Both the position numbers and the translations under genes were made by a program. The notes beneath the pieces were generated by a model. It worked only from the letters and a program-made list of their open reading frames with translations. It made no database searches and was not told where the DNA came from. A stretch of DNA of 64,000 nucleotides, taken from positions 1 through 64,000 of the IMG/VR virus record IMGVR_UViG_3300020204_000009, one strand, 5' to 3'. Shown one piece after another: positions 1-64,000 of the stretch. Source of the stretch: a virus. Position 1 is the stretch's first letter, and every line of letters starts with the position of its first letter.

Positions 1-91
1 CCATCGTGGCTTGATCGACGCCCACGTCGTCGTCGTCGTCGTCAACGCCACTCAACACCGCCCAGAGTTTCTTTTGGCTGATCGTGAGCAT
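1..91 (-). CDS. Hypothetical protein, N-terminus only (cut by window edge)
   Basis: The first 30 codons of a minus-strand gene are visible, starting at the ATG complementary to 89-91 and running off the left edge. The peptide opens MLTISQKKLWAVLSG and then has a run of six aspartates encoded by a GAC repeat. The start is supported by a purine-rich AGGAGAGACC just upstream and by a leader element shared with three neighbouring genes. No function can be assigned. Confidence 0.6.
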   Translation of the reverse strand, partial: MLTISQKKLWAVLSGVDDDDDDVGVDQATM

Positions 92-160
92 TGGTCTCTC
101 CTGGTTTGGGTTTCGGTCCTGTCTCGGGATCACTCGTCCCGATACGCACCTGTGGCAGAA
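92..160 (-). promoter_or_regulatory. Leader element copy A
   Basis: Read toward the gene this leader contains CTGCCACA (complement of 151-158), then GTATCGGGACG, GTGATCCCGAG and AAACCCAAACCAGGAGAG directly before the start codon. Three other leaders in the first 1.8 kb share these blocks. CGGGA/TCCCG can form a hairpin. It may be a promoter plus ribosome-binding leader or an RNA regulatory element; the sequence alone does not decide. Confidence 0.5.
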
Positions 161-294
161 GGAAAAGGGCGGTTAACTGGCGATTCCCCGGTTAACCGGC
201 GAACAGCCGCCGCCACATCGCCGATGCACGAAGCAGAACGAGCAACCGACGAGACAATTAACCAATACACCACAGTCCGCCGAGTCCGCTGCAT
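130..294 (-). CDS. Possible small protein (54 aa)
   Basis: An open frame of 54 codons starts with MQRTRRTVVYWLIV and ends at a TGA inside leader copy A. Upstream lies ACCAGGAGAGACG, like the ribosome-binding part of the neighbouring leaders, but about 11 bases further from the ATG than in those genes. The N-terminal half has a short hydrophobic patch. No family is recognised, and the GC-rich context makes chance open frames common, so this is tentative. Confidence 0.35.
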   Translation of the reverse strand: MQRTRRTVVYWLIVSSVARSASCIGDVAAAVRRLTGESPVNRPFPSATGAYRDE

Positions 295-320
295 CGGCTG
301 GTAATCGTCTCTCCTGGTCC

Positions 321-349
321 GGGGAGGGGTGCTGGTCCCACCCCTCCCC
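321..349. terminator. Strong GC hairpin
   Basis: A perfect 11-bp stem (GGGGAGGGGTG with its complement) encloses a 7-base loop. No T-run follows on either strand. It may end transcription from either side or act as a boundary between the leftward small genes and the rightward gene at 452. Confidence 0.45.
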
Positions 350-451
350 CTCTGTTAACTATGGAGAGTCGTTTGCCACATTTGTCCTGCTCGGACATTG
401 ACTTCATCGATGTTATAAACTCGATAGCCGCCCTTTGTGGGAGTTAAAGCG

Positions 452-793
452 ATGGCAAAGCGAACGATTGAACTCGATAAGGCTGAATGGCGAGCAGCCT
501 GCATGCGTGACGCGGACAAGTGCAGCGAGCTGTCCGAGGCAATGGATATGTCACGCGAGGACGGCGACGACCCCAGCGATTGGAACGTTACAAAGTTGCT
601 GCGGACGGCGTGCGAGTGTTTGGAGTTTTTTAACAGTGGCACTGCAGCCGATGGACTGCGACGCGGCTGCAAGTCTACCATTCGCCAGCACCGCGAACTG
701 ATCGCGTTCATTCGCAAGTGGACAGCACTACTCAACGAACGCAAGCAATGGCTGCATCGCTCACCATCAATTAGCCGGGAACCAAAATGGTGA
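452..793 (+). CDS. Hypothetical protein (113 aa)
   Basis: The start MAKRTIELDK was chosen because GGGAG lies nine bases upstream; an ATG 15 bases earlier has no such site. The product is charged and mostly helical in character, with five cysteines and a C-terminal region rich in Arg and Trp. I do not recognise a family. It is the only rightward gene between two leftward groups of small GC-rich genes, so it probably has its own promoter in 360-450. Confidence 0.6.
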   Translation: MAKRTIELDKAEWRAACMRDADKCSELSEAMDMSREDGDDPSDWNVTKLLRTACECLEFFNSGTAADGLRRGCKSTIRQHRELIAFIRKWTALLNERKQWLHRSPSISREPKW

Positions 794-887
794 CGACCGC
801 AGACGGCATTTCCAGACAGGAAACACACCCGAAAGCAGCCGGGCAAGGGTTCTCCTCGTCCGGCTGCTTCGTGTGCCGTCGTCGATT

Positions 888-1229
888 TCACCAGAAATCG
901 GCTTTGTGTTCGTTCCAGTCGTCGACGGTCGCGATGATGATGGGCGTCGGGATCGGAAAGCCCTCTTTGTCGAAATCGATCAGCGGTTGCGGCTCATCGC
1001 TGAACACCGTGTCTCGTGGCACAACTCGCAGCTTGGCAACGCAGTTTTTCCATGAGTCAGGGTCTGTGAGCCAGACAGCAGCGTTTTCGTCTTCCCAGTC
1101 GTCGACGTCGGCAACGTCAATCTCGACGGCTTGTCCTTCTTGTGCTTCCGGGATGCTGTCACAGCATCCTTCAAGAAACAAATAAGCGGTGTCGCGGTCT
1201 TCAACGAGCAGTTTTCCGGCGTGTCGCAT
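888..1229 (-). CDS. Hypothetical acidic protein (113 aa)
   Basis: The product is strongly acidic, with clusters such as DVADVDDWEDEN, and no membrane segment. The start ATG follows CCAGGAGACCGCA, a good ribosome-binding site within leader copy B. It belongs to a series of short leftward genes with the same leader, presumably co-regulated. No homologous family is recognised. Confidence 0.65.
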   Translation of the reverse strand: MRHAGKLLVEDRDTAYLFLEGCCDSIPEAQEGQAVEIDVADVDDWEDENAAVWLTDPDSWKNCVAKLRVVPRDTVFSDEPQPLIDFDKEGFPIPTPIIIATVDDWNEHKADFW

Positions 1230-1291
1230 TGCGGTCTCCTGGTTTTGGTTTCGAAATCTCCCCGATTCCCTGTTGTGGCAGGGAATCGGGG
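1230..1291 (-). promoter_or_regulatory. Leader element copy B with 13-bp hairpin
   Basis: A perfect 13-bp stem at 1260-1272/1279-1291 has a six-base loop. In gene orientation the conserved CTGCCACA spans the stem/loop junction and is followed by AGGGAATCGGGG. After a spacer come AAACCAAAACCAGGAGACC and the ATG at 1229. The hairpin could terminate the upstream transcript (gene 1311-1508) as well as mark the leader of the next gene. Confidence 0.55.
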
Positions 1292-1310
1292 GGCGGTCAA
1301 ATCGGGTGCG

Positions 1311-1508
1311 TCACCATTTCATGAAGATGGTCACGAGCTTTTCATCGTTTTCGGTCAGAGCATCGGAGTCAATGTCTTCGAGATTGGTTCCCGGTGGCTC
1401 GATGACAAATCGCTCTGCACTGCCGGAGCAGCCATTCACGACGAGGACTTCCGCGTCCCCGGCTGGCGGAAGTGAGGCAAAGTGTTGTGCGGCTTCTGCG
1501 TTGGTCAT
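1311..1508 (-). CDS. Small hypothetical protein (65 aa)
   Basis: A 65-residue acidic protein beginning MTNAEAAQHFASLPP and ending FMKW. AAGGAGAAAGACCAGA precedes the ATG and is part of leader copy C. The gene lies upstream of 888-1229 in the same orientation, separated by the hairpin of copy B. No family recognised. Confidence 0.6.
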   Translation of the reverse strand: MTNAEAAQHFASLPPAGDAEVLVVNGCSGSAERFVIEPPGTNLEDIDSDALTENDEKLVTIFMKW

Positions 1509-1581
1509 TCTGGTCTTTCTCCTTGAGGTTTTCTTCGAGGATCACCCGTCCCCGATGCCCTTTTGTGGCAGGCACCGGGGG
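1509..1581 (-). promoter_or_regulatory. Leader element copy C
   Basis: In gene orientation it reads CTGCCACA (complement of 1564-1571), GGGCATCGGGGACG, GTGATCCTCGA, then AAAACCTCAAGGAG and the ATG. An imperfect stem flanks the CCACA loop (CCCCGGTGCC against GGGCATCGGGG, with one G-T pair). It shares its longest similarity with copy A. Confidence 0.5.
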
Positions 1582-1635
1582 TTCGGTCAATTCTGAACTT
1601 CGCCGCGTCTCGCGTCGGTTCTGCTCCACGCTCGG

Positions 1636-1680
<45 letters not shown>

Positions 1681-1706
1681 GGGTCGTATTAACCGGGGGT
1701 CTCCTC

Positions 1707-1759
1707 CTGCCACATCTGGGTATCGGGAAGACCATTCAAAACCGAAAGGACCAGGACCA
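1707..1759 (+). promoter_or_regulatory. Leader element copy D
   Basis: CTGCCACA at 1707-1714 is followed by TGGGTATCGGGAAG, a spacer, AAAACCGAAAGGACCAGGACCA and the ATG at 1760. It is the only copy on the plus strand, showing that the element travels with gene starts rather than with one strand. Two AnGGA motifs lie in the ribosome-binding region. Confidence 0.5.
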
Positions 1760-2227
1760 ATGATCACACGCGACTTCATCACCGCTGGCAAGGCCAGCTT
1801 CACCGTGTCGAATGGCAAAGGCGAGCGTTACACGTTCCGCGTGACCCACAAAGAGGCCAGCGGAACCTACCCCGCGACGTGGTTCGTCGCCCTCCTCACC
1901 GGACCAGATAACACCAGCGACTACACCTACATGGGCATGCTCAACCCGACCGAAGGGACGGTACGACTCACCCGCAACAGCAAGTTCGCAGAGGACAGCA
2001 CCCCGGTTCGCGTCATCCGATGGGCTTTGGGCATCGTCTGGAACAGCAAGGAATTCCCCTCCGGCTACAAGCTCCAGCACGAAGGGAAATGCGGACGATG
2101 CGGACGGATGCTCACCGTCCCAGAGTCGATCGAGAGCGGCATCGGTCCGGAATGTGCCAAACTGATGAAAGCCAAGCAACAGCGCACTCAGCGGCAACAC
2201 ACTCTGACGCCCGTTGGTGCGGAGTGA
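1760..2227 (+). CDS. DUF6011-type zinc-binding protein (155 aa)
   Basis: The C-terminal part has CGRCGRMLTVPES followed by GIGPEC, the spacing of the DUF6011 family, a short putative zinc-binding module common in phage proteins. The first 100 residues form a separate beta-rich domain (GERYTFRVTH, TSDYTYMGML). The start MITRDF is preceded by AGGACCAGGACCA; a longer open frame upstream is low-complexity and has no site. The role is unknown. A strong hairpin follows the stop codon. Confidence 0.75.
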   Translation: MITRDFITAGKASFTVSNGKGERYTFRVTHKEASGTYPATWFVALLTGPDNTSDYTYMGMLNPTEGTVRLTRNSKFAEDSTPVRVIRWALGIVWNSKEFPSGYKLQHEGKCGRCGRMLTVPESIESGIGPECAKLMKAKQQRTQRQHTLTPVGAE

Positions 2228-2239
2228 CAACCCTCACGG

Positions 2240-2264
2240 GGCGGTTGGGGTTAACCCAACCGCC
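2240..2264 (+). terminator. Hairpin terminator after the DUF6011 gene
   Basis: GGCGGTTGGG and its exact complement form a 10-bp stem around GTTAA, 12 bases after the stop. No T-run follows. It sits just before the change from GC-rich to AT-rich sequence. Confidence 0.6.
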
Positions 2265-2330
2265 TGGATGGCCATCTCGGACGAGGCGAAAGCCCACTAC
2301 CGCAACCAACGCGAAATTTCACATATTTCT

Positions 2331-4001
2331 TTATAAATAGCTGTGGATTTTTATTTCAATGTCAAATTCTCGTAATATACTAAAAAAACTCTTAGAAATA
2401 AATTCAAAATTAATATTGATCTCATCTTCAATCCACTCAGCAATTCGATCGGCTGGCAATTTGCTAGGTCCATAACGAATGCTCGAAATATCTTTCATTT
2501 TGTCCCAATCAAAATAATGATTTGGTACTAACTGTCGAATTAATTTTATTGATTTACTAAGATCCTCAATCCAAATTATTCTATATTCAGAATCAGGTAA
2601 TCGTTTTAAATCTCTTAAAACATATCTTAAAGTATTAACAATTTCCCAAACATGCATTTCAATAGGAGACATATCACAATTTGGACAAATTCTATAATGA
2701 TTCTGCTCATAAGAACCGTCACCAAAATCTCGATGTAATGTATAAGCACTAAGTTGATAATGCACTGGAAATTTATGCAATTGATTACCCCAGCATGAAA
2801 AATTACGAAGTCTTGATCTAATCAAATCAAATGGATTTCGTAACAATAAAACAAATTTGGAATTCCTAACTTTTTCCTTAATTTCTGGGACAAAAAAGCT
2901 TAATCTATGATTAACCTCACAAATAAATTGAACATCTAATCTATTATAGATATCACAACATGCTTCAATAAACCCATCAGACGATTCACCCAACCATTTA
3001 GCTAAAGCTGCTTTTGACATCCCATGACTATACTCATGTCTTACCCAACAACTATGCCTACACGAATTCCGAAATATCTCCGCAAGAGTGTGTGTACCAG
3101 CTCTTTCTAAACCTACTCCAAAAATATGTGCTGGTTCATCATTTTTATGAACATTATGTCTAAATTGTTTTGCTGGTTGACTATCGACTTTTGTTAAATG
3201 CGACAACTTTGGCAGACCGGCAAAATGTGCGATAACCACACCTTGATTATCATAGGCTACTTGATCAATTGTATCTCCGCCCATGCTTTTTGGTCCATAT
3301 GGCCACCTATATTGTTTATACGCATCATACGCATTTCGTTTGGGATTATGGTTCCATTGTGGTTTTTTTATAATCTTATTCAATATATCTAGATCTCGCA
3401 TAGCCCACAACAAAGCACCTTGATCATATAATTTCACTTTTTCTCTTAAATCTGACCTATTCGATATTATTTCAACTTTATATTTCCACATATCAACAAT
3501 AAACTTATCACGTGGTAACATCATACCAACTACGCCAGAATTTAATGATAATTCATTTTCTTCTTTAGTAAATTCTCTATGTGGTATAAATTCAGCATAA
3601 AGAGATTCATCATTCAAGCATGTTTCTGGCGCAAAATAATCTCTAACCACAAAGAAATCGTCAACTATTTTTTCGAGCATTGGGTGCGGATCGCCAACTA
3701 TCACTATATCAGAATCTAACCATAAAATCACGTTAGCATTAAAATGATCTGCAGCCATCTGTATCAAATTAGGCTTATACCATTGTACCCACCTATTTCC
3801 GAATTTTTCGGCAATGGCTTTTTGCTCATCGCTAGGTATATGAAAGATTAATATATCTTGTGGTAATTGCGGTTCAGCGTCGAATCCCAATGGTATTGCT
3901 ATAAGCTTCACACTACTGAATCTTCGGATAGATTTATATAGCAAAGTAAAATCAGTGATAAAATCCGGTGTAAATGCTGTAATTATAGCTAAATGGTTCA
4001 T
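2331..4001 (-). CDS. Glycosyltransferase-sulfotransferase fusion (556 aa)
   Basis: Residues 1-275 resemble a GT-A glycosyltransferase of the GT8/nucleotide-diphospho-sugar type, with the metal-binding DSD in WLDSDIV at 96-98. Residues 292-556 resemble a sulfotransferase. The phosphosulfate-binding loop is FGVGLERAGTHTL (294-306) and the nucleotide-binding strand is FVLLLRNPFDLIRSR (383-397). It would transfer a sugar and then sulfate, using PAPS, onto a glycan. Its ATG overlaps the stop of the upstream methyltransferase (ATGA), so the two are probably co-translated. Joining both activities in one phage protein is unusual. The domain calls rest on motifs only. Confidence 0.7.
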   Translation of the reverse strand: MNHLAIITAFTPDFITDFTLLYKSIRRFSSVKLIAIPLGFDAEPQLPQDILIFHIPSDEQKAIAEKFGNRWVQWYKPNLIQMAADHFNANVILWLDSDIVIVGDPHPMLEKIVDDFFVVRDYFAPETCLNDESLYAEFIPHREFTKEENELSLNSGVVGMMLPRDKFIVDMWKYKVEIISNRSDLREKVKLYDQGALLWAMRDLDILNKIIKKPQWNHNPKRNAYDAYKQYRWPYGPKSMGGDTIDQVAYDNQGVVIAHFAGLPKLSHLTKVDSQPAKQFRHNVHKNDEPAHIFGVGLERAGTHTLAEIFRNSCRHSCWVRHEYSHGMSKAALAKWLGESSDGFIEACCDIYNRLDVQFICEVNHRLSFFVPEIKEKVRNSKFVLLLRNPFDLIRSRLRNFSCWGNQLHKFPVHYQLSAYTLHRDFGDGSYEQNHYRICPNCDMSPIEMHVWEIVNTLRYVLRDLKRLPDSEYRIIWIEDLSKSIKLIRQLVPNHYFDWDKMKDISSIRYGPSKLPADRIAEWIEDEININFEFISKSFFSILREFDIEIKIHSYL

Positions 4002-4810
4002 TGCCAGCCTCCCTTTCTGGCGATGATAATATCGTGCCCAGTTAGTGCCAGTTTAGAATCACACCATTGACCATATCGAATTGGCTCCTTTATCATCAAC
4101 GAACTACGGATGAAAACTCGTCGTAATGCCTGTTCTGGCAGTGCGACATTCAGTAACGGTCGGTCTTCATATTCAAACCAACCGTCATCGTGATGATATT
4201 GAAATCGAAATGGTCGTTTGGCCTTTCCAGATTCAAGAAATGTCATAGATTGTTGGTTTAATAGAACGAATGTGCCAAAGAAGATTCCTTTAGGTCTCAA
4301 TATTCTCGATACTTGCCTAATATATTGTGCGGCCCATTTGAATTGGAAATGATTGAACAATCCTAACGCAACAACCAAATCAAATTGGCGATTGGCATAC
4401 GGAAGTTCGACCGTTACCGGGTCAATTACGCCAGATGGGTTGAATTCATCATGTTGAACGTCAAATTGGTCGAATGTAAATGATTTTGGATATGTTTCTC
4501 GACAATAATCAATGTAACCTTTATTATTGTCAAGGCCGGTGTATCGACCCTTATCAAGAAAGTCGATTAACTGTTTGGCTAGTCGCCCGGTTCCGCAACC
4601 GATATCGAGAATTTTAGAGCCAGAATGAAGACCGGCATGCTCGATCAGCAGACGATGATATTGCTTCCCAATAACATCAAAAACTGGATTATAAGGATTT
4701 ATCCCGCCAAGAGGCTTGGTATTAGACGAGTCGAATTTTAGTTCGCCCAGCCGAACTGCTGGCGGTTGGCCTACAACCGCTGTTGCTTCCTTGATCGGAT
4801 TGTCTTCCAT
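3998..4810 (-). CDS. Class I SAM-dependent methyltransferase (270 aa)
   Basis: Motif I is ILDIGCGTGRLAKQL (67-81), followed by YTGLDNN (acidic motif II) and the ELPYANRQFDLVVALG region, as in small-molecule methyltransferases. The acceptor is unknown. Overlap with the glycosyltransferase-sulfotransferase suggests a sugar or glycan-linked substrate. It overlaps the preceding gene by 40 bases. Confidence 0.75.
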   Translation of the reverse strand: MEDNPIKEATAVVGQPPAVRLGELKFDSSNTKPLGGINPYNPVFDVIGKQYHRLLIEHAGLHSGSKILDIGCGTGRLAKQLIDFLDKGRYTGLDNNKGYIDYCRETYPKSFTFDQFDVQHDEFNPSGVIDPVTVELPYANRQFDLVVALGLFNHFQFKWAAQYIRQVSRILRPKGIFFGTFVLLNQQSMTFLESGKAKRPFRFQYHHDDGWFEYEDRPLLNVALPEQALRRVFIRSSLMIKEPIRYGQWCDSKLALTGHDIIIARKGGWQ

Positions 4811-5115
4811 TCGCCTTCTCGCAATTCACGGATTTCAAGGGATGCAGAATGTGAAGCCATTTCCTGATCAAAGCGTTTTTGCATATCCGACAATGAGCCT
4901 TCAACTAGCTTCTTGCCAGAAACAAATAATGCCGCTGATCGTTCTGCGTCGGTCTTAATAGGAGGGTCGAGACGAATGGTGTCCAAAGTTTTTAGAATCA
5001 AGTCATTGTCCGCATACGCTGGAACAATCGATCCGGTGGCTAATCCCCTGACTTGAAACAAAAACTTATCTCGCAAGAGATCATTTTCAAATGTAAATAG
5101 AATGGTCTTCGGCAT
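4771..5115 (-). CDS. Hypothetical protein (114 aa)
   Basis: The product begins MPKTILFTFENDLLRDKFLF and is rich in charged residues without membrane segments. AAGGAGCTTATA precedes the ATG. It is the first gene of a leftward three-gene unit with the methyltransferase and the fusion enzyme. Its stop is a TAG inside the next gene, showing that TAG works as a normal stop here. No family recognised. Confidence 0.65.
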   Translation of the reverse strand: MPKTILFTFENDLLRDKFLFQVRGLATGSIVPAYADNDLILKTLDTIRLDPPIKTDAERSAALFVSGKKLVEGSLSDMQKRFDQEMASHSASLEIRELREGEWKTIRSRKQQRL

Positions 5116-5159
5116 TATAAGCTCCTTGTTGAGACGAATGTATCTACTGAAGGAAGAAT

Positions 5160-5537
5160 ATGAAGCAACAACAAGTCAATAAGAAAAGTGCTAAGCCTGG
5201 CCCTCAAATTATTGATAATCGACAAAGGGCCATTCCAGAAATTCAAATTGACCCCTCTGTAGCCAATCTGCCCCTTAGAGCCGTGTTCTATGTCGAAGTC
5301 GGCGACATGGAAACATTGCGGATTCAGTTGTTGGTTAAGGAGATTAACAGACAATACACCGGAGCACGCGGAGGCGTTCATTACGTTGTACCAATTAGAC
5401 ACGGCAAGATTGGTACGGATATTGTATTTGAACAAGAATTCCTTGATGTCGTAAATAAAATGTGCGAAGTCAAGGATGGGCAAATTGTTCTCAAGGATGG
5501 TGCCACCGAAGTGAACGTCGTTCGTGAAACGATCTAA
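5160..5537 (+). CDS. Hypothetical protein (125 aa)
   Basis: The start is supported by GAAGGAAGA before ATG. After a basic N-terminus (MKQQQVNKKSAKPGP), residues 30-125 look like a compact alpha/beta domain. It is followed 11 bases later by the next gene, forming a short rightward pair of unknown role. An antisense open frame of similar length lacks a good site and is taken as a shadow. Confidence 0.65.
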   Translation: MKQQQVNKKSAKPGPQIIDNRQRAIPEIQIDPSVANLPLRAVFYVEVGDMETLRIQLLVKEINRQYTGARGGVHYVVPIRHGKIGTDIVFEQEFLDVVNKMCEVKDGQIVLKDGATEVNVVRETI

Positions 5538-5548
5538 TTGGGGATCAC

Positions 5549-5869
5549 ATGGCAAAAAGCAACATTAGCACAGGTATTGAACAATTGGTAGGTGCTCGTT
5601 CCACACCCAGCGAAAAGCAGATAGAACAACATGAACGTGCTTGGAGAGATATACGAAATAAGCTCGATTCTATGTTGATCGGCACCAATGTCATCAAAGG
5701 TGACACAGTGCGAAAGCAATGCCAAGAATTAGACAGCCTCGACCAAGAAGGCAGATACAATCATATCGTCGCCCGCTGGGGAAAGCAGTACGCCGAACGT
5801 TCCCGGCCTTTGCTGCATCAGCTTGACTCTGTAGAGCGAGAAATTGCCAGATTTAAGTCTGAAGACTAG
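5549..5869 (+). CDS. Hypothetical charged helical protein (106 aa)
   Basis: The protein is hydrophilic and helix-rich with heptad-like Leu/Ile spacing toward the C-terminus (LLHQLDSVEREIARF). The ATG is preceded by TTGGGGATCACA, a moderate site. It converges with the deaminase-like gene, overlapping its 3' end by 17 bases. No family recognised. Confidence 0.6.
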   Translation: MAKSNISTGIEQLVGARSTPSEKQIEQHERAWRDIRNKLDSMLIGTNVIKGDTVRKQCQELDSLDQEGRYNHIVARWGKQYAERSRPLLHQLDSVEREIARFKSED

Positions 5870-6833
5870 GCGGGATCTCTAAAGATTGCCGTTTTAATGC
5901 ATTGATAGTATTATCATATGCAATCTGCCGCATAAATTCACATTGCCATTCGGTAATCCCGAATGATTTGGCATATTCAAATTCTTTAGCCAGCGTAGTT
6001 CCACATTGAACCGGATCGTCGCTACCCAATGTAGTTCGTAATCCGGCTTGCAACATTTTAGTAATTGGATGAAATGCTGGATGCGGCCAGACGCCTGTTA
6101 CATAATTACTGGTCAACGATAGATCAAATGTAATTCCTCGCTCGATTGCAGCTTGGACAAATTCCGGATAATCAACAATCTTGATGCCATGGGCAATATT
6201 TGATACCCCTAACTCCATTATCGAATGGAAAATATTCGCTGCTGATTGTGATTCGCCAACATGTGCTCGTGTGATTTTTCCGGCAGCATGCCAATCATGA
6301 AATAACGGCTTATAAAACTTACTATCGAAGTAAGCCTCATCCCCTACAAGATCGATTCCCAATAAACATTCAGCTACTTCAGCGTTCTCGATGAGTTTAG
6401 CGTATTGCTTTTGGCTAGCCCGCGTGCTTTCGTATTTGATGGACAGAATTAGTCCAACACCACCGGGTCGATGGCGTTCGAATGATTCGTGAATAAAATG
6501 GATGGCTTGATGTTTATGCCATCCTATGTTCATGTACTTGTTAATCGAGAAATCGATCCAAGCATAACCAACGCCTTGTGCGTCGAGAAATCTACAGACG
6601 GCTGCGATGGACTGATCGATTAATGCCTCAGTCCATCGCAGTTCATCCAAAATCCTGAATTTATCGAGAAACCGGTGAAAATCACGCGGTTCTCCATCAG
6701 TGAACATCATCTGACTGCATACATCCTCATAGGATTCTGCCAAATGTTTCAAATTGAGATCTTGAATCACTTGCCAGACAAATTCTGGTGGGATACAACC
6801 GCCAAGATGTAAATGAGGATCTATAACAACCAC
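5853..6833 (-). CDS. Adenosine deaminase-like amidohydrolase (326 aa)
   Basis: Metal-binding DPHLHLGG (5-12), RAHVGES (189-195), NIAHGIKI (212-219) and the catalytic GSDDP (270-274) match the adenosine/AMP deaminase family. SLTSNYVTG (239-247) matches the family's substrate-side strand. Length is near the usual 330-350. It probably deaminates an adenine nucleoside or nucleotide, or a modified form. In a phage this would act on the purine pool together with the PurA/PurZ-type enzyme at 41-42 kb. The substrate cannot be told from sequence. Confidence 0.75.
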   Translation of the reverse strand: MVVIDPHLHLGGCIPPEFVWQVIQDLNLKHLAESYEDVCSQMMFTDGEPRDFHRFLDKFRILDELRWTEALIDQSIAAVCRFLDAQGVGYAWIDFSINKYMNIGWHKHQAIHFIHESFERHRPGGVGLILSIKYESTRASQKQYAKLIENAEVAECLLGIDLVGDEAYFDSKFYKPLFHDWHAAGKITRAHVGESQSAANIFHSIMELGVSNIAHGIKIVDYPEFVQAAIERGITFDLSLTSNYVTGVWPHPAFHPITKMLQAGLRTTLGSDDPVQCGTTLAKEFEYAKSFGITEWQCEFMRQIAYDNTINALKRQSLEIPPSLQT

Positions 6834-6887
6834 TGATTAATTCCTAAAGAATTGTTACGTCCAATAACTCGGTAATGCCGTTATCTT

Positions 6888-7199
6888 CTATGTTTCGGTA
6901 CTGGGAAAATCAGCAAACCACTTCGCTATCCGTTCTGCCCACGATTGCAGTTCTTCTTTACGAATCACGTAATCGAGTGGGATTGAGTACGCAACTAACC
7001 CGTCTTTACCCAGACCAAGATCACACACAATACCATCGATAGGACCCGTTGGGCTTTGGAGAATCTTTCTCCCGATAGTGATAACTGTGCTTTTGATAAA
7101 TGGCTCAGGCGGTGAAACATCCAAATATTCAAGCACAATCCAAAATGGAACATAAACCGTTGTGCCGGGGGTGATATCAGTTAAAATCATAGAATTCAT
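6888..7199 (-). CDS. Hypothetical protein (103 aa)
   Basis: The gene overlaps the end of the Rrf2-like gene by 23 bases, so translation is probably coupled. The ATG at 7199 is used; another ATG three codons on is possible. The product has an N-terminal beta-rich stretch and a C-terminal helix with two tryptophans. No family recognised. Confidence 0.6.
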   Translation of the reverse strand: MNSMILTDITPGTTVYVPFWIVLEYLDVSPPEPFIKSTVITIGRKILQSPTGPIDGIVCDLGLGKDGLVAYSIPLDYVIRKEELQSWAERIAKWFADFPSTET

Positions 7200-7530
7200 C
7201 AACGCTTGTTAGCGATACAGCCGCTTTTAGTTGTTGGCAGACCTTATGTAAAGGGCTGTCCGGTGTTGGCATCGTGCAGATCTCCAATACTTCGCTAACC
7301 ATGATTTCGTTCGCTTGCCGATTTAGGCGGTATCCACCGCCAGATGACTGTAATAAGCAAACTTTAACCATACGTGGGAGGATTTTTTGGACGTAGCTTA
7401 CCGTGGCCTGAATTCTATTATCTGCTTGGATAAGGTTTGCAATTTCCTTTGAATCATATCTGCCCGGATTGCGATGGAGAACTCGCAATATCTCGAAAAC
7501 ATATTCTAGGCCACGCCATTCAGCTAACAT
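7177..7530 (-). CDS. Rrf2-like winged-helix regulator (117 aa)
   Basis: Residues 20-70 fit the Rrf2 winged helix: DSKEIANLIQ, a recognition helix VSYVQKILPRMVKVCLL, then the wing QSSGGGYRLNR. Rrf2 proteins such as IscR and NsrR sense an Fe-S cluster through three cysteines in the C-terminal part. Here only scattered cysteines (ICTM, KVCQQ) are seen, so cluster binding is doubtful. GATAAATA lies 18 bases upstream of the ATG. It may regulate its own operon or host genes. Confidence 0.65.
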   Translation of the reverse strand: MLAEWRGLEYVFEILRVLHRNPGRYDSKEIANLIQADNRIQATVSYVQKILPRMVKVCLLQSSGGGYRLNRQANEIMVSEVLEICTMPTPDSPLHKVCQQLKAAVSLTSVDEFYDFN

Positions 7531-7610
7531 ATATTACTCCGATGTTCATATTTATCGATGGAAATGATTTTATGGCATTAAAATAACGTGGAAAGCACAA
7601 CGGAAACAAT

Positions 7611-8135
7611 ATGCATCACTCAGCTTATGTAAATTGCGAAAAATTTGTTAATAAGTATTGCCATTGTTTAGTAGGTAAAAAAGTTCTAGATGTCGGATCT
7701 TATAATGTCAATGGAACTCTTAAACCACTATTCGAAACCTCAGAATACATAGGTTTAGATGTAGCTCCTGGGCCAAATGTTGATATACTCTTACGAGCAC
7801 ACAAAATACCATTCACAGATAATTATTTTGACATAGTAATCTCATCATCTTGCTTTGAACATGATGATATGTTTTGGGAGACGTTTTTAGAAATGTGTAG
7901 GGTTACTAAGCCCGATGGATTGATATACATACAAGTACCATCAAACGGACCATACCATGGTTACCCGGTTGATAATTGGAGGTTTTACCTCGACAGTTGG
8001 AAAGCTTTAGAAAAATGGGGCAGACATAAAACATATGATATTACCCTAATTGAACATTATATCGATGCTACTACGTGTGAATTTTGGAATGATTCTATCG
8101 GGATTTATAGAAAGAATTCAGCACCGTTCATTTAA
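7611..8135 (+). CDS. SAM-dependent methyltransferase, short (174 aa)
   Basis: VGKKVLDVGSYNVNGTLK is a variant motif I, followed by YIGLDVAPGPNVD and the post-motif DIVISSSCFEHDD and LIYIQVPSNG segments of the Methyltransf_11 type. It is shorter than the enzyme at 3998-4810. It stands alone on the plus strand and is very AT-rich compared with the DNA after it. The substrate is unknown; glycan or secondary-metabolite methylation is likely from context. Confidence 0.7.
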   Translation: MHHSAYVNCEKFVNKYCHCLVGKKVLDVGSYNVNGTLKPLFETSEYIGLDVAPGPNVDILLRAHKIPFTDNYFDIVISSSCFEHDDMFWETFLEMCRVTKPDGLIYIQVPSNGPYHGYPVDNWRFYLDSWKALEKWGRHKTYDITLIEHYIDATTCEFWNDSIGIYRKNSAPFI

Positions 8136-8160
8136 CCCCCACCCCTCCCGCCACACTCAA

Positions 8161-8187
8161 TCGCCGGGCCAACTGAGACCCCGGCGA
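8161..8187 (+). terminator. Hairpin after the methyltransferase gene
   Basis: TCGCCGGG and CCCGGCGA form an 8-bp stem with an 11-base loop, 25 bases after the stop. Further on, 8230-8275 has runs of C followed by runs of G that could fold into another stem. Base composition shifts to GC-rich here. Confidence 0.5.
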
Positions 8188-8353
8188 CCATTGGACGTAC
8201 ACCACCGACCAGGGTGATCCTACTGAACCGGGTATACCCCCCCAACCCCTAAGTATTGGTAGGGGGATTATAGGGGGGACCCATCCTATATGGCCAGGTG
8301 ACTCTCCCCCTCGAATATATTTTTCCGTGTGACGCGACTATATGGAGGAATTA

Positions 8354-8611
8354 TTACTCGTCAAAGAACAGACGTTCGGAGGTGGGGGATTTCGGGGCAT
8401 CGGGTGTGCTTTCCATTGGTTTCAATGCCCCTTCGACATTCGCACATGTTCTTCATGTTGTGCTTTTGATCTGTGCCAGCATTTCCCGATTGAGGGCCTT
8501 TGCTTCTTCCATGCGTTTCGTGGGGATCTTCCCCACTAGAACTAGGCCAATGAGGTTGAGTTCCTCTTGGGTCAGGTTCAGGTGCCATTGGGCTTTGATT
8601 TTGATTTGCAT
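8354..8611 (-). pseudogene. Small gene interrupted by TGA (52 + 32 codons)
   Basis: MQIKIKAQWHLNLTQEELNLI begins a 52-codon frame ending in TGA at 8453-8455. The same frame continues after the TGA for 32 codons to a TAA, with a coding-like tail (VEGALKPMESTPDAPKSP, ending LFFDE). This suggests one 85-residue protein truncated by a CGA-to-TGA or similar change. It lies directly after another gene broken by a stop. Function unknown. Confidence 0.5.
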
Positions 8612-8613
8612 TA

Positions 8614-8931
8614 TTACCACATGAACTGTAGGTCGATTGCACAGTGACCCCAGCCGACGCTCAGGGTGTAGGCGGTGCGTCCGTGGGGTTTGTGGCCTAC
8701 GGTTACGATGAGGTTGACGGCGAAAGTGACCAGTATTTCGTGCAATACGTCTTGTGATTTTCCCGCTTCTTCGACCCATGGGATTGCTATTAGGTCGAGG
8801 TCACGGGCCAGACTCCCGTGGACGGCCAGTGTCTAGCCGTGGGAACGGGCAATTTGGGCCAGTTCGGGGTACATGGCGGTGGCATAGGTGGGTGCATTAT
8901 TAGGGGCTGGTTTCTTTTCTAGGTCGCTCAT
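8614..8931 (-). pseudogene. Nucleotidyltransferase-like phage gene with in-frame TAG
   Basis: The frame reads MSDLEKKPAPNNAP, then a TAG at codon 33 (8833-8835), then TLAVHGSLARDLDLIAIPW and continues to a TAA at 8614. GSLARDLDL resembles the GSxxRxLDxD-type strand of minimal nucleotidyltransferases seen in a family of phage proteins, where a tyrosine often stands at the TAG position. Downstream codons remain open for 72 positions, so the stop looks recent. TAG is used as a normal stop elsewhere, so recoding is unlikely. Confidence 0.6.
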
Positions 8932-9030
8932 TTGATTGGGTCCCCCCGGAATTTGATTGGGTCCCCCCGGAATTTTATTGGGTCCCCCGGTGATCTCGAT
9001 GGGTCCCTCCGGTTAATTTTGGGTCCTCCT
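8931..9030. repeat. Imperfect tandem repeats of about 20 bp
   Basis: Two identical 21-base units (TTTGATTGGGTCCCCCCGGAA) are followed by three diverged copies that keep GGGTCC(C)nCCGG. The array begins exactly at the start codon of the broken nucleotidyltransferase-like gene, so it forms its upstream region. It may be a replicated regulatory site or a slippage product. Confidence 0.75.
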
Positions 9031-9111
9031 GCATGGGTCGATTTACCGTATTGACTTTTTATGTAACAGGAGCGTGGGACTATTTTGTTCTTTACTCTTG
9101 AGGAGTGATAT

Positions 9112-9198
9112 ATGAGTACCGATGGCGTTCGGGATTGGCGGGATGAGCCTGCGACTGAGCAGTGGGGTCATCGATTTGGGAGTGGATGGTTAATATGA
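9112..9198 (+). CDS. Small leader ORF (28 aa) coupled to the next gene
   Basis: ATG at 9112 follows GAGGAGTGATAT, one of the best ribosome-binding sites in this region. The 28-codon peptide ends in TGA at 9196-9198, overlapping the ATG at 9195 of the next gene (ATGA). It may be a real small protein or a translated leader coupling ribosomes into the downstream gene. No similarity recognised. Confidence 0.5.
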   Translation: MSTDGVRDWRDEPATEQWGHRFGSGWLI

Positions 9199-9488
9199 TG
9201 TTGTTGCCACCGGGGAAGGACGTGTGTCCGGTATGTGCGGTGAAGCATGATCCGAATTTGCCGCATAATGCGGAGTCGCTATATTATCAGCAGCGGTTCT
9301 TTGCGTTGCGGGGGCGGTGGCCGCATTGGGCTGATGCTATGGCCCATTGTGTAGAGGAGGTCCGGGATCTTTGGGCTCTGCAATTACGGCAGTTAGGCCG
9401 GTGGACTGATCCGGTTAATGAGCCGATTGCCGATCCGCCTGCTGAGTCGTTTAGTCAGGTGGTGGAGTTTGGTGGGCCTGAATTGTGA
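9195..9488 (+). CDS. Conserved phage protein with CPVC motif (97 aa)
   Basis: The product starts MMLLPPGKDVCPVCAVKHD, followed by SLYYQQRFF and GRWPHWADAMAHC. This is the pattern of a small family often seen beside phage replication genes, with unknown function. The CxxC plus later His/Cys may bind zinc. The first ATG of the ATGATG is chosen because it overlaps the upstream stop. This gene is intact, unlike several neighbours. Confidence 0.7.
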   Translation: MMLLPPGKDVCPVCAVKHDPNLPHNAESLYYQQRFFALRGRWPHWADAMAHCVEEVRDLWALQLRQLGRWTDPVNEPIADPPAESFSQVVEFGGPEL

Positions 9489-9498
9489 GGGTGCACCA

Positions 9499-9781
9499 TT
9501 ATCCTCTGTAGCTGGGGCTGACGAGTAGTCGGTGTTCGTAGTCGTTGAGGAGTTTGAGGCTCTTGGCTTGGCTTCGGATAGATTCTAGAATTTCTTTCGG
9601 ATAGCTGAAGTCCGTGATCAATATATCCATATTTAAAAAATATGTGTCATCAGGTAGGTCTGGTCCATATTGGACAGGAATAGATGAAGCACTGGGGAAA
9701 GTGGCAATGCACTAACCATGCAGCACCCAAGCCGTCAAATCAGTTGGCATGGTACAGAACAGTGTCGATGTTGCCGTTCAT
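9499..9781 (-). pseudogene. DHH-family phosphoesterase remnant (TGA and frameshift)
   Basis: The gene starts MNGNIDTVLYHAN with AAGGGATAAAACC before the ATG, then has TGA (9740-9742) where a cysteine fits, then FDGLGAAW, the first signature of DHH phosphoesterases. After about ten more codons the frame shifts. The rest reads IPVQYGPDLPDDTYF, then DILITDFSYPKEILES, the second signature, in another frame to a TAA at 9499. The expected LDHH motif is replaced by LNDYEH. The total length is not a multiple of three. It is a decayed or badly damaged gene. Confidence 0.65.
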
Positions 9782-9785
9782 GGTT

Positions 9786-10316
9786 TTATCCCTTCAACCA
9801 GAAAGGAATCATACCGCCTAAAATAATGATACACACAACGGTGATAATCCAGCCAAAAAATATGAGTCGATGGCTAGGATATTGGGCGATATAGTCAGGG
9901 GCAGTGATCACACCGCCCTCTTTCGTGTGATCAATGAGGGTTTCGCGGAGTTTTATAAGGGTGTTCGCCTTGTCGGTTTCAGTCAGCCCGGACGGTAAGT
10001 GCTTGAGGTTCTCGTGGCTATACTTGAGTTTTTTGTGCCATTCACAAACGTCATTGGTAGGTGTGGCCCAGAAGATGCCGGTGTTGCCGGTGGTGAGTTG
10101 ATGCTCTTCAATATAGTCGATGGCTTTACCTAGCCGTTCTTGGGCTAATTCGATGCTGTTCGCGTCAGCGGCCAGTTTGAGGTATCCGCCGCATTGTTGA
10201 TTGAATCGGACATTGTTGACATAATACCATGATATTTGGACTATCGGGAAGCCGATGGAAAAGAGGATGGCGATAGTGGTGAAGATCTTCGTGGAATTGG
10301 ACCTAGACTGTCTCAT
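9786..10316 (-). CDS. Membrane protein with two TM segments (176 aa)
   Basis: Hydrophobic segments lie near residues 11-30 and 148-170, with a soluble region between them containing CGGYLKLAADANS and WATPTNDVCEW. The pattern matches a family of two-TM proteins of unknown function found in bacteria and phages. The start MRQSRSNS was chosen because GGAGAAAA precedes it; the frame extends further upstream without a better site. It is intact and directly precedes the DHH remnant. Confidence 0.65.
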   Translation of the reverse strand: MRQSRSNSTKIFTTIAILFSIGFPIVQISWYYVNNVRFNQQCGGYLKLAADANSIELAQERLGKAIDYIEEHQLTTGNTGIFWATPTNDVCEWHKKLKYSHENLKHLPSGLTETDKANTLIKLRETLIDHTKEGGVITAPDYIAQYPSHRLIFFGWIITVVCIIILGGMIPFWLKG

Positions 10317-10446
10317 CAATTTTCTCCAGTGTACGTCGGGCGGAGCGTTTGGTGTGTTTTGAGCATGGTGGCGGTGTACATCATGTGTGAGGTGGTAGCG
10401 TGGTTGGCAGTCAAACGCAAATGGCACAAACAGCATGGCTACAAGA

Positions 10447-10837
10447 ATGGTAACCAAAGTCCCCGGCTGCCCAGTTGCGTAACCGCGACACAAAATATCG
10501 ACGCGGCGGATTCGCGTGAGCGTGACTGCCTAGCAATCACCCTGTGCTTGCCTTTAAGGCCGAGATTGCCAGGCAAGCTGCGATGCACAAATCGTTTAGG
10601 GGTTCGGTCGGGGTAATGATTATGGCGTGGTTTCCAATGCCGAAGAGTTGGAGCAAACAAAAGGCAGAAAAGATGGCTGGCGAATATCACACGTCTAAGC
10701 CGGACCTAGACAACACTGCCAAAGCCGTGCTAGACGCCTTGTGTGTTTCCTTGGGTGACGATTGCAAAGTAGTTGATTTAAGGGTGCGTAAACGATGGGC
10801 GGCTACTATGCACCGGGGACCACAGTTATTTACATAG
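10447..10837 (+). pseudogene. rusA: RusA-family Holliday junction resolvase, broken
   Basis: The C-terminal 97 codons (GTG at 10544) are intact and include FPMPKSWSK, KPDLDNTAKAVLDAL and LGDDCKVVDL, with the aspartates and lysine of the RusA active site. Upstream, fragments of the missing N-terminus are readable: MVTKVPGCPVA, a TAA at 10480, PRHKISTR, a frameshift near 10510, then GGFA, TGA, A, TGA and LPSNHPVLAFKAEI. The family is normally about 120-130 residues, so three stops and one shift interrupt the start. The intact part might still be made but would lack the N-terminal strand. Confidence 0.7.
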
Positions 10838-10844
10838 AAGATCT

Positions 10845-11279
10845 TCATTTAATGCGATCAATAAGCTGTCGCACATTGTGATATAATTTTAGCCCCTTCA
10901 TATCGGCTAATTTAAACCATCCGAGAGCCGCAAATTCGTGGTTATTTTCCAATCGTTGATTAGACGATGTAACCTTACAATGAATGAACGCGACCCCTTT
11001 TTTAGTCGATAGTTGTATGGGCTTTCCGACTGCCCTGCAACGGATATTAGTTTCTTCTCGCACTTCCCGAACCACCGCTTCTTCTGGTGATTCTCCACGT
11101 TTGAGGTGTCCGCCGGGAAACACCCATTTGCCTGCTCGGTCATCATCAGTGTTGCGAGCTAACCCCAATAACCATTTATCGTGCCATCGGACTATACCAA
11201 CTGCCGCCTTGAAGTCCTCTTTAAAGGCTTCAGTAAGTACAGAATCGAGAATGCCGTCAAATTCTAAAAGTAAAGCCAT
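10845..11279 (-). CDS. Nudix hydrolase (144 aa)
   Basis: The Nudix box is GGHLKRGESPEEAVVREVREETNI, matching GX5EX7REUXEEXGU through REVREET. The N-terminal AVGIVRWHDKWLLGLARN strand pair and the EFAALGWFKLADM end also fit. The substrate is probably a nucleoside diphosphate derivative, perhaps an oxidised dNTP or a nucleotide sugar. The ATG at 11279 fits the usual length; the frame is open to an ATG at 11381 that abuts the divergent gene. Neither start has a strong site. Confidence 0.8.
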   Translation of the reverse strand: MALLLEFDGILDSVLTEAFKEDFKAAVGIVRWHDKWLLGLARNTDDDRAGKWVFPGGHLKRGESPEEAVVREVREETNIRCRAVGKPIQLSTKKGVAFIHCKVTSSNQRLENNHEFAALGWFKLADMKGLKLYHNVRQLIDRIK

Positions 11280-11386
11280 ATCGCTATATTTGTCAAAGAT
11301 ACTGTAATTCTTAACAGCCTGACAATGCACCGCAACGGAAATGTATTGGGGATTTGGACCTAATAAACCAAACCAGGACATTCAGA

Positions 11387-13231
11387 ATGAAATCAATGTA
11401 TACGACTGATGAAATCGCGAAGTTGTTCAATGTTGACCCGAGCACAGTATTGAAATGGTTCAACTCCGGAGCACTCAGGGGTTATCGAATCCCCGGAACA
11501 CAGAACCGTCGAACTGCGCGTGAGTACTTGGTTCAATTCTGTAAACAACACGGAATCAATCTTCCGGAGCCACTCATCGGCCCCGAACGGTCCAGCCTGC
11601 TGACCGGTCGCCGCCCTGAATCTGAGGTACAAAGGGGTATTGGGGAATCAACTATGAAGTCGATGACATTGGCACAAAAGCTCAATCAGAAATTCGCTGA
11701 CGATCCAATTCTTTCTGAATTTGATGCATTATACGAAACTTCAATATCGAGCCACCGCTTCATCAATCAGGATGATCTTCGACAACATCTCGTCGAAGGT
11801 GCCCTCTTGAATGTCGGCGTTCTTGCGTCAAAGGCTCTGTCCATTCCACGCGGCGATTACATGGTTTGGATGACGGATGCCGGGCATACTATGCTGGTCC
11901 CGGTATCTGAGAATCAAAAGCCGCGAGAAGTCTTTGAACATTCAAACGACCAATATGATATATTCACTAATACCTTGCTCCAGAATTGGAAGAAGCTGGA
12001 ACGCACACTATCTGAAGACGATGAAGGCGAAAACGAAGAAAAAGAAGAAAAAGAAGAAAAATCGAAAAACGAAATCCTTACACACATCAACGTCGATACA
12101 GTTGACCGTATGCCGATCTTGCGAGCAATGCAAGATCGCGGCCACACGGTAACAAGCCTCGCCAATGAGGTTGGGGTCGACCCACCAGCGATCTCTCGAA
12201 TTCTCCGAACACCAAAAGACGTTCAAGGAGATCCCAAAGGTCGAAATCCGAGCATGGGGATGGCATCCCAAATCTGTGCTGAACTGCGATTAGACCCAAC
12301 CGCCGCGTTTCCGGACATTTTCGGAAGCAGCAGTCGATACGAGCCACGCAAAACACCGGGAAACCGTGGCAGTGGAATGAGCGGAGCCGCTTCTGGCTCC
12401 AAAAGAAAAGGCCGTGGCACCGAAAAATATACGCAAGGCAATACTTCAGAAGGATTCACGCGACGTTCTGATACCCTTTCCGAAAGTATGATAGAAGCTG
12501 CAAAACGAGACATTGATGAGCTTGAAGATGAGCTTGAAATGGAAAGTGGTGCGATGGCCCGCACCACCGCTGAAGAATTCGCACAACGTTTTGATGTTCT
12601 CTGCGAAGCAATTGCCCTGTCTGGCTTGCCGTTCAATACTTATTGGGAATCTTACGCTCGTCCAACATTGACAGAAGGAAATTGTCGAACTGTCGATGAA
12701 TTACTAAACGAATTCTGGTGGCCATTCGGAAGTAATCAGTCTTCACCAGCCGCAAAGACAGCCCCAAAGACAACCCCAAAGACAACCGCACCGCCATTAG
12801 ATCCACAATCAGCAGCAGCCAATAAACTGTACGCCGATCGTTTGGCAGCCAGAAAGCAAGCTGGCATTAAACCGGGATTGATTCCCGGCCATGAGCTGCG
12901 TGCGGATCGATTTGAAGCTCAAAAGCAAGCTATGAATGAGCGAATTGTCGCTCCGATCAAAAAAGCTTTCGCCTCTGCGATGAACTTATTCTTGCGGCAG
13001 ATGCAAGAATTGCAATACAACAAGAATATTGGAGATAAGGACGCGCCGCACGCTTGGAAGTTGGCCCAGAACTTCTATAACGCAATGATGCAACGAGCGG
13101 CTGAATTCCAACCCAATTGGCGTCGGATGAAACCCGGCGAGACGCTCGGTTATCGCGGAGCTTATGACCAAGCTCGCGGAGCATATCAGAGCAACGAGTT
13201 ACCCCGTAACTGGAGGCTGAAACAAGGGTGA
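11387..13231 (+). CDS. Protein with two helix-turn-helix domains (614 aa)
   Basis: Residues 1-60 match a MerR/excisionase-type helix-turn-helix: YTTDEIAKLFNVDPSTVLKWFNSG then GYRIPGTQNRR. A second, XRE/phage-repressor-type helix-turn-helix is near 250-275 (TVTSLANEVGVDPPAISRIL). Between them is an acidic Glu/Lys run (about 215-235). The C-terminal half is helical with Pro/Lys/Thr repeats near 465 and an Ala/Gln-rich segment. It may be a DNA-binding structural or packaging-associated protein rather than a simple regulator. The ATG follows ACCAGGACATTCAGA. It is paired with the coiled-coil gene downstream. Confidence 0.6.
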   Translation: MKSMYTTDEIAKLFNVDPSTVLKWFNSGALRGYRIPGTQNRRTAREYLVQFCKQHGINLPEPLIGPERSSLLTGRRPESEVQRGIGESTMKSMTLAQKLNQKFADDPILSEFDALYETSISSHRFINQDDLRQHLVEGALLNVGVLASKALSIPRGDYMVWMTDAGHTMLVPVSENQKPREVFEHSNDQYDIFTNTLLQNWKKLERTLSEDDEGENEEKEEKEEKSKNEILTHINVDTVDRMPILRAMQDRGHTVTSLANEVGVDPPAISRILRTPKDVQGDPKGRNPSMGMASQICAELRLDPTAAFPDIFGSSSRYEPRKTPGNRGSGMSGAASGSKRKGRGTEKYTQGNTSEGFTRRSDTLSESMIEAAKRDIDELEDELEMESGAMARTTAEEFAQRFDVLCEAIALSGLPFNTYWESYARPTLTEGNCRTVDELLNEFWWPFGSNQSSPAAKTAPKTTPKTTAPPLDPQSAAANKLYADRLAARKQAGIKPGLIPGHELRADRFEAQKQAMNERIVAPIKKAFASAMNLFLRQMQELQYNKNIGDKDAPHAWKLAQNFYNAMMQRAAEFQPNWRRMKPGETLGYRGAYDQARGAYQSNELPRNWRLKQG

Positions 13232-13287
13232 CTTTCGGAGGTGTCGAAATGCAGCGAATCAGGTTCTCAAGAAAGTCTAGGTGGAGC

Positions 13288-13731
13288 ATGAATATCGTCG
13301 AATTCGTAGCCTCCGCAATCACAGATGATCCAGACATTCTTAATGAAGAAGCTCTAAGTACATCCGGTATAGCACCCGGCATGGCATCTGGCGAAACACC
13401 CGGTGGTGCTCCTGCGGGTGCCGATAAACCGATGAATGCTACGGAAATAAGCCAAGAAGCCGAAGAAGTAGCCGGTAACAAGGATTCATCCAAACAAGCC
13501 GAAGAGCTACTGAAAGCTCAAGAAGAGGCGAAAAAGGCGGAAAAATTAGAGCGGCAACGAATAATTAAGCCGCAAATGGAAAAATTGAATTCATCGCTCG
13601 ACAAATTGCGCACCGGAGTCACACAAAGTACTGCAAATACTCAAAATGCTGGAGAAAAGCTTGGTAATCTTGATACCGAGATGACCACTATCCGCACATT
13701 GATCGGTAATCTCGAAAAGACCTTCATGTAA
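13288..13731 (+). CDS. Coiled-coil protein (147 aa)
   Basis: AGGTGGAGC precedes ATG of MNIVEFVASAITDDPD. A Gly/Pro-rich linker (30-50) leads into a long charged coiled coil (60-147: KAQEEAKKAEKLERQR, then LNSSLDKLRTGV). It begins 56 bases after the two-HTH gene and probably shares its transcript. Structural or assembly role is likely; no family recognised. Confidence 0.6.
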   Translation: MNIVEFVASAITDDPDILNEEALSTSGIAPGMASGETPGGAPAGADKPMNATEISQEAEEVAGNKDSSKQAEELLKAQEEAKKAEKLERQRIIKPQMEKLNSSLDKLRTGVTQSTANTQNAGEKLGNLDTEMTTIRTLIGNLEKTFM

Positions 13732-13737
13732 TCACAT

Positions 13738-13751
13738 GGCGGCAACCCGCC
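13738..13751 (+). terminator. GC hairpin after the coiled-coil gene
   Basis: GGCGG-CAAC-CCGCC lies six bases after the stop and is followed by TAATTTG. It is a short but stable stem suited to a terminator. Confidence 0.5.
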
Positions 13752-13827
13752 TAATTTGACATTAGCGAATTCAGTCTAACTTGGTGGGGGACCAGATGAC
13801 AAGTTCGATCTGAAATTTAAATAGGTT

Positions 13828-15138
13828 ATGTTGCACCACCATGTAGTTCGAAATTCGAAACCAAATGTGATTATTATAATCACCGACCAGCAGCGTTTCG
13901 ATGCTGTTGGCTATGTTAATCCAAATATTATTACTCCGAATCTTAATAAATTAGCCAGCGAATCCGTGATTTGTGCAGAAGCATTTGTACAAAGCCCCCA
14001 ATGTCAGCCGAGCAGAGCATCAATATTGACTGGTCGTTATCCCACCGCTCATCGAGTGTGGTGGAATGAAACCAAACTGGCTCCAACTGAATTGACTATT
14101 GGGAACTATTTCGAGGCGGCTGGATATTCAACTGGATATTTTGGTAAATTGCATATTGATGGAGATTCAGATTATACATCGGTTGCGAAGCACTTTGGAT
14201 TCCGACATACGTTTCTGTCCGAAGATTGGCAGCTAATGGCTACCGGCAAACTATTGCAGACCGGAAAATCGATTCCTAACAGAATCAGAGAAGAATTCTT
14301 CGGGCCGATGGCGACCAAAACGTGGGTTGGTCAGTTAAGTAATCGATCTCTGCATCATGAAGATATGATTACAACAAAGGCCGTGGAATTTATCCAGTCT
14401 CAAACTGAGCCGTACTTAGCAGTCATTAGTTATAATGGGCCACATCCTCCATATGCGGCTCCGACAGAATTTAGTCAACTCTACGATCCATCGACTCTTT
14501 CGGTACCAAAAGAGCGGGTCCCAAATTTAATGGGCCATGTATTATCGTCATCCGAATGGCGTGAATTAAAACGCCAATATTATGGAGCCGTGTCTTGGAT
14601 TGATGATAATGTTGGACGTATCTTGAGCATTGACCAGTCAGCGATTGTGGTCTTTCTATCGGATCATGGTGACATTTTAGGTGATCATGGCCTATTTTCT
14701 AAGGGGATCTTTGCTTACGATGGTAATATTAGAATTCCATTATTATTTAAAATCCCTGGCGTAAACCCGTCTGATTACCGGCATTTGGTACAGACTATTG
14801 ATATACTTCCAACATTACTACATGCTGTCGGGGTCGGAGGAACACCCGGAATTCAAGGAAAATCGTTATTGGAGCATTTTAAGTCAGATACGGCTGCTAA
14901 TAATTATGTGATTAGTATGTTATGCCATAGTCAGCGGTTACGAATGATCCGCACTAAATCTTGGAAATATTGGGTTCATGGGGCTAGAGAGTTCCTCTAT
15001 GATCTACAGAACGATCCGTCTGAGGAGCGGAACATAGCCCATTCAGGGAAACATGCTTTACATGCAGCTAGGTATGGTTTGCTGCAAGCACTCATACACT
15101 GTGAAGATCCGTTGCCGCTTCCGCGACCGGTTTATTGA
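13828..15138 (+). CDS. Sulfatase with formylglycine motif (436 aa)
   Basis: NVIIIITDQQRFDAVGY near the N-terminus carries the metal-binding Asp of type I sulfatases. The maturation motif C59-Q-P-S-R63 within SPQCQPSRASILTGRYP is complete, and FLSDHGDILGDHGLF supplies the second metal cluster. The enzyme would remove sulfate esters from a sugar or small molecule after Cys59 is converted to formylglycine by FGE or a radical-SAM maturase. No signal peptide is evident, so it may act in the cytoplasm or ride in the virion. With the sulfotransferase fusion at 2.3 kb it implies handling of sulfated glycans. Confidence 0.85.
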   Translation: MLHHHVVRNSKPNVIIIITDQQRFDAVGYVNPNIITPNLNKLASESVICAEAFVQSPQCQPSRASILTGRYPTAHRVWWNETKLAPTELTIGNYFEAAGYSTGYFGKLHIDGDSDYTSVAKHFGFRHTFLSEDWQLMATGKLLQTGKSIPNRIREEFFGPMATKTWVGQLSNRSLHHEDMITTKAVEFIQSQTEPYLAVISYNGPHPPYAAPTEFSQLYDPSTLSVPKERVPNLMGHVLSSSEWRELKRQYYGAVSWIDDNVGRILSIDQSAIVVFLSDHGDILGDHGLFSKGIFAYDGNIRIPLLFKIPGVNPSDYRHLVQTIDILPTLLHAVGVGGTPGIQGKSLLEHFKSDTAANNYVISMLCHSQRLRMIRTKSWKYWVHGAREFLYDLQNDPSEERNIAHSGKHALHAARYGLLQALIHCEDPLPLPRPVY

Positions 15139-15144
15139 CCGGTC
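15125..15144. terminator. Shared bidirectional hairpin at converging genes
   Basis: GACCGG and CCGGTC pair around an 8-base loop. The loop contains the TGA of the sulfatase gene (15136-15138) and the TAA of the dUTPase gene (complement of 15132-15134). One small stem therefore lies at both transcript ends. Confidence 0.5.
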
Positions 15145-15701
15145 GAACCAAAACCACCTTCTCCGCGTTTGGTTTCGCTGACTTTGGCTTCTTTTACGAT
15201 TGCTTGATAACAGGGTGCTAGTACACCCTGCACGATCCGTTGACCATGTTCGATGGTGATTGGTTCAATATTTCGATTAAACACACATGCGAACACTTCA
15301 CCACGGTAGTCAGAATCAATGATTCCGACTGAGTTTGCGAGCATAAGACCTCTGGCTCCCATGGATGATCGCATAAAAAGTTGGAGTACAAAGCCGGGGT
15401 TGAACTCGCATTTGTACCCAAGGGATATCATTACTGTTTCATTGCATGTCAAGATCAACTTGGGTTTAGATTGTCCCGGTTCACTACGGTGTGAGACACC
15501 TGCGTGTTGTGACGGAGCTTTGGAAACCCGCGATCCGGCGTCGGTGGCATAGAAATGAGCTTTGTCACCATGTGAGTCTACGTGCATACATGGACGAGTA
15601 AGGCACGCTGAAAAATCGATCCCGGCAGAATGTTCTGTCCCGTATGTGGGAGTGTTTAAATCGTTCTCCGGAAACGGTTCCAATATTAACCACACTGTCA
15701 T
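15132..15701 (-). CDS. dut: dUTP diphosphatase (189 aa)
   Basis: All five trimeric dUTPase motifs are visible in order: TEHSAGIDF (1), MRSSMGARG (2), GIIDSDYRGEV (3), GQRIVQGVL (4) and the P-loop-like RGEGGFGSTG at the C-terminus (5). About 45 extra residues sit between motifs 1 and 2 (DSHGDKAHFYATDAGSR to RSEPGQSKP), making it longer than the usual 150. AGAGGGTGAT precedes the ATG. It hydrolyses dUTP to dUMP, feeding ThyX next door and keeping uracil out of DNA. Confidence 0.9.
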   Translation of the reverse strand: MTVWLILEPFPENDLNTPTYGTEHSAGIDFSACLTRPCMHVDSHGDKAHFYATDAGSRVSKAPSQHAGVSHRSEPGQSKPKLILTCNETVMISLGYKCEFNPGFVLQLFMRSSMGARGLMLANSVGIIDSDYRGEVFACVFNRNIEPITIEHGQRIVQGVLAPCYQAIVKEAKVSETKRGEGGFGSTGQ

Positions 15702-15751
15702 ATCACCCTCTTTAGGAGAGCATTTTGATACACATACCATAATTAGGCGAC

Positions 15752-16624
15752 CTATGATTTTTTACGTACTAGTTCAGCTTCAAGTTGTTCTACCGAGAGT
15801 TCGCTGAGCATCACGTCGGCGGTCTTTTCGTATGGCTGCATTCGCATATCACTGACTTCGATGATGCCATCAACGACCGTTTCGACGGCTCCGTGAAAAA
15901 TCGTTGGGTATTTCTCTTTGAGGATCAAATAAATCTGCTCAAAGACGAGCCTGATTTCCCATTCTGAATGGCGACCGGTCCGTATCATGACCGTATGACG
16001 CAGGGTTCGCAAGTTAGTTGAAAACCCGATTTCGTTTGTTTGACCGTTGGGGGTGATTCTTCGAAGAGCGGATGTGATCTTTTTCTTGGTGGTGAAATCG
16101 CTCATTTGGTCCAATTGCATTTTTTGGACCATGCTGGTATACTTCCCTTCGAGATAATACTGGATCTCTCGGAAATCTTCTCTGACTGCTTCAAGAATAG
16201 GATCGAAAACAATATCGATCTCGTCCAGTCGAATATAGCGGCCACTATTCTGAGAGAATGCGGTGCCGATACGGTGGCGGACCAACTCGTGGGTAAAGAC
16301 GCGGCTACAGTCGGCGATGAGAAAATTGAATCCGACGTGCTCGAAGATCGACCCATGTCCTACGTCGAAGCAACCTTTGAGATTGTCGGAAATGTCGCGG
16401 ACGCGAGTGATATTAGCGTTTTTGCCGAGCGTGAGGCTCTTGTAGCACAATTTGGCGAACATGCTACAGAGGATTTCGGCGTTGGAGACACCAGCTTCTC
16501 TTGCTTCAATAACTGATTGCCAGAAATCCTCGTTGCCGCTGTCTTTCAGGTACCGTTGAATTTCGCTGTCATTGGTTTCTGTATACCCGACCCAATAGAC
16601 CTTTGGCGTTACAAGTTTACCCAT
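15752..16624 (-). CDS. thyX: Flavin-dependent thymidylate synthase (290 aa)
   Basis: The ThyX signature appears as ELVRHRIGTAFSQNSGRYIRL (116-130 core) with HGSIFEH at 90-96 and a downstream LRTLRHTVMIRTGRHSEWEIR helix. It converts dUMP to dTMP using FADH2 and methylene-tetrahydrofolate. Length is somewhat above the usual 220-250, with extra N-terminal residues. It lies upstream of dut and downstream of the RNase HI pair in one leftward unit. Confidence 0.9.
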   Translation of the reverse strand: MGKLVTPKVYWVGYTETNDSEIQRYLKDSGNEDFWQSVIEAREAGVSNAEILCSMFAKLCYKSLTLGKNANITRVRDISDNLKGCFDVGHGSIFEHVGFNFLIADCSRVFTHELVRHRIGTAFSQNSGRYIRLDEIDIVFDPILEAVREDFREIQYYLEGKYTSMVQKMQLDQMSDFTTKKKITSALRRITPNGQTNEIGFSTNLRTLRHTVMIRTGRHSEWEIRLVFEQIYLILKEKYPTIFHGAVETVVDGIIEVSDMRMQPYEKTADVMLSELSVEQLEAELVRKKS

Positions 16625-16859
16625 TGTCGATGCCGATTACAGTTAGTGTTCGTGTGTGGTTACTGTCTTGATGAGTGACCTTAATTACGCACGACTCAGA
16701 TATGCAGTCTAATTCAATGGAGACAAATGTAATGCCTGTGACTTCTTGGTCTAGGTCACTGTATACCTTGACTGTGTTCTCTGACACCTGCCCCGGATTC
16801 ATTTTCACTGAGTATGTTCGGGGGCTGGGAAGGTTGTAATCTGTTGCCCATATGACCAT
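16617..16859 (-). CDS. Small hypothetical protein (80 aa)
   Basis: The gene overlaps the end of RNase HI by 104 bases and thyX by 8 bases. The product is beta-rich with three cysteines (ELDCISESC among them). The long overlap means the RNase H tail and this protein's N-terminus are encoded in two frames. No family recognised. Confidence 0.55.
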   Translation of the reverse strand: MVIWATDYNLPSPRTYSVKMNPGQVSENTVKVYSDLDQEVTGITFVSIELDCISESCVIKVTHQDSNHTRTLTVIGIDNG

Positions 16860-17355
16860 TTCGGATCAATCTCCTCGCTTCTACGGCAAGTATGTCGCAT
16901 CGTTCGTTCAATTCATGTCCGGAATGGCCACGAATCCATCGCATCTTTATACTCTTTTGAATTCTGACTAGTTCGTCGATCTCTTGCCATAAATCGATGT
17001 TTTGGAGTTCGCCTTCTTTCCTTCTCCACCCTTTTTGTTTCCATCCAACCATCCAACCGTAATTGCCAAATCGAGGTTCGCCGCCTAGCCATTCTCCGAT
17101 GCTGTTGACAACATACTTGCTGTCTGAGTAAACTGTAACATCGCAGGGACGTTTGAGTAATTTAAGAGCTTCGATGACCCCGGTTAGCTCCATACGATTA
17201 TTGGTAGTTGAGAGATGCCCTCCTGACATTTCTATCTCATGAATTCTATCTGGTAGCTGATATTGTAATATAGCTCCCCAACCTCCCGGTCCGGGATTCG
17301 GCTCGCAGGCCCCATCAGTATAAATCACGACTTCAGAGATAAGAGCATGCCTCAT
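16756..17355 (-). CDS. rnhA: Ribonuclease HI (199 aa)
   Basis: The four catalytic acids are present: D14 in IYTDGACEPNPG, E56 in NNRMELTGVIEAL, D78 in VYSDSKYVVNS and D154 in GHSGHELNERCDILA. It cleaves RNA in RNA-DNA hybrids, removing primers. The catalytic domain ends near residue 162. The last 35 residues form an extra tail, rich in Ser/Pro/Asn, that overlaps the next gene. Three 15-bp repeats lie just upstream. Confidence 0.92.
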   Translation of the reverse strand: MRHALISEVVIYTDGACEPNPGPGGWGAILQYQLPDRIHEIEMSGGHLSTTNNRMELTGVIEALKLLKRPCDVTVYSDSKYVVNSIGEWLGGEPRFGNYGWMVGWKQKGWRRKEGELQNIDLWQEIDELVRIQKSIKMRWIRGHSGHELNERCDILAVEARRLIRNGHMGNRLQPSQPPNILSENESGAGVREHSQGIQ

Positions 17356-17370
17356 TTATTCATAACCAAA

Positions 17371-17415
17371 CCACCATGCAAATTTCCACCATGCAAATTT
17401 CCACCATGCAAATTT
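17371..17415. repeat. Three tandem 15-bp repeats (CCACCATGCAAATTT)
   Basis: Three exact copies lie in the divergent gap between rnhA and the rightward gene at 17515. Each carries ATGCAAAT. They end in an AT-rich stretch (AATAAAATACAGG). The arrangement resembles iterons or multiple operator sites for a regulator of either gene. Confidence 0.9.
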
Positions 17416-17514
17416 AATAAAATACAGGTGGATTCGTGACCAAATGACTTCATCGCAAGAAATGATTGATAACACTACTACGGTCTTTCAATCTCGTTAA
17501 CGGTGTAGATTCTT

Positions 17515-17769
17515 ATGCGTGCAATAGAAGCAATTAATTTAGATGATGGTTATTCTAGTATCATTATATTTGATAATAATCAAGTAATTTATGTTGATGG
17601 AAACAAAATGTTGACTCCGAGCGGACGTCGGGTTAGTTTTCATCTCACATTTAGTGATAATTTTAAAATTAGACAAGCCCATCCTAATGATATTGCTAAG
17701 ATACCTGATAATATTATGACGGCGTTCGGTTGGGATGAAAGATTTGGAGCTATAGATCAGAACATCTAA
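17515..17769 (+). CDS. Small hypothetical protein (84 aa)
   Basis: MRAIEAINLDDGYSS begins a small alpha/beta protein with a C-terminal FGWDERFGAID. It is AT-rich like the next rightward gene. The site before the ATG is weak. No family recognised. Confidence 0.5.
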   Translation: MRAIEAINLDDGYSSIIIFDNNQVIYVDGNKMLTPSGRRVSFHLTFSDNFKIRQAHPNDIAKIPDNIMTAFGWDERFGAIDQNI

Positions 17770-17884
17770 TCTTTATTGATGTCGTTAGAAGTCGTTATCC
17801 ATACCGATAGATATGCTATTGTACGACTTCAGAGATAAGTCTACTCACAATATTCTCCCAGTGCTCTTCTGGTAAAAATACGTT

Positions 17885-18364
17885 ATGAAATTGAGAACAA
17901 TATCAGAAAACAGCAACCGATCGGACCATGATATTGCCGGTTTTGAATTGGCTTTTGTTGGACCTAAAAGTCCAAAGTCATCTAGGAAACTTGGCGCATA
18001 TTTGCTACCGCATAATCTGGCAACCATCAACTGGGAATTAATTGATAATTTAGAATACTTTGAACGTTGCGTTGTTTACGACTTAACGCACGATCAAATA
18101 GCAATACCAGAAATACAATTATTAAAGAATGAATTTGTGAAACAAAGGGTTGATTCAGCGGAATTAATTATAGAATATAAAATCGATTTTATAGATGAAA
18201 TACAGAATCCTCATTGGAAAGGCTCTGTTGTCCCTGGCGTAAAGCATTCTGTTTCTAGTAGACAATCTAATTATTATAATTCATATTTACTTATAAACGG
18301 AAAAAAATTAAGGATTCCTAGCGAATATGGTTATGCTATTTTCTTAAAACACTTAGATAATTAA
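17885..18364 (+). CDS. Hypothetical protein (159 aa)
   Basis: The protein has mixed alpha/beta character with segments such as LATINWELIDNLEYFERCVVYDL and ELIIEYKIDFIDEI. It ends at the TAA just before the converging TAG-interrupted gene. No family recognised; its coding nature is supported by length in a region rich in stops. Confidence 0.6.
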   Translation: MKLRTISENSNRSDHDIAGFELAFVGPKSPKSSRKLGAYLLPHNLATINWELIDNLEYFERCVVYDLTHDQIAIPEIQLLKNEFVKQRVDSAELIIEYKIDFIDEIQNPHWKGSVVPGVKHSVSSRQSNYYNSYLLINGKKLRIPSEYGYAIFLKHLDN

Positions 18365-18643
18365 TCATTGTTGACGATATACATCATCTATCAGTTCTGT
18401 ACATGCGGCTTTTGGTTTAGGGGGAACGTTCTCTGCGATTTTTACTATTTCGCAAAGCACGCCCTTTTTATCTGTCCAAGTTCCGATAATAGCAATTAGC
18501 CCATCTCCGACCTCAACTGTAATTGAAAGTGATTCCGCTTTCTAAGCTACTTCGTCATCAACTTCCAAATACAGATGTCGAGTGATCAGATTCTTTCTAA
18601 GTTTACGTGAGATTTCTTGTTGGGTTACTGTGATGTATGGCAT
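18365..18643 (-). pseudogene. Small gene interrupted by TAG (33 + 58 codons)
   Basis: The frame starts MPYITVTQQEISRKLRK, reaches TAG at 18542-18544 after 33 codons, and stays open for 58 more codons with protein-like sequence (SLSITVEVGDGLIAIIGTW) to TGA at 18365. The ATG follows directly on the previous gene's stop. Either the gene is truncated or the stop is read through or is an error. No family recognised. Confidence 0.55.
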
Positions 18644-19105
18644 TTAAGACTCCATTCTTTGATATTCACGCATTATGTCGGCCTGAACTTCAAGATCACG
18701 TTCGCAGCGACGTATACGTTCGACTGGCCCGGCTGTTGAATCGTTGACGAATTTATCGTGATGGATGAGTTTCGTGAATAATTCGATGGCCAAATACAAT
18801 TTATCAATCGATCGTGGGTCGAATATATCAAAATGCTTAGTAGTGAATGATCCACGAGTATATTGAACTCTCCATCGCCAACCCAATGGTGCCAAGACCG
18901 TTGAGCATTCAATTCGCCCGTTCACAACGCACAGGACAATGGTATACTCTGTGGATATTCTGATATTACATTCTGATCTTAAATTAGGATTATATGCTTC
19001 TTGCTTTGTCACCGGGCTGAGGCGTACATTGTAGCCTTTTTCACGAAGATCCTGAGCGATACTGCTCAATATTAGATAATTTCCATTTTCCTGTTCTTGT
19101 ACCAT
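18644..19105 (-). CDS. Hypothetical protein (153 aa)
   Basis: The start MVQEQENGNY lies inside the end of the SPASM gene (34-base overlap); a TTG 14 codons later is an alternative. The product has a beta-rich middle (YTIVLCVVNGRIEC) and a helical, charged C-terminus. It belongs to the leftward cluster with the radical-SAM genes. No family recognised. Confidence 0.55.
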   Translation of the reverse strand: MVQEQENGNYLILSSIAQDLREKGYNVRLSPVTKQEAYNPNLRSECNIRISTEYTIVLCVVNGRIECSTVLAPLGWRWRVQYTRGSFTTKHFDIFDPRSIDKLYLAIELFTKLIHHDKFVNDSTAGPVERIRRCERDLEVQADIMREYQRMES

Positions 19106-19392
19106 TCTTCGATGACTCGTTTCAACTCTTCGGGAGACACCAATTGCTTGTCTCCACACAATTGGCATGTTGGCTTTAAATTGCCAGTTAATAGACCTAA
19201 ACGATACGATTTCGCTTCTGCGTTGTTTAATACTTCGTCGAGAGACTTGTCATTTATTGATCCGACTGGTGTGGGGTAGCAGCAGAGATGAACTTCACCA
19301 CTGGCTCGAATAAAGGCTTTGGCCCATGGGTCGATACACAACCGGGTTTGGCCTTCTTGCGGTTTTTGTGAATAGATGCGTAGTGCAGTCAT
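19072..19392 (-). CDS. Stand-alone SPASM-type iron-sulfur domain (106 aa)
   Basis: The cysteines C19, C37, C38, C76 and C79, in RLCIDPWAKAF, GEVHLCCYP and TCQLCGDK, match the SPASM/twitch auxiliary cluster domain usually fused behind a radical-SAM domain. Its ATG overlaps the stop of the radical-SAM gene by ATGA. The two gene products, 264 and 106 residues, together make a normal-length radical-SAM/SPASM enzyme. It likely works as a complex with that protein. Confidence 0.7.
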   Translation of the reverse strand: MTALRIYSQKPQEGQTRLCIDPWAKAFIRASGEVHLCCYPTPVGSINDKSLDEVLNNAEAKSYRLGLLTGNLKPTCQLCGDKQLVSPEELKRVIEEWYKNRKMEII

Positions 19393-20183
19393 GATACGTG
19401 TACCGGAATGGCCCAGTGAGCTTGCCCTGTTTGAATCTTATGATTCAAACTATCTAGAATTCCTTGTTTAATATCGCAAACAATTCCATTTTGAAGACAG
19501 TGTGCTTCAATTTCAGTGAATATTTCTAACGCCCGTTTGCAATCATCGACGGGCATTTCAGCCACATGTTGAACTTCCAATGCTCCCTTCGGTGTCGGTC
19601 CGACCCCAAGGTTACAAAAGGTCATCGCATGGATACCAAGTCCAATTCCACAATGGACCAAATCAAGTAGGCCCATCATGCTTTTGTCACAAACCACAAT
19701 GCTCCATGAGATCTTTGGATCTCTGCCCATCACTCTCGCCCGCGTCGCCACACGAATGAGATTGTATAGCACGTTTCGAATATCCCCTCCACGGCGTAGC
19801 TTACTGAATAGTTCGACATCGATGGTATCCAAACTGACAGTCACGCCTGTCATGCGGCTAAGAAAGTCAATCTCGCGATCATCGTATGTCTTTGAGAGGT
19901 TTGTGCAGATTGAGACTCCGATACCAGCGTCGAATAGTTTATCAGCATAATCACACCAACCGTCGATCATGGTGGTTTCACCGTGACCATGAATATGGAC
20001 TACGAACGGTTCTAGTGCTTTGATCTCATCGATAAGTCGATGGGCCAATCCGGAATTCAGTGTAAGAAACTGCCATGACGGTTGGCTAACAAGACAGTAT
20101 GAACATCTCATGTTACAATCGGTCGTTATCTCGATCATAACGTGATATAAGTTCTTAACTTCCAGCATTTCGTCTATGTTCAT
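19389..20183 (-). CDS. Radical SAM protein (264 aa)
   Basis: The Fe-S motif is C23-NMR-C27-SY-C30 within IEITTDCNMRCSYC. HIHGHGETTM and TNLSKTYDDREIDFL follow, then VTVSLDTID, as in MoaA/SPASM-type enzymes. There is no auxiliary cluster in the chain; it is in the next gene. It overlaps its neighbours on both sides by ATGA. It might modify a peptide or carbohydrate, or mature the sulfatase at 13.8 kb; the substrate is not known. Confidence 0.8.
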   Translation of the reverse strand: MNIDEMLEVKNLYHVMIEITTDCNMRCSYCLVSQPSWQFLTLNSGLAHRLIDEIKALEPFVVHIHGHGETTMIDGWCDYADKLFDAGIGVSICTNLSKTYDDREIDFLSRMTGVTVSLDTIDVELFSKLRRGGDIRNVLYNLIRVATRARVMGRDPKISWSIVVCDKSMMGLLDLVHCGIGLGIHAMTFCNLGVGPTPKGALEVQHVAEMPVDDCKRALEIFTEIEAHCLQNGIVCDIKQGILDSLNHKIQTGQAHWAIPVHVS

Positions 20184-21247
20184 GATCGTGAAACCATTGT
20201 CCCAGGAAAGATCTGGTTTTTGGCAATATAGGCTCTAACTGTTTCGATTTGATTCATTTGCTGCGGGGGCAGGACCGATGAATCAAAGGCACCGCAAGCC
20301 GTGATAACGAAATCAAGCTCGTCGATACCTAATTCCTTGGCTATTCGTTGAGCTTCATTCAGTTGTTCAATCGATTCTGTTGTGTTGAACAGAATATATT
20401 TCCAGCGGATCGTGCATTTCGCTCCGAGTTGTCGTTTGCGGCTTGCGGCGACGCCCATAAACGCGACCGCTTTGTCCCAATTGCCTTTGCGTCGGTATGT
20501 TGCATACGCTTCTTTTGATGAGCCGTCGATAGAGCAATTTAATCTGTCGAATAACAAGTATGCGTCATTGAATTCTTGATTGGCATTGGTATCCATTGAT
20601 TGGGCTATAAAATGCTCATGTGCGTACCGGATCATATCCGGCAGCGATTTGTTTAGAGTTGGCTCACCTTTGCCACAATATTGGATTCGCTTAATTTCGA
20701 CACTGTGCTTCTTCGCACAATCGAGCATATGTCTAAACCATTCGACAGGAAACAAATATGGCGGTTTTTCAGTCGTGAGGGAAGATTTATGGATTCCGTG
20801 GACACAACCGGGGCATCGAAGGCTGCATGGAAACGATGGCTCTAACTGGATTTCGCTGATTTTGTCTATGCTGCCCAAAGCCCAATCGCGTGACACGCTG
20901 GTCTTCTTCAGTGATTTGTAGGCCGCACTCGATTGATGTTGAACATTATTGGCTGGTTCTGAATCTTTATATCGTTGAAAACGCCGTTCCCCGGCAGTAA
21001 GCAGGCAACAACAACCGGCACATTCAGGGATATAATATTGACTTGATTCTAGAACATCAAGCCGCATTTTCCTCATTTCTTCCGAATTAACAATGTCTGT
21101 GATAAAATCGGAATTGATGAAATCTTGTTGGACTACAGTATGTGTCTCACCTCCGTCACACCAGCATGGGACGCGACCATTTGCTTTGACATAAACTCGA
21201 TTCCACGCCCAACAATGGAGTCGATGTTCAAGGATTGGTAATAGCAT
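20180..21247 (-). CDS. Radical SAM protein with N-terminal SPASM-like domain (355 aa)
   Basis: The order of domains is reversed. SPASM-like cysteines (C12, C28, C30, C76, C79-C81) come first, then the radical-SAM motif C141-SLR-C145-PG-C148, QYCGKGEPTLNKS and LNCSIDGSSKEAY. The ATG at 21247 is preceded by CAGAGGTGCT and overlaps the glycosyltransferase gene by 20 bases; the longer upstream frame runs through that gene and is not used. It sits in the glycan cluster, so it may alter a sugar or a glycan-linked peptide. Confidence 0.72.
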   Translation of the reverse strand: MLLPILEHRLHCWAWNRVYVKANGRVPCWCDGGETHTVVQQDFINSDFITDIVNSEEMRKMRLDVLESSQYYIPECAGCCCLLTAGERRFQRYKDSEPANNVQHQSSAAYKSLKKTSVSRDWALGSIDKISEIQLEPSFPCSLRCPGCVHGIHKSSLTTEKPPYLFPVEWFRHMLDCAKKHSVEIKRIQYCGKGEPTLNKSLPDMIRYAHEHFIAQSMDTNANQEFNDAYLLFDRLNCSIDGSSKEAYATYRRKGNWDKAVAFMGVAASRKRQLGAKCTIRWKYILFNTTESIEQLNEAQRIAKELGIDELDFVITACGAFDSSVLPPQQMNQIETVRAYIAKNQIFPGTMVSRS

Positions 21248-22205
21248 AGCACCTCTGTAGTTCGTCCCATATCGTACTACAGAAACGATCCCATGTGTAA
21301 TGAGTTTCGATCTTTTTTCTAGCCACAATCGAGCGTGCTCGCAAGACATCAGACGGCACGTGCAGCAAGTCAGTGATAATTTTGACAGTTTCATCTACGC
21401 TGTTGAGCGTCAATGAAGTGAACATGGAATCGTTATAATATCCAGATTGTGGAGTGCATGCTGGGATGAGACCCCAAGCAGTTGACTCTAACAACGTTGT
21501 GGGGTTAGCATCTGAGATACTGGTATTGATAAAAATATCGCATTCATTCACGATCGTCTGTGCCAAGGTTCGGTCTAATACGACCCACCCAACTGTTTTT
21601 ACATTAGGCAGCCTGGCTAGCGGTGATTCGCCATCGCCCCCATACCAGTGTAGTTGCACTGTCGGTAATCGCTTCATTACTTCATACATGAACCCAAGAT
21701 TCTTCTGTGGCATATTGCTGCCGATATAGACCAATCTCCGATGTCCCACTTCGTTGAAATGCGTCTTAAGATATGGATAAATATTAGTATCAACAGCCAT
21801 ATCGACCCGCGTGATCTTCGGCTTCCAATGGACGAACGGTGTTCGTTCGATGGTGTCGTACCAGTATGGGCCGCAAATTGAAAACACTTTATCAGCCGCT
21901 TGCGTTAGATGATCAAACGGCATATTATCTTGGACGCGGACTGTATGCAGTGGATGAATTGTGCATCTTAAACGGCATTTCTTGCCCGAAGCGAAGAATC
22001 GCTGCACTGTGGTGCTTGGATCGTAATGGGGGTGTCCAATGAAAATGTCGTCTGGTTCCACATCGACATCGACATGGCTGTCCCATGTGTAGTATTGCAC
22101 GTCTGCTCGTGCTTTCATGTAATAATATAGATGATGTGTAATTGAATATGGAGATTGAATTCGTGGATCATCTGGCGATCCGGCATAAACAAAATGAACT
22201 CTCAT
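21228..22205 (-). CDS. GT4-type glycosyltransferase (325 aa)
   Basis: The C-terminal Rossmann half has LVYIGSNMPQKNLGF, VQLHWYGGDGE and the donor-binding SDANPTTLLESTAWGLIP, as in GT-B retaining enzymes of family GT4. The N-terminal half is shorter than average. It likely transfers a sugar from a nucleotide donor to a growing glycan. It lies upstream of, and overlaps, the SPASM-radical-SAM gene. Confidence 0.8.
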   Translation of the reverse strand: MRVHFVYAGSPDDPRIQSPYSITHHLYYYMKARADVQYYTWDSHVDVDVEPDDIFIGHPHYDPSTTVQRFFASGKKCRLRCTIHPLHTVRVQDNMPFDHLTQAADKVFSICGPYWYDTIERTPFVHWKPKITRVDMAVDTNIYPYLKTHFNEVGHRRLVYIGSNMPQKNLGFMYEVMKRLPTVQLHWYGGDGESPLARLPNVKTVGWVVLDRTLAQTIVNECDIFINTSISDANPTTLLESTAWGLIPACTPQSGYYNDSMFTSLTLNSVDETVKIITDLLHVPSDVLRARSIVARKKIETHYTWDRFCSTIWDELQRCYAITNP

Positions 22206-22288
22206 GGTTGCTTCTCGATTGGGCAGTGTTCTGGGTACGGCCTTATTGCGTGTCTGATGAATCGTTAGCCACGCATCACAGATACGAT

Positions 22289-22322
22289 ATTGAATCCGAA
22301 TTTTCTCAAAATCGGATTCAAT
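22289..22322. terminator. 11-bp inverted repeat between glycosyltransferase genes
   Basis: ATTGAATCCGA and its exact complement flank a 12-base loop. It divides the glycan cluster into two possible transcripts. No T-run follows on the minus strand, so it could instead be a processing or regulatory site. Confidence 0.5.
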
Positions 22323-22349
22323 AAGATTTTAGGATGGTACGATGATTTT

Positions 22350-23369
22350 TCATGCCTGATGCTCCTTCAGCATGTTGATATATGCATCTATGTTGTCATC
22401 ATGCCAAAAGATCTTTCCTGTTGCCCTGATTGGAGCACTTGTCACTGCTGGGCTGTTGGTGACTTCGAACCATCTGATGTCTTTTTTGCACCAATTAGTG
22501 TTACAAGCATTGGATAGACCGCTCGAAACACTGAAGAATGCCTGACAATGATTGAACAATTCGGCGCATTCTCTGAGTGTCAGATTACCGACAAAAAAGA
22601 CATTATCAGGAGCTAGTCGCTTTAGTTCTTGCACGTCGTAATTGTCATTCTTACGACTAATGAACAAGTTAGTAGCTCCGTCGAGCAGATGCTTAGCAAC
22701 CCGCATTGTCCATTCTGGCGTCCAAAAGCTTTGCCCAGACTCTCCGTGCACTTCCATTAGGATATTTCGGCAATTGGCCATGTTTGGAATGCGACTTCTA
22801 AAATCTCTCACCTTCGCGATTTCTTCTTGGGTTAACTTCAATATTGATTCGATTGGCCATTCATATGGGATGTTGGCGTGTTCTAGTGCCCGCATCCACG
22901 CACAGATTAGATTATCGCCTAATTCTGGGTGCTTCAGGCTGTTCCAATTTCCGTGGTTAAACATCGGATGTGGCGAAAATGTTTGATCATATCCTCTTCC
23001 GACTAGATGGTCTGGAATCACCAATGCGAGGTGCAGAGCCGTGTCTTTGGTGTCGGCTGGATATTGAATCACATTTGTAATATGTGGGTTGTTATGAAAT
23101 GCCGAACCATATAATGTAGATGTGTGAACATCAATAATACAATCTGGATATGCCTGTTTGATAGGTCGAAGCATCAATGTACTATTGATATTGTCTCCCC
23201 ACGACCCGGTTTGAATAATCGCGATCTTTGATCGTTTTTCCGATGCGGAATATATCGGAACCACCTGTGAAACGGTTGACTTAGGAAGAATTACTTTTTT
23301 CTTGCCAATCGATTTCTGAATGATCGGTTGTCGTTTGTTTGATACCGTTGGATTAGTCTGGTGTCGCAA
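22350..23369 (-). CDS. GT9/heptosyltransferase-like protein (339 aa)
   Basis: IAIIQTGSWGDNINSTLMLRPIKQ is the N-terminal glycine-rich start of GT9 (ADP-heptose:LPS) enzymes, and VFFVGNLTLRECAELFNHCQAFFSVSSGL is the family's C-terminal donor region. The basic first 40 residues are an extra extension. It overlaps the preceding GT2 gene by 17 bases. Confidence 0.75.
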   Translation of the reverse strand: MRHQTNPTVSNKRQPIIQKSIGKKKVILPKSTVSQVVPIYSASEKRSKIAIIQTGSWGDNINSTLMLRPIKQAYPDCIIDVHTSTLYGSAFHNNPHITNVIQYPADTKDTALHLALVIPDHLVGRGYDQTFSPHPMFNHGNWNSLKHPELGDNLICAWMRALEHANIPYEWPIESILKLTQEEIAKVRDFRSRIPNMANCRNILMEVHGESGQSFWTPEWTMRVAKHLLDGATNLFISRKNDNYDVQELKRLAPDNVFFVGNLTLRECAELFNHCQAFFSVSSGLSNACNTNWCKKDIRWFEVTNSPAVTSAPIRATGKIFWHDDNIDAYINMLKEHQA

Positions 23370-24066
23370 GGTCGATATCTCTCAATAGTTGTCCGGTTGA
23401 TGGATCGTGTCTACGTTCTAATGATTCGGCAGAAAGGTAATATAATGCCAAATCATCAGAAATAAGCCCAAATTGTTCTCCGCCAGCATGAAATTTTTCC
23501 CACAATCTGGCATCGCCAATCACACGATAATTACCAAAGTACCCATATTTTTTATGCAATTCTCGCCTCCATATCGGGCACGGTCCGGCAGTCGATAGTG
23601 GATATGGATGGGCCGGGATTTTGTCGTGCGGTGTCCAATCAGGCCAAAGCTGATTCGGAGTGTGTGTCATGAGGATTCCGGTTGACACAATTCCTACATC
23701 GGGATGCTGGTCGAGATAGTCACAGCATCTTTCAAGATATGTCGGATGCCATTGATCGTCGGCGTTATAATTGGTAATATATCGCGATTTTGTCCGCTTG
23801 ATACCAACGTTCCAACTTGGATATAGTAAGATAGGCTCGTCGAATACTATGTTGATGACGTTTGAGCGTTCAGCCGCAAATGCGTCGCACAACGCAGATT
23901 CATTCTCATGATTTTGGCAATTCAGGAAAACCACTAATGAATCGTCGATTATCGTTTGCAGTTTAAGCGATTCAATCTTGGATTTTATGAATTTCCCAGA
24001 TTTGTAGAGAGCGACTAATACTACGACTCTAGGCTCTTTTTCAATTCTTGATGATTGTGAACCCAT
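23353..24066 (-). CDS. GT2 glycosyltransferase (237 aa)
   Basis: VVVLVALYKSGKFIKSKIESL begins the GT-A fold and ITNYNADDQWHPTYLERC provides the donor-binding acidic residues. The ATG at 24066 is preceded by ACAAGGATATCGT. It is an inverting GT2-like enzyme with an unknown sugar. It overlaps both neighbours, consistent with one transcript. Confidence 0.8.
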   Translation of the reverse strand: MGSQSSRIEKEPRVVVLVALYKSGKFIKSKIESLKLQTIIDDSLVVFLNCQNHENESALCDAFAAERSNVINIVFDEPILLYPSWNVGIKRTKSRYITNYNADDQWHPTYLERCCDYLDQHPDVGIVSTGILMTHTPNQLWPDWTPHDKIPAHPYPLSTAGPCPIWRRELHKKYGYFGNYRVIGDARLWEKFHAGGEQFGLISDDLALYYLSAESLERRHDPSTGQLLRDIDLATPD

Positions 24067-24830
24067 ACGATATCCTTGTGCCATTGCACTTGAGCCAGTC
24101 TATATTCATATTTGTAAAGATCATCCACCCACAAACATATGACCTTCTTTGCCTGATATTCGTTTGGCAGTGCGAGGTTTGCACAGAAGAATCCAGACCC
24201 GACTGAGAAGAATATACTACAGTGGCGTAATAGCATTATTATTTGTCTGCGGGTATACCTTAAAAGATCATCTACATTCGGATGATTTGGGGCACCCTGG
24301 TTGCTAAGCCACAGAATTTTATGGGTGCAGGCGAATCTATCAACAATCATTTGAATTGCTTCTTGGTCAGCCCAACTCTGAGCAGATTTTGCTACGCATT
24401 CTACGGCGATGGTTGGATGTCCATTCAATAATTGCCCATAATCATGCCCAAATCGCAATTCGTCTTGTGTTGGCAAGAACATTGGCCTCTGTTCGAAATC
24501 CGGTAGCCCTAGTTCTCGTCCAACACATAGTGCTGTGTCGATCAGTGAATGGTTTTGATCATGTTGCTGGTAGGCAGGAAATTTTGCATTTTGAGTGATC
24601 TGATAAATATGCCGATATTTCAGTCTTTCCAGTGCTTCCAGCCCGTGATACATGCTCGGAATGTGGATAATTTCGCCGATCCACGGAACGTTAATAAATG
24701 CGTCTGCACAGTGCGGTGTTACAGCAACAGTGACTTCGCGTCCATGCTTTTCACTTATTGACTTGATGAGTGGAACATTGAATAGGCAATCACCGAAGCC
24801 ATGAGATGATTCAACACCAACAACATTCAT
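24021..24830 (-). CDS. GT9-like glycosyltransferase (269 aa)
   Basis: VGVESSHGFGDCLFNVPLIKSI resembles the GT9 N-terminus, and RRQIIMLLRHCSIFFSVGSGFFCANLALPN the donor side. It is shorter than the GT9-like protein at 22350 and may be a paralogue. AGAGGAGCACGT precedes the ATG at 24830. Confidence 0.7.
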   Translation of the reverse strand: MNVVGVESSHGFGDCLFNVPLIKSISEKHGREVTVAVTPHCADAFINVPWIGEIIHIPSMYHGLEALERLKYRHIYQITQNAKFPAYQQHDQNHSLIDTALCVGRELGLPDFEQRPMFLPTQDELRFGHDYGQLLNGHPTIAVECVAKSAQSWADQEAIQMIVDRFACTHKILWLSNQGAPNHPNVDDLLRYTRRQIIMLLRHCSIFFSVGSGFFCANLALPNEYQAKKVICLWVDDLYKYEYRLAQVQWHKDIVWVHNHQELKKSLES

Positions 24831-24849
24831 ACGTGCTCCTCTTTTGATT

Positions 24850-25530
24850 TTAGTTAGCATGTGCTTCTCTGCGTAGGAATGTTTTGAGATGTGTTATACT
24901 GTGAAATCCGAACGATGTTTCTAATTTATCATGATCGTCCCACGCGGTTTCAATTGCAAATCGCTTTCCGATATCAAGCTTGGGAAATTTAAACCCTTTG
25001 CTAAGAAAATATTGGCGATATATTAAAGAAATGGTTACATCTTCGTTTATTTTCTTGTCGATTTGCAGATCGGAACATTCCTGTAATAATTTAAAACTTC
25101 TCAGAGAGAATCCGCCATTACCAACGATCCCATTCTCTCTACATGGATAACCTCTTAACCATCCATCAAGAGGCCAAGGAGCACCAATATAATCATAGTC
25201 CAAAAATTCATTACTCCATAGGTGTGGGTTGGCTATACATCCGTCCCACTGAAACAGCAAGCAAAATTTCGAGTCGATATGCTTATGTAACTCTTTGATA
25301 CAGAAATTATTATAATCTTGGAGTGAGCCAATTGGATCTATACTAATGAATTGTACTAGGTCGTGCCGAATATGATTTTGCGGCGGGGTCAATATTACGA
25401 TTTTATGAAACTTGAAATAGCGTGCCGCAAATTCAGCGTGACGGATGAGCATTTTAATTGCAAATTCACTGATCCGACCATCAATACCACAATAAGTTAT
25501 GTCTGGCAAATAGGTTGTGTGGTTTAGCAT
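24850..25530 (-). CDS. DUF5672 glycosyltransferase-like protein (226 aa)
   Basis: CLLFQWDGCIANPHLWSNEFLDYDYIGAPW and GNGGFSLRS match the DUF5672 family, found in glycan clusters and predicted to have a GT-A fold. The WDG/DYDYIGAPW block probably binds the nucleotide sugar. It overlaps the GT2 gene at 25524. Confidence 0.8.
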   Translation of the reverse strand: MLNHTTYLPDITYCGIDGRISEFAIKMLIRHAEFAARYFKFHKIVILTPPQNHIRHDLVQFISIDPIGSLQDYNNFCIKELHKHIDSKFCLLFQWDGCIANPHLWSNEFLDYDYIGAPWPLDGWLRGYPCRENGIVGNGGFSLRSFKLLQECSDLQIDKKINEDVTISLIYRQYFLSKGFKFPKLDIGKRFAIETAWDDHDKLETSFGFHSITHLKTFLRREAHAN

Positions 25531-26231
25531 CCACGATATTCTTGTACTTTAGTATGGAATTTTTGCCATTCCTCTGATGTAATTTCGCGTTGCCATAGAT
25601 TCTGACCATTTCTCCAAAGATAGCACGCAAGGAGTTCGTTTATCCAGAGAAATCTCGAATTGGCCTGGTAATAAGACCGCATCCACCATTCCGCATCGCC
25701 TGCGGCTTTAAACGATTCATCAAATAATCCGATTTTATCGTGAACCGACCGCCTCCAGAGTGGGAAATGCCCGACCCCGGCTCTGTCGATGTCTCCAGTG
25801 AAATTCCCAGGTAGACCACCAACAGCATCAACATTGGTTAATTGGTGCCAATTTTGGTTTGGGACATCTGTCGTGTACCAGCTTGGATAGGCGAAATCAT
25901 AGGCCGAATCACTATCCAATTCTGCCATTAGTCTCGCATAACAAGTCGGTGCTACTAGGTCATCGGTGTTAGCGTTTGTAATATATTGGCCTGATGATTG
26001 TTGAATTATATAATTCCACGCTGCATAGACACTAATTCTTTCCTCTAATTTCACATACTTCACTGGATATTGTTGCGGAATATCGTGATCACGCGGGTCT
26101 GGGCTGTTTGCATTGACACACCAAATCTCGCTTTGAGGCAAGACGGTGATTTGCATAAGATTGTCGAGGCGATTCTTTATCCATTCGCCGGAATTATACA
26201 GCGACACCATTATGACGAGTTTGGGGTGCAT
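25524..26231 (-). CDS. GT2 glycosyltransferase (235 aa)
   Basis: LVIMVSLYNSGEWIKNRLDNL, WCVNANSPDPRD and YITNANTDDLVAP follow the GT2 pattern, and GDAEWWMRSYYQA is a typical acceptor-side end. The ATG at 26231 lies one base after the previous stop; a longer open frame upstream overlaps that gene and is rejected. Confidence 0.8.
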   Translation of the reverse strand: MHPKLVIMVSLYNSGEWIKNRLDNLMQITVLPQSEIWCVNANSPDPRDHDIPQQYPVKYVKLEERISVYAAWNYIIQQSSGQYITNANTDDLVAPTCYARLMAELDSDSAYDFAYPSWYTTDVPNQNWHQLTNVDAVGGLPGNFTGDIDRAGVGHFPLWRRSVHDKIGLFDESFKAAGDAEWWMRSYYQANSRFLWINELLACYLWRNGQNLWQREITSEEWQKFHTKVQEYRGC

Positions 26232-26232
26232 G

Positions 26233-26616
26233 CTATCGGTATTCCGTGTACGACTTCTCCTCGACGATATTCGAGTGAAGTAGGTCGTTGATTTGTCTTT
26301 TGATCTTCGATCTCTCATCGTTGTTCAGATATACTCCACGTGCGAATTGCACGAACTCATCTGAAAAATCTTTTCGCCTTTCACAATCCCTGATGCCATC
26401 TTCAATATCCCAGATGGTCTCGTTTATAATCTTCAATTGTGCCCGCAATTGAATCAACTCATCTGACATCAGCAATGTAGCATATTTGGCCGATAGCAAT
26501 TCTAATTCCGTCTGAACATTTTTCAGTTTCGCGGGGTCAGATATACGCTCTGCCTTTATTGCCAGGATAGTCAATTTATCGACGAGTTCGCCATACGAGA
26601 CTGGAGCGTCAATCAT
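26233..26616 (-). CDS. DUF6165 family protein (127 aa)
   Basis: [27 protein letters not shown] followed by [16 protein letters not shown] and [19 protein letters not shown] fits DUF6165, a helical family found next to glycosyltransferases. The function is unknown. Its ATG overlaps the stop of the fucose-synthase-like gene (ATGA). Confidence 0.85.
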
Positions 26617-27536
26617 TTGTCATACCAATCTATAGTTTTTAGGAGGCCGCTTTCAAGTGATGTTTTGGCTTTAAAACCAAATAATGCTTCTGCACGAGTG
26701 GTGTCTAGGCACCGGCGTGGCTGTCCGTCTGGGTAATTCGAATCCCAAATAATCTTGCCATTGAATTTTGTGCGTTTGGCGATCATTTCGACGAGGGCTT
26801 TAATTGAGATTTCTGATTGTGTTCCCAGATTCACTGGTTCGTTGCCGTCATACAATTCAGTGGCAGCAACAATGCCTTCAGCGGCATCTTCGACATAGAG
26901 AAATTCACGAGTCGCAGAACCGGTCCCCCAACAAGTGATCGATGGTGCCTTGGCGTCACGGGCTTCGATGCATTTTTTGATTAATGCTGGGATCACATGA
27001 GACGAATTGGGGTTGAAATTGTCTTTCGGTCCGTACAGGTTGACGGGTAGCAGATAAATGCTGTTGAATCCGAATTCTTGTCGGTATGCTTGCGATTGGA
27101 CTAACATCATTTTCTTAGCTAACCCGTATGGTGCGTTTGTTTCCTCTGGATATCCGTTCCAAAGATCCTCTTCCTTGAAGGGAACCGGTGTGTGCTTGGG
27201 ATATGCGCAAATAGTACCGATTGCGACGAATTTCTCAATTGCTCGCCGTTTAGCGTGCTCCATCAGTAGAGCACCCATCATCAGATTCTTATAATAGAAT
27301 GTGCCTGGCTTTTCTCGATTGATTCCGATGCCGCCCACAACGGCGGCTAGGTGGATCACGATTTCTGGTTTGAAGTCATCGTACATTCTTTCAACGTCGG
27401 CTTCTTGAGTCAGGTCGTAATTCGAAGACCTGATTACGATTGGGGATACGCCTTTTAGCTGCAACAAATCGCAAACATGTGATCCGAGGAATCCTGCTCC
27501 ACCGGTAACTGCTATTCGTTTTCCGGCAAGATTCAT
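26613..27536 (-). CDS. GDP-L-fucose synthase-like epimerase/reductase (307 aa)
   Basis: The Rossmann motif [10 protein letters not shown] (11-20), [19 protein letters not shown] (67-85) and the catalytic Y137-GLA-K141 match GDP-4-keto-6-deoxymannose epimerase-reductases (Fcl/WcaG). It would make GDP-L-fucose or a related 6-deoxysugar for the glycosyltransferases downstream. The partner GDP-mannose 4,6-dehydratase is not in the window, so the substrate may come from the host. TATAAATA lies 40 bases upstream. Confidence 0.85.
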
Positions 27537-27575
27537 GTGCGTCCCTCCGAGAATATAATTGTCCGCGATTGTGAT

Positions 27576-27583
27576 TATTTATA
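27576..27583 (-). promoter_or_regulatory. TATAAATA, T4-late-type promoter candidate
   Basis: On the minus strand TATAAATA lies 40 bases before the first gene of the glycan cluster, the spacing expected for a T4-type late promoter. Close variants GATAAATA occur upstream of 7530, 42313 and 56106. A gp55-like protein is suspected at 45.5 kb. Eight-base motifs are common in AT-rich DNA, so this is tentative. Confidence 0.35.
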
Positions 27584-27678
27584 TACGGTTTTTCCTTGCG
27601 TTGCTTTTGGCTATTGTTGAACGAGAGGCCCGAAGGCCGATATGACATAAACGAGTGCCACGGAAGCGAAAGGAGAGC

Positions 27679-27978
27679 CTACGACAGGCCATCGAGACGG
27701 TCTTGAAGATCGTCGCGTTCTCTTTTGGTAGCTTCCAAATCGAATTCGATATATTTCAAATCCACTCCAAGGGTGGTCAATTCGTCTTTGACTTTAGCCC
27801 AAAATTTCACTACCTGCTGGTTTTGTTTGTCAATCGCGGCCAGTAAATGATTGAATTGGTCAGATATAGAGGTACGCATCCCTGGAGGTAATTCGTTGAT
27901 CATCAGCCAGAGTATATGGATATGATATGCGGGATCGTCTAGATCGTCATGTTCGCTGTGGCTGCTTTGGCTGTCCAT
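27679..27978 (-). CDS. Hypothetical coiled-coil protein (99 aa)
   Basis: The start [15 protein letters not shown] lies in the end of csrA (32-base overlap), so translation is probably coupled. The C-terminal half ([18 protein letters not shown]) is a coiled coil. It may be a partner or antagonist of CsrA, a guess from position only. Confidence 0.6.
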
Positions 27979-28138
27979 TTTTGATTGCGTTGAATACCTC
28001 TTGACGATGGACCGATACATCTCTCGGTGCTTCGACACCGATACGCACCTTGTCTCCCCGGATATCAACGATCGTTATCGTGACTGTGCCGTTACCGATA
28101 ACGATCGATTCATTTTTCATGCGACTTAGTACTAACAT
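27947..28138 (-). CDS. csrA: CsrA-type RNA-binding regulator (63 aa)
   Basis: [17 protein letters not shown], the core [10 protein letters not shown] (31-40) and the RNA-contacting VHRQEV (43-48) match CsrA/RsmA. Length is typical at 61-65. The dimer binds GGA-containing hairpins in mRNA leaders and changes translation or stability. A phage copy could retune host metabolism or time phage gene expression. Leaders in this window with AGGA motifs (for example before 1760) are possible targets, by inference. Confidence 0.93.
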
Positions 28139-28244
28139 ATCTGTCCATCCTTGAGTAGGGTGAAAAACGCTGACGCCGGATCAACACGTCTTGACCCGGC
28201 GTCAGGCAATCTGGCATTCCGAATGTCGTGACCGGGAAGCACGA

Positions 28245-29018
28245 TTATTTCCTGCGTTGCTCGTAGCCGTCTTTCTGAAGCTTGGCACGAGCTTTTTCGA
28301 GATCGGCCACGGCGAACCACGGCTTCTCTTTCTTCGCACCCTTGACCGCCCGATCGTGAAGAAATTCTTCGATGGGAAGCTGTTCGGAACTCTTGCCGAG
28401 CGTGCCGTTGTAGGTATTGAAGCAGAACTTCCGGGGGTGGGTACCGGTGAATAAGATGGTATGGGCTTGGACATTGATTCGCTCGTGGTCGAATTTGATG
28501 TCCTTTCGGGTCCAAAGTTCGCAATGGTCGGATGCCGCAAGTGCGTCCAGATCCACTGTGATCGGCTGACGGGCGACCTTCGGTGCCTTCTCAGCCTTGG
28601 GTTTCTCGTCGGCTGCGGGTTTTTCTTTCTTTTCCTTTTCAGCCTTCTTCTCAACAGCTTCTGCCATGGGTTTAACTCCTAACCAGTAAAGCTTGAACTG
28701 ACCGTGTGACGGACACGTCAGATGTCCACTGACCGCAGTGACCATCTCGACATAGTTACAATTTGGACAAACTGCACGGTACTTGCCTCCAGACTCAATT
28801 ACCACTGCTTGTCCGCCGACGTTGACCGGAATGATTCGACGGAATTGGACCTTGACCTGCCGGGTCGTGCCCTTCTCTTTAAGGGTCACGTGACCCTTTC
28901 GATCGCTTCTTTCCGAATCAACTTCGTAGACCTCCTGCGAGATTCTACCATCAGAGCACAAAATACGTACTTCTGAATTCGGTTGAAAAGTAACTCGTCC
29001 ACCGGTGTTAACAATCAT
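28245..29018 (-). CDS. Zinc-ribbon protein with basic linker (257 aa)
   Basis: AAGGAGCACGAACC before ATG at 29018 decides the start. Residues 1-80 are beta-rich. CPNC near residue 85 and LTCPSH near 100 form a possible zinc ribbon. A Lys/Glu/Pro/Ala linker (120-155) leads to a C-terminal domain with RKFCFNTYNGTLG. The layout could suit a nucleic-acid-binding protein. Function unknown. Confidence 0.65.
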   Translation of the reverse strand: MIVNTGGRVTFQPNSEVRILCSDGRISQEVYEVDSERSDRKGHVTLKEKGTTRQVKVQFRRIIPVNVGGQAVVIESGGKYRAVCPNCNYVEMVTAVSGHLTCPSHGQFKLYWLGVKPMAEAVEKKAEKEKKEKPAADEKPKAEKAPKVARQPITVDLDALAASDHCELWTRKDIKFDHERINVQAHTILFTGTHPRKFCFNTYNGTLGKSSEQLPIEEFLHDRAVKGAKKEKPWFAVADLEKARAKLQKDGYEQRRK

Positions 29019-29100
29019 TGGTTCGTGCTCCTTGGAGATGTGATATTCGACAATCTCATGTGGCACGTGTTCCAATGTCCGTTAACCCAAGAGGACTAAT

Positions 29101-29139
29101 TTGTCACGAATTACAATACATGCGATGAACTCGTGACAA
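29101..29139. terminator. 9-bp inverted repeat between minus-strand genes
   Basis: TTGTCACGA and TCGTGACAA flank a 21-base loop, just after the stop of 29143-29406 and before the zinc-ribbon gene. It may attenuate transcription or bind a regulator as an operator-like palindrome. Confidence 0.4.
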
Positions 29140-29142
29140 TTG

Positions 29143-29406
29143 TTATTCATCGGAAAGCCGCAGGCCCTCCCTTAAGGCGGGATCGAAACGGTGCTGAAGC
29201 ACAACGTCGGTCTTCTCAATATTGGGCATCCCTTTCTGCAAGCGACTCAGTGCCGCTTCCAGTTGATCCTGAATTACGGCCAATTCAGTGCTGCTCAATA
29301 CCCCATGGCTCAATAATTCGACGACCATGCATGTTCGAGCATACCCACCGGTTTGCTGTACTGATCGATAATTTGGGGGGAATCCAGGGTATGGTAATTT
29401 ACTCAT
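29143..29406 (-). CDS. Small hypothetical protein (87 aa)
   Basis: MSKLPYPGFPPNYRSVQQ begins a small protein with a helical middle (MVVELLSHGVLS). Its ATG overlaps the HNH gene stop by 8 bases, after TGGAGATGCTG. It is probably co-translated with the nuclease. No family recognised. Confidence 0.6.
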   Translation of the reverse strand: MSKLPYPGFPPNYRSVQQTGGYARTCMVVELLSHGVLSSTELAVIQDQLEAALSRLQKGMPNIEKTDVVLQHRFDPALREGLRLSDE

Positions 29407-29797
29407 CAGCATCTCCACTGTGTCCGGTCAATCTCCGAACATATTCCTTGATGATATTACCACCACGTTTAGAGAATAGCTGCCCCAAAAGCTTGAGATA
29501 ACGTTCTTCTGTGATAATCCCCAACGTGAACATGCCAATCAAGTCATGATTTTTCTTACGTTGTTTGCATGCTTTGCAGACCGGAACTACATTGGCTGGA
29601 ATATTTGGAGCATGATCTTTAAGGGGGAACGGGTGATCTAACGTATCTGGGTCGTTGCATTGGCAATACGCACATTTGTTCTCTTGCTCGGCAAGGATCT
29701 CGACGATGTCCTGAATCTCAAGATCGCTGTAAATATCTTGTCGCTTAGCACGATAACGTGCTTGGCGAATCCAACTGCTGATTGTCTTATTATCCAT
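29399..29797 (-). CDS. HNH endonuclease (132 aa)
   Basis: CAYCQCNDPDTLDHPFPL, IPANVVPVCKACKQRKKNHDL and the four cysteines form a Cys4-type HNH fold. The conventional HNH first His is in LDHP. The start MDNKTISSW is preceded by TTGGAGTTCCTC. It may be a homing nuclease, a restriction-like enzyme or a packaging nuclease; the small neighbour could be a partner. Confidence 0.85.
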   Translation of the reverse strand: MDNKTISSWIRQARYRAKRQDIYSDLEIQDIVEILAEQENKCAYCQCNDPDTLDHPFPLKDHAPNIPANVVPVCKACKQRKKNHDLIGMFTLGIITEERYLKLLGQLFSKRGGNIIKEYVRRLTGHSGDADE

Positions 29798-29838
29798 GAG
29801 GAACTCCAATTGCGGAGTAAAAACGACAACGGATTCAG

Positions 29839-30837
29839 ATGATTGAGACAACTGAAATTTTCGCGGCGTCGTTTAATCATTGTTCCACCGTCTGTCCACA
29901 CCAAAATGGTGCCCTAATCGCGTGGTACTCTGGAATTAGCGAGTGTCACGACGATCAAAGCGTACATCTTATATTTATTGGTCAAAATGGCTCCTCCGAT
30001 ATTGTACGGATTGGTGATAAAACTGGAAATCCGGTCCTTTGGAGATCCGGAGACGACATATTTATATTGTGGTCGCGATTTGAAGACGATGGAGAAATTG
30101 TAAGATTGGCCGATAGGTGGAAATATTGTAGTTTATGGGTACAAAAAATCGAGATTGAAGACAAACCAGTATTGGTGGGAAAGCCTGAATGCATTGTCGG
30201 TAGTAATCATAATTTATTAGGCAGATGCCCGGTATTACATCGTAATAATCAAATCTTATTACCATTATATGATGAAGTTGAGGGTACATGTGTCATATTA
30301 GATGGGACACGATTTACCGAACTATCAAGATTTGGTTCTGGACTGATTCAGCCAACGTTATGGACGAAATATAATAAGTTACACGCATTAAGCCGTAATT
30401 TCAGAACCCGCAAAATAAGAGCGCAGCATATTCAATCGAGCGATGGCAAGAATTGGTTTCCATCCACCGATACAGAAATATTCAATGTAAACAATTCTTT
30501 GTGCGTTGTAAATGTGAGAAACTCAGAGGCAATTGTCTGGAATGATACCACTTCACGGTATCGAGACAAGCTGACATTGGGACTATTGAAGAATTACGGC
30601 TGTTTAGAGGCTATACCGGTTAGCGTGCTTGGCCCTAAATATGGGTCATATCCATTTTGTGCAGTAAGTGATGACCGATTACATATAACGTTCACCAATG
30701 TTCGCAAAAGGATCGAATATCATGTCTGGAAATGGGAAGATGTCACAGAAGCCTGTCGAAGAAATCTCGTTAGAGCTTCCGCCGACAGACGCAATCACGC
30801 ACATTCCAGATCAAAAGCAGACGCCGAAATTCTTTGA
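29839..30837 (+). CDS. Sialidase/BNR-like beta-propeller protein (332 aa)
   Basis: The repeated blade pattern (CPHQNGALIAWYSG, GRCPVLHRNNQILLPLYDE, GLIQPTLWTKYNKLHALSRNF) fits the BNR_2/exo-sialidase-like family. The Asp-box SxDxGxxW appears degenerate as SSDGKNW. It could hydrolyse or bind a sugar on the host surface or on the phage glycan. The last 25 residues are unlike the fold and overlap another frame. No signal peptide is seen. Confidence 0.65.
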   Translation: MIETTEIFAASFNHCSTVCPHQNGALIAWYSGISECHDDQSVHLIFIGQNGSSDIVRIGDKTGNPVLWRSGDDIFILWSRFEDDGEIVRLADRWKYCSLWVQKIEIEDKPVLVGKPECIVGSNHNLLGRCPVLHRNNQILLPLYDEVEGTCVILDGTRFTELSRFGSGLIQPTLWTKYNKLHALSRNFRTRKIRAQHIQSSDGKNWFPSTDTEIFNVNNSLCVVNVRNSEAIVWNDTTSRYRDKLTLGLLKNYGCLEAIPVSVLGPKYGSYPFCAVSDDRLHITFTNVRKRIEYHVWKWEDVTEACRRNLVRASADRRNHAHSRSKADAEIL

Positions 30838-30946
30838 AGACACGGTTGATTATCATGTTTTCGAATCGTCTGACGAATATCCATCATCTGGACCCTCTTC
30901 TGGACCTTCTGCGGAAGACACACTCTCAGAAGATAAACCTTCCTGA
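30722..30946 (+). CDS. Possible acidic small protein (74 aa)
   Basis: MSGNGKMSQKPVEEISLELPP starts within the tail of the sialidase-like gene and gives an acidic, Ser/Pro-rich peptide ending in TGA. It overlaps the converging gene at 30853. It looks more protein-like than the sialidase tail in the shared stretch, but could be antisense shadow, so confidence is low. Confidence 0.3.
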   Translation: MSGNGKMSQKPVEEISLELPPTDAITHIPDQKQTPKFFEDTVDYHVFESSDEYPSSGPSSGPSAEDTLSEDKPS

Positions 30947-31284
30947 AGTTGGTCTATAGCGTCTCCGAAATCTAACTGCTGACTATCAGCAACTTCTCCG
31001 TCCACGATGGTCGGATCTATTGCAATTGTGTGTAATTCTGGGCTGATCGCAGAAATGACTTGAAGCATGTCACATGCTTTTCGCGGACTATCGCAAATTT
31101 GAGTTAGCAAGTGTCGTCGGTCGCCGAATTCTCGCAATTTCACTTCCATAAATTTGGCGAATTTCAATGATAATTCTGCATCGTAAAATATTGGCATTGT
31201 TGGAATACCATGATTCTCGTAACTAAAGAGTTTTTTAGTCACTGAGAATTCGCCGTAAGACAGCACGATTATTGGCAGTTTCAT
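30853..31284 (-). CDS. Hypothetical protein with acidic tail (143 aa)
   Basis: MKLPIIVLSYGEFSVTKKLF begins a compact N-terminal domain, and the last 40 residues are very acidic (GLSSESVSSAEGPEEGPDD). The ATG at 31284 is preferred to one 12 codons upstream because the extra residues are not conserved-looking. No family recognised. Confidence 0.6.
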   Translation of the reverse strand: MKLPIIVLSYGEFSVTKKLFSYENHGIPTMPIFYDAELSLKFAKFMEVKLREFGDRRHLLTQICDSPRKACDMLQVISAISPELHTIAIDPTIVDGEVADSQQLDFGDAIDQLQEGLSSESVSSAEGPEEGPDDGYSSDDSKT

Positions 31285-31306
31285 GATTCGTATCCAAAAA
31301 TAGTGT

Positions 31307-32647
31307 ATGAAGCTCCACACTATACATACCGACTCGTGCTCCAGACTACCGGCAGAGTTACGTACTCTTTTGAGGGAAGCCGTATCTCCGGCATCATTCG
31401 ATTCTATCGATTTATCGGCACGTACGACGGCCTATCCATATTCATTATACTTCATCGATGCTGTAATCAAATCGCAAGTTTTAGGTGAAGCTGGTTCCAA
31501 CCGTCTAGGATCATTATTAGGAGCCGGATTATCGAAGTTGCAATCGATGACAACTCCGAATATTTCCAATGATACTGCGCCAATGTTGGCGATAATGGCA
31601 CCCCAATCAAGCGTTGACTCTGTTCGACAACTGGTGGCAAACGCCGCACGTGTACCTAATATCCTCGACGACCAGAACTGGTTGTCTGAATTTTTTGCTG
31701 CCTTTGGGATTGATGATCCACAAGATCAAGATAATATTATCAACCAATTAGAGGCTGACGCTGGTGTAACGCCGAATGAACCCCAACCAGCACGACCAAC
31801 CGCTACACAACCAGCGGCAGCACAACCAGCGGCAGCACAACCAGCGGCAGCACAACCAGCGGCTACACAACCAGCGGCAGCACAACCAGCCGGGCTGCAG
31901 CAATTAAGTGGTGCAATAGGAGCCGAGAAAACTGCGACACAAAATTCTATTAATAATATTAAGGCAACATTGGATTTAATTGCCACAAATCGTGTCAATG
32001 CTCAACAAGAACTCGCGAAAATAAACGCCAAAATCAAAGCACTTATGGCACGGATGGCTACACAGACACCACCTTCTGTAGCTACCGCGACCGAATCAAT
32101 ATTGAATCATATCGCTGGGCAACTGTTCGATGAATCGGTGGTGCAGCGAAATCTCTACGTCATAATTCCAGAATCATTGCGGCAATTCGGGCAAGCTCAT
32201 GGCGTTACTGTTGTCATAACAGAAGCCAATTGGGGACAGTTGGGCCAAAAAATCGGCGGTTTCTTCAAGAAGATCCCCGGCATGGTCGGCAATGCGATTC
32301 GCGGTGGAGCGAGTGCTCTCAGAGGTATGCGGCATCTCGCAGCGAATCCACAATATTCGACTCGAAAATTGGGCCAATGGCAATCTCAAAGCGACAGTAC
32401 ACGCCTCGCGAAATATGCGGTTCAATTGGCAGTTGACCATATCCAACAGAAATTCACAACAACGTTACAGCAAGCTGGTTTAGATCCAGCAGAGACGTTG
32501 GCATTATATCCACAATGGCAGAAATTGAAACAGCAAAACGACGCATCTCCACAATTCGTTGAGATGAGTCAAAAATTGGATGCTGCATATAAACTATTTA
32601 ATCGGGATCAATCGCCATTTTTAAATTGGACTACCCAAGAAGTCTGA
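31307..32647 (+). CDS. Protein with Ala/Gln/Pro repeat linker (446 aa)
   Basis: Residues 160-197 repeat the unit QPAAA or QPAAT about seven times. Before it is an Asn/Asp-rich helix domain; after it a helical region (about 208-245), a glycine-rich amphipathic stretch (GGFFKKIPGMVGNAIRGGASALRGM) and a long C-terminal helix rich in Gln. The linker and amphipathic region suggest a virion or membrane-contacting protein. In-frame codons continue after its TGA (see 32711). Confidence 0.6.
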   Translation: MKLHTIHTDSCSRLPAELRTLLREAVSPASFDSIDLSARTTAYPYSLYFIDAVIKSQVLGEAGSNRLGSLLGAGLSKLQSMTTPNISNDTAPMLAIMAPQSSVDSVRQLVANAARVPNILDDQNWLSEFFAAFGIDDPQDQDNIINQLEADAGVTPNEPQPARPTATQPAAAQPAAAQPAAAQPAATQPAAAQPAGLQQLSGAIGAEKTATQNSINNIKATLDLIATNRVNAQQELAKINAKIKALMARMATQTPPSVATATESILNHIAGQLFDESVVQRNLYVIIPESLRQFGQAHGVTVVITEANWGQLGQKIGGFFKKIPGMVGNAIRGGASALRGMRHLAANPQYSTRKLGQWQSQSDSTRLAKYAVQLAVDHIQQKFTTTLQQAGLDPAETLALYPQWQKLKQQNDASPQFVEMSQKLDAAYKLFNRDQSPFLNWTTQEV

Positions 32648-32710
32648 ATCTTCACAGCCACAGCAATCTGAATAGAGCCGTCTAAGGATTTTCATCACAG
32701 TAATGGGGCA

Positions 32711-32851
32711 TTGATCGTTTTTACTGCTAGATCGACTGTAGCATCTACGAATGTTACAAAGGCTATTGGATTCGATGAAAATAAGGAGCCAACGGTGTTA
32801 TTTTATACGCAATCTGATTTGGCTGCAATGAGCCAACAGAGTGTCTTATAA
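32711..32851 (+). CDS. Possible small ORF in the gap (46 codons, TTG start)
   Basis: The frame TTG-ATC-GTT gives MIVFTARSTVASTNVTKAIGF and runs to TAA at 32851, with coding-like residues. It is in the same frame as the preceding gene after two TGAs, so it may be a lost C-terminal segment. No ATG and no strong site are present. Confidence 0.25.
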   Translation: MIVFTARSTVASTNVTKAIGFDENKEPTVLFYTQSDLAAMSQQSVL

Positions 32852-32858
32852 GAGATTA

Positions 32859-33488
32859 TTAAAAATCGATTTTTATCCAATAGCAACCATGCTTTTGCAA
32901 ATAAGCCATTGCATTATTACTAATTTTTGGTGATGCGATATATCCAATTGTTTTTATTTTATTCCCCTGAAATGATTCTAAATATCGCTGTAATTGAGAA
33001 CAATGATTAAGAACAGCAGTCGTACGCTTTGCTTCTACAATATGGTACACATTGTTTGTGTCGATTCCTAAGAAATCGATAGGCCCTAAATTACTTTGAT
33101 ATTCTGTATAAATGAGTTCCAATTCAACATCAAAATAATCATACCAATTGTCAAATAATTTTTGAACAAGATCTTTTTCTGTTTTTGTAATTGACACAGA
33201 ATTATCTGACCAATTTAATAATGGTGTATATGATAATATGTTGTGAATGATAATTGTTATAGTTTCAGACTTACGCCTTGATATCAGGCTGTTTCCATTG
33301 TATTCAAGCTTCGCACCTGGCCCCTGATAATTGCAGGGCGGATTTTTGGTTGAACTATGAATTAATAATGTTCCATCTGATTTATGAATGATCAGATATT
33401 GACCGCGTTCGAGCGAGGAATCGGCTCGCCCCGAATAATATACTTCACATTCTGCATATAATACCAACGCTGATTTTGGGTCGATCAT
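32859..33488 (-). CDS. nucS: NucS/EndoMS-like mismatch endonuclease (209 aa)
   Basis: The N-terminal binding domain has AECEVYYSGRADSSLERGQYLI and KSDGTLLIHS. The nuclease core has GPIDFLGID (D138) and HIVEAKR (E152, K154), the PD-(D/E)XK-type catalytic triad of NucS, then QLQRYLESF. In archaea and actinobacteria NucS cuts both strands at mismatches. A phage version could reduce mutation or attack foreign DNA. It lies at the end of the leftward unit with the membrane protein and the giant vWA gene. Confidence 0.85.
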   Translation of the reverse strand: MIDPKSALVLYAECEVYYSGRADSSLERGQYLIIHKSDGTLLIHSSTKNPPCNYQGPGAKLEYNGNSLISRRKSETITIIIHNILSYTPLLNWSDNSVSITKTEKDLVQKLFDNWYDYFDVELELIYTEYQSNLGPIDFLGIDTNNVYHIVEAKRTTAVLNHCSQLQRYLESFQGNKIKTIGYIASPKISNNAMAYLQKHGCYWIKIDF

Positions 33489-33492
33489 GACC

Positions 33493-33921
33493 TTATTTAT
33501 GTTCTTGATTCTGTGGGTTGACCGTAGCTTGGAATCTGCTTAAGATGTGTCCCACACCTTCAGAACCAGCACCCACAACAAACATCCACACGATTGTCTG
33601 GCCTTCGGTTTTATCAAAGTGACTAGCATTGAGCCATAAAATAAAGCACAGCGTCACCATGTAAATCCCTAACCGCAGCATATTCCACATTGGATGTACT
33701 GGCGTTGCCGTTTCTTTTTTGCGAGCGGTATTGAATAATTGTCCAATTCCTTCTGCACTTCCACCAGCCAGAAACATTAAAACAATAGTGCGTATCTCAG
33801 TCTCATCGAAGCTAGAGGCATTGAGCCACAATACAAAGCTCAATGCCATCATATAAATGCACAGCCTGATTAATGACCACAACGGGTGAAGTGGGTCTTT
33901 GGCATGCTCGATGAAACTCAT
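33493..33921 (-). CDS. Membrane protein with internal duplication (142 aa)
   Basis: Two near-identical halves are seen: HPLWSLIRLCIYMMALSFVLWLNAS and HPMWNMLRLGIYMVTLCFILWLNAS, each followed by FD(E/K)TE and a second hydrophobic stretch with GxGSEG(V/I)G. The ATG at 33921 follows TATAAGTGTTGC. Four short TM segments are likely. It may be a holin-like or structural membrane protein; this is a guess. Confidence 0.65.
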   Translation of the reverse strand: MSFIEHAKDPLHPLWSLIRLCIYMMALSFVLWLNASSFDETEIRTIVLMFLAGGSAEGIGQLFNTARKKETATPVHPMWNMLRLGIYMVTLCFILWLNASHFDKTEGQTIVWMFVVGAGSEGVGHILSRFQATVNPQNQEHK

Positions 33922-33928
33922 GCAACAC

Positions 33929-34198
33929 TTATACCTCAGCCACGCTTTCGACCGGGTTGGTTGTATACCAACCGTCAGCATTTACCGGTGGCAATCGTAA
34001 GAACTCTTGCTGGCCATGCTTTGATCCGGTGGCCCGACCAGAACCGAGAGATAGTTGAGCGGCTTCCGAACCCGGAATCAGCGACAAAGCTTCATCCACT
34101 GTGACTCGTGTCTTGTCCGCTGGCTTGTTATGTGGAACTTGGACGAATCCGTTAATGACAGGCCAGGAACGATAAATTCTAATGTCAGTGAGTGCCAT
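33929..34198 (-). CDS. Small hypothetical protein (89 aa)
   Basis: MALTDIRIYRSWPVINGFVQVPH begins a small soluble protein with a TVDEAL region. It lies 7 bases from the giant vWA gene. No family recognised. Confidence 0.6.
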   Translation of the reverse strand: MALTDIRIYRSWPVINGFVQVPHNKPADKTRVTVDEALSLIPGSEAAQLSLGSGRATGSKHGQQEFLRLPPVNADGWYTTNPVESVAEV

Positions 34199-34205
34199 GG
34201 TTTCC

Positions 34206-37200
34206 TCAGTTTAAAGTGGCGATTATACCGTCTGGCCAGACCATTCTCGTTGGGAGAATTTCTCGATGCGATGCAAAGTAACTCGTAATTCTTGATCGGC
34301 CACGAGTCGTATCGAGATGCTTCTCAATAAGAATGATGCTTAAACCAGTCATCAACTCCTTCGAGTACGTCGTTTCGGTCAATCGCCCGGTTGTGAAATT
34401 TCTCAAGTACGGGGTGAATTTGGCCGGATCAAGTCCTTTGATCCTCGTAATATCTTTGATAGTCATTTTTCGTGAGGTACCGTTCCTCGGCGATGTCTTT
34501 TGGTTTGGATCAAAAAGATCGCGTTGGATCAGGAATCCTACTGCAACATTGGCCGATTCGCGGACAGTCAATTCATCACAGCAGAGTTCGTCTGGTAGTG
34601 GGTCATCACCGGGGCATGGTCTGCTTAATAACGGTCCGGATTGACATGACAAATCTTCGATTTCACATTCTGGCTCAATTGGATATGGATATGGTGGCGG
34701 TGGTACCGGCACTAACACAATCGGATCACACAGCAGACTTCTTTCGAAGCTCGGGATCATCATTGGTATATCACCGAATCGTTTGAACGTAACTGTAAAT
34801 CTTGAAGTGACATCTGGATCAGGACCATTGGCGTTTTGGACGACTCTAATATCTCCTGGGTTTATTTCCGGATGCTGCTCCAAAATTTGTTGCATCCCAG
34901 CGGCAGTGGTGTTCCAAGTGATCTTGCTGCTTGTTTGAATGATATCGTTGATGTTTAGTTTAAGTCTAAAATACCCACCGTTGGCTCTTTTGATGGTGAC
35001 TCTTTGCTTTTCAAACGATGATCCGCCATCTGTAACACCGGTAATTGCGATTGGTCCACCTCTCAATTGAGATGAGTCAACTTCCATTTGTCGAATGCCG
35101 GTAGCCGCTCGCGATCCTACGAACTCGACGGTCCATTCGTTTAATAACGGCTCTAATGGGTCGGCTGGCGATTTGGTAACGGTTACGTCGGAATTGGTTA
35201 CGAAACCAGAGGCGACCAACCCGGCTTTCACTTGAGCATCGCTGGCGTTGTATGGAAGAGGTGCGGTGATGAAAAATGTAGCACCAGAAAGATCATCTGG
35301 GCTATAGAATTTAATCGTGAATGTACCGCTTGCCGCCATTACTCGGATACGTTGCTTTTCATTGACTCCAGTTCCGCCCTGCCAATTGGTAGCCACAGAA
35401 TAATTTGGTGTGGGCTGTACGGTCATTTCGGGAACATTGTTATTAGCTAATGTCCCAACGAAATCAACGGCTAAATCACCGGTGTATGGAGAGTCTCTAT
35501 CGGATGTCCCGCCAGTTACTGACACATTGCCGTCACCAATTGTTGAAATACCCCAAAACGCTCCTTGCTTCTGGTTCAATGACCAATTATACGTAATTGG
35601 AATTGATGTAACACCATTGAATTCGACGATAAGGTCAAATAATGTTCCAGGGGTTACAGTGATTGTCTGTCGTTCATTCTTTGTGCCATTGGTGATTGTT
35701 TCTACGACCCCGGACGAAGTTCCAGTTAAAAAACTCCCATCGGCGGCCATAAGTGGAATATCGGTGCCACCAAGATCACCAACGAATTCAACAACGAATG
35801 GGTCAGATTGTGTTCCAGTACCGGTGACTGCGACATTACCATGTCCTACGTTGCTGAGCCTTCCGATTCGGATTTGTACAACATCTGCCCCGGCGTTCCA
35901 CGGAATAGTAGCGGTTTTCGAATCGCCAGCAATAGTCACGGTTAGATCCCATGTACCACCGCTTGGGACCGGGAGAACAATGGACTGAATTTCGTTGTCT
36001 TTGACGCCTTTAACTATTTCTTCAATTATAACTTCAGCATCGCATGGATCAAAGAATGTTGCCGAACTAACAATGTCGAATTTACTAAATATTAAATTAC
36101 CATTTCCAGTGGCGATGAAATTGAGCGAATCTGTGCATTGGTCCAACCCAGTGCCAGCGGTATTATCTAATTCAAATTTAACCGATTCCCAACGAGCGGA
36201 CATTCCACACAGACCGTTACCCAGGGTTGAAATTGTGTCCCATGGTGTTCCGGCAAAACTCACTTCTTGCGGGTATAGGCTATTGCGTGCTACAGTGACA
36301 CGATATTCGCGATTCAAGCCCAAACTGTTTTGGTATGTGATAACAACATCAAATTCGTCTGCTGGATCGGGTCCACACAAGAATGGTCCTGGGCACACTG
36401 AAGACGGCGGGATATCAGCGGGTGTAATCTGATTGGCCAGATAGAAAATTTCAACGCTTTCTACCACATTGCCTACTGACTCTGGCGGGAACGTAGTGAT
36501 TAAAGCATCCTGCAACGTTCCTACACTGTTGGCTGGAATAGACCATAACCAATTGTCACGTGTGGCGACTGATGCGAAATTACCAGAATTTATGGCTCTG
36601 ATATTCGACGGCGTTAGATTGGTGTCGGTAATCGAAAGTTCCGCCGATCCGCCATTGCCTTGCTGTTTCCAAAAGTCACATGTAGAGCCGGTTCCACATG
36701 ATGTTGGGGCTACCGCCCCTAAATGCCCATCGGCGGTTGGTATTAAGTTGACGACCGTTCGAACTAACGGATCGCTTGGATCACGCAATGTGATTCTTGC
36801 GAACATGTTGAATATATTGACCGGGCGTCTTGGGATTCCTTTCCATTCGATTTTGGTAGTCAGTTTAGTGATGCTGCCATCGCATACAGGTGGGTCTGAT
36901 TTACAGACCAAAATGTTATCAACCACTGTCCCGTCACCGCTTGCAGCCTGAGATTTAATGGTGACATGGACCAGACCAGTATCTTGAACAACACAAGAAT
37001 GTGTATACAATCCGGGGGCTAATGGAGAAGTGAATTGATCGGTTGCAGTGCCCGATGCTAACTCTATTATGACACCCTTATTATCCAAGACTTCAATAGT
37101 AATTTGAAAGGCAGAAGCTGGTTTTATAGCTGAATATGTCCGTGTCAATCCTGGACCGCTCGGAATATAAACCTTTCCATCAGTCCAGACTCCACCACTC

Positions 37201-39167
37201 CATGCACCAACGTTTTCATCGAATGAATCAAACGACAGGCGGTCAAAACCCAACTGACAAACACCAGTCAAATCACACAGCAAAACACTGCGAATACGAG
37301 CGGCACCAGAAAGTGCCCCGGATTTGAAGAAAACAGTAACACTTGTGGTTGGAACGGTGAATGATTGAAAGACATTGTGTGGGAATTCTATTGCACTGTT
37401 TGTGAGTGTTCCTGTTAATATTATATTACCAACAGCATCTCGAATACCATAAACGAGTTCCAGTTCACCGATAGTGTCTGGTTCGTGAGATAATAGTGTA
37501 AATCCAAATGTCATCGACCGTCCGACAATCAATCCACTTACTGATTGACGAGCCTCGGATGCTCCCGACAGACTGACGATTAAAGCATCGTTACCGCTGT
37601 CCCACCACTTTGGATCATTTGGTGGAATAAGTGCGTTTCCGGACGCATCAGACCAAAATTCGACGCCTTCGGCGAACTGCGGGTTCTGAATTGAGTTGCG
37701 AGTTCCCGGACCACAATCTGTGACAGGAATCAGACACAATCTCACGTTGTCGATAAAAGTATGAGATGTTGATTCAAATGATACTGTAATAATCCCACTA
37801 CTTGGGACATTCATGTTGATACTTAGTCTGACAGCATCTGAATTTGCTGGTACAGAATAAGTCTCACTTGCGCCATCCACGAACCCATAGGTTAACACAC
37901 CAGCCACTGTTCCGCCGAGAACATCAAAAAACATCGTGATAAAATCACCAGGAGTCAGCCCGGACACGGTTTGCCGGGCAATCGGGTTTGGTCCACCCTC
38001 ATTGATTTGTAATTCTAACGCCTTCTTCACACTATCCCACGAGACTGCCGGTTGGTGCTCGGTCCAACCAGCGATATCGGTATTAAATTCGCCGTTGAGA
38101 ATAATGTCTTCGCCGCCCAAACATTCCGGCGGCGGTGCGACCGTGCCACATAATGCGAAAATGTATGAATATACTAATTCTGCTAACCCTAGACCGCTAT
38201 TGGGAGTTGCAACATAAATGCCACCAGTTCTACGGGCAATTTCTTGCAGATTCGAGGCAACGTCCGGAGTACTAGGTGGTGTTGCGGCGGCTATAATCTT
38301 GATGCCGCAAGATGCGGCAGCCGATGCAGCGTCGAATAGTCGCTGTCGGTCTTCTGCATCATACCTATCATTACACCCCGCAACACTAGCGTCTGTAATG
38401 AATAGTATGACCTTCACGGCTGCGGGATCGTCTCTCCATGGACCAAACCCAGTCCCATCGACGGCTTGCACCATTGCAACATCGCCTGCCTCTGGCATTC
38501 CCCTCCCACCACCGGCCCTAACTGTGGACAAAGATGCTTTAAATGCAGCAATATTTCCACACGCAGCAGATCCTCCTGGACCTGCGGCTGGAAACTTTAC
38601 TAATGATTGGATTCCTGGTATACCATCACAGTCACCGAATGTTATTAGCCCCATTCGATAATTGCCACCACTAATCGTCTCGAAATATCCGGCTATTGTG
38701 TCTACGGCGGCTCTTACCGCTTCGATCGCTCCGCCCATACTACCAGTTATATCGAGTACAACTCCGAAATCAATCAGACAGTCGGTGACTGGTTCCTCGC
38801 ACACCACATCACCGATTGCACATCCGATCGTACTCGAACCCGCAAATGGGTTTAGTAATAATGATCTGAATTCTGCTGAGATACGTTCAGCTTTGTAGGA
38901 ATCTGCTGACTTTTGTGGACCGGTCAGGTCATACTTCTGTGGTATTCCGGACCTTCTGATCGGAGTTATGACCCCTTGTTTTCTGGCTGGTGGAACATAT
39001 CGTGGTTCTCTACCGAAAGCCAACGAACTGAGAGCTTGTTCGACATTTGGTGTCGGACCAAGAATCGCTATTTCTTTTCGTTCTTGAATGGATATAAGCT
39101 CGACATAGGTCGGTTGCCCGACCTCTGCACTGAGCCTTTTGACATTACTGAATGGGTCTGTGGTCAT
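34206..39167 (-). CDS. Giant vWA-domain protein with beta-sandwich and repeat domains (1653 aa)
   Basis: Residues 130-340 form a von Willebrand A domain with a MIDAS-like D139-x-T-x-S143 (LDITGSMGG). The middle has three to four beta-sandwich/carbohydrate-binding-like domains (NGEFNTDIAGW, AEGVEFWSDASG). The C-terminal half repeats blocks such as TVTPGTLFDLIVEFNG, then GDGNVSVTGG, then FVGTLANNNVP, known from large bacterial surface proteins. There is no signal peptide, so export as part of a virion tail is more likely than secretion. Large size and adhesion-type domains suggest host attachment. Confidence 0.75.
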   Translation of the reverse strand: MTTDPFSNVKRLSAEVGQPTYVELISIQERKEIAILGPTPNVEQALSSLAFGREPRYVPPARKQGVITPIRRSGIPQKYDLTGPQKSADSYKAERISAEFRSLLLNPFAGSSTIGCAIGDVVCEEPVTDCLIDFGVVLDITGSMGGAIEAVRAAVDTIAGYFETISGGNYRMGLITFGDCDGIPGIQSLVKFPAAGPGGSAACGNIAAFKASLSTVRAGGGRGMPEAGDVAMVQAVDGTGFGPWRDDPAAVKVILFITDASVAGCNDRYDAEDRQRLFDAASAAASCGIKIIAAATPPSTPDVASNLQEIARRTGGIYVATPNSGLGLAELVYSYIFALCGTVAPPPECLGGEDIILNGEFNTDIAGWTEHQPAVSWDSVKKALELQINEGGPNPIARQTVSGLTPGDFITMFFDVLGGTVAGVLTYGFVDGASETYSVPANSDAVRLSINMNVPSSGIITVSFESTSHTFIDNVRLCLIPVTDCGPGTRNSIQNPQFAEGVEFWSDASGNALIPPNDPKWWDSGNDALIVSLSGASEARQSVSGLIVGRSMTFGFTLLSHEPDTIGELELVYGIRDAVGNIILTGTLTNSAIEFPHNVFQSFTVPTTSVTVFFKSGALSGAARIRSVLLCDLTGVCQLGFDRLSFDSFDENVGAWSGGVWTDGKVYIPSGPGLTRTYSAIKPASAFQITIEVLDNKGVIIELASGTATDQFTSPLAPGLYTHSCVVQDTGLVHVTIKSQAASGDGTVVDNILVCKSDPPVCDGSITKLTTKIEWKGIPRRPVNIFNMFARITLRDPSDPLVRTVVNLIPTADGHLGAVAPTSCGTGSTCDFWKQQGNGGSAELSITDTNLTPSNIRAINSGNFASVATRDNWLWSIPANSVGTLQDALITTFPPESVGNVVESVEIFYLANQITPADIPPSSVCPGPFLCGPDPADEFDVVITYQNSLGLNREYRVTVARNSLYPQEVSFAGTPWDTISTLGNGLCGMSARWESVKFELDNTAGTGLDQCTDSLNFIATGNGNLIFSKFDIVSSATFFDPCDAEVIIEEIVKGVKDNEIQSIVLPVPSGGTWDLTVTIAGDSKTATIPWNAGADVVQIRIGRLSNVGHGNVAVTGTGTQSDPFVVEFVGDLGGTDIPLMAADGSFLTGTSSGVVETITNGTKNERQTITVTPGTLFDLIVEFNGVTSIPITYNWSLNQKQGAFWGISTIGDGNVSVTGGTSDRDSPYTGDLAVDFVGTLANNNVPEMTVQPTPNYSVATNWQGGTGVNEKQRIRVMAASGTFTIKFYSPDDLSGATFFITAPLPYNASDAQVKAGLVASGFVTNSDVTVTKSPADPLEPLLNEWTVEFVGSRAATGIRQMEVDSSQLRGGPIAITGVTDGGSSFEKQRVTIKRANGGYFRLKLNINDIIQTSSKITWNTTAAGMQQILEQHPEINPGDIRVVQNANGPDPDVTSRFTVTFKRFGDIPMMIPSFERSLLCDPIVLVPVPPPPYPYPIEPECEIEDLSCQSGPLLSRPCPGDDPLPDELCCDELTVRESANVAVGFLIQRDLFDPNQKTSPRNGTSRKMTIKDITRIKGLDPAKFTPYLRNFTTGRLTETTYSKELMTGLSIILIEKHLDTTRGRSRITSYFASHREILPTRMVWPDGIIATLN

Positions 39168-39199
39168 GCAATCTCTCTTAACCTACAATAGGTTTGATA

Positions 39200-39631
39200 C
39201 TAGAGATCGGATACTATCGTATTCAACGCTCCACGTTGTTGTAGCTTCATTTCTTCTACAAGAGTTTTAACTTCGGCGGCTCCTGAATTTATCTTGTCTG
39301 TATATTTCTTCTTGATATCATCGACATTCCATTTCATGACCAACATTGGATCGAGATTTCGCATTCTGGAGACAGCGATATCTAATTGAAGCCTGAACCA
39401 ATCATCATCTTTGGTCCATTTCTCATTCAGAATCGGAAATGCCACCGATTTCAGGCATTCGAGAAATATTTGGTATTTGATAGTTTCTTCGACAATCGAT
39501 TCCCATTCATTGGGTAGTATGCTTGAATACAGTTGAAGCATACTCCCATCTGCGTAGTGTCTGATGGAACCATCGAACACGAATATAGTTGGGTTATCTT
39601 CTTTCTTCGACTTCTTTTTCTTCTTGCTCAT
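39200..39631 (-). CDS. Hypothetical protein with Lys-rich N-terminus (143 aa)
   Basis: CAGGAGGACTTT before ATG at 39631 is a strong site. MSKKKKKSKKED begins the product, followed by a mixed alpha/beta region. It lies 33 bases upstream of the vWA gene, in the same unit. No family recognised. Confidence 0.65.
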   Translation of the reverse strand: MSKKKKKSKKEDNPTIFVFDGSIRHYADGSMLQLYSSILPNEWESIVEETIKYQIFLECLKSVAFPILNEKWTKDDDWFRLQLDIAVSRMRNLDPMLVMKWNVDDIKKKYTDKINSGAAEVKTLVEEMKLQQRGALNTIVSDL

Positions 39632-39688
39632 AAAGTCCTCCTGCGAATATATACGAATTCCTAACCGAAATACTAACAAGATTTGTAT

Positions 39689-40126
39689 TTAGGCTTGATT
39701 TAACCACTTCTTGAGCATGCGGAGTAGCCGTAACTGCTCACGCCGAGCGGCGACATTGGTATCGAAGAGACAGGATTCCGGCATCCATTCATTATCAGAA
39801 TTTGAATAGAAAAATTCGCCGGTGTCTTTACTTCGAATAAGATCACAAACCACGAATGGTTCAATCACTAATCGAGATGTGATGAGGCTAGTGAGTAATG
39901 TGAAGTCTGCGTGATGAACGCGGGGAAGCAGAGCCGTTGAACTTGATTTCCAAACTAATCTATATGGGCCACGCTCATATAAAACTTTTGGATGATGGTC
40001 AGTCATCCATTTGTCATCCTCTTCGATTTCAGGAACTGCTTCCTTTGGACGTAGAACCACCCACCACGCGGTATCTCCTACCTTGTAGCGTGCTAATTCT
40101 AGTACACTCTGTATTCTGCCACGCAT
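39689..40126 (-). CDS. Hypothetical protein (145 aa)
   Basis: The product begins MRGRIQSVLELARYKVGD and has WWVVLRPKEAVPEIEED, suggestive of a small beta barrel-like first half. It is separated from its upstream neighbour by 6 bases. No family recognised. Confidence 0.6.
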   Translation of the reverse strand: MRGRIQSVLELARYKVGDTAWWVVLRPKEAVPEIEEDDKWMTDHHPKVLYERGPYRLVWKSSSTALLPRVHHADFTLLTSLITSRLVIEPFVVCDLIRSKDTGEFFYSNSDNEWMPESCLFDTNVAARREQLRLLRMLKKWLNQA

Positions 40127-40132
40127 GTGATC

Positions 40133-40348
40133 TCATCCACAGATCACCCTATTCAGTGCCTGGCTGACTATCTGCTCCGCTATCGTTCGCTTAACGCCAG
40201 TCACAATAGGAGACCATGTTCCGTTTTGGTTAATCTCGATCTGGTGATCCCCCTCCATCACGCTCTGTCCGGACATCGGAGTTATCCGGACATTCGTTGC
40301 ACCCACTTCCTTTATTTGTCTGGTTGCAGTGTTTACATCAACGGCCAT
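40133..40348 (-). CDS. Small hypothetical protein (71 aa)
   Basis: MAVDVNTATRQIKEVGATNVRITP starts after GAGGTGAAAATT. It is followed closely by 39689-40126. No family recognised. Confidence 0.55.
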   Translation of the reverse strand: MAVDVNTATRQIKEVGATNVRITPMSGQSVMEGDHQIEINQNGTWSPIVTGVKRTIAEQIVSQALNRVICG

Positions 40349-40381
40349 AATTTTCACCTCACATTAGGTTTGAGACCGACT

Positions 40382-41164
40382 TTAGATAGCGTCAAGGGCT
40401 TCGAAAGCCGTCTTGAACGTTTCGGATCTAGTTAAAGCACTTCCGTGCTTTCTTCCAAGTGCTGGCTCAAGGAAATACCAACCACCGAAATTCGTGGTGT
40501 TGGCATCATTCAAAGTAGCCTGAATTTTGGTATCACCAAACCCTATCGGCTTATGCCCATGACCAATCTTAAAATCGTGAATATCTATCGCTCCGACATA
40601 TTGTTTCAATAATGTCCAATATCTGATGAATGGGTCTTGCGATTGTCTAATGATTAACTGGGCTGGGTCATATAATAATTTCCATCGCTTGAATTTGTTC
40701 AACCATTGAACAACATCCACTGGCCTATAAATAGAACTAGCGTGGGAAATCTCAAGCAGGGGTGTGATATTAGCAGAAATCGATCGTTCTGTGATCATAT
40801 GAAGCCAATCGCGAACATGCTTGTCCGCGTCTGGAGCTTCTAACCCGGTATAGATTCTAATATAGGATGCCCCAAAGTACGAAGCAACATCAAATACTCG
40901 GTCGATTGACTCTTTCGGAATCGATGACAACGTGTTTGCGGGAACCTGTCCAAGTTCCGACGCAACCATAATGACGGTAAGCTCGTGCGACTTGAATAAT
41001 GCCTTCAACGTCTGACACGATTGATCTGTAGCCGCACAAACATTGCTGGTCCATACGTGTCGAAGAGCGAGGTACGGAATCCCAAGCGATTTTAATGTAG
41101 CACAGCCGGTTTCTGGATCTTCACCGGCCTCATCAAGATATGCTGCTAATTTTAATGGCCGCAT
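40382..41164 (-). CDS. TIM-barrel sugar isomerase-like protein (260 aa)
   Basis: PLLEISHASSIYRP, LLYDPAQLIIRQ and GAIDIHDFKIGHGHKPIGFGD follow the metal-binding strands of xylose-isomerase-like TIM barrels (AP_endonuc_2/sugar phosphate isomerase family). Metal ligands E, D, H and E are plausible. It lies three bases downstream of the PurZ-like gene and may act on a sugar or a nucleotide sugar moiety. The reaction is unknown. Confidence 0.7.
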   Translation of the reverse strand: MRPLKLAAYLDEAGEDPETGCATLKSLGIPYLALRHVWTSNVCAATDQSCQTLKALFKSHELTVIMVASELGQVPANTLSSIPKESIDRVFDVASYFGASYIRIYTGLEAPDADKHVRDWLHMITERSISANITPLLEISHASSIYRPVDVVQWLNKFKRWKLLYDPAQLIIRQSQDPFIRYWTLLKQYVGAIDIHDFKIGHGHKPIGFGDTKIQATLNDANTTNFGGWYFLEPALGRKHGSALTRSETFKTAFEALDAI

Positions 41165-41167
41165 TTA

Positions 41168-42313
41168 TTACTCGACAAAGCATACGTGGTTGGTTTGGGG
41201 TCCGGTTCCTACTATAGTTACCGGCAGACCAACCAAATCTTCAATGTCAAGTATGAAATCTTTCACCTTACTCGGTAGCTTGTTATAATCATTAGTCCCA
41301 TAGCATGACCAATCGATATAGTTGGCAAAATTGAGGGCAATCTTCGTCGCCCCGTTCGCAGCCACGGCGTCCAGAAGTTGTAATTTGGAGAAAGTGAACA
41401 CCCGACGAAGCCGCTTGGTGACAGTGGTCAATTCGCCCTTCATAACATCTGGTGGTGCACCACCGGCGGCAGCTACTTCGGCCCACGTAATTTCACTGTG
41501 GTCATCGTAACAATCACCGGAATATCCAACCGTATTGCCGTCTTCAATGACGTTTCCCACGCGGATCGGATATGGTCTTATTACCAGATAAATATCGCCG
41601 ATGAGAGAATGTCCGATTCCCATATCGGCGACGTTCTGAACTGCGGTTGTTCCACGGCTGGTGCATTGTGGATAATGCGAACCGTGGTTGATATCGAGTG
41701 AGAACCCCTGTGATCCTTCATGCAGAGCGGTTTGCCCGTTTTGCAACAGGAATTTCAGAATCCGTGGAATTGACAGGTTCGCAGTGTTGCCGAGCTTAAC
41801 GGTGAGTTCGTTCATCCGGCCAACAAATTGTTGAAGCTCTGGATAATCGCGTGACAGCTTCAATTCCTTACGACGCATTACCTTGTCAGCAAGGAACGCC
41901 CCGCATCCTTGCATGGTGCTGGCGATGTGCTTTGTGCCGGTTTCGAGACTGGCTTCTTGCTGTTTGTGTGAGTCGAGAATGACTCCAGCACGTGGATGAA
42001 TGTGGGTGTTCTCTTGAACTCCGCAGATCTCGATTTCTTTCAGCATTTGGGCCATGTCGTATGCCGATGACGCTCCTACGACGATGGCCGGTGAATAGTC
42101 TGTGCACCATTTCTTGAGAATTGCCGCCGATGGTAGTGCTTTAGCGACAAAAGCTTCTCCATCAATGTTGACCGCCGTATGTCCGGCGTTGCTCATGTTA
42201 GTTGTCGAGATTATTTCGGGTCGGTGTCTGTCTGCTAATGCAGTTGTGATAAGCCCTTTGCCGCAACTTCCCCACTGTCCATCAGTAACAACATTAAATC
42301 GGCCACTCAACAT
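41168..42313 (-). CDS. purZ: Adenylosuccinate synthetase family, PurZ-like (381 aa)
   Basis: The nucleotide-binding start is DGQWGSCGKG (11-20); PurA has QWGDEGKG, with the catalytic Asp. Here that Asp is replaced by Ser16, the substitution reported for PurZ, which makes N6-succino-2-aminodeoxyadenylate from dGMP for 2-aminoadenine (Z) genomes. Other family blocks are NAGHT (42-46), EGSQGFSLDINHG (198-210) and TSRGTTA (217-223). Length 381 is shorter than PurA (about 430) and near PurZ. The usual partners DatZ and MazZ are not in the window. The subtype is therefore uncertain. Confidence 0.7.
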   Translation of the reverse strand: MLSGRFNVVTDGQWGSCGKGLITTALADRHRPEIISTTNMSNAGHTAVNIDGEAFVAKALPSAAILKKWCTDYSPAIVVGASSAYDMAQMLKEIEICGVQENTHIHPRAGVILDSHKQQEASLETGTKHIASTMQGCGAFLADKVMRRKELKLSRDYPELQQFVGRMNELTVKLGNTANLSIPRILKFLLQNGQTALHEGSQGFSLDINHGSHYPQCTSRGTTAVQNVADMGIGHSLIGDIYLVIRPYPIRVGNVIEDGNTVGYSGDCYDDHSEITWAEVAAAGGAPPDVMKGELTTVTKRLRRVFTFSKLQLLDAVAANGATKIALNFANYIDWSCYGTNDYNKLPSKVKDFILDIEDLVGLPVTIVGTGPQTNHVCFVE

Positions 42314-42388
42314 AGTGTATCTCCAAGAGCGGTGGTGTTTGACTACGCGGCTTCAATACCGCGTGGAACTTGTAGAAAGACCGTTTAT

Positions 42389-42775
42389 TTATCCGGTCGG
42401 TCGCAGGCGAGATGAAGTTGCGACATCATATCCATCGCCGTCCCACCCAGAAAGCTGAGCGGCGAAGTTCACTTCGTCGATCGTATCATTGCGATGTGCT
42501 CGTAATAGAGCTATAGCATCTGGCAAGTTCATAATTCTTACCAAGATGTCTTCAATATCACCATTTTCTGATCTGATAATCGATTGTACTGCAACTAAAT
42601 TTCGCTGCTGAAGAAATCTTTTGATACGTTGAGCAGTTTGAATAGCGTGCAGTTCTCGTGCTATCCGGTCCAGCGACGCGGCTGTAGATTTTCGCTGTGC
42701 TTCTAACCATTCATCGCTTCTGGTTAGAAGATCAGCGTCATCGCCGATTTCACTAATTAATGTCATTAGGCTCAT
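42389..42775 (-). CDS. Hypothetical helical protein (128 aa)
   Basis: The protein is mostly helical and charged, ending DGDGYDVATSSRLRPTG. It overlaps the zinc-ribbon gene by 23 bases. No family recognised. Confidence 0.6.
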   Translation of the reverse strand: MSLMTLISEIGDDADLLTRSDEWLEAQRKSTAASLDRIARELHAIQTAQRIKRFLQQRNLVAVQSIIRSENGDIEDILVRIMNLPDAIALLRAHRNDTIDEVNFAAQLSGWDGDGYDVATSSRLRPTG

Positions 42776-43109
42776 TGATTTTAACCCAGTGTTGTGGAAC
42801 CCAAATTTTCCGACCCATGACTTCGATTCGGTAGAATAGTGGCTTCACGTCACAAATGAGTGCAAATTCGTTGTACCATATATGTTCCGAATTGGTTACT
42901 TGAACCACATCTCCTATTTTTAATACCGCAAGACCATGTGGGTTTGTAATATTTTCGGCTAGAGCCGCTTCTCCAGAAAATATCCCAACAGTGCCCAGAT
43001 ACCCACATACGGGGCACGTGACACACAACCCAGTAGGACCAACAACCACTTCGTTTGAATCAATCTCGAATGAAATGGAACAGTTCGGGCATATGAGATC
43101 TTTATGCAT
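42753..43109 (-). CDS. Zinc-ribbon protein (118 aa)
   Basis: CPNC and CPVC, 29 residues apart (LICPNCSISFEI and VTCPVCGYLGTV), make a Cys4 zinc ribbon. The rest is beta-rich, with a C-terminal WVPQHWVKI. The ATG at 43109 sits in the stop region of the DeoC-like gene (8-base overlap). It recalls the zinc-ribbon protein at 28.2 kb. Confidence 0.65.
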   Translation of the reverse strand: MHKDLICPNCSISFEIDSNEVVVGPTGLCVTCPVCGYLGTVGIFSGEAALAENITNPHGLAVLKIGDVVQVTNSEHIWYNEFALICDVKPLFYRIEVMGRKIWVPQHWVKINEPNDIN

Positions 43110-43800
43110 CGAGTAATTCTCGAAGCTGATCCGGCTGAGACTGAAATTCTTTGATAATAGTCTTGGCTTGAGCGAGATTAACTCCAAATCTCGAAGCATT
43201 GGGGCATGCTGCCACTGACTTCAAACTGGCGATATTCCCACAAACCTTAACCGGCACCTTGATGATATCACGAACATATTGGATTTGCCGATTATGCTCG
43301 TCTGGGTTGGCTTTGCTTACTTGAAGTTTGAGTAGAGTATCAGTACGAACTAACGCCGGTGTCCTAACGGTTAATAGACCACGGCACATTGCCATGATGT
43401 TATCATCGTTTCGGAGCGAAGTTCCAAGAACAAATCGGACTTCCGTCGCATCTGACAGATGTTGTTTCACGAACTCTGTCAGTGCTTTGGATTCGATTCT
43501 CGTCTCTAATTCGAGCTTACTGGGAGTCAGCAAGAATTCGAAACCATCCGTTTCGAGAGAATCGGTTGTTAGACCCCGCATTTTGTTGACACCAAAGATC
43601 TCACCCTTCGGCCAATCAATTGGTGTGATGATCTTGAATTTGCCCCCAGCCCGACTCCTAGCAATGAGCGCGTCTGATGATAAACCCGGATGGACGACAA
43701 TGGCCGGGAATTTATATTTATGAGCAAGTTCTATAGATTCTTGAATCTCGTTCACTTGCATTACATCGATTTCTAATCGATTGAATACTGACCCACTCAT
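43102..43800 (-). CDS. DeoC-like TIM-barrel aldolase (232 aa)
   Basis: FPAIVVHPGLSSDAL, FKIITPIDWPKG, then VPVKVCGNIASL with a likely Schiff-base Lys and SRFGVNLAQA, fit the deoxyribose-phosphate aldolase/class I aldolase barrel. It could degrade deoxyribose 5-phosphate released by the deoxyribosyltransferase-like protein next to it. The ATGA overlap with that gene supports a shared pathway. Confidence 0.6.
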   Translation of the reverse strand: MSGSVFNRLEIDVMQVNEIQESIELAHKYKFPAIVVHPGLSSDALIARSRAGGKFKIITPIDWPKGEIFGVNKMRGLTTDSLETDGFEFLLTPSKLELETRIESKALTEFVKQHLSDATEVRFVLGTSLRNDDNIMAMCRGLLTVRTPALVRTDTLLKLQVSKANPDEHNRQIQYVRDIIKVPVKVCGNIASLKSVAACPNASRFGVNLAQAKTIIKEFQSQPDQLRELLDA

Positions 43801-44174
43801 GCTTTTAATTTCTCCAATGCGAACGTGAAAGCTTCATCAACCGACGAAAACCGAAACACGTTCGGTACAAAATAGAAGGTTTTCAATTCGGTAGTTGGCT
43901 CAAGGATCAGCACGACAGGCTTATTTGATACTATTGCTGCTCCGAGTTCAACATGAGTGCCACTCCTGGCCGGAGGTATCATGAAAAACAAATCGGCAGA
44001 CGTAACACCATTTATTTCTGCGATTCCATATTGTTCCAATTCTGATTCAGAGAAAACTTGACCATGTGTGGTCCAATCATAAGATATTGATACACCGTGC
44101 CCACGAAATCGATCCATGACCGATTTTGCTTGATCTGAATTAAACAGGCTGGTTCCAACATATACGGTAGGCAT
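43797..44174 (-). CDS. Nucleoside 2-deoxyribosyltransferase-like protein (125 aa)
   Basis: VYVGTSLFNSDQAKSVMDRF is the N-terminal motif, and GTHVELGAAIVSNKPVVLI carries the likely catalytic Glu. Family members swap bases on deoxynucleosides or hydrolyse deoxynucleotides (DNPH1-like). With the DeoC-like and PurZ-like genes it suggests processing of host deoxynucleotides. Confidence 0.75.
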   Translation of the reverse strand: MPTVYVGTSLFNSDQAKSVMDRFRGHGVSISYDWTTHGQVFSESELEQYGIAEINGVTSADLFFMIPPARSGTHVELGAAIVSNKPVVLILEPTTELKTFYFVPNVFRFSSVDEAFTFALEKLKA

Positions 44175-44211
44175 GATCGGTTAAATACAACTAAGATCAC
44201 TGCGATATGAG

Positions 44212-45177
44212 TTATAATCTCTCAGCATGTGCAACAATTGTCGGCACAGATATTTTATGGTCCATTTTGTTGAAGCGTTCTACGAAGTTCCATGGGTTTT
44301 CTGATGAACAGAACGTGAATTTTTGTCTTTCGCCCTCGTTGAGAACATCTGCCGCATAATCGTAAAATTCGGCTTCTTTCTGGAAACGTTCCCTTCGAAC
44401 GTCTGGATTAACGTCTGGGTTGGTGCCATAGAAATGTAATTGCCCATTTAACCCAGCTGGATTCATGTCGCAACCGAATATGTAAATGTGAGTATAACTC
44501 ATCCAATACCCGAGTTGCATTGCTGCAAATACTGACGAACGCCCGATATGAAGCCCTTTTGTTAGGTCGCGGCTGAAGCCTTTGCCACCGAGATTCTTGA
44601 CCTGCAATGAATTCTCTTTTTGCCGCTTGATTCCGGTACTATTGAAGATCAGGCCATTGTAACCGGCCCATAAATCTTCATGACGTCGCATTTGAGATTG
44701 GTCAAAGAATGCCCAGTGAGTTGTAGGCCAAATACGAGCGTCGGGCTTATTAATCGACAATGTATGAATATTGGGATATCCTTTGAATTTCTCTAGTGGC
44801 ACTTCGTTGATTGAAGGACCATTCCCAATTATAATTAAAATCTTGTTATAACCATAATTCCTCAGTTGTTTGATTTTTACCAGCGAATCTGGGGTTATAT
44901 CTCGACTGGTATATTTTACATTTGGTACCTTCTTGATGGCATTTTTGCGAGTTACGTGCTGTTTAGATACAGCCGCCGCCACCGGGATTTGTGGTGCGGG
45001 CTGAGATTGTTGGATTTTAACATGGACTCGGCGGTTGTTCAATTCATTGAGATTTGCCGCCTGTCCGCTGGACGGCTTTACAACGATCTTTACAGACGAC
45101 GAAGGGGTCTTAACGACTGTGCGTCTTCGCACCAGTTGTGGGCGAACCTTCATTGTCACAATGTGATTGTTCGACAT
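44212..45177 (-). CDS. MptE/GT42-like Rossmann protein (321 aa)
   Basis: After an Arg/Lys/Gln/Ser-rich N-terminus, ILIIIGNGPSINEVPLEKF (about 105) and HIYIFGCDMNP resemble DUF115/MptE-like or sialyltransferase-like Rossmann folds. The same module forms the C-terminal half of the protein at 59.9 kb. It probably acts on a sugar nucleotide. It overlaps the upstream gene by 68 bases. Confidence 0.6.
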   Translation of the reverse strand: MSNNHIVTMKVRPQLVRRRTVVKTPSSSVKIVVKPSSGQAANLNELNNRRVHVKIQQSQPAPQIPVAAAVSKQHVTRKNAIKKVPNVKYTSRDITPDSLVKIKQLRNYGYNKILIIIGNGPSINEVPLEKFKGYPNIHTLSINKPDARIWPTTHWAFFDQSQMRRHEDLWAGYNGLIFNSTGIKRQKENSLQVKNLGGKGFSRDLTKGLHIGRSSVFAAMQLGYWMSYTHIYIFGCDMNPAGLNGQLHFYGTNPDVNPDVRRERFQKEAEFYDYAADVLNEGERQKFTFCSSENPWNFVERFNKMDHKISVPTIVAHAERL

Positions 45178-45412
45178 CTGCTGTTTTCAATAAATTCTTC
45201 AAAAGATCTGCGAGGTAGCTCGCAAGCACACCTTTATTTAAGAATTTTGAGAAAACAACGATATCTGAATCTGTATCATTTGTGTCAACGCAGACTATCA
45301 GACCCTCACTGTGGGATTGAAGTACAGATTTTATATCATCTGGTACAGGCTTGTTTGGAACAACTCGCAACCGTGCTAACTCTAGGCTATCCGTGTTTGG
45401 ATCGCCGCCCAT
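45110..45412 (-). CDS. Hypothetical protein (100 aa)
   Basis: GGAGATTCTGC precedes the ATG. The product begins MGGDPNTDSLELARLRVVPN and has a beta-alpha core (GLIVCVDTNDTDSDIVVF). No family recognised. Confidence 0.6.
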   Translation of the reverse strand: MGGDPNTDSLELARLRVVPNKPVPDDIKSVLQSHSEGLIVCVDTNDTDSDIVVFSKFLNKGVLASYLADLLKNLLKTADVEQSHCDNEGSPTTGAKTHSR

Positions 45413-45486
45413 GCAGAATCTCCAAAAAATTTCCCCAAATGTATAAAATACATCGCCACAACGGTTTGATACTTGACAAAAAACGC

Positions 45487-46275
45487 TCAGTTTGATTTAA
45501 TAACACGACGGCTGTCAGTGTGAAGGCGAAAACTGCGGTGAGAATCTGGGAGAGTCCCGGCCTTCATATCATCCATCAACTTGAACATGCCATTCTTTTG
45601 TGTTTTACGGCGGTTCATGATGCTGAACATGCAGCGGTGAATTGTAGTTGTAAGCAGATTGAACACTGGTGCCCTTCCGGGAGTATAGACCAGTTTCTTT
45701 GCTCGCAATTTATTGGTGACTTGAAGAAGAGCTTCGTTTGAAAAATCTAGCTGCTCTTCTTCGGACGGGAGATTGAATTTCATGGCAATGCCTTGGCAGA
45801 TTAAATTAACGTCTTCCAGCATCGCATGCCATGATTGTTCTGTTGGAATTTCGCGGATGTACCCATCATCCTGTAGTTTCGGAATGATCTCGTCGTATTG
45901 TACGAATATGTCAGTCTCAAGATGATGAATCTCTGAGTCCGAAAGGAGGGACAATTCTTCTGCTTGTGGAAGGACACGCAATGCGGTTTCTCCGTTGCGA
46001 TGCATCATTCCCTCCGCAGGAATCATACCATTATTGCTTTCGAAGTGGAAAGGCAGCCCGGTTGCGATACAATGCAGCCGTACAGGAGACATTGCGTCAG
46101 GCAGTGTTTTCCCGTTCTTCAGGATAGGTTGGCCATCTGCTCCGATAGCAACCCCGATCACTTTGGTCCACAGTAACCCAAGTGCACGGTACGGTTCCAA
46201 GTCGGGAACGGATGACGATAAAAGCCATTGGAACCAACTTTTCTCTAGCTTGTTCGAATCGCAATATTGACCCAT
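45487..46275 (-). CDS. Possible gp55-like sigma factor (262 aa)
   Basis: Starts MGQYCDSNKLEKSW after GGAGACAACC. The last third (ICQGIAMKFNLPSEEEQL, then TPGRAPVFNLLTTTIHRCMFSIMNRRK) resembles the core of T4 gp55-type late sigma factors: a helix, then xPFxYFTTIIHRxF and a basic end. The N-terminal 100 residues do not match that family. If right, it would direct late transcription, perhaps from TATAAATA-like sites. The match rests on a short motif. Confidence 0.4.
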   Translation of the reverse strand: MGQYCDSNKLEKSWFQWLLSSSVPDLEPYRALGLLWTKVIGVAIGADGQPILKNGKTLPDAMSPVRLHCIATGLPFHFESNNGMIPAEGMMHRNGETALRVLPQAEELSLLSDSEIHHLETDIFVQYDEIIPKLQDDGYIREIPTEQSWHAMLEDVNLICQGIAMKFNLPSEEEQLDFSNEALLQVTNKLRAKKLVYTPGRAPVFNLLTTTIHRCMFSIMNRRKTQKNGMFKLMDDMKAGTLPDSHRSFRLHTDSRRVIKSN

Positions 46276-46391
46276 GGTTGTCTCCTTGCCACAAAATCGT
46301 GTGATCAAAGGAGAGAAATACGACAGATTTCTTCTAGATCGAATAATCCATTGGTGTGCAACGTTCACGGGATGAACAAAGGAGTAACCGA

Positions 46392-47705
46392 GTGCCAATC
46401 ATCCGACAAATGCCGGGGCTTTATCTCCGGGGGTCTATCGCTAACATTACCATGGTGGGACTGTCTCCAGAGGAGAAAGCTCACATCGAGCTAGTTTTCG
46501 ATCACGTCATCCACCACGAAGAGATGGTGCGGCACAAACAGAAGGTTATGAAGGAATTTGGTGTCACAATTCGTGCCGACTATGCCGACGATCGAGCCGC
46601 CGCTGAGCAAGAATTCAATATCGCCGTCTGGCGTGGGCTTGTCAGCATCTTCTATCACCGCACTTACGAATTCGAATGTACGAATTGCGGCGCGACCGCC
46701 AGCCTGACCCAACGCGGCAAGCCCAAGCCCATCGACCGAATGGTAACTCCGTGCCCAGTTTGCCACATGGCTGAAATCGTTGACCCCGGATGCTCTGACC
46801 ACAATCCGGGCGATCTTGTCAATTACACCGAACTCCAAGAGCGTTATAAGCTCGTCGGGTTCGGGACGCCGACGTTCAAGAGCTGCATTCGGCCCATCCC
46901 GAAAGAGAAGAAATACGATAACCCAGACGAGATCATCGGGTGTCCCAAGCAGTTGAAACGATTCTTCGGCGAGTTCGTCTGGAATTACTTCCGCCAGCAG
47001 ATTAAAGAGAACAAGCGGAAAGAACACAACAAGACGCCGGTGGAAATCACTGGCCCAGCAGATCAAATGATCGTCGAACTCATCTTGAGTCTCTGCTCAC
47101 GAATGAATGTCGATTACAACCGGCACCACAAAGTCGAGCCGGTGAATGGCCGATACACGATCGATCTGCTTGGCCTGCTCACGCCACCGGAATTTTCGAT
47201 CGAACTCGCCCTTGTTCGAGTGTTGGCCGAAAGCCATGGAGTCGTCGTGACTACCACGGCTCAAGCGATCGAAATAGCAGTTCACCCTAATCCTCCGACA
47301 ATCAAAGTGTCGATAGTTCGTGCTGCGCATGTTACCATCATTGATAACCAACTGACCGTGACTGACGATGAAGAGAATTCGGGATTCTCAATCAGTCAAG
47401 TCAGTTACAAGACTGTAGGAGCAAGACGAATGGACCAAGATGATCACGTGCAGACCACAGATATCAGGGAAGCCGCGACTAGGACGCGGGCAGCACTTCC
47501 TGATGGAGATTGCCAATCTGTCTACGACATTTATTGTCAGATCGGACCAGTATACGATAAATTCTCTGAAGTCTACGGCAACGGAACGCCGAGAATTAAT
47601 CACATCGCTGATTTTCTCGGCATCACCGCACGAGCCGTGAAGCAGTGTCGCGATGTTATCCAAGTTCAGTGTCTTGCGAATGATTTCGTTCCGGCATCAA
47701 CTTAG
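46392..47705 (+). CDS. Zinc-finger protein with C-terminal HTH (437 aa)
   Basis: The GTG start follows AAAGGAG at the right distance. CTNCGA and CPVCHM (residues about 96-125) form a four-Cys finger. Around it NIAVWRGLVSIFYHR and FVWNYFRQQIKENKRKEH recall sigma-region-2-like helices split by an insert. RINHIADFLGITARAVKQC near the C-terminus is a helix-turn-helix. It may be a second transcription factor. It is clearly more GC-rich than its neighbours. The assignment is weak. Confidence 0.45.
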   Translation: MPIIRQMPGLYLRGSIANITMVGLSPEEKAHIELVFDHVIHHEEMVRHKQKVMKEFGVTIRADYADDRAAAEQEFNIAVWRGLVSIFYHRTYEFECTNCGATASLTQRGKPKPIDRMVTPCPVCHMAEIVDPGCSDHNPGDLVNYTELQERYKLVGFGTPTFKSCIRPIPKEKKYDNPDEIIGCPKQLKRFFGEFVWNYFRQQIKENKRKEHNKTPVEITGPADQMIVELILSLCSRMNVDYNRHHKVEPVNGRYTIDLLGLLTPPEFSIELALVRVLAESHGVVVTTTAQAIEIAVHPNPPTIKVSIVRAAHVTIIDNQLTVTDDEENSGFSISQVSYKTVGARRMDQDDHVQTTDIREAATRTRAALPDGDCQSVYDIYCQIGPVYDKFSEVYGNGTPRINHIADFLGITARAVKQCRDVIQVQCLANDFVPAST

Positions 47706-48440
47706 AGAGCCGATCTTGACACCAGTAGTTTTTGGGTGATCCCAGTTTATCTCGGATCGCCCAAAATCAAAAAATCCGGGGGATTTGCCTTTGAAGGCTA
47801 CATTACCACCGTGTGGATCTTGAGACAGGACCCCCGTCCTTTGTTGTATATCATATAATCCTTGAACAATACTGTATACGGCTTTCTGCGTAGACTCATC
47901 TCCTTGATATGTTTTTGGAAGATGCTTCGACGTTACTATCGAGATGATCTGATCTGGGTCTTGGATAAGTCCGGGGTTGTGATCTAAATAATCATACACA
48001 GCGTTGGCTGCTACACGATATCGCTTTCCTACGCCTGTCGACAGTCTTTCCATTGCTATTACATATAATTCCGATTTCCCAGATTTCATCAGTGGATTCG
48101 GAAATGATTTTACCAATTTCACATCATAAATCGACGCCGCATTTGGCGAATCATGCCCTTTCATAACAGCAGCAGCCGATGCTTCTTTGCGATCTGTGGT
48201 GAATTTCAAGATATAACGATCGCCCACAGGATACGCTCTTCCAGCCCCACCGGCCATTGATGATCCAATCTTACCATCGATTCCAAGCGAGTTGATCCAT
48301 GATTGGAAGCGGGGGTCGTCTAAGATTGAGTCGGCCCACTCTTCAGGCCACGAAGCCTCCATTATCGGACCGCAATCATAGAGCCGGAGTGCGGTCAAAA
48401 ACATTTCAGGAATATAAGAATGAATGTTACGTAGTTTCAT
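47697..48440 (-). CDS. Protein kinase-like protein (247 aa)
   Basis: The ATP-binding region is GGAGRAYPVGDRYILKF with K79. The catalytic loop is VLSQDPHGGNVAF (D208, N213) and the metal-binding DFG equivalent is FFDFGRS (D225), as in kinase-fold phosphotransferases. It may phosphorylate a host protein or a small molecule. It converges with the zinc-finger gene, overlapping by 9 bases. Confidence 0.6.
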   Translation of the reverse strand: MKLRNIHSYIPEMFLTALRLYDCGPIMEASWPEEWADSILDDPRFQSWINSLGIDGKIGSSMAGGAGRAYPVGDRYILKFTTDRKEASAAAVMKGHDSPNAASIYDVKLVKSFPNPLMKSGKSELYVIAMERLSTGVGKRYRVAANAVYDYLDHNPGLIQDPDQIISIVTSKHLPKTYQGDESTQKAVYSIVQGLYDIQQRTGVLSQDPHGGNVAFKGKSPGFFDFGRSEINWDHPKTTGVKIGSLS

Positions 48441-48654
48441 AATGGCGTCCGTCGCAGTCGTCGGAGATTTTCCAAGGCGAACACGTTCATTGCGGCTAAA
48501 AATATGTTTGGAGGAACCGATGAAATTTGAAAAATCCGAAATCTTCGATTATTATTACCGCACGTAATTTGGTTAATCTACACTATGCATTTTATCCCAT
48601 CTTCGTGTCTGGGATCTGCTTCGTCTAGAAAACTTCCATTCAGATATCGATTGT

Positions 48655-49341
48655 TTAGTCATTTTCTATAAACATTTTTAAGAGTTCATTAGCCAAATAA
48701 TCTCCTGCATCTCGATCAGAGGGATAGTGAAAACCTGCTTTTACACGATAATCACCAAGCTCCTTGCCTAATTTGGCGAGATCCTTTTTATGTTTTGGAT
48801 ACAGTTTCGATAACCATTTTGCCATAAAAGTCCCGATTACTGCGTGTGTCGAAGGATAAGAGGGTGAGCCGGTGGTGTTTCCCTTTGGTATTGTCCTGTC
48901 TTTCATAGATTTCAGAAGTTGATAAGGTCTTGCTCGGTCATATTTAACTTTGTGTTTCAAACTTATTGTGGAAAGTTCTTTTGAAACTTTACTAATTTTT
49001 TTGACTAATTGTTTATTTATCTCAACGTCTTTTTTTTGTAGTAAATCTACAAACAATAATTCAATATCAGGAACATCTTGTTTTTTAATTTTATTCAAAT
49101 CTTCCGCAGAATTTGCGTCGAGATAATCTAGAATTACTTCTAGTTCTTTTTGAGTTTTTGGACTTTCGTTTTTGGGTGGTTGCGGTAATTCTATTTCTTG
49201 CCATTTTGGGTTAAAATGCTTGACGGGCTTATCAATCAAATGTGCATCTTGTTTAAGCTTGCCATATCTCAAATCGGATAGTGGGGTTTTGCCCTCCAGA
49301 AGACGTGATGATTTGTCTAACGCAATTTCCGATAAAAGCAT
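48655..49341 (-). CDS. PAP2-type acid phosphatase (228 aa)
   Basis: KYDRARPY (133-140), PSYPSTHA (160-167) and RVKAGFHYPSDRDAG (199-213) are the three motifs of the PAP2/vanadium haloperoxidase superfamily. No membrane segment is obvious, so a soluble acid phosphatase is more likely than a lipid phosphatase. The N-terminal 120 residues form a helical extension. Confidence 0.8.
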   Translation of the reverse strand: MLLSEIALDKSSRLLEGKTPLSDLRYGKLKQDAHLIDKPVKHFNPKWQEIELPQPPKNESPKTQKELEVILDYLDANSAEDLNKIKKQDVPDIELLFVDLLQKKDVEINKQLVKKISKVSKELSTISLKHKVKYDRARPYQLLKSMKDRTIPKGNTTGSPSYPSTHAVIGTFMAKWLSKLYPKHKKDLAKLGKELGDYRVKAGFHYPSDRDAGDYLANELLKMFIEND

Positions 49342-49362
49342 GTTAATACCCTAAACTGGTGT

Positions 49363-49399
49363 CATGGCCGGAACGTGTGAAGAATTGTTGTGACATACC
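49363..49399. repeat. Direct repeat, copy 1
   Basis: A 37-base segment is 34/37 identical to 49633-49669, with 25 bases perfect. Copy 2 encodes the C-terminus of the next gene (MPQQFFTRSG). This copy encodes an equivalent MSQQFFTRSG in another short frame. The two are 270 bases apart and flank a small ORF. Confidence 0.9.
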
Positions 49400-49412
49400 C
49401 ATAATACCTGAA

Positions 49413-49583
49413 TTAAGAATTAATAATAGTAATACCATATTTATCAATATCTTGTTGCAAATCGGGCAGCTTCTTCCATGCAGTAACTCTTAGTTTTGAA
49501 AGTAACAAAGTTTTTAAACCAATAATCTCAAATTCGTCGTCGCCAAGTGCAACAAATGTATTATTGTTGTAATTAAAAATCAC
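49413..49583 (-). CDS. Small ORF between direct repeats (56 aa)
   Basis: A GTG-start frame gives MIFNYNNNTFVALGDDEFEII and continues to GITIINS. AAAAGGAA lies just before but very close to the GTG, and the frame is open further upstream. Residue make-up is protein-like. It sits between duplicated ends of the next gene, as if inserted. Confidence 0.4.
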   Translation of the reverse strand: MIFNYNNNTFVALGDDEFEIIGLKTLLLSKLRVTAWKKLPDLQQDIDKYGITIINS

Positions 49584-49624
49584 TTCCTTTTCGTAATGAC
49601 TTTTAAGTGTAAAAGAAAAAATCT

Positions 49625-50191
49625 TTACGTGCCATAACCGGAACGTGTGAAGAATTGTTGTGGCATACCAGCTAATGTCTGTTTCGCAGCATATGGTTCT
49701 CCAGGTGGCCGATACGGGACAGTTGTCGGGTTCAAATCGACATACCCATCTTCGTGATCACCCAGAACACGAGTAATAAAATGAACTACTCGCCGTGGAG
49801 TTGTCTGCTTTCTGGCAGTTGCGAATGTACCAATCCCTTCTGGCACTCGAATTGCACCCATCCTGATTTGGCGAGATAGATCGTGTAGACTATTGTGGTA
49901 TGTCTCGCCAAGATACATCCGATGGCTGCCAAGAATAAACATGTTCCAGCCAAGAACAGCTCGACCAAGTGAAGTATCAATTTCTTTTGCGTGCGGAACG
50001 ACCTCGATCTTGTTCGATAGAATCGGGATAGTCAATGCAAGATCTTGAATTATCGCCGGATACATTTGACGGTCGAAACTCTCAGTAAATCCCTTGTCGA
50101 AGAAATACTTAATCAACAATCGACGTACAATATCTGTATTGGCTACGTGCTTGATACGATCGATTGTGTACGAATCAAGTTGTTGAATCAT
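49625..50191 (-). CDS. Hypothetical protein (188 aa)
   Basis: GAGAGGAGCTAT precedes MIQQLDSYTIDRIKHVAN. The product has a helical N-terminal half and a C-terminal RRVVHFITRVLGDHEDGYVDL; it ends MPQQFFTRSGYGT, the segment duplicated downstream. No family recognised; a structural role is possible. Confidence 0.65.
   Translation of the reverse strand: MIQQLDSYTIDRIKHVANTDIVRRLLIKYFFDKGFTESFDRQMYPAIIQDLALTIPILSNKIEVVPHAKEIDTSLGRAVLGWNMFILGSHRMYLGETYHNSLHDLSRQIRMGAIRVPEGIGTFATARKQTTPRRVVHFITRVLGDHEDGYVDLNPTTVPYRPPGEPYAAKQTLAGMPQQFFTRSGYGT
49633..49669. repeat. Direct repeat, copy 2
   Basis: Partner of 49363-49399, lying within the 3' end of gene 49625-50191. The repeats bracket about 230 bases that include the 56-codon ORF. 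Confidence 0.9.
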
Positions 50192-50218
50192 ATAGCTCCT
50201 CTCGATATATTTGTCCGG

Positions 50219-51010
50219 CTATTGGTTTTTCCGTCGCCTTCGAAGTCGTGTCTGCTTCTCCGCCACACCATCCTTTAATCTTCCACGAAGTTCTGCGATA
50301 TACAGACGTGGAGAACTTAATAATGTAGAAGTCAGATCTTGGTAAATTTTCTTGTGGAGTCGCTGATCCAGAATGTGCTTATAGAACGCATATTGTGCAG
50401 ACCGGAATCCCAACCCACGGGAGCCAGCACAATGATGATAAAACAAATCCCCATAAATAGACGCATACACAGGATGTGGGCATAAATAATTGGTCTTGAT
50501 CAACGGTAGCCAAACTTGCCGGTTGTTAATTGATTGTGGCATAGCCGCACCGACATCCGAAATATCAATTCCCAACAGATTATTGATTCGGCTAAAATTG
50601 AAATCGACGATTTCCAGGGCTTCACGCTTCATATAGAATGCACATGGGTGCGGGAAGTTGTCGAAATTTTCGGTCCGCATTGGAGCAGCATAAAGGTAAT
50701 TATGACCAAGCATGCCGTCTAATATTCTGTTCCAATCTTTCTTGATCGGCCAACAATCACTGTCCAAAATCAAGAAGCGATCGTAATTGTTTTTCTTGAA
50801 GTATTCAACAACTACGTTGATACATTGCAAGTGGGGTAATTGTTTATTCGTGTGGTAGATGACATTTTGATATTTTGTCGAGTCATCACCATTCACGACG
50901 ACACCATAGGAATAATCAGTGGTGTTGTCTGAGATAAATTGAGGCTGTAATTTTCGCCAATATTGACTATTACGATGAGCTACATGGATGGAAACTATTA
51001 AGACACTCAT
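50219..51010 (-). CDS. GT-A glycosyltransferase-like protein (263 aa)
   Basis: YDRFLILDSDCWPIKKDWNRIL contains a DxD donor-binding motif, and APMRTENFDNFPHPCAFYMKRE is consistent with the acceptor side. It ends in a basic tail (RLRRRRKNQ). Its ATG overlaps the stop of the gp46-like gene (ATGA). Confidence 0.65.
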   Translation of the reverse strand: MSVLIVSIHVAHRNSQYWRKLQPQFISDNTTDYSYGVVVNGDDSTKYQNVIYHTNKQLPHLQCINVVVEYFKKNNYDRFLILDSDCWPIKKDWNRILDGMLGHNYLYAAPMRTENFDNFPHPCAFYMKREALEIVDFNFSRINNLLGIDISDVGAAMPQSINNRQVWLPLIKTNYLCPHPVYASIYGDLFYHHCAGSRGLGFRSAQYAFYKHILDQRLHKKIYQDLTSTLLSSPRLYIAELRGRLKDGVAEKQTRLRRRRKNQ

Positions 51011-52824
51011 AAGACTTCAAGAGTTGAGAATCTGTCTTTACGAATGACACGCATTTCTCGTGGAAATGTGTCGAACATAAGGTTTCGGTGTGAGATCACC
51101 AAGATAGTTTCAACTCTGTGGGCTAGATCGGTTTTGATGATATTGATTAACGCATCAATACCATCATCATCGAGACGCCCATCAACCTCATCAAGCACCA
51201 ACACATTGCATTGTCGGCCATACATCTGCTCGTGAAAATCGAACATGGCCAACATGAAAGCTACGTCTGTCCGTTTTCGCTCGCCACCAGATTCGAATTC
51301 ATATCCCCACATATTACTGGTGATACCAAGAGCTTCGGTGAGCTCGATCTTAACATCGAGGTCGAAAACCTCCAGGTAATGTTTCAAACGTGAATTAATA
51401 AATGGAATATGATCCCTGAAAATGAAGCTTTTGATCTTCGTTCGGTCGTTATATGCTTTATAGACATAATGATAATGTTTATTCAGCAACTCCGAACGCT
51501 TCAACTCCTGTTCGGTATCCTGAATTCCTGTCTTTGCGGTCTCTATTCGCTTTTGTACGTCAAGAATCGACGTGTCATGTGGATTTTGCTCTTTGAGAAC
51601 TTTGTCGGCACTAGTCTTTAGCCGTGCGGCTTCGGTGTCGTGTTGCTTCCAACGAGTGTGAATGCTTTTGGCATCCTCGATAGTCGTCGTTGGGCGACGA
51701 TCGGCTAATGTCGCCTCGATCTGTTTGATTTTACCGGCTAATGTCGTTTGTTGTTTTTTCAATTCCGCGACAGCATTTTGCATTGCATCTCGCTGTTCGA
51801 TGATGGGACCGATTTTTGCAGATACGTGATCACCGGGAATAGCCTGTTCACATGATGCACATATTTTTCCTGATTTATGCTCCCAAAGTCGGATTTTGTC
51901 GTTGAGGCTTTGAACGTGGCCGGACATTTCGGCGATCTGCCCGCCGACTTTATGAGATTCTCGCCGCATTTCTGATATGCGTTCTTCGATTTTTCTCACC
52001 ACCGCCCACCGCTCGGCTAGTTTCGCGACATCCGGAAGCTCAATAGCATCACGCCTTTGCGTTTCGGTGTTGGCTTGAATCTGGAGATCCTGTGTTCGTT
52101 TGGTCTTGTTCGTTACGAAGCTCTCTGATGCCGATTTTAGACGCTCTAATTCTTGCTCCAGTCGAGTGATATTCGATTTTGCGAATTCGATGGTTTGTCG
52201 TTGCTTATCGACTAATTTATCGAGGTTGTCACATTTGATTTTTGCGGCTTGCGCATAGAATGTTAGCCGATCGACGTGGAGAACTCGCTCGATGGCCTTC
52301 TTCCGAGTCGCGTCGGCCATCTCCATCCATGGCTTGCCATATTGGTTGAAAAACACCGATCCGCAAAACACTTCCCAATCCAGACCGAAGATTCGGTTTA
52401 ATTGTTGCTGCTGATTTGTCGCTGTTGATAACGTATCAGAGACCAAATTGGTCTCGTCGCCATCTTTCGAGATTAATAATTCGTTCTTGCCGTCAGTATT
52501 GCGGGTTCTGGTGATACTGTCACCATTCTTGAATACGATCTTGCCCCAGCAATCCTTTCCTGAAAACCAATTGACGACGTTGTTGCCGGGCGTCCGAGAG
52601 TGCATAGTACGACCAAACAGTACCCATTGAATCACACTCGGAATTGTTGATTTCCCGGCACCGTTGGATTTACGAATTTGGCCGGGATTATTAGAGTAGT
52701 CTTGATCTTCGTCGATCACTTCGCCGATGATCAGGCATTGTCCTAATTTATCCAACTCGATGGTAGTAGGATAGTCACCGTAGCTTAGAAAATTCTGCCA
52801 CGATACGGATTTTAATTCCAACAT
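51007..52824 (-). CDS. Rad50/SbcC-type recombination ATPase (605 aa)
   Basis: Walker A is RKSNGAGKST (52-61). A central CxxC zinc hook (ICASCEQAIPGDH) sits between coiled coils. The C-terminal signature SGGERKRTDVAF and Walker B NVLVLDEVDGRLDDDG are intact. With SbcD it forms the end-processing nuclease complex, equivalent to T4 gp46/gp47. The start MLELKSVSWQNF is five codons inside the longest frame. The partner gene lies on the other strand at 56.1 kb. Confidence 0.92.
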   Translation of the reverse strand: MLELKSVSWQNFLSYGDYPTTIELDKLGQCLIIGEVIDEDQDYSNNPGQIRKSNGAGKSTIPSVIQWVLFGRTMHSRTPGNNVVNWFSGKDCWGKIVFKNGDSITRTRNTDGKNELLISKDGDETNLVSDTLSTATNQQQQLNRIFGLDWEVFCGSVFFNQYGKPWMEMADATRKKAIERVLHVDRLTFYAQAAKIKCDNLDKLVDKQRQTIEFAKSNITRLEQELERLKSASESFVTNKTKRTQDLQIQANTETQRRDAIELPDVAKLAERWAVVRKIEERISEMRRESHKVGGQIAEMSGHVQSLNDKIRLWEHKSGKICASCEQAIPGDHVSAKIGPIIEQRDAMQNAVAELKKQQTTLAGKIKQIEATLADRRPTTTIEDAKSIHTRWKQHDTEAARLKTSADKVLKEQNPHDTSILDVQKRIETAKTGIQDTEQELKRSELLNKHYHYVYKAYNDRTKIKSFIFRDHIPFINSRLKHYLEVFDLDVKIELTEALGITSNMWGYEFESGGERKRTDVAFMLAMFDFHEQMYGRQCNVLVLDEVDGRLDDDGIDALINIIKTDLAHRVETILVISHRNLMFDTFPREMRVIRKDRFSTLEVL

Positions 52825-52898
52825 ACACAGCCTTCCCAAGCGGTTAGATGATTTTATGAATAAATACGTAACTATCTAACCGATCGGGAAAACGATTA

Positions 52899-54680
52899 TC
52901 AGACACGGACTATTGCTTCAGTGAACCAACCCGGCAACATCCGCTTTGCATCTGTAAGAAATTTATCTATTGCAGCATCAATGATATACGTGTCAGCGTG
53001 ATCTGTTTCACTTCTGATGCTGCGACCATATGATTGAACCAATTTCAAGGCAGTAAGCCATGTATAATACTGTGGGTCTACCTCGACACGTCGAGCCAAT
53101 TGTTCGTTATCATAGAAATTCGCATATGGAACCTTACAGATCACCTGAAATCGGCTTAAATCACCGATAAGATCGATACCTTCATGCATCGCAGGTGCGA
53201 CGATCACACTGTCAGGTATCTTCGCATGGGCTTCCAGCATATTCCGCTTGTCTGGAAATTCTCGCTGGGTCAAAAGCCGCTTGGAAATAGCGGGTTTACA
53301 TTTGGAAATAATGGCCTCCATAATGGCGAAATTATGTGTGTGAATAATACCGCGTTGACCCGGATATTTTTGGATAATTTCTTCGACACTTTTGACCAGT
53401 TTTGGTATCCATTCAGCCATCTTATCCTTACCACCGGTCATTTTGGCTGCTGGCTTGATATAGATGGGCCGATTCTCGACTGGGAAGCGATTCTTCATGC
53501 GGAAAGCAGCGACTTCATCACGATTCAGACCCAATGATCGACACATGACATCGACATCGAGAATCGTGGCACTCATCAGCAAGACTTTCGTACCGAACTT
53601 GAGCAGCAAGCTTTCGGCAAAATCGGTCGCATAAACCGGTTTCAATGTCAAGCTTCGCCACGTTTTGCCTTTCTCGTCCTTGGAGTTGTATTCGGCAACC
53701 CATTCAGAGCCTGCTCGTGACAAGTGGTGCATGAAGATTTCATATTTCTTCGCTAGCCGTTCGAGGTCATCGGCTTCTTTTTGGTTTTCGCCAGTATCAG
53801 CAAGATCGATTAATTCCCTGAGTATTTCCTCGAACTTGATCTCGCTGAACCATGCTGCATAATCTAATGCAGTATCCAACTGAGGAATAAAAATGCCGTG
53901 ATTTTGCAGCATCGAATCATTGATGCTCAACGACACGAAATCAAGAATTTGCGGCTCGATATTATGGGCCTCGTCGATAATCAACAAATCCCGTGGATTG
54001 AAGCGACGAGTTAGAGTAGTTTGGTACAGGAAGCTCGAAAAATTCATCAACACCTTTTGAGCTTCGATCGCTTTAAACACTTGCTCATAGTATGGACATG
54101 TGCTGTAGCGGACATCTGGAGGTAATCGCGTGAGATCGCCCTTCGGGATTCGTGTAGACGATTTTTGTAATATCAATTGTGTCTGGGCGAAACATTTTGA
54201 ACAAGAATGCTTTCGTTCTTTCTTCCCCGGTTCTCGATTGAATTTGGTTCGACAGAATCCAGAGCCACAATCTGGTCGCTTGTGAAGATTCTCATCGAGT
54301 TCCGATTGTTTGAGAATAGTACGCCGAACGAATTCGGTACCATATCGCTGGTAGAATGTGCACGGATATGCATTCCGACCTTTCACATCAACGATGTCGT
54401 CAAAATCGCGGGTTAACTGATCCTGTAAGATTTTGGTGACGGTAAGATAATATGATTCCGGCACCATGTCAGCAATCGTCATCCCGATAGCCGATTTACC
54501 ACTACCAGTTGGACATTCGAGGATGACAATTCGCTTACCGCTATTGAAAGCATTGATAGCGAATTCTATGCATCGTTTTTGTCCATCCCGATATGATTCC
54601 ATCGGAAAATGGGCGTCTATATTTGCGACATTAAGAATTGGAAACGGGCGTACTGGTTCTTCAACGTTTAGATCGTCCAT
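52899..54680 (-). CDS. XPD/DinG-like SF2 helicase (593 aa)
   Basis: Walker A is ECPTGSGKSAIGM (55-67), the DEAH box is LLIIDEAHNIEPQ, and motif VI is LVQSYGRSIRSETDHADTY. Four cysteines between Walker A and the DEAH box (CTFYQR, CGSGFCRTK, CSKCF, CPYYEQ) are placed like the XPD/DinG iron-sulfur cluster, though more than four are present. It likely unwinds 5'-to-3' on DNA. The start MDDLNVEEP follows TTAGGAGCATAT. Confidence 0.88.
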   Translation of the reverse strand: MDDLNVEEPVRPFPILNVANIDAHFPMESYRDGQKRCIEFAINAFNSGKRIVILECPTGSGKSAIGMTIADMVPESYYLTVTKILQDQLTRDFDDIVDVKGRNAYPCTFYQRYGTEFVRRTILKQSELDENLHKRPDCGSGFCRTKFNREPGKKERKHSCSKCFAQTQLILQKSSTRIPKGDLTRLPPDVRYSTCPYYEQVFKAIEAQKVLMNFSSFLYQTTLTRRFNPRDLLIIDEAHNIEPQILDFVSLSINDSMLQNHGIFIPQLDTALDYAAWFSEIKFEEILRELIDLADTGENQKEADDLERLAKKYEIFMHHLSRAGSEWVAEYNSKDEKGKTWRSLTLKPVYATDFAESLLLKFGTKVLLMSATILDVDVMCRSLGLNRDEVAAFRMKNRFPVENRPIYIKPAAKMTGGKDKMAEWIPKLVKSVEEIIQKYPGQRGIIHTHNFAIMEAIISKCKPAISKRLLTQREFPDKRNMLEAHAKIPDSVIVAPAMHEGIDLIGDLSRFQVICKVPYANFYDNEQLARRVEVDPQYYTWLTALKLVQSYGRSIRSETDHADTYIIDAAIDKFLTDAKRMLPGWFTEAIVRV

Positions 54681-54711
54681 ATATGCTCCTAACCTTTCCA
54701 ACACAATGTGG

Positions 54712-55305
54712 TCACGCGATCTTTTTCGCGAGAACTATACCAACGCTGGCAGGAGCGGTTAATGTGCTAAGAATCTGCCATGTCGGAAGATTTTCGAGAT
54801 AAGGCCGGATCAGAGTAGCCTTTGTGGAAGATAAACCATCTGCACGAGTTCCAAGATCCCAGTCATGCATACAGAAGTAAGTTCCGACTGGTAAATGTGG
54901 ATCTAACAACTTGAAATCATTGATATTTAATTCTGGATCTTCCGGACCATCGAAAAACACGAATCCAAGTTGTGATGCTTGTCCCGATTGAATCAATTCG
55001 TTGATTAACACGGTAGATGGTTTGTTATTGAAATTGACATATGGTCGAAGGTGAGTGTTTTCAAATGCCGCAACAGCTTCATTGAAAAGATTTAGATCAA
55101 CTTCGCAAGTATGTAATAATCGTGCACTCCATGTGCCATGCTCATAGAGAGCAGAAGTTATGTGAAGTGTAGAACCTCCACCCTTCCAAGTTCCGACTTC
55201 GAGTGCTACTACCGGGTTTCGCTCACGAACGGCTTCATATAAGAATCTCCGTTCTTCTGGCCACATTTGACCTTCCATTGAACGATGAGGCATCATCTTA
55301 GTCAC
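54712..55305 (-). CDS. Class I SAM methyltransferase, CmcI-like (197 aa)
   Basis: VVALEVGTWKGGGSTLHI is the glycine-rich motif, LLHTCEVDLNLF the acidic ribose-binding segment, and LGFVFFDGPEDPE a motif like that in cephalosporin-hydroxylase/methyltransferase-24 proteins. The substrate is unknown. Overlaps the next methyltransferase by ATGA. Confidence 0.7.
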   Translation of the reverse strand: MTKMMPHRSMEGQMWPEERRFLYEAVRERNPVVALEVGTWKGGGSTLHITSALYEHGTWSARLLHTCEVDLNLFNEAVAAFENTHLRPYVNFNNKPSTVLINELIQSGQASQLGFVFFDGPEDPELNINDFKLLDPHLPVGTYFCMHDWDLGTRADGLSSTKATLIRPYLENLPTWQILSTLTAPASVGIVLAKKIA

Positions 55306-55919
55306 TTTCTTGTGATTTCAAACATATGGTCTTCGCCGCTCCCAGATAACCCAATATGAGCACAACTGAAAGTTGCTGGAATTAATTTGAACAGATCATC
55401 AGGCACTCTGGCCAGCCACACGTGACGCTCGTTCGGAACTGCATCGGACAGCGGAGTAACCACATACACTTTCCCCCCAGATGTCATTCTGTCTGCGAGA
55501 CGTGTGAATAACCTTGTCACCTGATCTGGATAAATGTGTTCGACGACATCAAACGCGATGACATGTGAAATGGTCAGATTCAGATATTGAAGAATATTTT
55601 CGATATCATCGCAAATTTGGATGATTTTCCTCTGAGTTTCGAGCGACTCTTGTTTGAGCCATTCCATGAACATGATAACAGCATCATAACTGTAATCGAT
55701 TGATAGGACACCATCCACCTGCGGAAGTCTTGCGGCTCGTATGCTCAATTCACCACGTCCAAAACCCAGATCAAGGACAACGCCACTAATTCGTGGTGCG
55801 ATCCAATGTTCGAAATTTTTCAACCGTGGGCTGAGAGATTCGACGTTATTCTCGAATCCTTCGCAACTGGTTTCGTAATAATGTCGATCGTATAGACCGC
55901 GAGGGGGACTGCTGGACAT
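55302..55919 (-). CDS. Class I SAM methyltransferase (205 aa)
   Basis: VVLDLGFGRGELSIRAARL is motif I, VLSIDYSYDAV motif II, and VIAFDVVEHIYPDQ the third motif. Glycan or small-molecule methylation is likely. It is the first gene of the leftward unit after the divergent gap. Confidence 0.75.
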   Translation of the reverse strand: MSSSPPRGLYDRHYYETSCEGFENNVESLSPRLKNFEHWIAPRISGVVLDLGFGRGELSIRAARLPQVDGVLSIDYSYDAVIMFMEWLKQESLETQRKIIQICDDIENILQYLNLTISHVIAFDVVEHIYPDQVTRLFTRLADRMTSGGKVYVVTPLSDAVPNERHVWLARVPDDLFKLIPATFSCAHIGLSGSGEDHMFEITRK

Positions 55920-56048
55920 CGTAACCTCTTTTATCAGTTATGAGACTCCGAAACTCCGCTCTCTTGAATCAACTTGACTACTCGCTGAATGTTTCATGCT
56001 AAGCATGATACTCTTTTCGGGTCCGATTCATAAATCACCATTAAGATA

Positions 56049-56067
56049 AATACTTTTTTGAAGTATT
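56049..56067. promoter_or_regulatory. Divergent gap with small hairpin
   Basis: AATACTT and AAGTATT flank five bases, with GATAAATA just before (56045-56052). The 186-base gap between the divergent methyltransferase and SbcD-like genes must hold promoters for both. Confidence 0.35.
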
Positions 56068-56105
56068 AAAATACTGCGTATCATATTTTAATTGGAGTTT
56101 TCGTT

Positions 56106-57194
56106 ATGTCGAAAGTGGCGATTACCGCAGATTTCCATTTTGGAGTTCCTGGGCGTCTAAATGACATCCTATGGGCAGCACGGACAATCCGCGAATATTG
56201 CAAAATTGCCCAAATTGATACTGTCCTGATCCTGGGCGATATGTTCCACGATCGCCGGTCCATCGAAATCGATGTCTTATCGTCGGTTGCGAAGTTTTTC
56301 GAGGAGACAACAAACGAATACAACCAGCAATGGATCGTCTTCCCTGGTAATCATGACATGTTTCTTCGCCATTCGTGGGATGTTAACAGTCTCACGACGT
56401 TGCGGAAACATCTGACAGTCATTGAAGATATCAAAATTTTAAAAATCGATGATACCCGATTCTGGGTAGTACCGTTCATTACATATGAGAAACCTTTCAT
56501 GAAGGTTCTGCGAAAGATTGAATCACAATATGAAGATGGCGATATCTTATTGACCCATGTGGGTGTTCGCGGAGCGACCTTGAACACTTGCTTCCTGCTG
56601 AAGGATTGGTCCACTATCACGTTTGAACATAGCAAGTTTCGCAGAGTATACACCGGCCACTTTCACAGTAAACAACAGATCGGCGAAAATGTTTGGTATC
56701 CGGGATCTCCAATTCCATTCAAGTTCGACGAAGGAGATGTTCCGCACGGTTTTTACGTATATGATCTTGAAGAAAAGAATCATAAATTCATTAACATTTG
56801 GAAGGCTGGTGAGAAGTTCTTTCCGAAAGAGGTTCCGCCGCCTCAATTCTACACTATTACCGATGACGTTCTCGGCCAACTTACAGAAACTGATGTTAAG
56901 AATGGAATCGTGCGGATCGCTTTGCAGAAAGATTATACTGTTGATGAGCGGAAACAAATGAAAGCTCGTTTGATGGAGCTTGGGGTGAAAACTGTACGAT
57001 GGATGGATTTAACACAAAAAATCGAGAAGCATGAGGTTATCGCGGCCACACCATCCAGAAATTTGTTTCAATCGTGGGTAGAGATAGATAAAAGTGGTAC
57101 TAAAGGATATGATCTAGCGATTCTTCAAAGATTGAATGATGAAATTATTCACGAAGGGGATGAAAAATACTCTGTTGAGGAATCTGAGGTATGA
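56106..57194 (+). CDS. SbcD/gp47-type recombination nuclease (362 aa)
   Basis: Metallophosphoesterase motifs are complete: ITADFHFG (6-13), LGDMFHDR (43-50), PGNHDMF (80-86), LLTHVG and YTGHFHS. The C-terminal cap is typical. It pairs with the gp46-like ATPase. ATTGGAGTTTTCGTT precedes the ATG. It starts a rightward block that runs to the end of the window. Confidence 0.92.
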   Translation: MSKVAITADFHFGVPGRLNDILWAARTIREYCKIAQIDTVLILGDMFHDRRSIEIDVLSSVAKFFEETTNEYNQQWIVFPGNHDMFLRHSWDVNSLTTLRKHLTVIEDIKILKIDDTRFWVVPFITYEKPFMKVLRKIESQYEDGDILLTHVGVRGATLNTCFLLKDWSTITFEHSKFRRVYTGHFHSKQQIGENVWYPGSPIPFKFDEGDVPHGFYVYDLEEKNHKFINIWKAGEKFFPKEVPPPQFYTITDDVLGQLTETDVKNGIVRIALQKDYTVDERKQMKARLMELGVKTVRWMDLTQKIEKHEVIAATPSRNLFQSWVEIDKSGTKGYDLAILQRLNDEIIHEGDEKYSVEESEV

Positions 57195-57197
57195 GAT

Positions 57198-57395
57198 ATG
57201 ATCCGTACATCGCAACCAATTCATTTCATTGATGATTTGCTCAAAAAATTTCGATTGGGTTATATTACATTGGATGAAGCGTGGGAAAGATTGGACGAGT
57301 TTTTGGAGACGGAATGTAAGCCTAAACCAAAAACTTCCGAATTCCGTGTTACCAATAGAATCTCTACATATCTCGATTCCGAAAGAATCGATTGA
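57198..57395 (+). CDS. Small hypothetical protein (65 aa)
   Basis: Begins three bases after the SbcD stop: MIRTSQPIHFIDDLLKKFRL, followed by a helix and a Lys/Pro-rich region. It could be a small recombination accessory. No family recognised. Confidence 0.55.
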   Translation: MIRTSQPIHFIDDLLKKFRLGYITLDEAWERLDEFLETECKPKPKTSEFRVTNRISTYLDSERID

Positions 57396-57447
57396 GACGC
57401 ACCTCTCATATTGATCAAACTTCTTTGTGGCTTTGTATTTAGCTGTT

Positions 57448-57616
57448 GGCGACTCTCTGGCGTCGCCTCCGGTAGGGATTCCTATTGGAACATAGTAGCA
57501 CCGTTCGCTACGAAGGGATTGTTCACTACATTGGTTGGTTGAGGCGTGGTTCTTAGGATGTTCTTATTGATCTCGCAAGGGTCTCCTGCCTCAACTGAAC
57601 TATCATGGACTGATAG
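57448..57616 (+). ncRNA. Candidate structured RNA
   Basis: Four consecutive hairpins fit within 170 bases, with loops of 4-8 bases. Stems are 5-8 bp, two of them perfect 6-bp. No tRNA, tmRNA or riboswitch signature is recognised. The assignment is inference from pairing alone. Confidence 0.3.
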
Positions 57617-57684
57617 TGATAAAAGAAATATCCGTGGACGTGCATATGCTCAACAGGAAGTTGGGTGTCCATTAACCGATTACC

Positions 57685-57933
57685 GTGAACATACTCGTGG
57701 AGCCAGATTCATCCGATGTGGCCACAGATTTTCTCGTAACGACATTCGTCATTATTTTGACACAAAGTCAAGTGAGAGTCATTCTGGAAGCATCGGCAGT
57801 GATGAACACGAGTATGGAACTCGAAGCTTCTGAGGCACCGAACCTGATAGAGTGTACGGCTCTTGGGGACAAGAGCGACGGCGGCAGAAGCAAGACAACA
57901 GAATTCGACCAGCACAAACTCCACCTAACCTGA
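57685..57933 (+). CDS. Possible small protein (82 aa, GTG start)
   Basis: A frame from GTG at 57685 gives MNILVEPDSSDVATDFLV and a charged C-terminus ending HKLHLT. There is no clear ribosome-binding site. Another plus frame overlaps most of it. It may be chance. Confidence 0.25.
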   Translation: MNILVEPDSSDVATDFLVTTFVIILTQSQVRVILEASAVMNTSMELEASEAPNLIECTALGDKSDGGRSKTTEFDQHKLHLT

Positions 57934-58134
57934 GATGCTGGTGCTTTTCTGTGAGTCGTGGTAGTGCCTGCTTTATTAGAGAGAACTTTTTAAAAAGTTT
58001 TTTCAATTAGGGCGGGTGGAGGTAATAAGTATATTCATATCGTTGTGAAATAATTCCGAACAACTAAAAACCAAACTACTCTTAATGCTGTAATTAAAAC
58101 ATACGGGTAGTCAATATTTGTAGAAACGAGATAA

Positions 58135-59886
58135 ATGGCTGGACCTACCATACCAAAGTTGCCACGAAACCCAGCCGATGGCTCGGAAGTGTGCGATCGG
58201 TATGGCAATCGTTGGCAATATACGTCAGTTGAAGACGCCTGGATCTCCAAGGGGACTATTTCTTCATATTCGGTCGTCACCGAAGACAATAATGGATTGG
58301 TCGATCCGGAAATTTTCGCTAAGATCAAGAATCTAGAAACATTTTCTGGCATACATGATTTATCGACCGCACTCAAAATCTTGCCGGGCACAGATGCATA
58401 TTGGTATTATTTCCGTTCTAGCGACAAATTAATCAAATTCAAACCAGAGGGAGAATCAACTCTACGAATCGAGGTTGATAAGGGTAGACTATATCAACTA
58501 TTGGCCAAAAATCGCAGACCGGGATTGCGTGGAGCCAAAGGTGATACTGGGCTAGATGGACCCGATGGACTACCGGGGGCTAGCATATGCTATCCAGACG
58601 GCGGTGAACCATGTTATTCTCCATCAGCGGTTGTGAAAACGCGGCTTGATTTCGCAATATTCACTCCTACACCGTTGGTAACAGACGGACCGATCGATCT
58701 ACCTAACAACCATACACCAACAATTGCAGTCAGATTATACAAGATCTTAAAGCGATCTGGTAGTGCTCAGAAACTAGATCCTCTACGAGCATTACATGAC
58801 ATGTATGCGAATGGGTTTGACACAGCCCAGAAATTCACCTATACTCGGAATATTCTAGCACAACGCAGTATGGGTGTGAAACAAAGCACTAATTTGTGCG
58901 ACATCCCATTGAGCCCCATAATAACATCGCCGGGCACGCTCGATTCTAAACCATCGGTCACGATTGACATTAATCCACTGAAGCCGTCAGAGATTACTAT
59001 TGCTACAGCTAGTGGACTCAAAGTCGATATCGAGGCAACCAAGAAGACGATTATTTATGATCAGGTAACACATATTGTGTGTGGATCGGTCATTTTGATA
59101 GACCCAGCACGTTGGGACAAGGACGATTGGTGTGTAAAATCCAGACAACGTGGCCCTGATGGTGTGGATGGCACGTCTGGCGAATGTCGTATCAAAATCT
59201 CCGAATGCACGGTCGATGATACAAACATCGAAGCCACGTGCCCAATCGTTAATGTGCGGTTAGATTGTGACCGCGATGTGCTCTATACATTGTGTGCGAA
59301 CCTCCTTGATGAAATCTGCGTCGAGAGAGTTCGAATAGAAGGATTATCAGAGACATTAACGCATCGTAACACTTTACAGAGTGTATTCGGTGCGGCTCAA
59401 ATGATTCTTGATGAATGCAAGTATGTTTATAGGTTTATTCTTAATCTTCCTGAATATGAGATTCCGGATCTTGAATTCGTCCATTGGGACCCACAGCCCG
59501 GCTGTTTCTCTCGTCGGCATTTTAATCGCCATAAGTTTAATTGGGTTCCTGATACTGTGATTCCTAGATGTGATGATCGCGGTGCTTGGTTTAGCCCGAC
59601 CACCGTGCGACCTGGGAAATATCCGTGGCAGATTTTACTTCCAAGTATACCGCCGCCTGACGATTGCTGCCAAGAAGACTTTTTCTATTGCCCTAACGTT
59701 CAAGACGGTCCGTGTCCGGATGAGCCACCTCCGCCTCCACCACCTCCACCACCTCCACCTCCGCCACCAAGCCCGCTGCGTGCAGCGGCGGTTCGAGCGT
59801 CAGAGGTGCACGAGATTGGCGTGTCTGCAAGTATCCCAACCAAGACAGTTGCGTTGGGAGCACGTCGTTGGAACGTCAAGTCGTAG
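58135..59886 (+). CDS. Fibre-like protein with collagen-like and poly-Pro segments (583 aa)
   Basis: A Gly-X-Y stretch (PGLRGAKGDTGLDGPDGLPG, 129-148) and a second short one (RGPDGVDGTSGE, about 338) are collagen-like, as in phage tail-fibre proteins. Residues about 530-546 are a proline run. Cysteine-rich blocks (for example CPIVNVRLDCDRD) lie between. The site before the ATG is weak (AACGAGATAA). A virion or tail role is likely. Confidence 0.6.
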   Translation: MAGPTIPKLPRNPADGSEVCDRYGNRWQYTSVEDAWISKGTISSYSVVTEDNNGLVDPEIFAKIKNLETFSGIHDLSTALKILPGTDAYWYYFRSSDKLIKFKPEGESTLRIEVDKGRLYQLLAKNRRPGLRGAKGDTGLDGPDGLPGASICYPDGGEPCYSPSAVVKTRLDFAIFTPTPLVTDGPIDLPNNHTPTIAVRLYKILKRSGSAQKLDPLRALHDMYANGFDTAQKFTYTRNILAQRSMGVKQSTNLCDIPLSPIITSPGTLDSKPSVTIDINPLKPSEITIATASGLKVDIEATKKTIIYDQVTHIVCGSVILIDPARWDKDDWCVKSRQRGPDGVDGTSGECRIKISECTVDDTNIEATCPIVNVRLDCDRDVLYTLCANLLDEICVERVRIEGLSETLTHRNTLQSVFGAAQMILDECKYVYRFILNLPEYEIPDLEFVHWDPQPGCFSRRHFNRHKFNWVPDTVIPRCDDRGAWFSPTTVRPGKYPWQILLPSIPPPDDCCQEDFFYCPNVQDGPCPDEPPPPPPPPPPPPPPPSPLRAAAVRASEVHEIGVSASIPTKTVALGARRWNVKS

Positions 59887-59908
59887 TACGTAAGACTAGG
59901 ACTTTGAT

Positions 59909-61333
59909 ATGCCAACATCCATTATCATATACGCAACGAATCTGACTTATCTTGACAAGACCATTGATGGGATCTTGGATCAGACTCCCGCCAATCTTGT
60001 TCAGGAGATAGTCGTATACAATGCTGGTGGCTCAAATTATTCTCGTGACAATGTTAGGGTTATCGCCGGAACGAACGTGGGAAGGGCACAAGCATGGAAT
60101 CAGGCTATTGCTCAAACTACAGGCGATACGATTGTCTTTGTTAAGGGAACTACGAAATTCGGGGTTGATTGGCTGCAACCTATATTAGAAATCCTGAAAG
60201 AAGAACCATCGGCACTGGTTACTCCGATTGTCCATGTTCTTGATACAACATTATGGCTGTCAGAACCGAACAGATGGAAACGCTTTGGATGGAGATGGGA
60301 CCTTGAATTGTACGACCGACCGTGTGTTGGTAGTCCAGATTCACCGGCAATTTCATCAAATTGCATTGCAGCAAACCGGGCATGGCTAACAGAAATTGGC
60401 CAATTTGATGATGGTATGGTTGTTGGTGCCGGAGAAGATCTCGAATTATCAATTAGAAATTGGTTACTGGGTGGACATATATTCGTGGCTGACGAATCCA
60501 CGGTGGCATGTGTGCACGAAGTGGACGCGGGATCTGGAACGATAAATAACCATGCACGAATCGCAGAAGCATGGCTACAGAAGTACGCACATCTATTCTA
60601 TAATCTGAAAGGCATAAAACCTTCCGAAGTTAATACCGGTCGGTTGAATAATTTTTTACGATTTCGAGAAAAGCAAAAACATTCATTTGAATGGTACCTC
60701 TCAACTCAACTTCCTGAACTGTATGGAATTTATTCACTGAAAGGCACGGCGGCACAGAAACGCATTGCAGTTGTCGGGCCTGGATCGTCGCTCGATTATG
60801 TTGACAATGGCTATATTAATTCATTCGATATGATAATTGGTGTTGATTATGTCGGAAAGATATTCGATTGTGATTATATTGTGTCAGATTCGGCTACGGT
60901 GGTGACTGAGCTGCGGGCGACATATTCACCGACAAAATTCGTGTTACCAATGGCTATTAAAAACACAGTTATTGGAGAATACACTGCTACTTCGGAACTT
61001 GTCGAGGGTTCGCATCAATTTGAGTATGGCGTAAAAGGTGCACTACCTAAGGATTTGAACCCGCCTTTCTGCAACTTTGGCAGTTCTCTTCTCGCGGCGA
61101 TTCACTTTGCACTATTTCTTCAACCGAGTCAGATAACATTGTTTGGCTGCGATAATAAATTAATTGGTGGAAGAAGCCATACAACGAAAATAGAATATTA
61201 TGAAGATGGTAAGATTTGGCCGAATTCTGATAGTACCAGACGCAACTTGGCATATTATGAGTTCGGCCTAGATCATTTGGGAAAACTTGGTAATTCTCAC
61301 GGAATACCGATATTGAGAATCACACATGCATGA
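59909..61333 (+). CDS. GT2 glycosyltransferase with second Rossmann domain (474 aa)
   Basis: Residues 1-230 are GT2/GalNAc-transferase-like: GRAQAWNQAIAQTTGDTIVF, SNCIAANRAWLTEIGQFDDGM and VGAGEDLELSIRNWL. Residues about 285-474 have AVVGPGSSLDYVDNGYIN and ITLFGCDNKLIGG, similar to the MptE/GT42-like protein at 44.2 kb. Two activities, perhaps sequential, are inferred. It follows the fibre-like gene and may modify it or a host glycan. Confidence 0.7.
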   Translation: MPTSIIIYATNLTYLDKTIDGILDQTPANLVQEIVVYNAGGSNYSRDNVRVIAGTNVGRAQAWNQAIAQTTGDTIVFVKGTTKFGVDWLQPILEILKEEPSALVTPIVHVLDTTLWLSEPNRWKRFGWRWDLELYDRPCVGSPDSPAISSNCIAANRAWLTEIGQFDDGMVVGAGEDLELSIRNWLLGGHIFVADESTVACVHEVDAGSGTINNHARIAEAWLQKYAHLFYNLKGIKPSEVNTGRLNNFLRFREKQKHSFEWYLSTQLPELYGIYSLKGTAAQKRIAVVGPGSSLDYVDNGYINSFDMIIGVDYVGKIFDCDYIVSDSATVVTELRATYSPTKFVLPMAIKNTVIGEYTATSELVEGSHQFEYGVKGALPKDLNPPFCNFGSSLLAAIHFALFLQPSQITLFGCDNKLIGGRSHTTKIEYYEDGKIWPNSDSTRRNLAYYEFGLDHLGKLGNSHGIPILRITHA

Positions 61334-61625
61334 CGTATATGCAATATCGTTAATTGTTATTGTTATGATTCTCGCTTGTGGTTCGTGGGTGATCTTGAAC
61401 CGATTTATTGCGTTGGGCTATTATATTGCCGATATTTGGAAGTCTAAACAACCATCTCAAATTATTCGCACATCTGGGGCTCTGCCTGATCTTTCAGAAG
61501 CTAAGAAACACAGGTCGTCTAAGGTGGAGGTCGAACAATTACCATTAGATGTACTTGCACCCAGATTGAAAGATCCACCGAGATCTCCCGGTGGCTTTGG
61601 GAGCAGAGTGTCTGAGGATACGTAA
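61326..61625 (+). CDS. Small membrane protein (99 aa)
   Basis: An N-terminal TM segment (ISLIVIVMILACGSWVIL, about 7-24) is followed by a charged soluble tail rich in Ser, Lys and Pro. It overlaps the preceding gene by 8 bases. It may anchor a partner in the host membrane. Confidence 0.6.
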   Translation: MHDVYAISLIVIVMILACGSWVILNRFIALGYYIADIWKSKQPSQIIRTSGALPDLSEAKKHRSSKVEVEQLPLDVLAPRLKDPPRSPGGFGSRVSEDT

Positions 61626-61637
61626 CATGAGTATCAC

Positions 61638-63032
61638 ATGGTGGAATTCAAGTACATCAAAAGATCAGCGTTGTCTTTGATTGAATTACTATGTGATTCA
61701 AGTAAGAAACCAGTTACGCTTGATGTTGAGCAGAAACCGGCCCCACCGGTTACACGAAAAAGAGTTCGAGATCTTCCGACTAAAAAGAAACCACTCAATC
61801 AAATCGGTGAAACTCCGGTAATTCAACCACCCTCACCACCAACAGAACCAGAGTTAATTGCACGACCGACAGTCGAGTCTATTGAATTAATTGATAATGA
61901 ATCCAAAGTATATAGACTCGGCGAGGTCTATACAGGTAGGAGAGTTATGATGAAGCACCTTGGACTCGATATTGGCACAAAAACTGTTGTGGTTGCGTTT
62001 CGCAACGGAGGCAAGGTTGATTATATCTCTGAGATTAATGGATATTGGCCGTTTGAACGAGCTACACCATTCGTCGAAAATATGCTCAACGATCCGAACA
62101 AAATTCGATCTGACGGGACACAACGTCCAGCGAGATGGATCAAGCTTGATTCCGGGCAGCTAGTCGTCCTTGGTCGAGACGCAGAAGAATTTGCGTATGC
62201 AAAGAACGATACTTTATTACGCCCGATGGCAGAAGGTGGTATCAGTCCGGATGAAGAAGCATTGACGGTTCTTGCCAGTATCGTTCATGGGCTGCTTGAA
62301 ACTGCTGAGCACGAACTCGGAAAATTTGAGGACGGTGTGCGTATATGCTATTGCACTACTGCCACCGCGATTAACAAGGACACGAATATTCAGTATCATG
62401 AACGTGTCGTCAATATGATTCTGGAGAGTTATAAGACTAAATCCAAGTTGACTTACACGTCTGTGAAAGAGTCGCATGCGATTGTTCTGAATATGAGTGA
62501 CGATGGAACCGGGATCGGTATATCGTGGGGTGCTGGAACTGTCACGGTTAGTTATGTCCGATACGGCATTGAGATCTATTCGTTTTGTTGGGTGGGGGCC
62601 GGTGACTGGATTGATGAGCAGGTCGCGATGCGACACGGTTACAATGTAGAACGTTCAAAGACCAGAACCAAAGTTGCGAAAGAGACACCGACTACCGTCT
62701 CTAAACGAAAAATGGATGTTGATTTGACACCTGGGAAAGAACCTGAAGACCGTGTGGGTCTCGATATCGCATTGCACTATGATGTGTTGATTAGTCAAGT
62801 CATTGATGGGATTGTGTCTGGATTCAATGAACATGAATCTCAAGCACGAATCGATGGCGGTATTAATGTTTACATGGCGGGAGGCACATCATCTCCGAAG
62901 GGGTTTGCCAAACGGGTGGAACGAAAATTCGATGAGAAAAACCCACCGTTCGAAATCAATCTAATCACATGTCATGAGAAGCCGTTATATTGCGTGGCCG
63001 AAGGCTGCTTGAGAGCGGCTGAGATGAGTTAG
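61638..63032 (+). CDS. Actin-like ATPase (464 aa)
   Basis: LGLDIGTKTVVVAF (108-121) is phosphate-1, GTGIGISWGAGTVTVSYV (290-307) phosphate-2 and VYMAGGTSSPKGFAKRV (about 411-427) the adenosine motif of the actin/ParM/MreB/Hsp70 fold. An N-terminal extension of about 100 residues, rich in Lys and Pro, precedes it; an ATG at 61947 with TAGGAGAGTT upstream could give a shorter 361-residue form. It may form filaments for DNA segregation or positioning. Confidence 0.8.
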   Translation: MVEFKYIKRSALSLIELLCDSSKKPVTLDVEQKPAPPVTRKRVRDLPTKKKPLNQIGETPVIQPPSPPTEPELIARPTVESIELIDNESKVYRLGEVYTGRRVMMKHLGLDIGTKTVVVAFRNGGKVDYISEINGYWPFERATPFVENMLNDPNKIRSDGTQRPARWIKLDSGQLVVLGRDAEEFAYAKNDTLLRPMAEGGISPDEEALTVLASIVHGLLETAEHELGKFEDGVRICYCTTATAINKDTNIQYHERVVNMILESYKTKSKLTYTSVKESHAIVLNMSDDGTGIGISWGAGTVTVSYVRYGIEIYSFCWVGAGDWIDEQVAMRHGYNVERSKTRTKVAKETPTTVSKRKMDVDLTPGKEPEDRVGLDIALHYDVLISQVIDGIVSGFNEHESQARIDGGINVYMAGGTSSPKGFAKRVERKFDEKNPPFEINLITCHEKPLYCVAEGCLRAAEMS

Positions 63033-63104
63033 ACCGGATTTCCCATGTGATGTCTTCGGATTTCAATACCATCGCTTTATCGGTGATTGGTAGTAACGAT
63101 TGTG

Positions 63105-63830
63105 ATGAAATCCATGTCTTCTTTACAAATCAAGTACGCTACTAAGGATGTTGTGGGATTCGTAGTCAACAGCGAGCTTTTCTATTTAAAATTCGGACCA
63201 AATATTCCACAATTGTTCGATGAATCTCTGTCTGGTCTCGTTATACCAAATCTCGATTCTTGGATTCAGTCAAAGACTCAACAGCGATATTCTTATCAAT
63301 CACTGCGAGACATGGCGTTAGCGTTCCATGCGGGAATTTCTGCGGCTTATAATCTCGACGATGTGCATACGTTGTGTGATTCAACTATTCAGTTCACAGT
63401 TCATGAAGTTAACCATAATAGTTTGATTTATGATTATTCTCTGATATATTGGATCGAAATTCTTGGTCCGGATCAAATGGAGCTATATCTGAAAAAGATT
63501 AGGGACAACTTTGTCCGTATTCGTTCGCAGATTGGTGATGATAAATTATACAATAATCTATGCCGAATGTATAAAACCTGTCTACGCCAGCAACCTCATA
63601 ACGCCAATGTGTGTGAAAAACTTATTAAGCGTTTGGGCAGGATGCCGACAGAGCCGAGCTATCCTAAGACAGACGAGACCGATCAGCAGGTATTATTAAA
63701 CACAAGAGAAGCTGTACGAAAGTCACTCGGCACGCACTATAAGAATATACCCGACCACATAGTAGAGGCTGTAAATGGTATACAAAGCGGAAGACTACCA
63801 AGGGCCGAAGGAATTCGTCCATCTTCATAA
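63105..63830 (+). CDS. Hypothetical protein (241 aa)
   Basis: MKSMSSLQIKYATKDVVGF begins a mostly helical product with several cysteines in its second half. It overlaps the DNA polymerase gene by 56 bases, which suggests coupling. No family recognised. Confidence 0.65.
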   Translation: MKSMSSLQIKYATKDVVGFVVNSELFYLKFGPNIPQLFDESLSGLVIPNLDSWIQSKTQQRYSYQSLRDMALAFHAGISAAYNLDDVHTLCDSTIQFTVHEVNHNSLIYDYSLIYWIEILGPDQMELYLKKIRDNFVRIRSQIGDDKLYNNLCRMYKTCLRQQPHNANVCEKLIKRLGRMPTEPSYPKTDETDQQVLLNTREAVRKSLGTHYKNIPDHIVEAVNGIQSGRLPRAEGIRPSS

Positions 63831-64000
63831 TCATACGGTATTCTCCGCATTAGATGGCGTAGCCACTCCTGAGCAGTATGCCGAGCAATGCTATAAACGT
63901 GGATATCCGGCCATGAGTGCCACCGAGCATGGCCACATGGCATCTGTACCGGACATGTACTTGGCATTTAAGAAATATAAGTTGAAATATATTCCCGGAT
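63775..64000 (+). CDS. dnaE: DNA polymerase III alpha subunit, N-terminus (cut by window edge)
   Basis: The 75 codons seen start MVYKAEDYQGPKEFVHLHNH and match the PHP domain of bacterial DnaE: HLHNHTVFSALDG, then ATEHGHM. In DnaE the PHP is followed by the C-family polymerase core, which would lie beyond the window. It would be the phage's replicative polymerase, unlike family A or B polymerases of many phages. It starts inside the previous gene. Confidence 0.88.
   Translation, partial: MVYKAEDYQGPKEFVHLHNHTVFSALDGVATPEQYAEQCYKRGYPAMSATEHGHMASVPDMYLAFKKYKLKYIPG

What the first reader, a model, noticed from the sequence alone, without database searches (positions are those of the whole stretch)
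41168..42313. PurZ-like synthetase: possible 2-aminoadenine genome
The PurA catalytic Asp is replaced by Ser in QWGSCGKG, the change linked to PurZ, and the length is PurZ-like. A Z-genome (2-aminoadenine for adenine) would protect against many restriction enzymes. Here the expected DatZ and MazZ are missing from the window, the polymerase is PolIII-type rather than DpoZ, and an adenosine-deaminase-like enzyme is present. A distinct variant of the Z pathway is possible.
Basis: partly seen in the sequence, partly recalled or inferred. Interest (0 to 1): 0.7.

Follow-up and report, generated by a model that had tools for sequence, protein, structure and literature searches.

The report
Large-phage 2-aminoadenine synthase operon
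This gene from a large tailed phage belongs to the enzyme group that lets some phages replace adenine in their DNA with 2-aminoadenine, but it sits in a distinct branch and in a conserved operon where an unrelated pair of nucleotide and sugar-phosphate enzymes may stand in for the usual helper genes.

Summary
The ORF is at 41168-42313, on the minus strand (381 aa). PurA's catalytic Asp is Ser16, and nearly all PurZ substrate-pocket residues are kept, including the change from PurA's guanine-reading Asp to Asn. In the tree it lies in the Ser-type PurZ group, in a 100/100-supported clade found only in large phage contigs (30-356 kb), sister to classical PurZ and separate from PurZ0. DatZ and MazZ-1 are absent from this record and 13 relatives, with positive controls; MazZ-2 was not covered. 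The window phage also encodes PurB, dUTPase, NUDIX and adenosine-deaminase homologues, a PolIII alpha and a small PolA-like polymerase. The best reading is a Z-DNA pathway variant with a differently built nucleotide-pool arm. That the enzyme uses dGMP, and that the DNA contains Z, is inferred and not shown. The cultured phage vB_BpsS-140 (PurZ-group, PolIII, no DatZ; published as not cut by DraI) offers a direct test.

The parts
41168..42313 (-). purZ-group synthetase, 381 aa: Ser16 at the PurA Asp13 position, Thr296 and Asn331 as in PurZ
43797..44174 (-). NDT-superfamily dNMP N-glycosidase-like protein, 125 aa (DNPH1/MilB/NDT fold; Tyr5 and Glu76 invariant); candidate dAMP sink
43102..43800 (-). 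Deoxyribose-5-phosphate-aldolase-fold protein, 232 aa; Lys185 matches DERA Lys201, but the Schiff-base Lys167 position is Arg152 and the Asp102 position is not Asp (strand-order reading)
42753..43199 (-). Small zinc-ribbon protein of the operon (true start uncertain)
42389..42775 (-). Conserved operon protein of unknown function, about 125 aa, directly upstream of purZ
40382..41164 (-). Xylose-isomerase-like TIM barrel (PF01261), 260 aa, directly downstream of purZ
40133..40357 (-). Small conserved operon protein
39689..40126 (-). Conserved operon protein of unknown function, 145 aa
44212..45177 (-). Conserved operon protein, 321 aa, weak MptE-like match
45487..46398 (-). Conserved operon protein of unknown function
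15132..15740 (-). dUTPase-family protein, 202 aa, with an insertion after motif 1; uracil hairpin of canonical length (not DutZ-like)
15752..16624 (-). ThyX thymidylate synthase
10845..11381 (-). NUDIX hydrolase; candidate dNTP pyrophosphohydrolase
5853..6833 (-). Adenosine-deaminase family protein

Best explanation
The gene encodes a PurZ-type enzyme that joins aspartate to dGMP, probably using ATP, to give succino-2-aminodeoxyadenylate (dSMP). PurB then releases fumarate to give dZMP: the phage's own PurB homologue here, the host's enzyme in the relatives. Host kinases make dZTP, which the phage replication machinery uses in place of dATP. Instead of DatZ and MazZ, this clade of large T4-like phages carries a dNMP N-glycosidase-like gene and, in every complete cassette, a deoxyribose-phosphate-aldolase-fold gene in the purZ operon. 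The proposed role of the pair is to remove dAMP (dAMP to adenine plus deoxyribose 5-phosphate, then disposal of the sugar phosphate). NUDIX, dUTPase-family and adenosine-deaminase enzymes trim the remaining pool in several members. SHOWN: gene identity, PurZ-group placement, residues, conserved operon, folds (predicted models), absence of DatZ and MazZ-1. INFERRED: substrate specificity, flux, Z in DNA, and which polymerase copies it.
For: (a) Tree: the 39 Ser-type rows separate from PurA (100/99). The window plus nine relatives form one clade (100/100), sister to classical PurZ (98/94), with PurZ0 outside. (b) S-2L PurZ pocket residues are kept except Y203 (here Q216) and G130 (here Ala131), including Ser16, Val252, the T296-T299 loop and Arg303. 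PurA's guanine-reading Asp is Asn331, as in ATP-using phiVC8 PurZ; PurA controls keep Asp at both sites (residue roles from PMC8342488). (c) In nine lineages including this one purZ sits in the same gene order; the NDT-like gene is upstream in 12 of 13 relative loci (8 distinct lineages), and the DERA-fold gene is present in every one. (d) NDT model pLDDT 90.7, best matches MilB, DNPH1, NDT. The neighbour's model (pLDDT 84) has DERA structures filling nearly all of the top 50, best E 4.3e-12. (e) DatZ is absent in 14 of 14 records and found in 5 of 5 positive controls. MazZ-1/DUF550 is absent in 14 of 14, found in 4 controls. No YfbR-like or MazG match. (f) Enzymes of the same superfamilies (DmtZ = NDT, DutZ = dUTPase) do the pool job in PurZ0 phages, and all phage Ser-type enzymes in that survey group as PurZ (PMC12884076); PurZ0 phage Archimedes also carries a PurB-like gene. 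(g) Published digest: phage vB_BpsS-140, also Ser-type, with PolIII and without DatZ, was the only phage of its set not cut by DraI (PMC6483233) although its genome has 21 DraI sites.
Against: No biochemical data. The NCBIfam PurZ cut-off is missed (219.7 of 300 bits). The DERA-fold protein lacks the Schiff-base Lys by strand order, so it may not be an aldolase. Direct phmmer of two DmtZ sequences finds nothing in this record, so the NDT-like protein is not shown to be DmtZ. vB_BpsS-140 DNA was cut by EcoRI at sites that contain A (PMC6483233). In this record GGATCC is absent (0 observed, 31-44 expected) and CTGCAG is rare, so some A-containing sites still look counter-selected. PurB is missing from all 13 relative records. 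Ser-type enzymes also lie on chromosomes of gut Firmicutes, so Ser alone does not prove a Z genome.
Confidence: 0.66

Rival explanations
1. PurZ is active but substitution is partial. Without DatZ and with non-selective polymerases, dATP is never cleared and the DNA is a mixture of A and Z.
For: No DatZ and no clear DpoZ orthologue; PolIII alpha plus a small PolA-like gene. vB_BpsS-140 DNA resisted DraI but was cut by EcoRI (PMC6483233). Some A-containing palindromes are still avoided in this record.
Against: The operon contains a candidate dAMP-removing enzyme, and several members add NUDIX, ADA and DutZ-like proteins.
Confidence: 0.17
2. The enzyme makes dZMP or ZMP for another purpose, such as interfering with host replication or with nucleotide-based defence, not for the phage genome.
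For: Ser-type enzymes occur in bacterial chromosomes, some fused to a NUDIX domain, with no phage context. The operon keeps several proteins of unknown function.
Against: The operon lies beside the replication/recombination genes SbcC and a helicase, as purZ lies beside replication genes in known Z phages, and no signalling effector was recognised.
Confidence: 0.08
3. It is an ordinary adenylosuccinate synthetase (IMP to succinyl-AMP) boosting adenine supply, as in a phage PurA.
For: Similar in strength to archaeal PurA in PDB searches; below the NCBIfam PurZ cut-off.
Against: The catalytic Asp13 and the GTP-specificity Asp are both lost in the clade, PurZ-type residues are present, and the tree places it away from all Asp-type enzymes.
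Confidence: 0.05
4. It acts on GMP or another purine nucleotide to feed a different base modification.
For: Position S-2L Y203 of the dGMP pocket varies in this clade (Q/H/E/F/T).
Against: All other dGMP-pocket residues but G130 (Ala here), and Val252 next to C2', are kept.
Confidence: 0.04

Closest known systems
PurZ of phages phiVC8, S-2L and SH-Ab 15497, with DatZ and MazZ (canonical Z-cluster; PMC8342488)
   Same: Ser-type catalytic site, substrate-pocket residues, Asn at the ATP-base position, PurZ loop insertion; sister clade
   Different: 34-37% identity; no DatZ, no MazZ-1/DUF550, no recognised DpoZ beside purZ; large T4-like phage; keeps a PurA-like C-terminal region
PurZ0 system of Gordonia and Arthrobacter phages (DutZ, DmtZ, DUF5664; PMC12884076)
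   Same: Uses NDT-superfamily and dUTPase-family proteins instead of DatZ/MazZ; Archimedes also has a phage PurB
   Different: PurZ0 is a separate clade; the NDT-like protein here is not detectably similar to DmtZ; the window dUTPase has the canonical hairpin; a DERA-fold gene is added; DUF5664 not found (weak test)
Bacillus phage vB_BpsS-140 (MH884512, DSM 29700)
   Same: Closest cultured PurZ (37%, full length), Ser at the site, PolIII alpha, dUTPase, ThyX, RecA, no DatZ and no MazZ-1
   Different: 55-kb siphovirus; no NDT/DERA operon match found; adenylate kinase gene present
DNPH1/Rcl and MilB nucleotide N-glycosidases
   Same: Predicted fold; Tyr and catalytic-Glu motif (GTHVELG against GTHVEIG)
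   Different: Substrate unknown; low sequence identity (13-23%)
DeoC deoxyribose-5-phosphate aldolase
   Same: Predicted fold, FPHG/WPKG loop and Lys201 equivalent
   Different: Schiff-base Lys replaced by Arg, Asp102 not kept; no Pfam or PDB sequence match

Membership tests
PurZ group (Ser-type synthetase) | Ser (not Asp) at the PurA Asp13 position | tested here: met
   Ser in the window and all 13 IMG/VR relatives; Asp in all PurA controls
PurZ group (Ser-type synthetase) | Falls in the Ser-type clade and not in PurA | tested here: met
   Branch 100/99; window clade sister to classical PurZ at 98/94
PurZ group (Ser-type synthetase) | PurZ-specific substrate residues (S23, T273, Q/N308 of S-2L) | tested here: met
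   S16, T296, N331
PurZ, NCBIfam NF038379 in the strict sense | Curated cut-off of 300 bits | tested here: not met
   219.7 bits, though still the best model; hence filed as a sister clade, not as PurZ sensu stricto
PurZ group (Ser-type synthetase) | Converts dGMP plus Asp to dSMP | not testable with these tools
   needs an enzyme assay
Canonical Z-cluster | DatZ present | tested here: not met
   0 of 14 records, 5 positive controls ring
Canonical Z-cluster | MazZ present | tested here: not met
   MazZ-1/DUF550 0 of 14 with 4 positive controls; general MazG 0 of 14. MazZ-2 (phiVC8 type) not covered by the model
Canonical Z-cluster | DpoZ polymerase | tested here: inconclusive
   PolA-like gene g100 shares TxSGR-type and HDS motifs with DpoZ (hhalign 88.7%), but is short and by length has no room for an exonuclease domain; PolIII alpha is also present
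PurZ0 system | PurZ0 clade | tested here: not met
PurZ0 system | DmtZ | tested here: inconclusive
   Same superfamily and predicted fold, no direct sequence match
PurZ0 system | DutZ (dUTPase with shortened uracil hairpin) | tested here: not met
   Window protein has the canonical hairpin; relatives G005, G007, G008 and G012 carry a shortened one. That the shortening marks DutZ is my inference from two DutZ sequences
PurB adenylosuccinate lyase (gene outside the window, record 154776-155825 minus) | Homology and catalytic-loop signature | tested here: met
   PDB PurB 1.8e-64, GSSSMPHKRNP loop; C-terminal domain short
DeoC aldolase | Schiff-base Lys167 | tested here: not met
   Arg152 at the equivalent strand by strand order
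Z genome | 2-aminoadenine in virion DNA | not testable with these tools
   LC-MS needed; palindrome statistics were not diagnostic

The most novel reading that the evidence does not exclude
A third, independently assembled Z-DNA biosynthesis system in uncultured large/jumbo T4-like phages. dATP depletion is done at the monophosphate level by a purZ-operon N-glycosidase and a repurposed deoxyribose-phosphate-aldolase-fold partner, with a PolIII-type replicase copying a genome of up to 356 kb.
Probability: 0.35. Interest if true: 0.82.

Novelty: new variant of a known kind. Interest (0 to 1): 0.66.

Why it matters
All Z-DNA phages in the papers read here are small sipho- or podoviruses using DpoZ or PrimPol and one of two pool-control sets. 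A Z system in phages of 150-356 kb with PolIII would extend the chemistry to large T4-like viruses. It would also show a third route to clear dATP and raise the question of how a PolIII-type replicase copies Z. The cultured relative vB_BpsS-140 (DSM 29700) makes part of this testable now.

Tried and rejected
Restriction-palindrome test of Z-DNA: G/C-only 6-bp palindromes are almost absent in this record (2 observed, about 198 expected) while A/T-containing ones are much less depleted. But non-PurZ phages show similar gradients and proven-Z S-2L does not, so this is not evidence. 'PolIII instead of DpoZ' as a simple statement was rejected because a PolA-like gene exists. Window dUTPase as DutZ: rejected on hairpin length. 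NDT-like protein as a DmtZ orthologue: not supported. A direct profile match of the DERA-fold protein to PDB sequences or Pfam found nothing; only the predicted fold showed it. PDB sequence search with the PolA-like protein found nothing. DUF5664 search was uninformative because no control rang. The 2025 'large aquatic phage lineage' paper does not mention these genes.

Full report
OBSERVATION. The ORF lies exactly at 41168-42313 but on the minus strand. It encodes 381 aa beginning MLSGRFNVVTDGQWGSCGKG. PHROG PurZ gives 2.6e-62. NCBIfam PurZ NF038379 is the best model (4.7e-65) but scores 219.7 bits against a cut-off of 300; archaeal-type PurA follows at 211 bits. In PDB it matches Pyrococcus PurA (2.4e-39) and S-2L PurZ (7.5e-38). 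The best cultured-phage hit is Bacillus phage vB_BpsS-140, 37% over the full length. The window is part of a 157,281-bp IMG/VR virus record without end repeats, which I read in stretches.

THE ENZYME. I placed 46 sequences on a tree. Asp-type PurA separates from all Ser-type enzymes (100/99). Within the Ser-type group, the window sequence and nine IMG/VR relatives (54-70% identity, contigs 30-356 kb) form one clade (100/100), sister to the classical PurZ of phiVC8, S-2L, SH-Ab 15497 and others (98/94). PurZ0 branches outside. The S-2L pocket residues (PMC8342488) are kept except S-2L Y203, here Q216 and variable in the clade, and G130, here Ala131. Against PurA controls the clade shows the PurZ changes: D to S at 16, G to T at 296, and the guanine-reading D to N at 331. 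Asn there is the phiVC8 PurZ state and suggests ATP use. PurZ0 keeps D at that last position. I therefore file it in the PurZ group as a new sister clade, not as PurZ sensu stricto.

THE OPERON. In the relatives purZ sits in the same gene order: 45487-46398, 44212-45177, an NDT-like gene at 43797-44174, a gene at 43102-43800, a zinc-ribbon gene, 42389-42775, purZ, a TIM-barrel gene at 40382-41164, 40133-40357, 39689-40126. The only broken upstream part is in L014, where the NDT-like gene is not adjacent. Neighbouring genes overlap or nearly touch, which suggests co-transcription. Upstream come SbcC-like and helicase genes. The NDT-like gene and the 232-aa gene have no match in 50,697 phage records.

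WHAT THE NEIGHBOURS ARE. The NDT-like family matches MilB, BlsM and NDT by profile. Its model (pLDDT 90.7) matches MilB, DNPH1 and NDT by fold, and Tyr5 and Glu76 are invariant. The 232-aa neighbour has no sequence match, but its model (pLDDT 84.4) finds deoxyribose-5-phosphate aldolases in nearly all of the top 50 structures, best E 4.3e-12 with TM 0.75. Matching strands with E. coli DeoC, Lys201 corresponds to Lys185, but the Schiff-base Lys167 position is Arg152 and Asp102 is not kept (my reading of strand order, not a superposition). So the fold is clear and aldolase chemistry is doubtful. The pairing still suggests handling of deoxyribose 5-phosphate, the product of a dNMP N-glycosidase.

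OTHER POOL ENZYMES. DatZ is absent in all 14 records while five control phages ring. MazZ-1/DUF550 is absent in 14 with four controls ringing; MazZ-2 is not covered. MazG and YfbR-like families find nothing. The window phage has a dUTPase-family protein (15132-15740) with canonical uracil hairpin and an insertion; relatives G005, G007, G008 and G012 carry a shortened-hairpin type like DutZ. Adenosine deaminase and NUDIX genes occur together in G000, G005, G007, G008 and G012, close together in most of them. A PurB homologue (349 aa, PDB PurB 1.8e-64) lies at record 154776-155825, outside the window, and is missing from the relatives' records. Gordonia PurZ0 phages also carry PurB-like genes.

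POLYMERASES. PolIII alpha is at record 67045-69783 with the PDIDLD motif. A 430-aa PolA-like gene at 79624-80916 is conserved in most of the larger relatives and aligns to DpoZ at 88.7% probability over its palm region. Which one replicates the genome is unknown. vB_BpsS-140 also uses PolIII (PMC6375668).

MECHANISM. Proposed: dGMP plus Asp to dSMP (PurZ); dSMP to dZMP (PurB, phage or host); dZMP to dZTP (host kinases); dAMP removed by the NDT-like enzyme, its sugar phosphate handled with the DERA-fold partner; NUDIX, dUTPase-family and ADA trimming the pool in some members. Only gene identity, placement, synteny, predicted folds and the listed absences are shown. The closest logic is the PurZ0 system, where DmtZ (NDT) and DutZ do this job (PMC12884076), but the parts here are not orthologous by any test I ran.

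EVIDENCE FROM A CULTURED RELATIVE. In PMC6483233, DraI cut all phage DNAs tested except vB_BpsS-140, while EcoRI cut all. Its genome has 21 DraI and 24 EcoRI sites. Resistance at the A/T-only site fits Z in DNA; EcoRI cleavage argues for caution, and a failed digest cannot be excluded. The authors did not comment on PurZ in the passages found.

PALINDROME TEST. G/C-only 6-bp palindromes are almost missing in this record (2 of about 198), but non-PurZ controls show similar trends and S-2L does not, so I do not count it.

VERDICT. Real, conserved and not chance; a new variant of the Z-DNA kind with a differently built pool arm. Z in the DNA is likely but unproven.

Noticed in passing
L041, L043, L053, L084 (fusions); L044, L054-L057, L062 (NUDIX gene directly upstream); genomes G014-G026: Ser-type PurZ-like genes on chromosomes of uncultured gut Firmicutes/Tenericutes, often fused to or beside a NUDIX domain and, in L041, between housekeeping genes (cca-like, DnaD-like, endonuclease III, PBP, RecA). 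Several of these genomes show no full-length Asp-type PurA (incomplete MAGs). Function unknown; possible cellular PurZ.
   Followed up: partly
L111 + L022 (Bacillus phage vB_BpsS-140, MH884512): Published as the only phage of its set not cut by DraI although it has 21 DraI sites; carries Ser-type PurZ and PolIII. GGCC and CGCG are absent from its genome (0 observed, 65 and 46 expected).
   Followed up: partly
record G000, whole 157 kb: G/C-only 6-bp palindromes almost absent (2 observed, about 198 expected) and GGATCC absent (0 observed, 31-44 expected): very strong avoidance, cause unknown.
   Followed up: partly
L008:10776-11825 (record 154776-155825 minus): Phage-encoded PurB homologue lacking most of the C-terminal domain; ends in a short overlap with a convergent GNAT-like gene.
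   Followed up: partly
G008:82095-82481 and G008:151977-152300: One relative carries two dUTPase-family genes, one with a shortened uracil hairpin (DutZ-like) and one of the insertion-bearing type.
   Followed up: partly
L015:13661-21124: In the 356-kb relative the purZ cassette lies directly beside a cluster homologous to window-phage genes 74536-82999 (RecA-like, PolA-like and others).
   Followed up: no
window, genes of alignment A1: Phage-borne NucS endonuclease (32859-33488), two radical-SAM/SPASM proteins, a sulfatase, Volactin, several glycosyltransferases and methyltransferases.
   Followed up: no
window 44212-45177: Strongly conserved GNGPS and GRSSVYASMQ-type motifs in a purZ-operon protein with weak MptE-like match; function unknown.
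   Followed up: no
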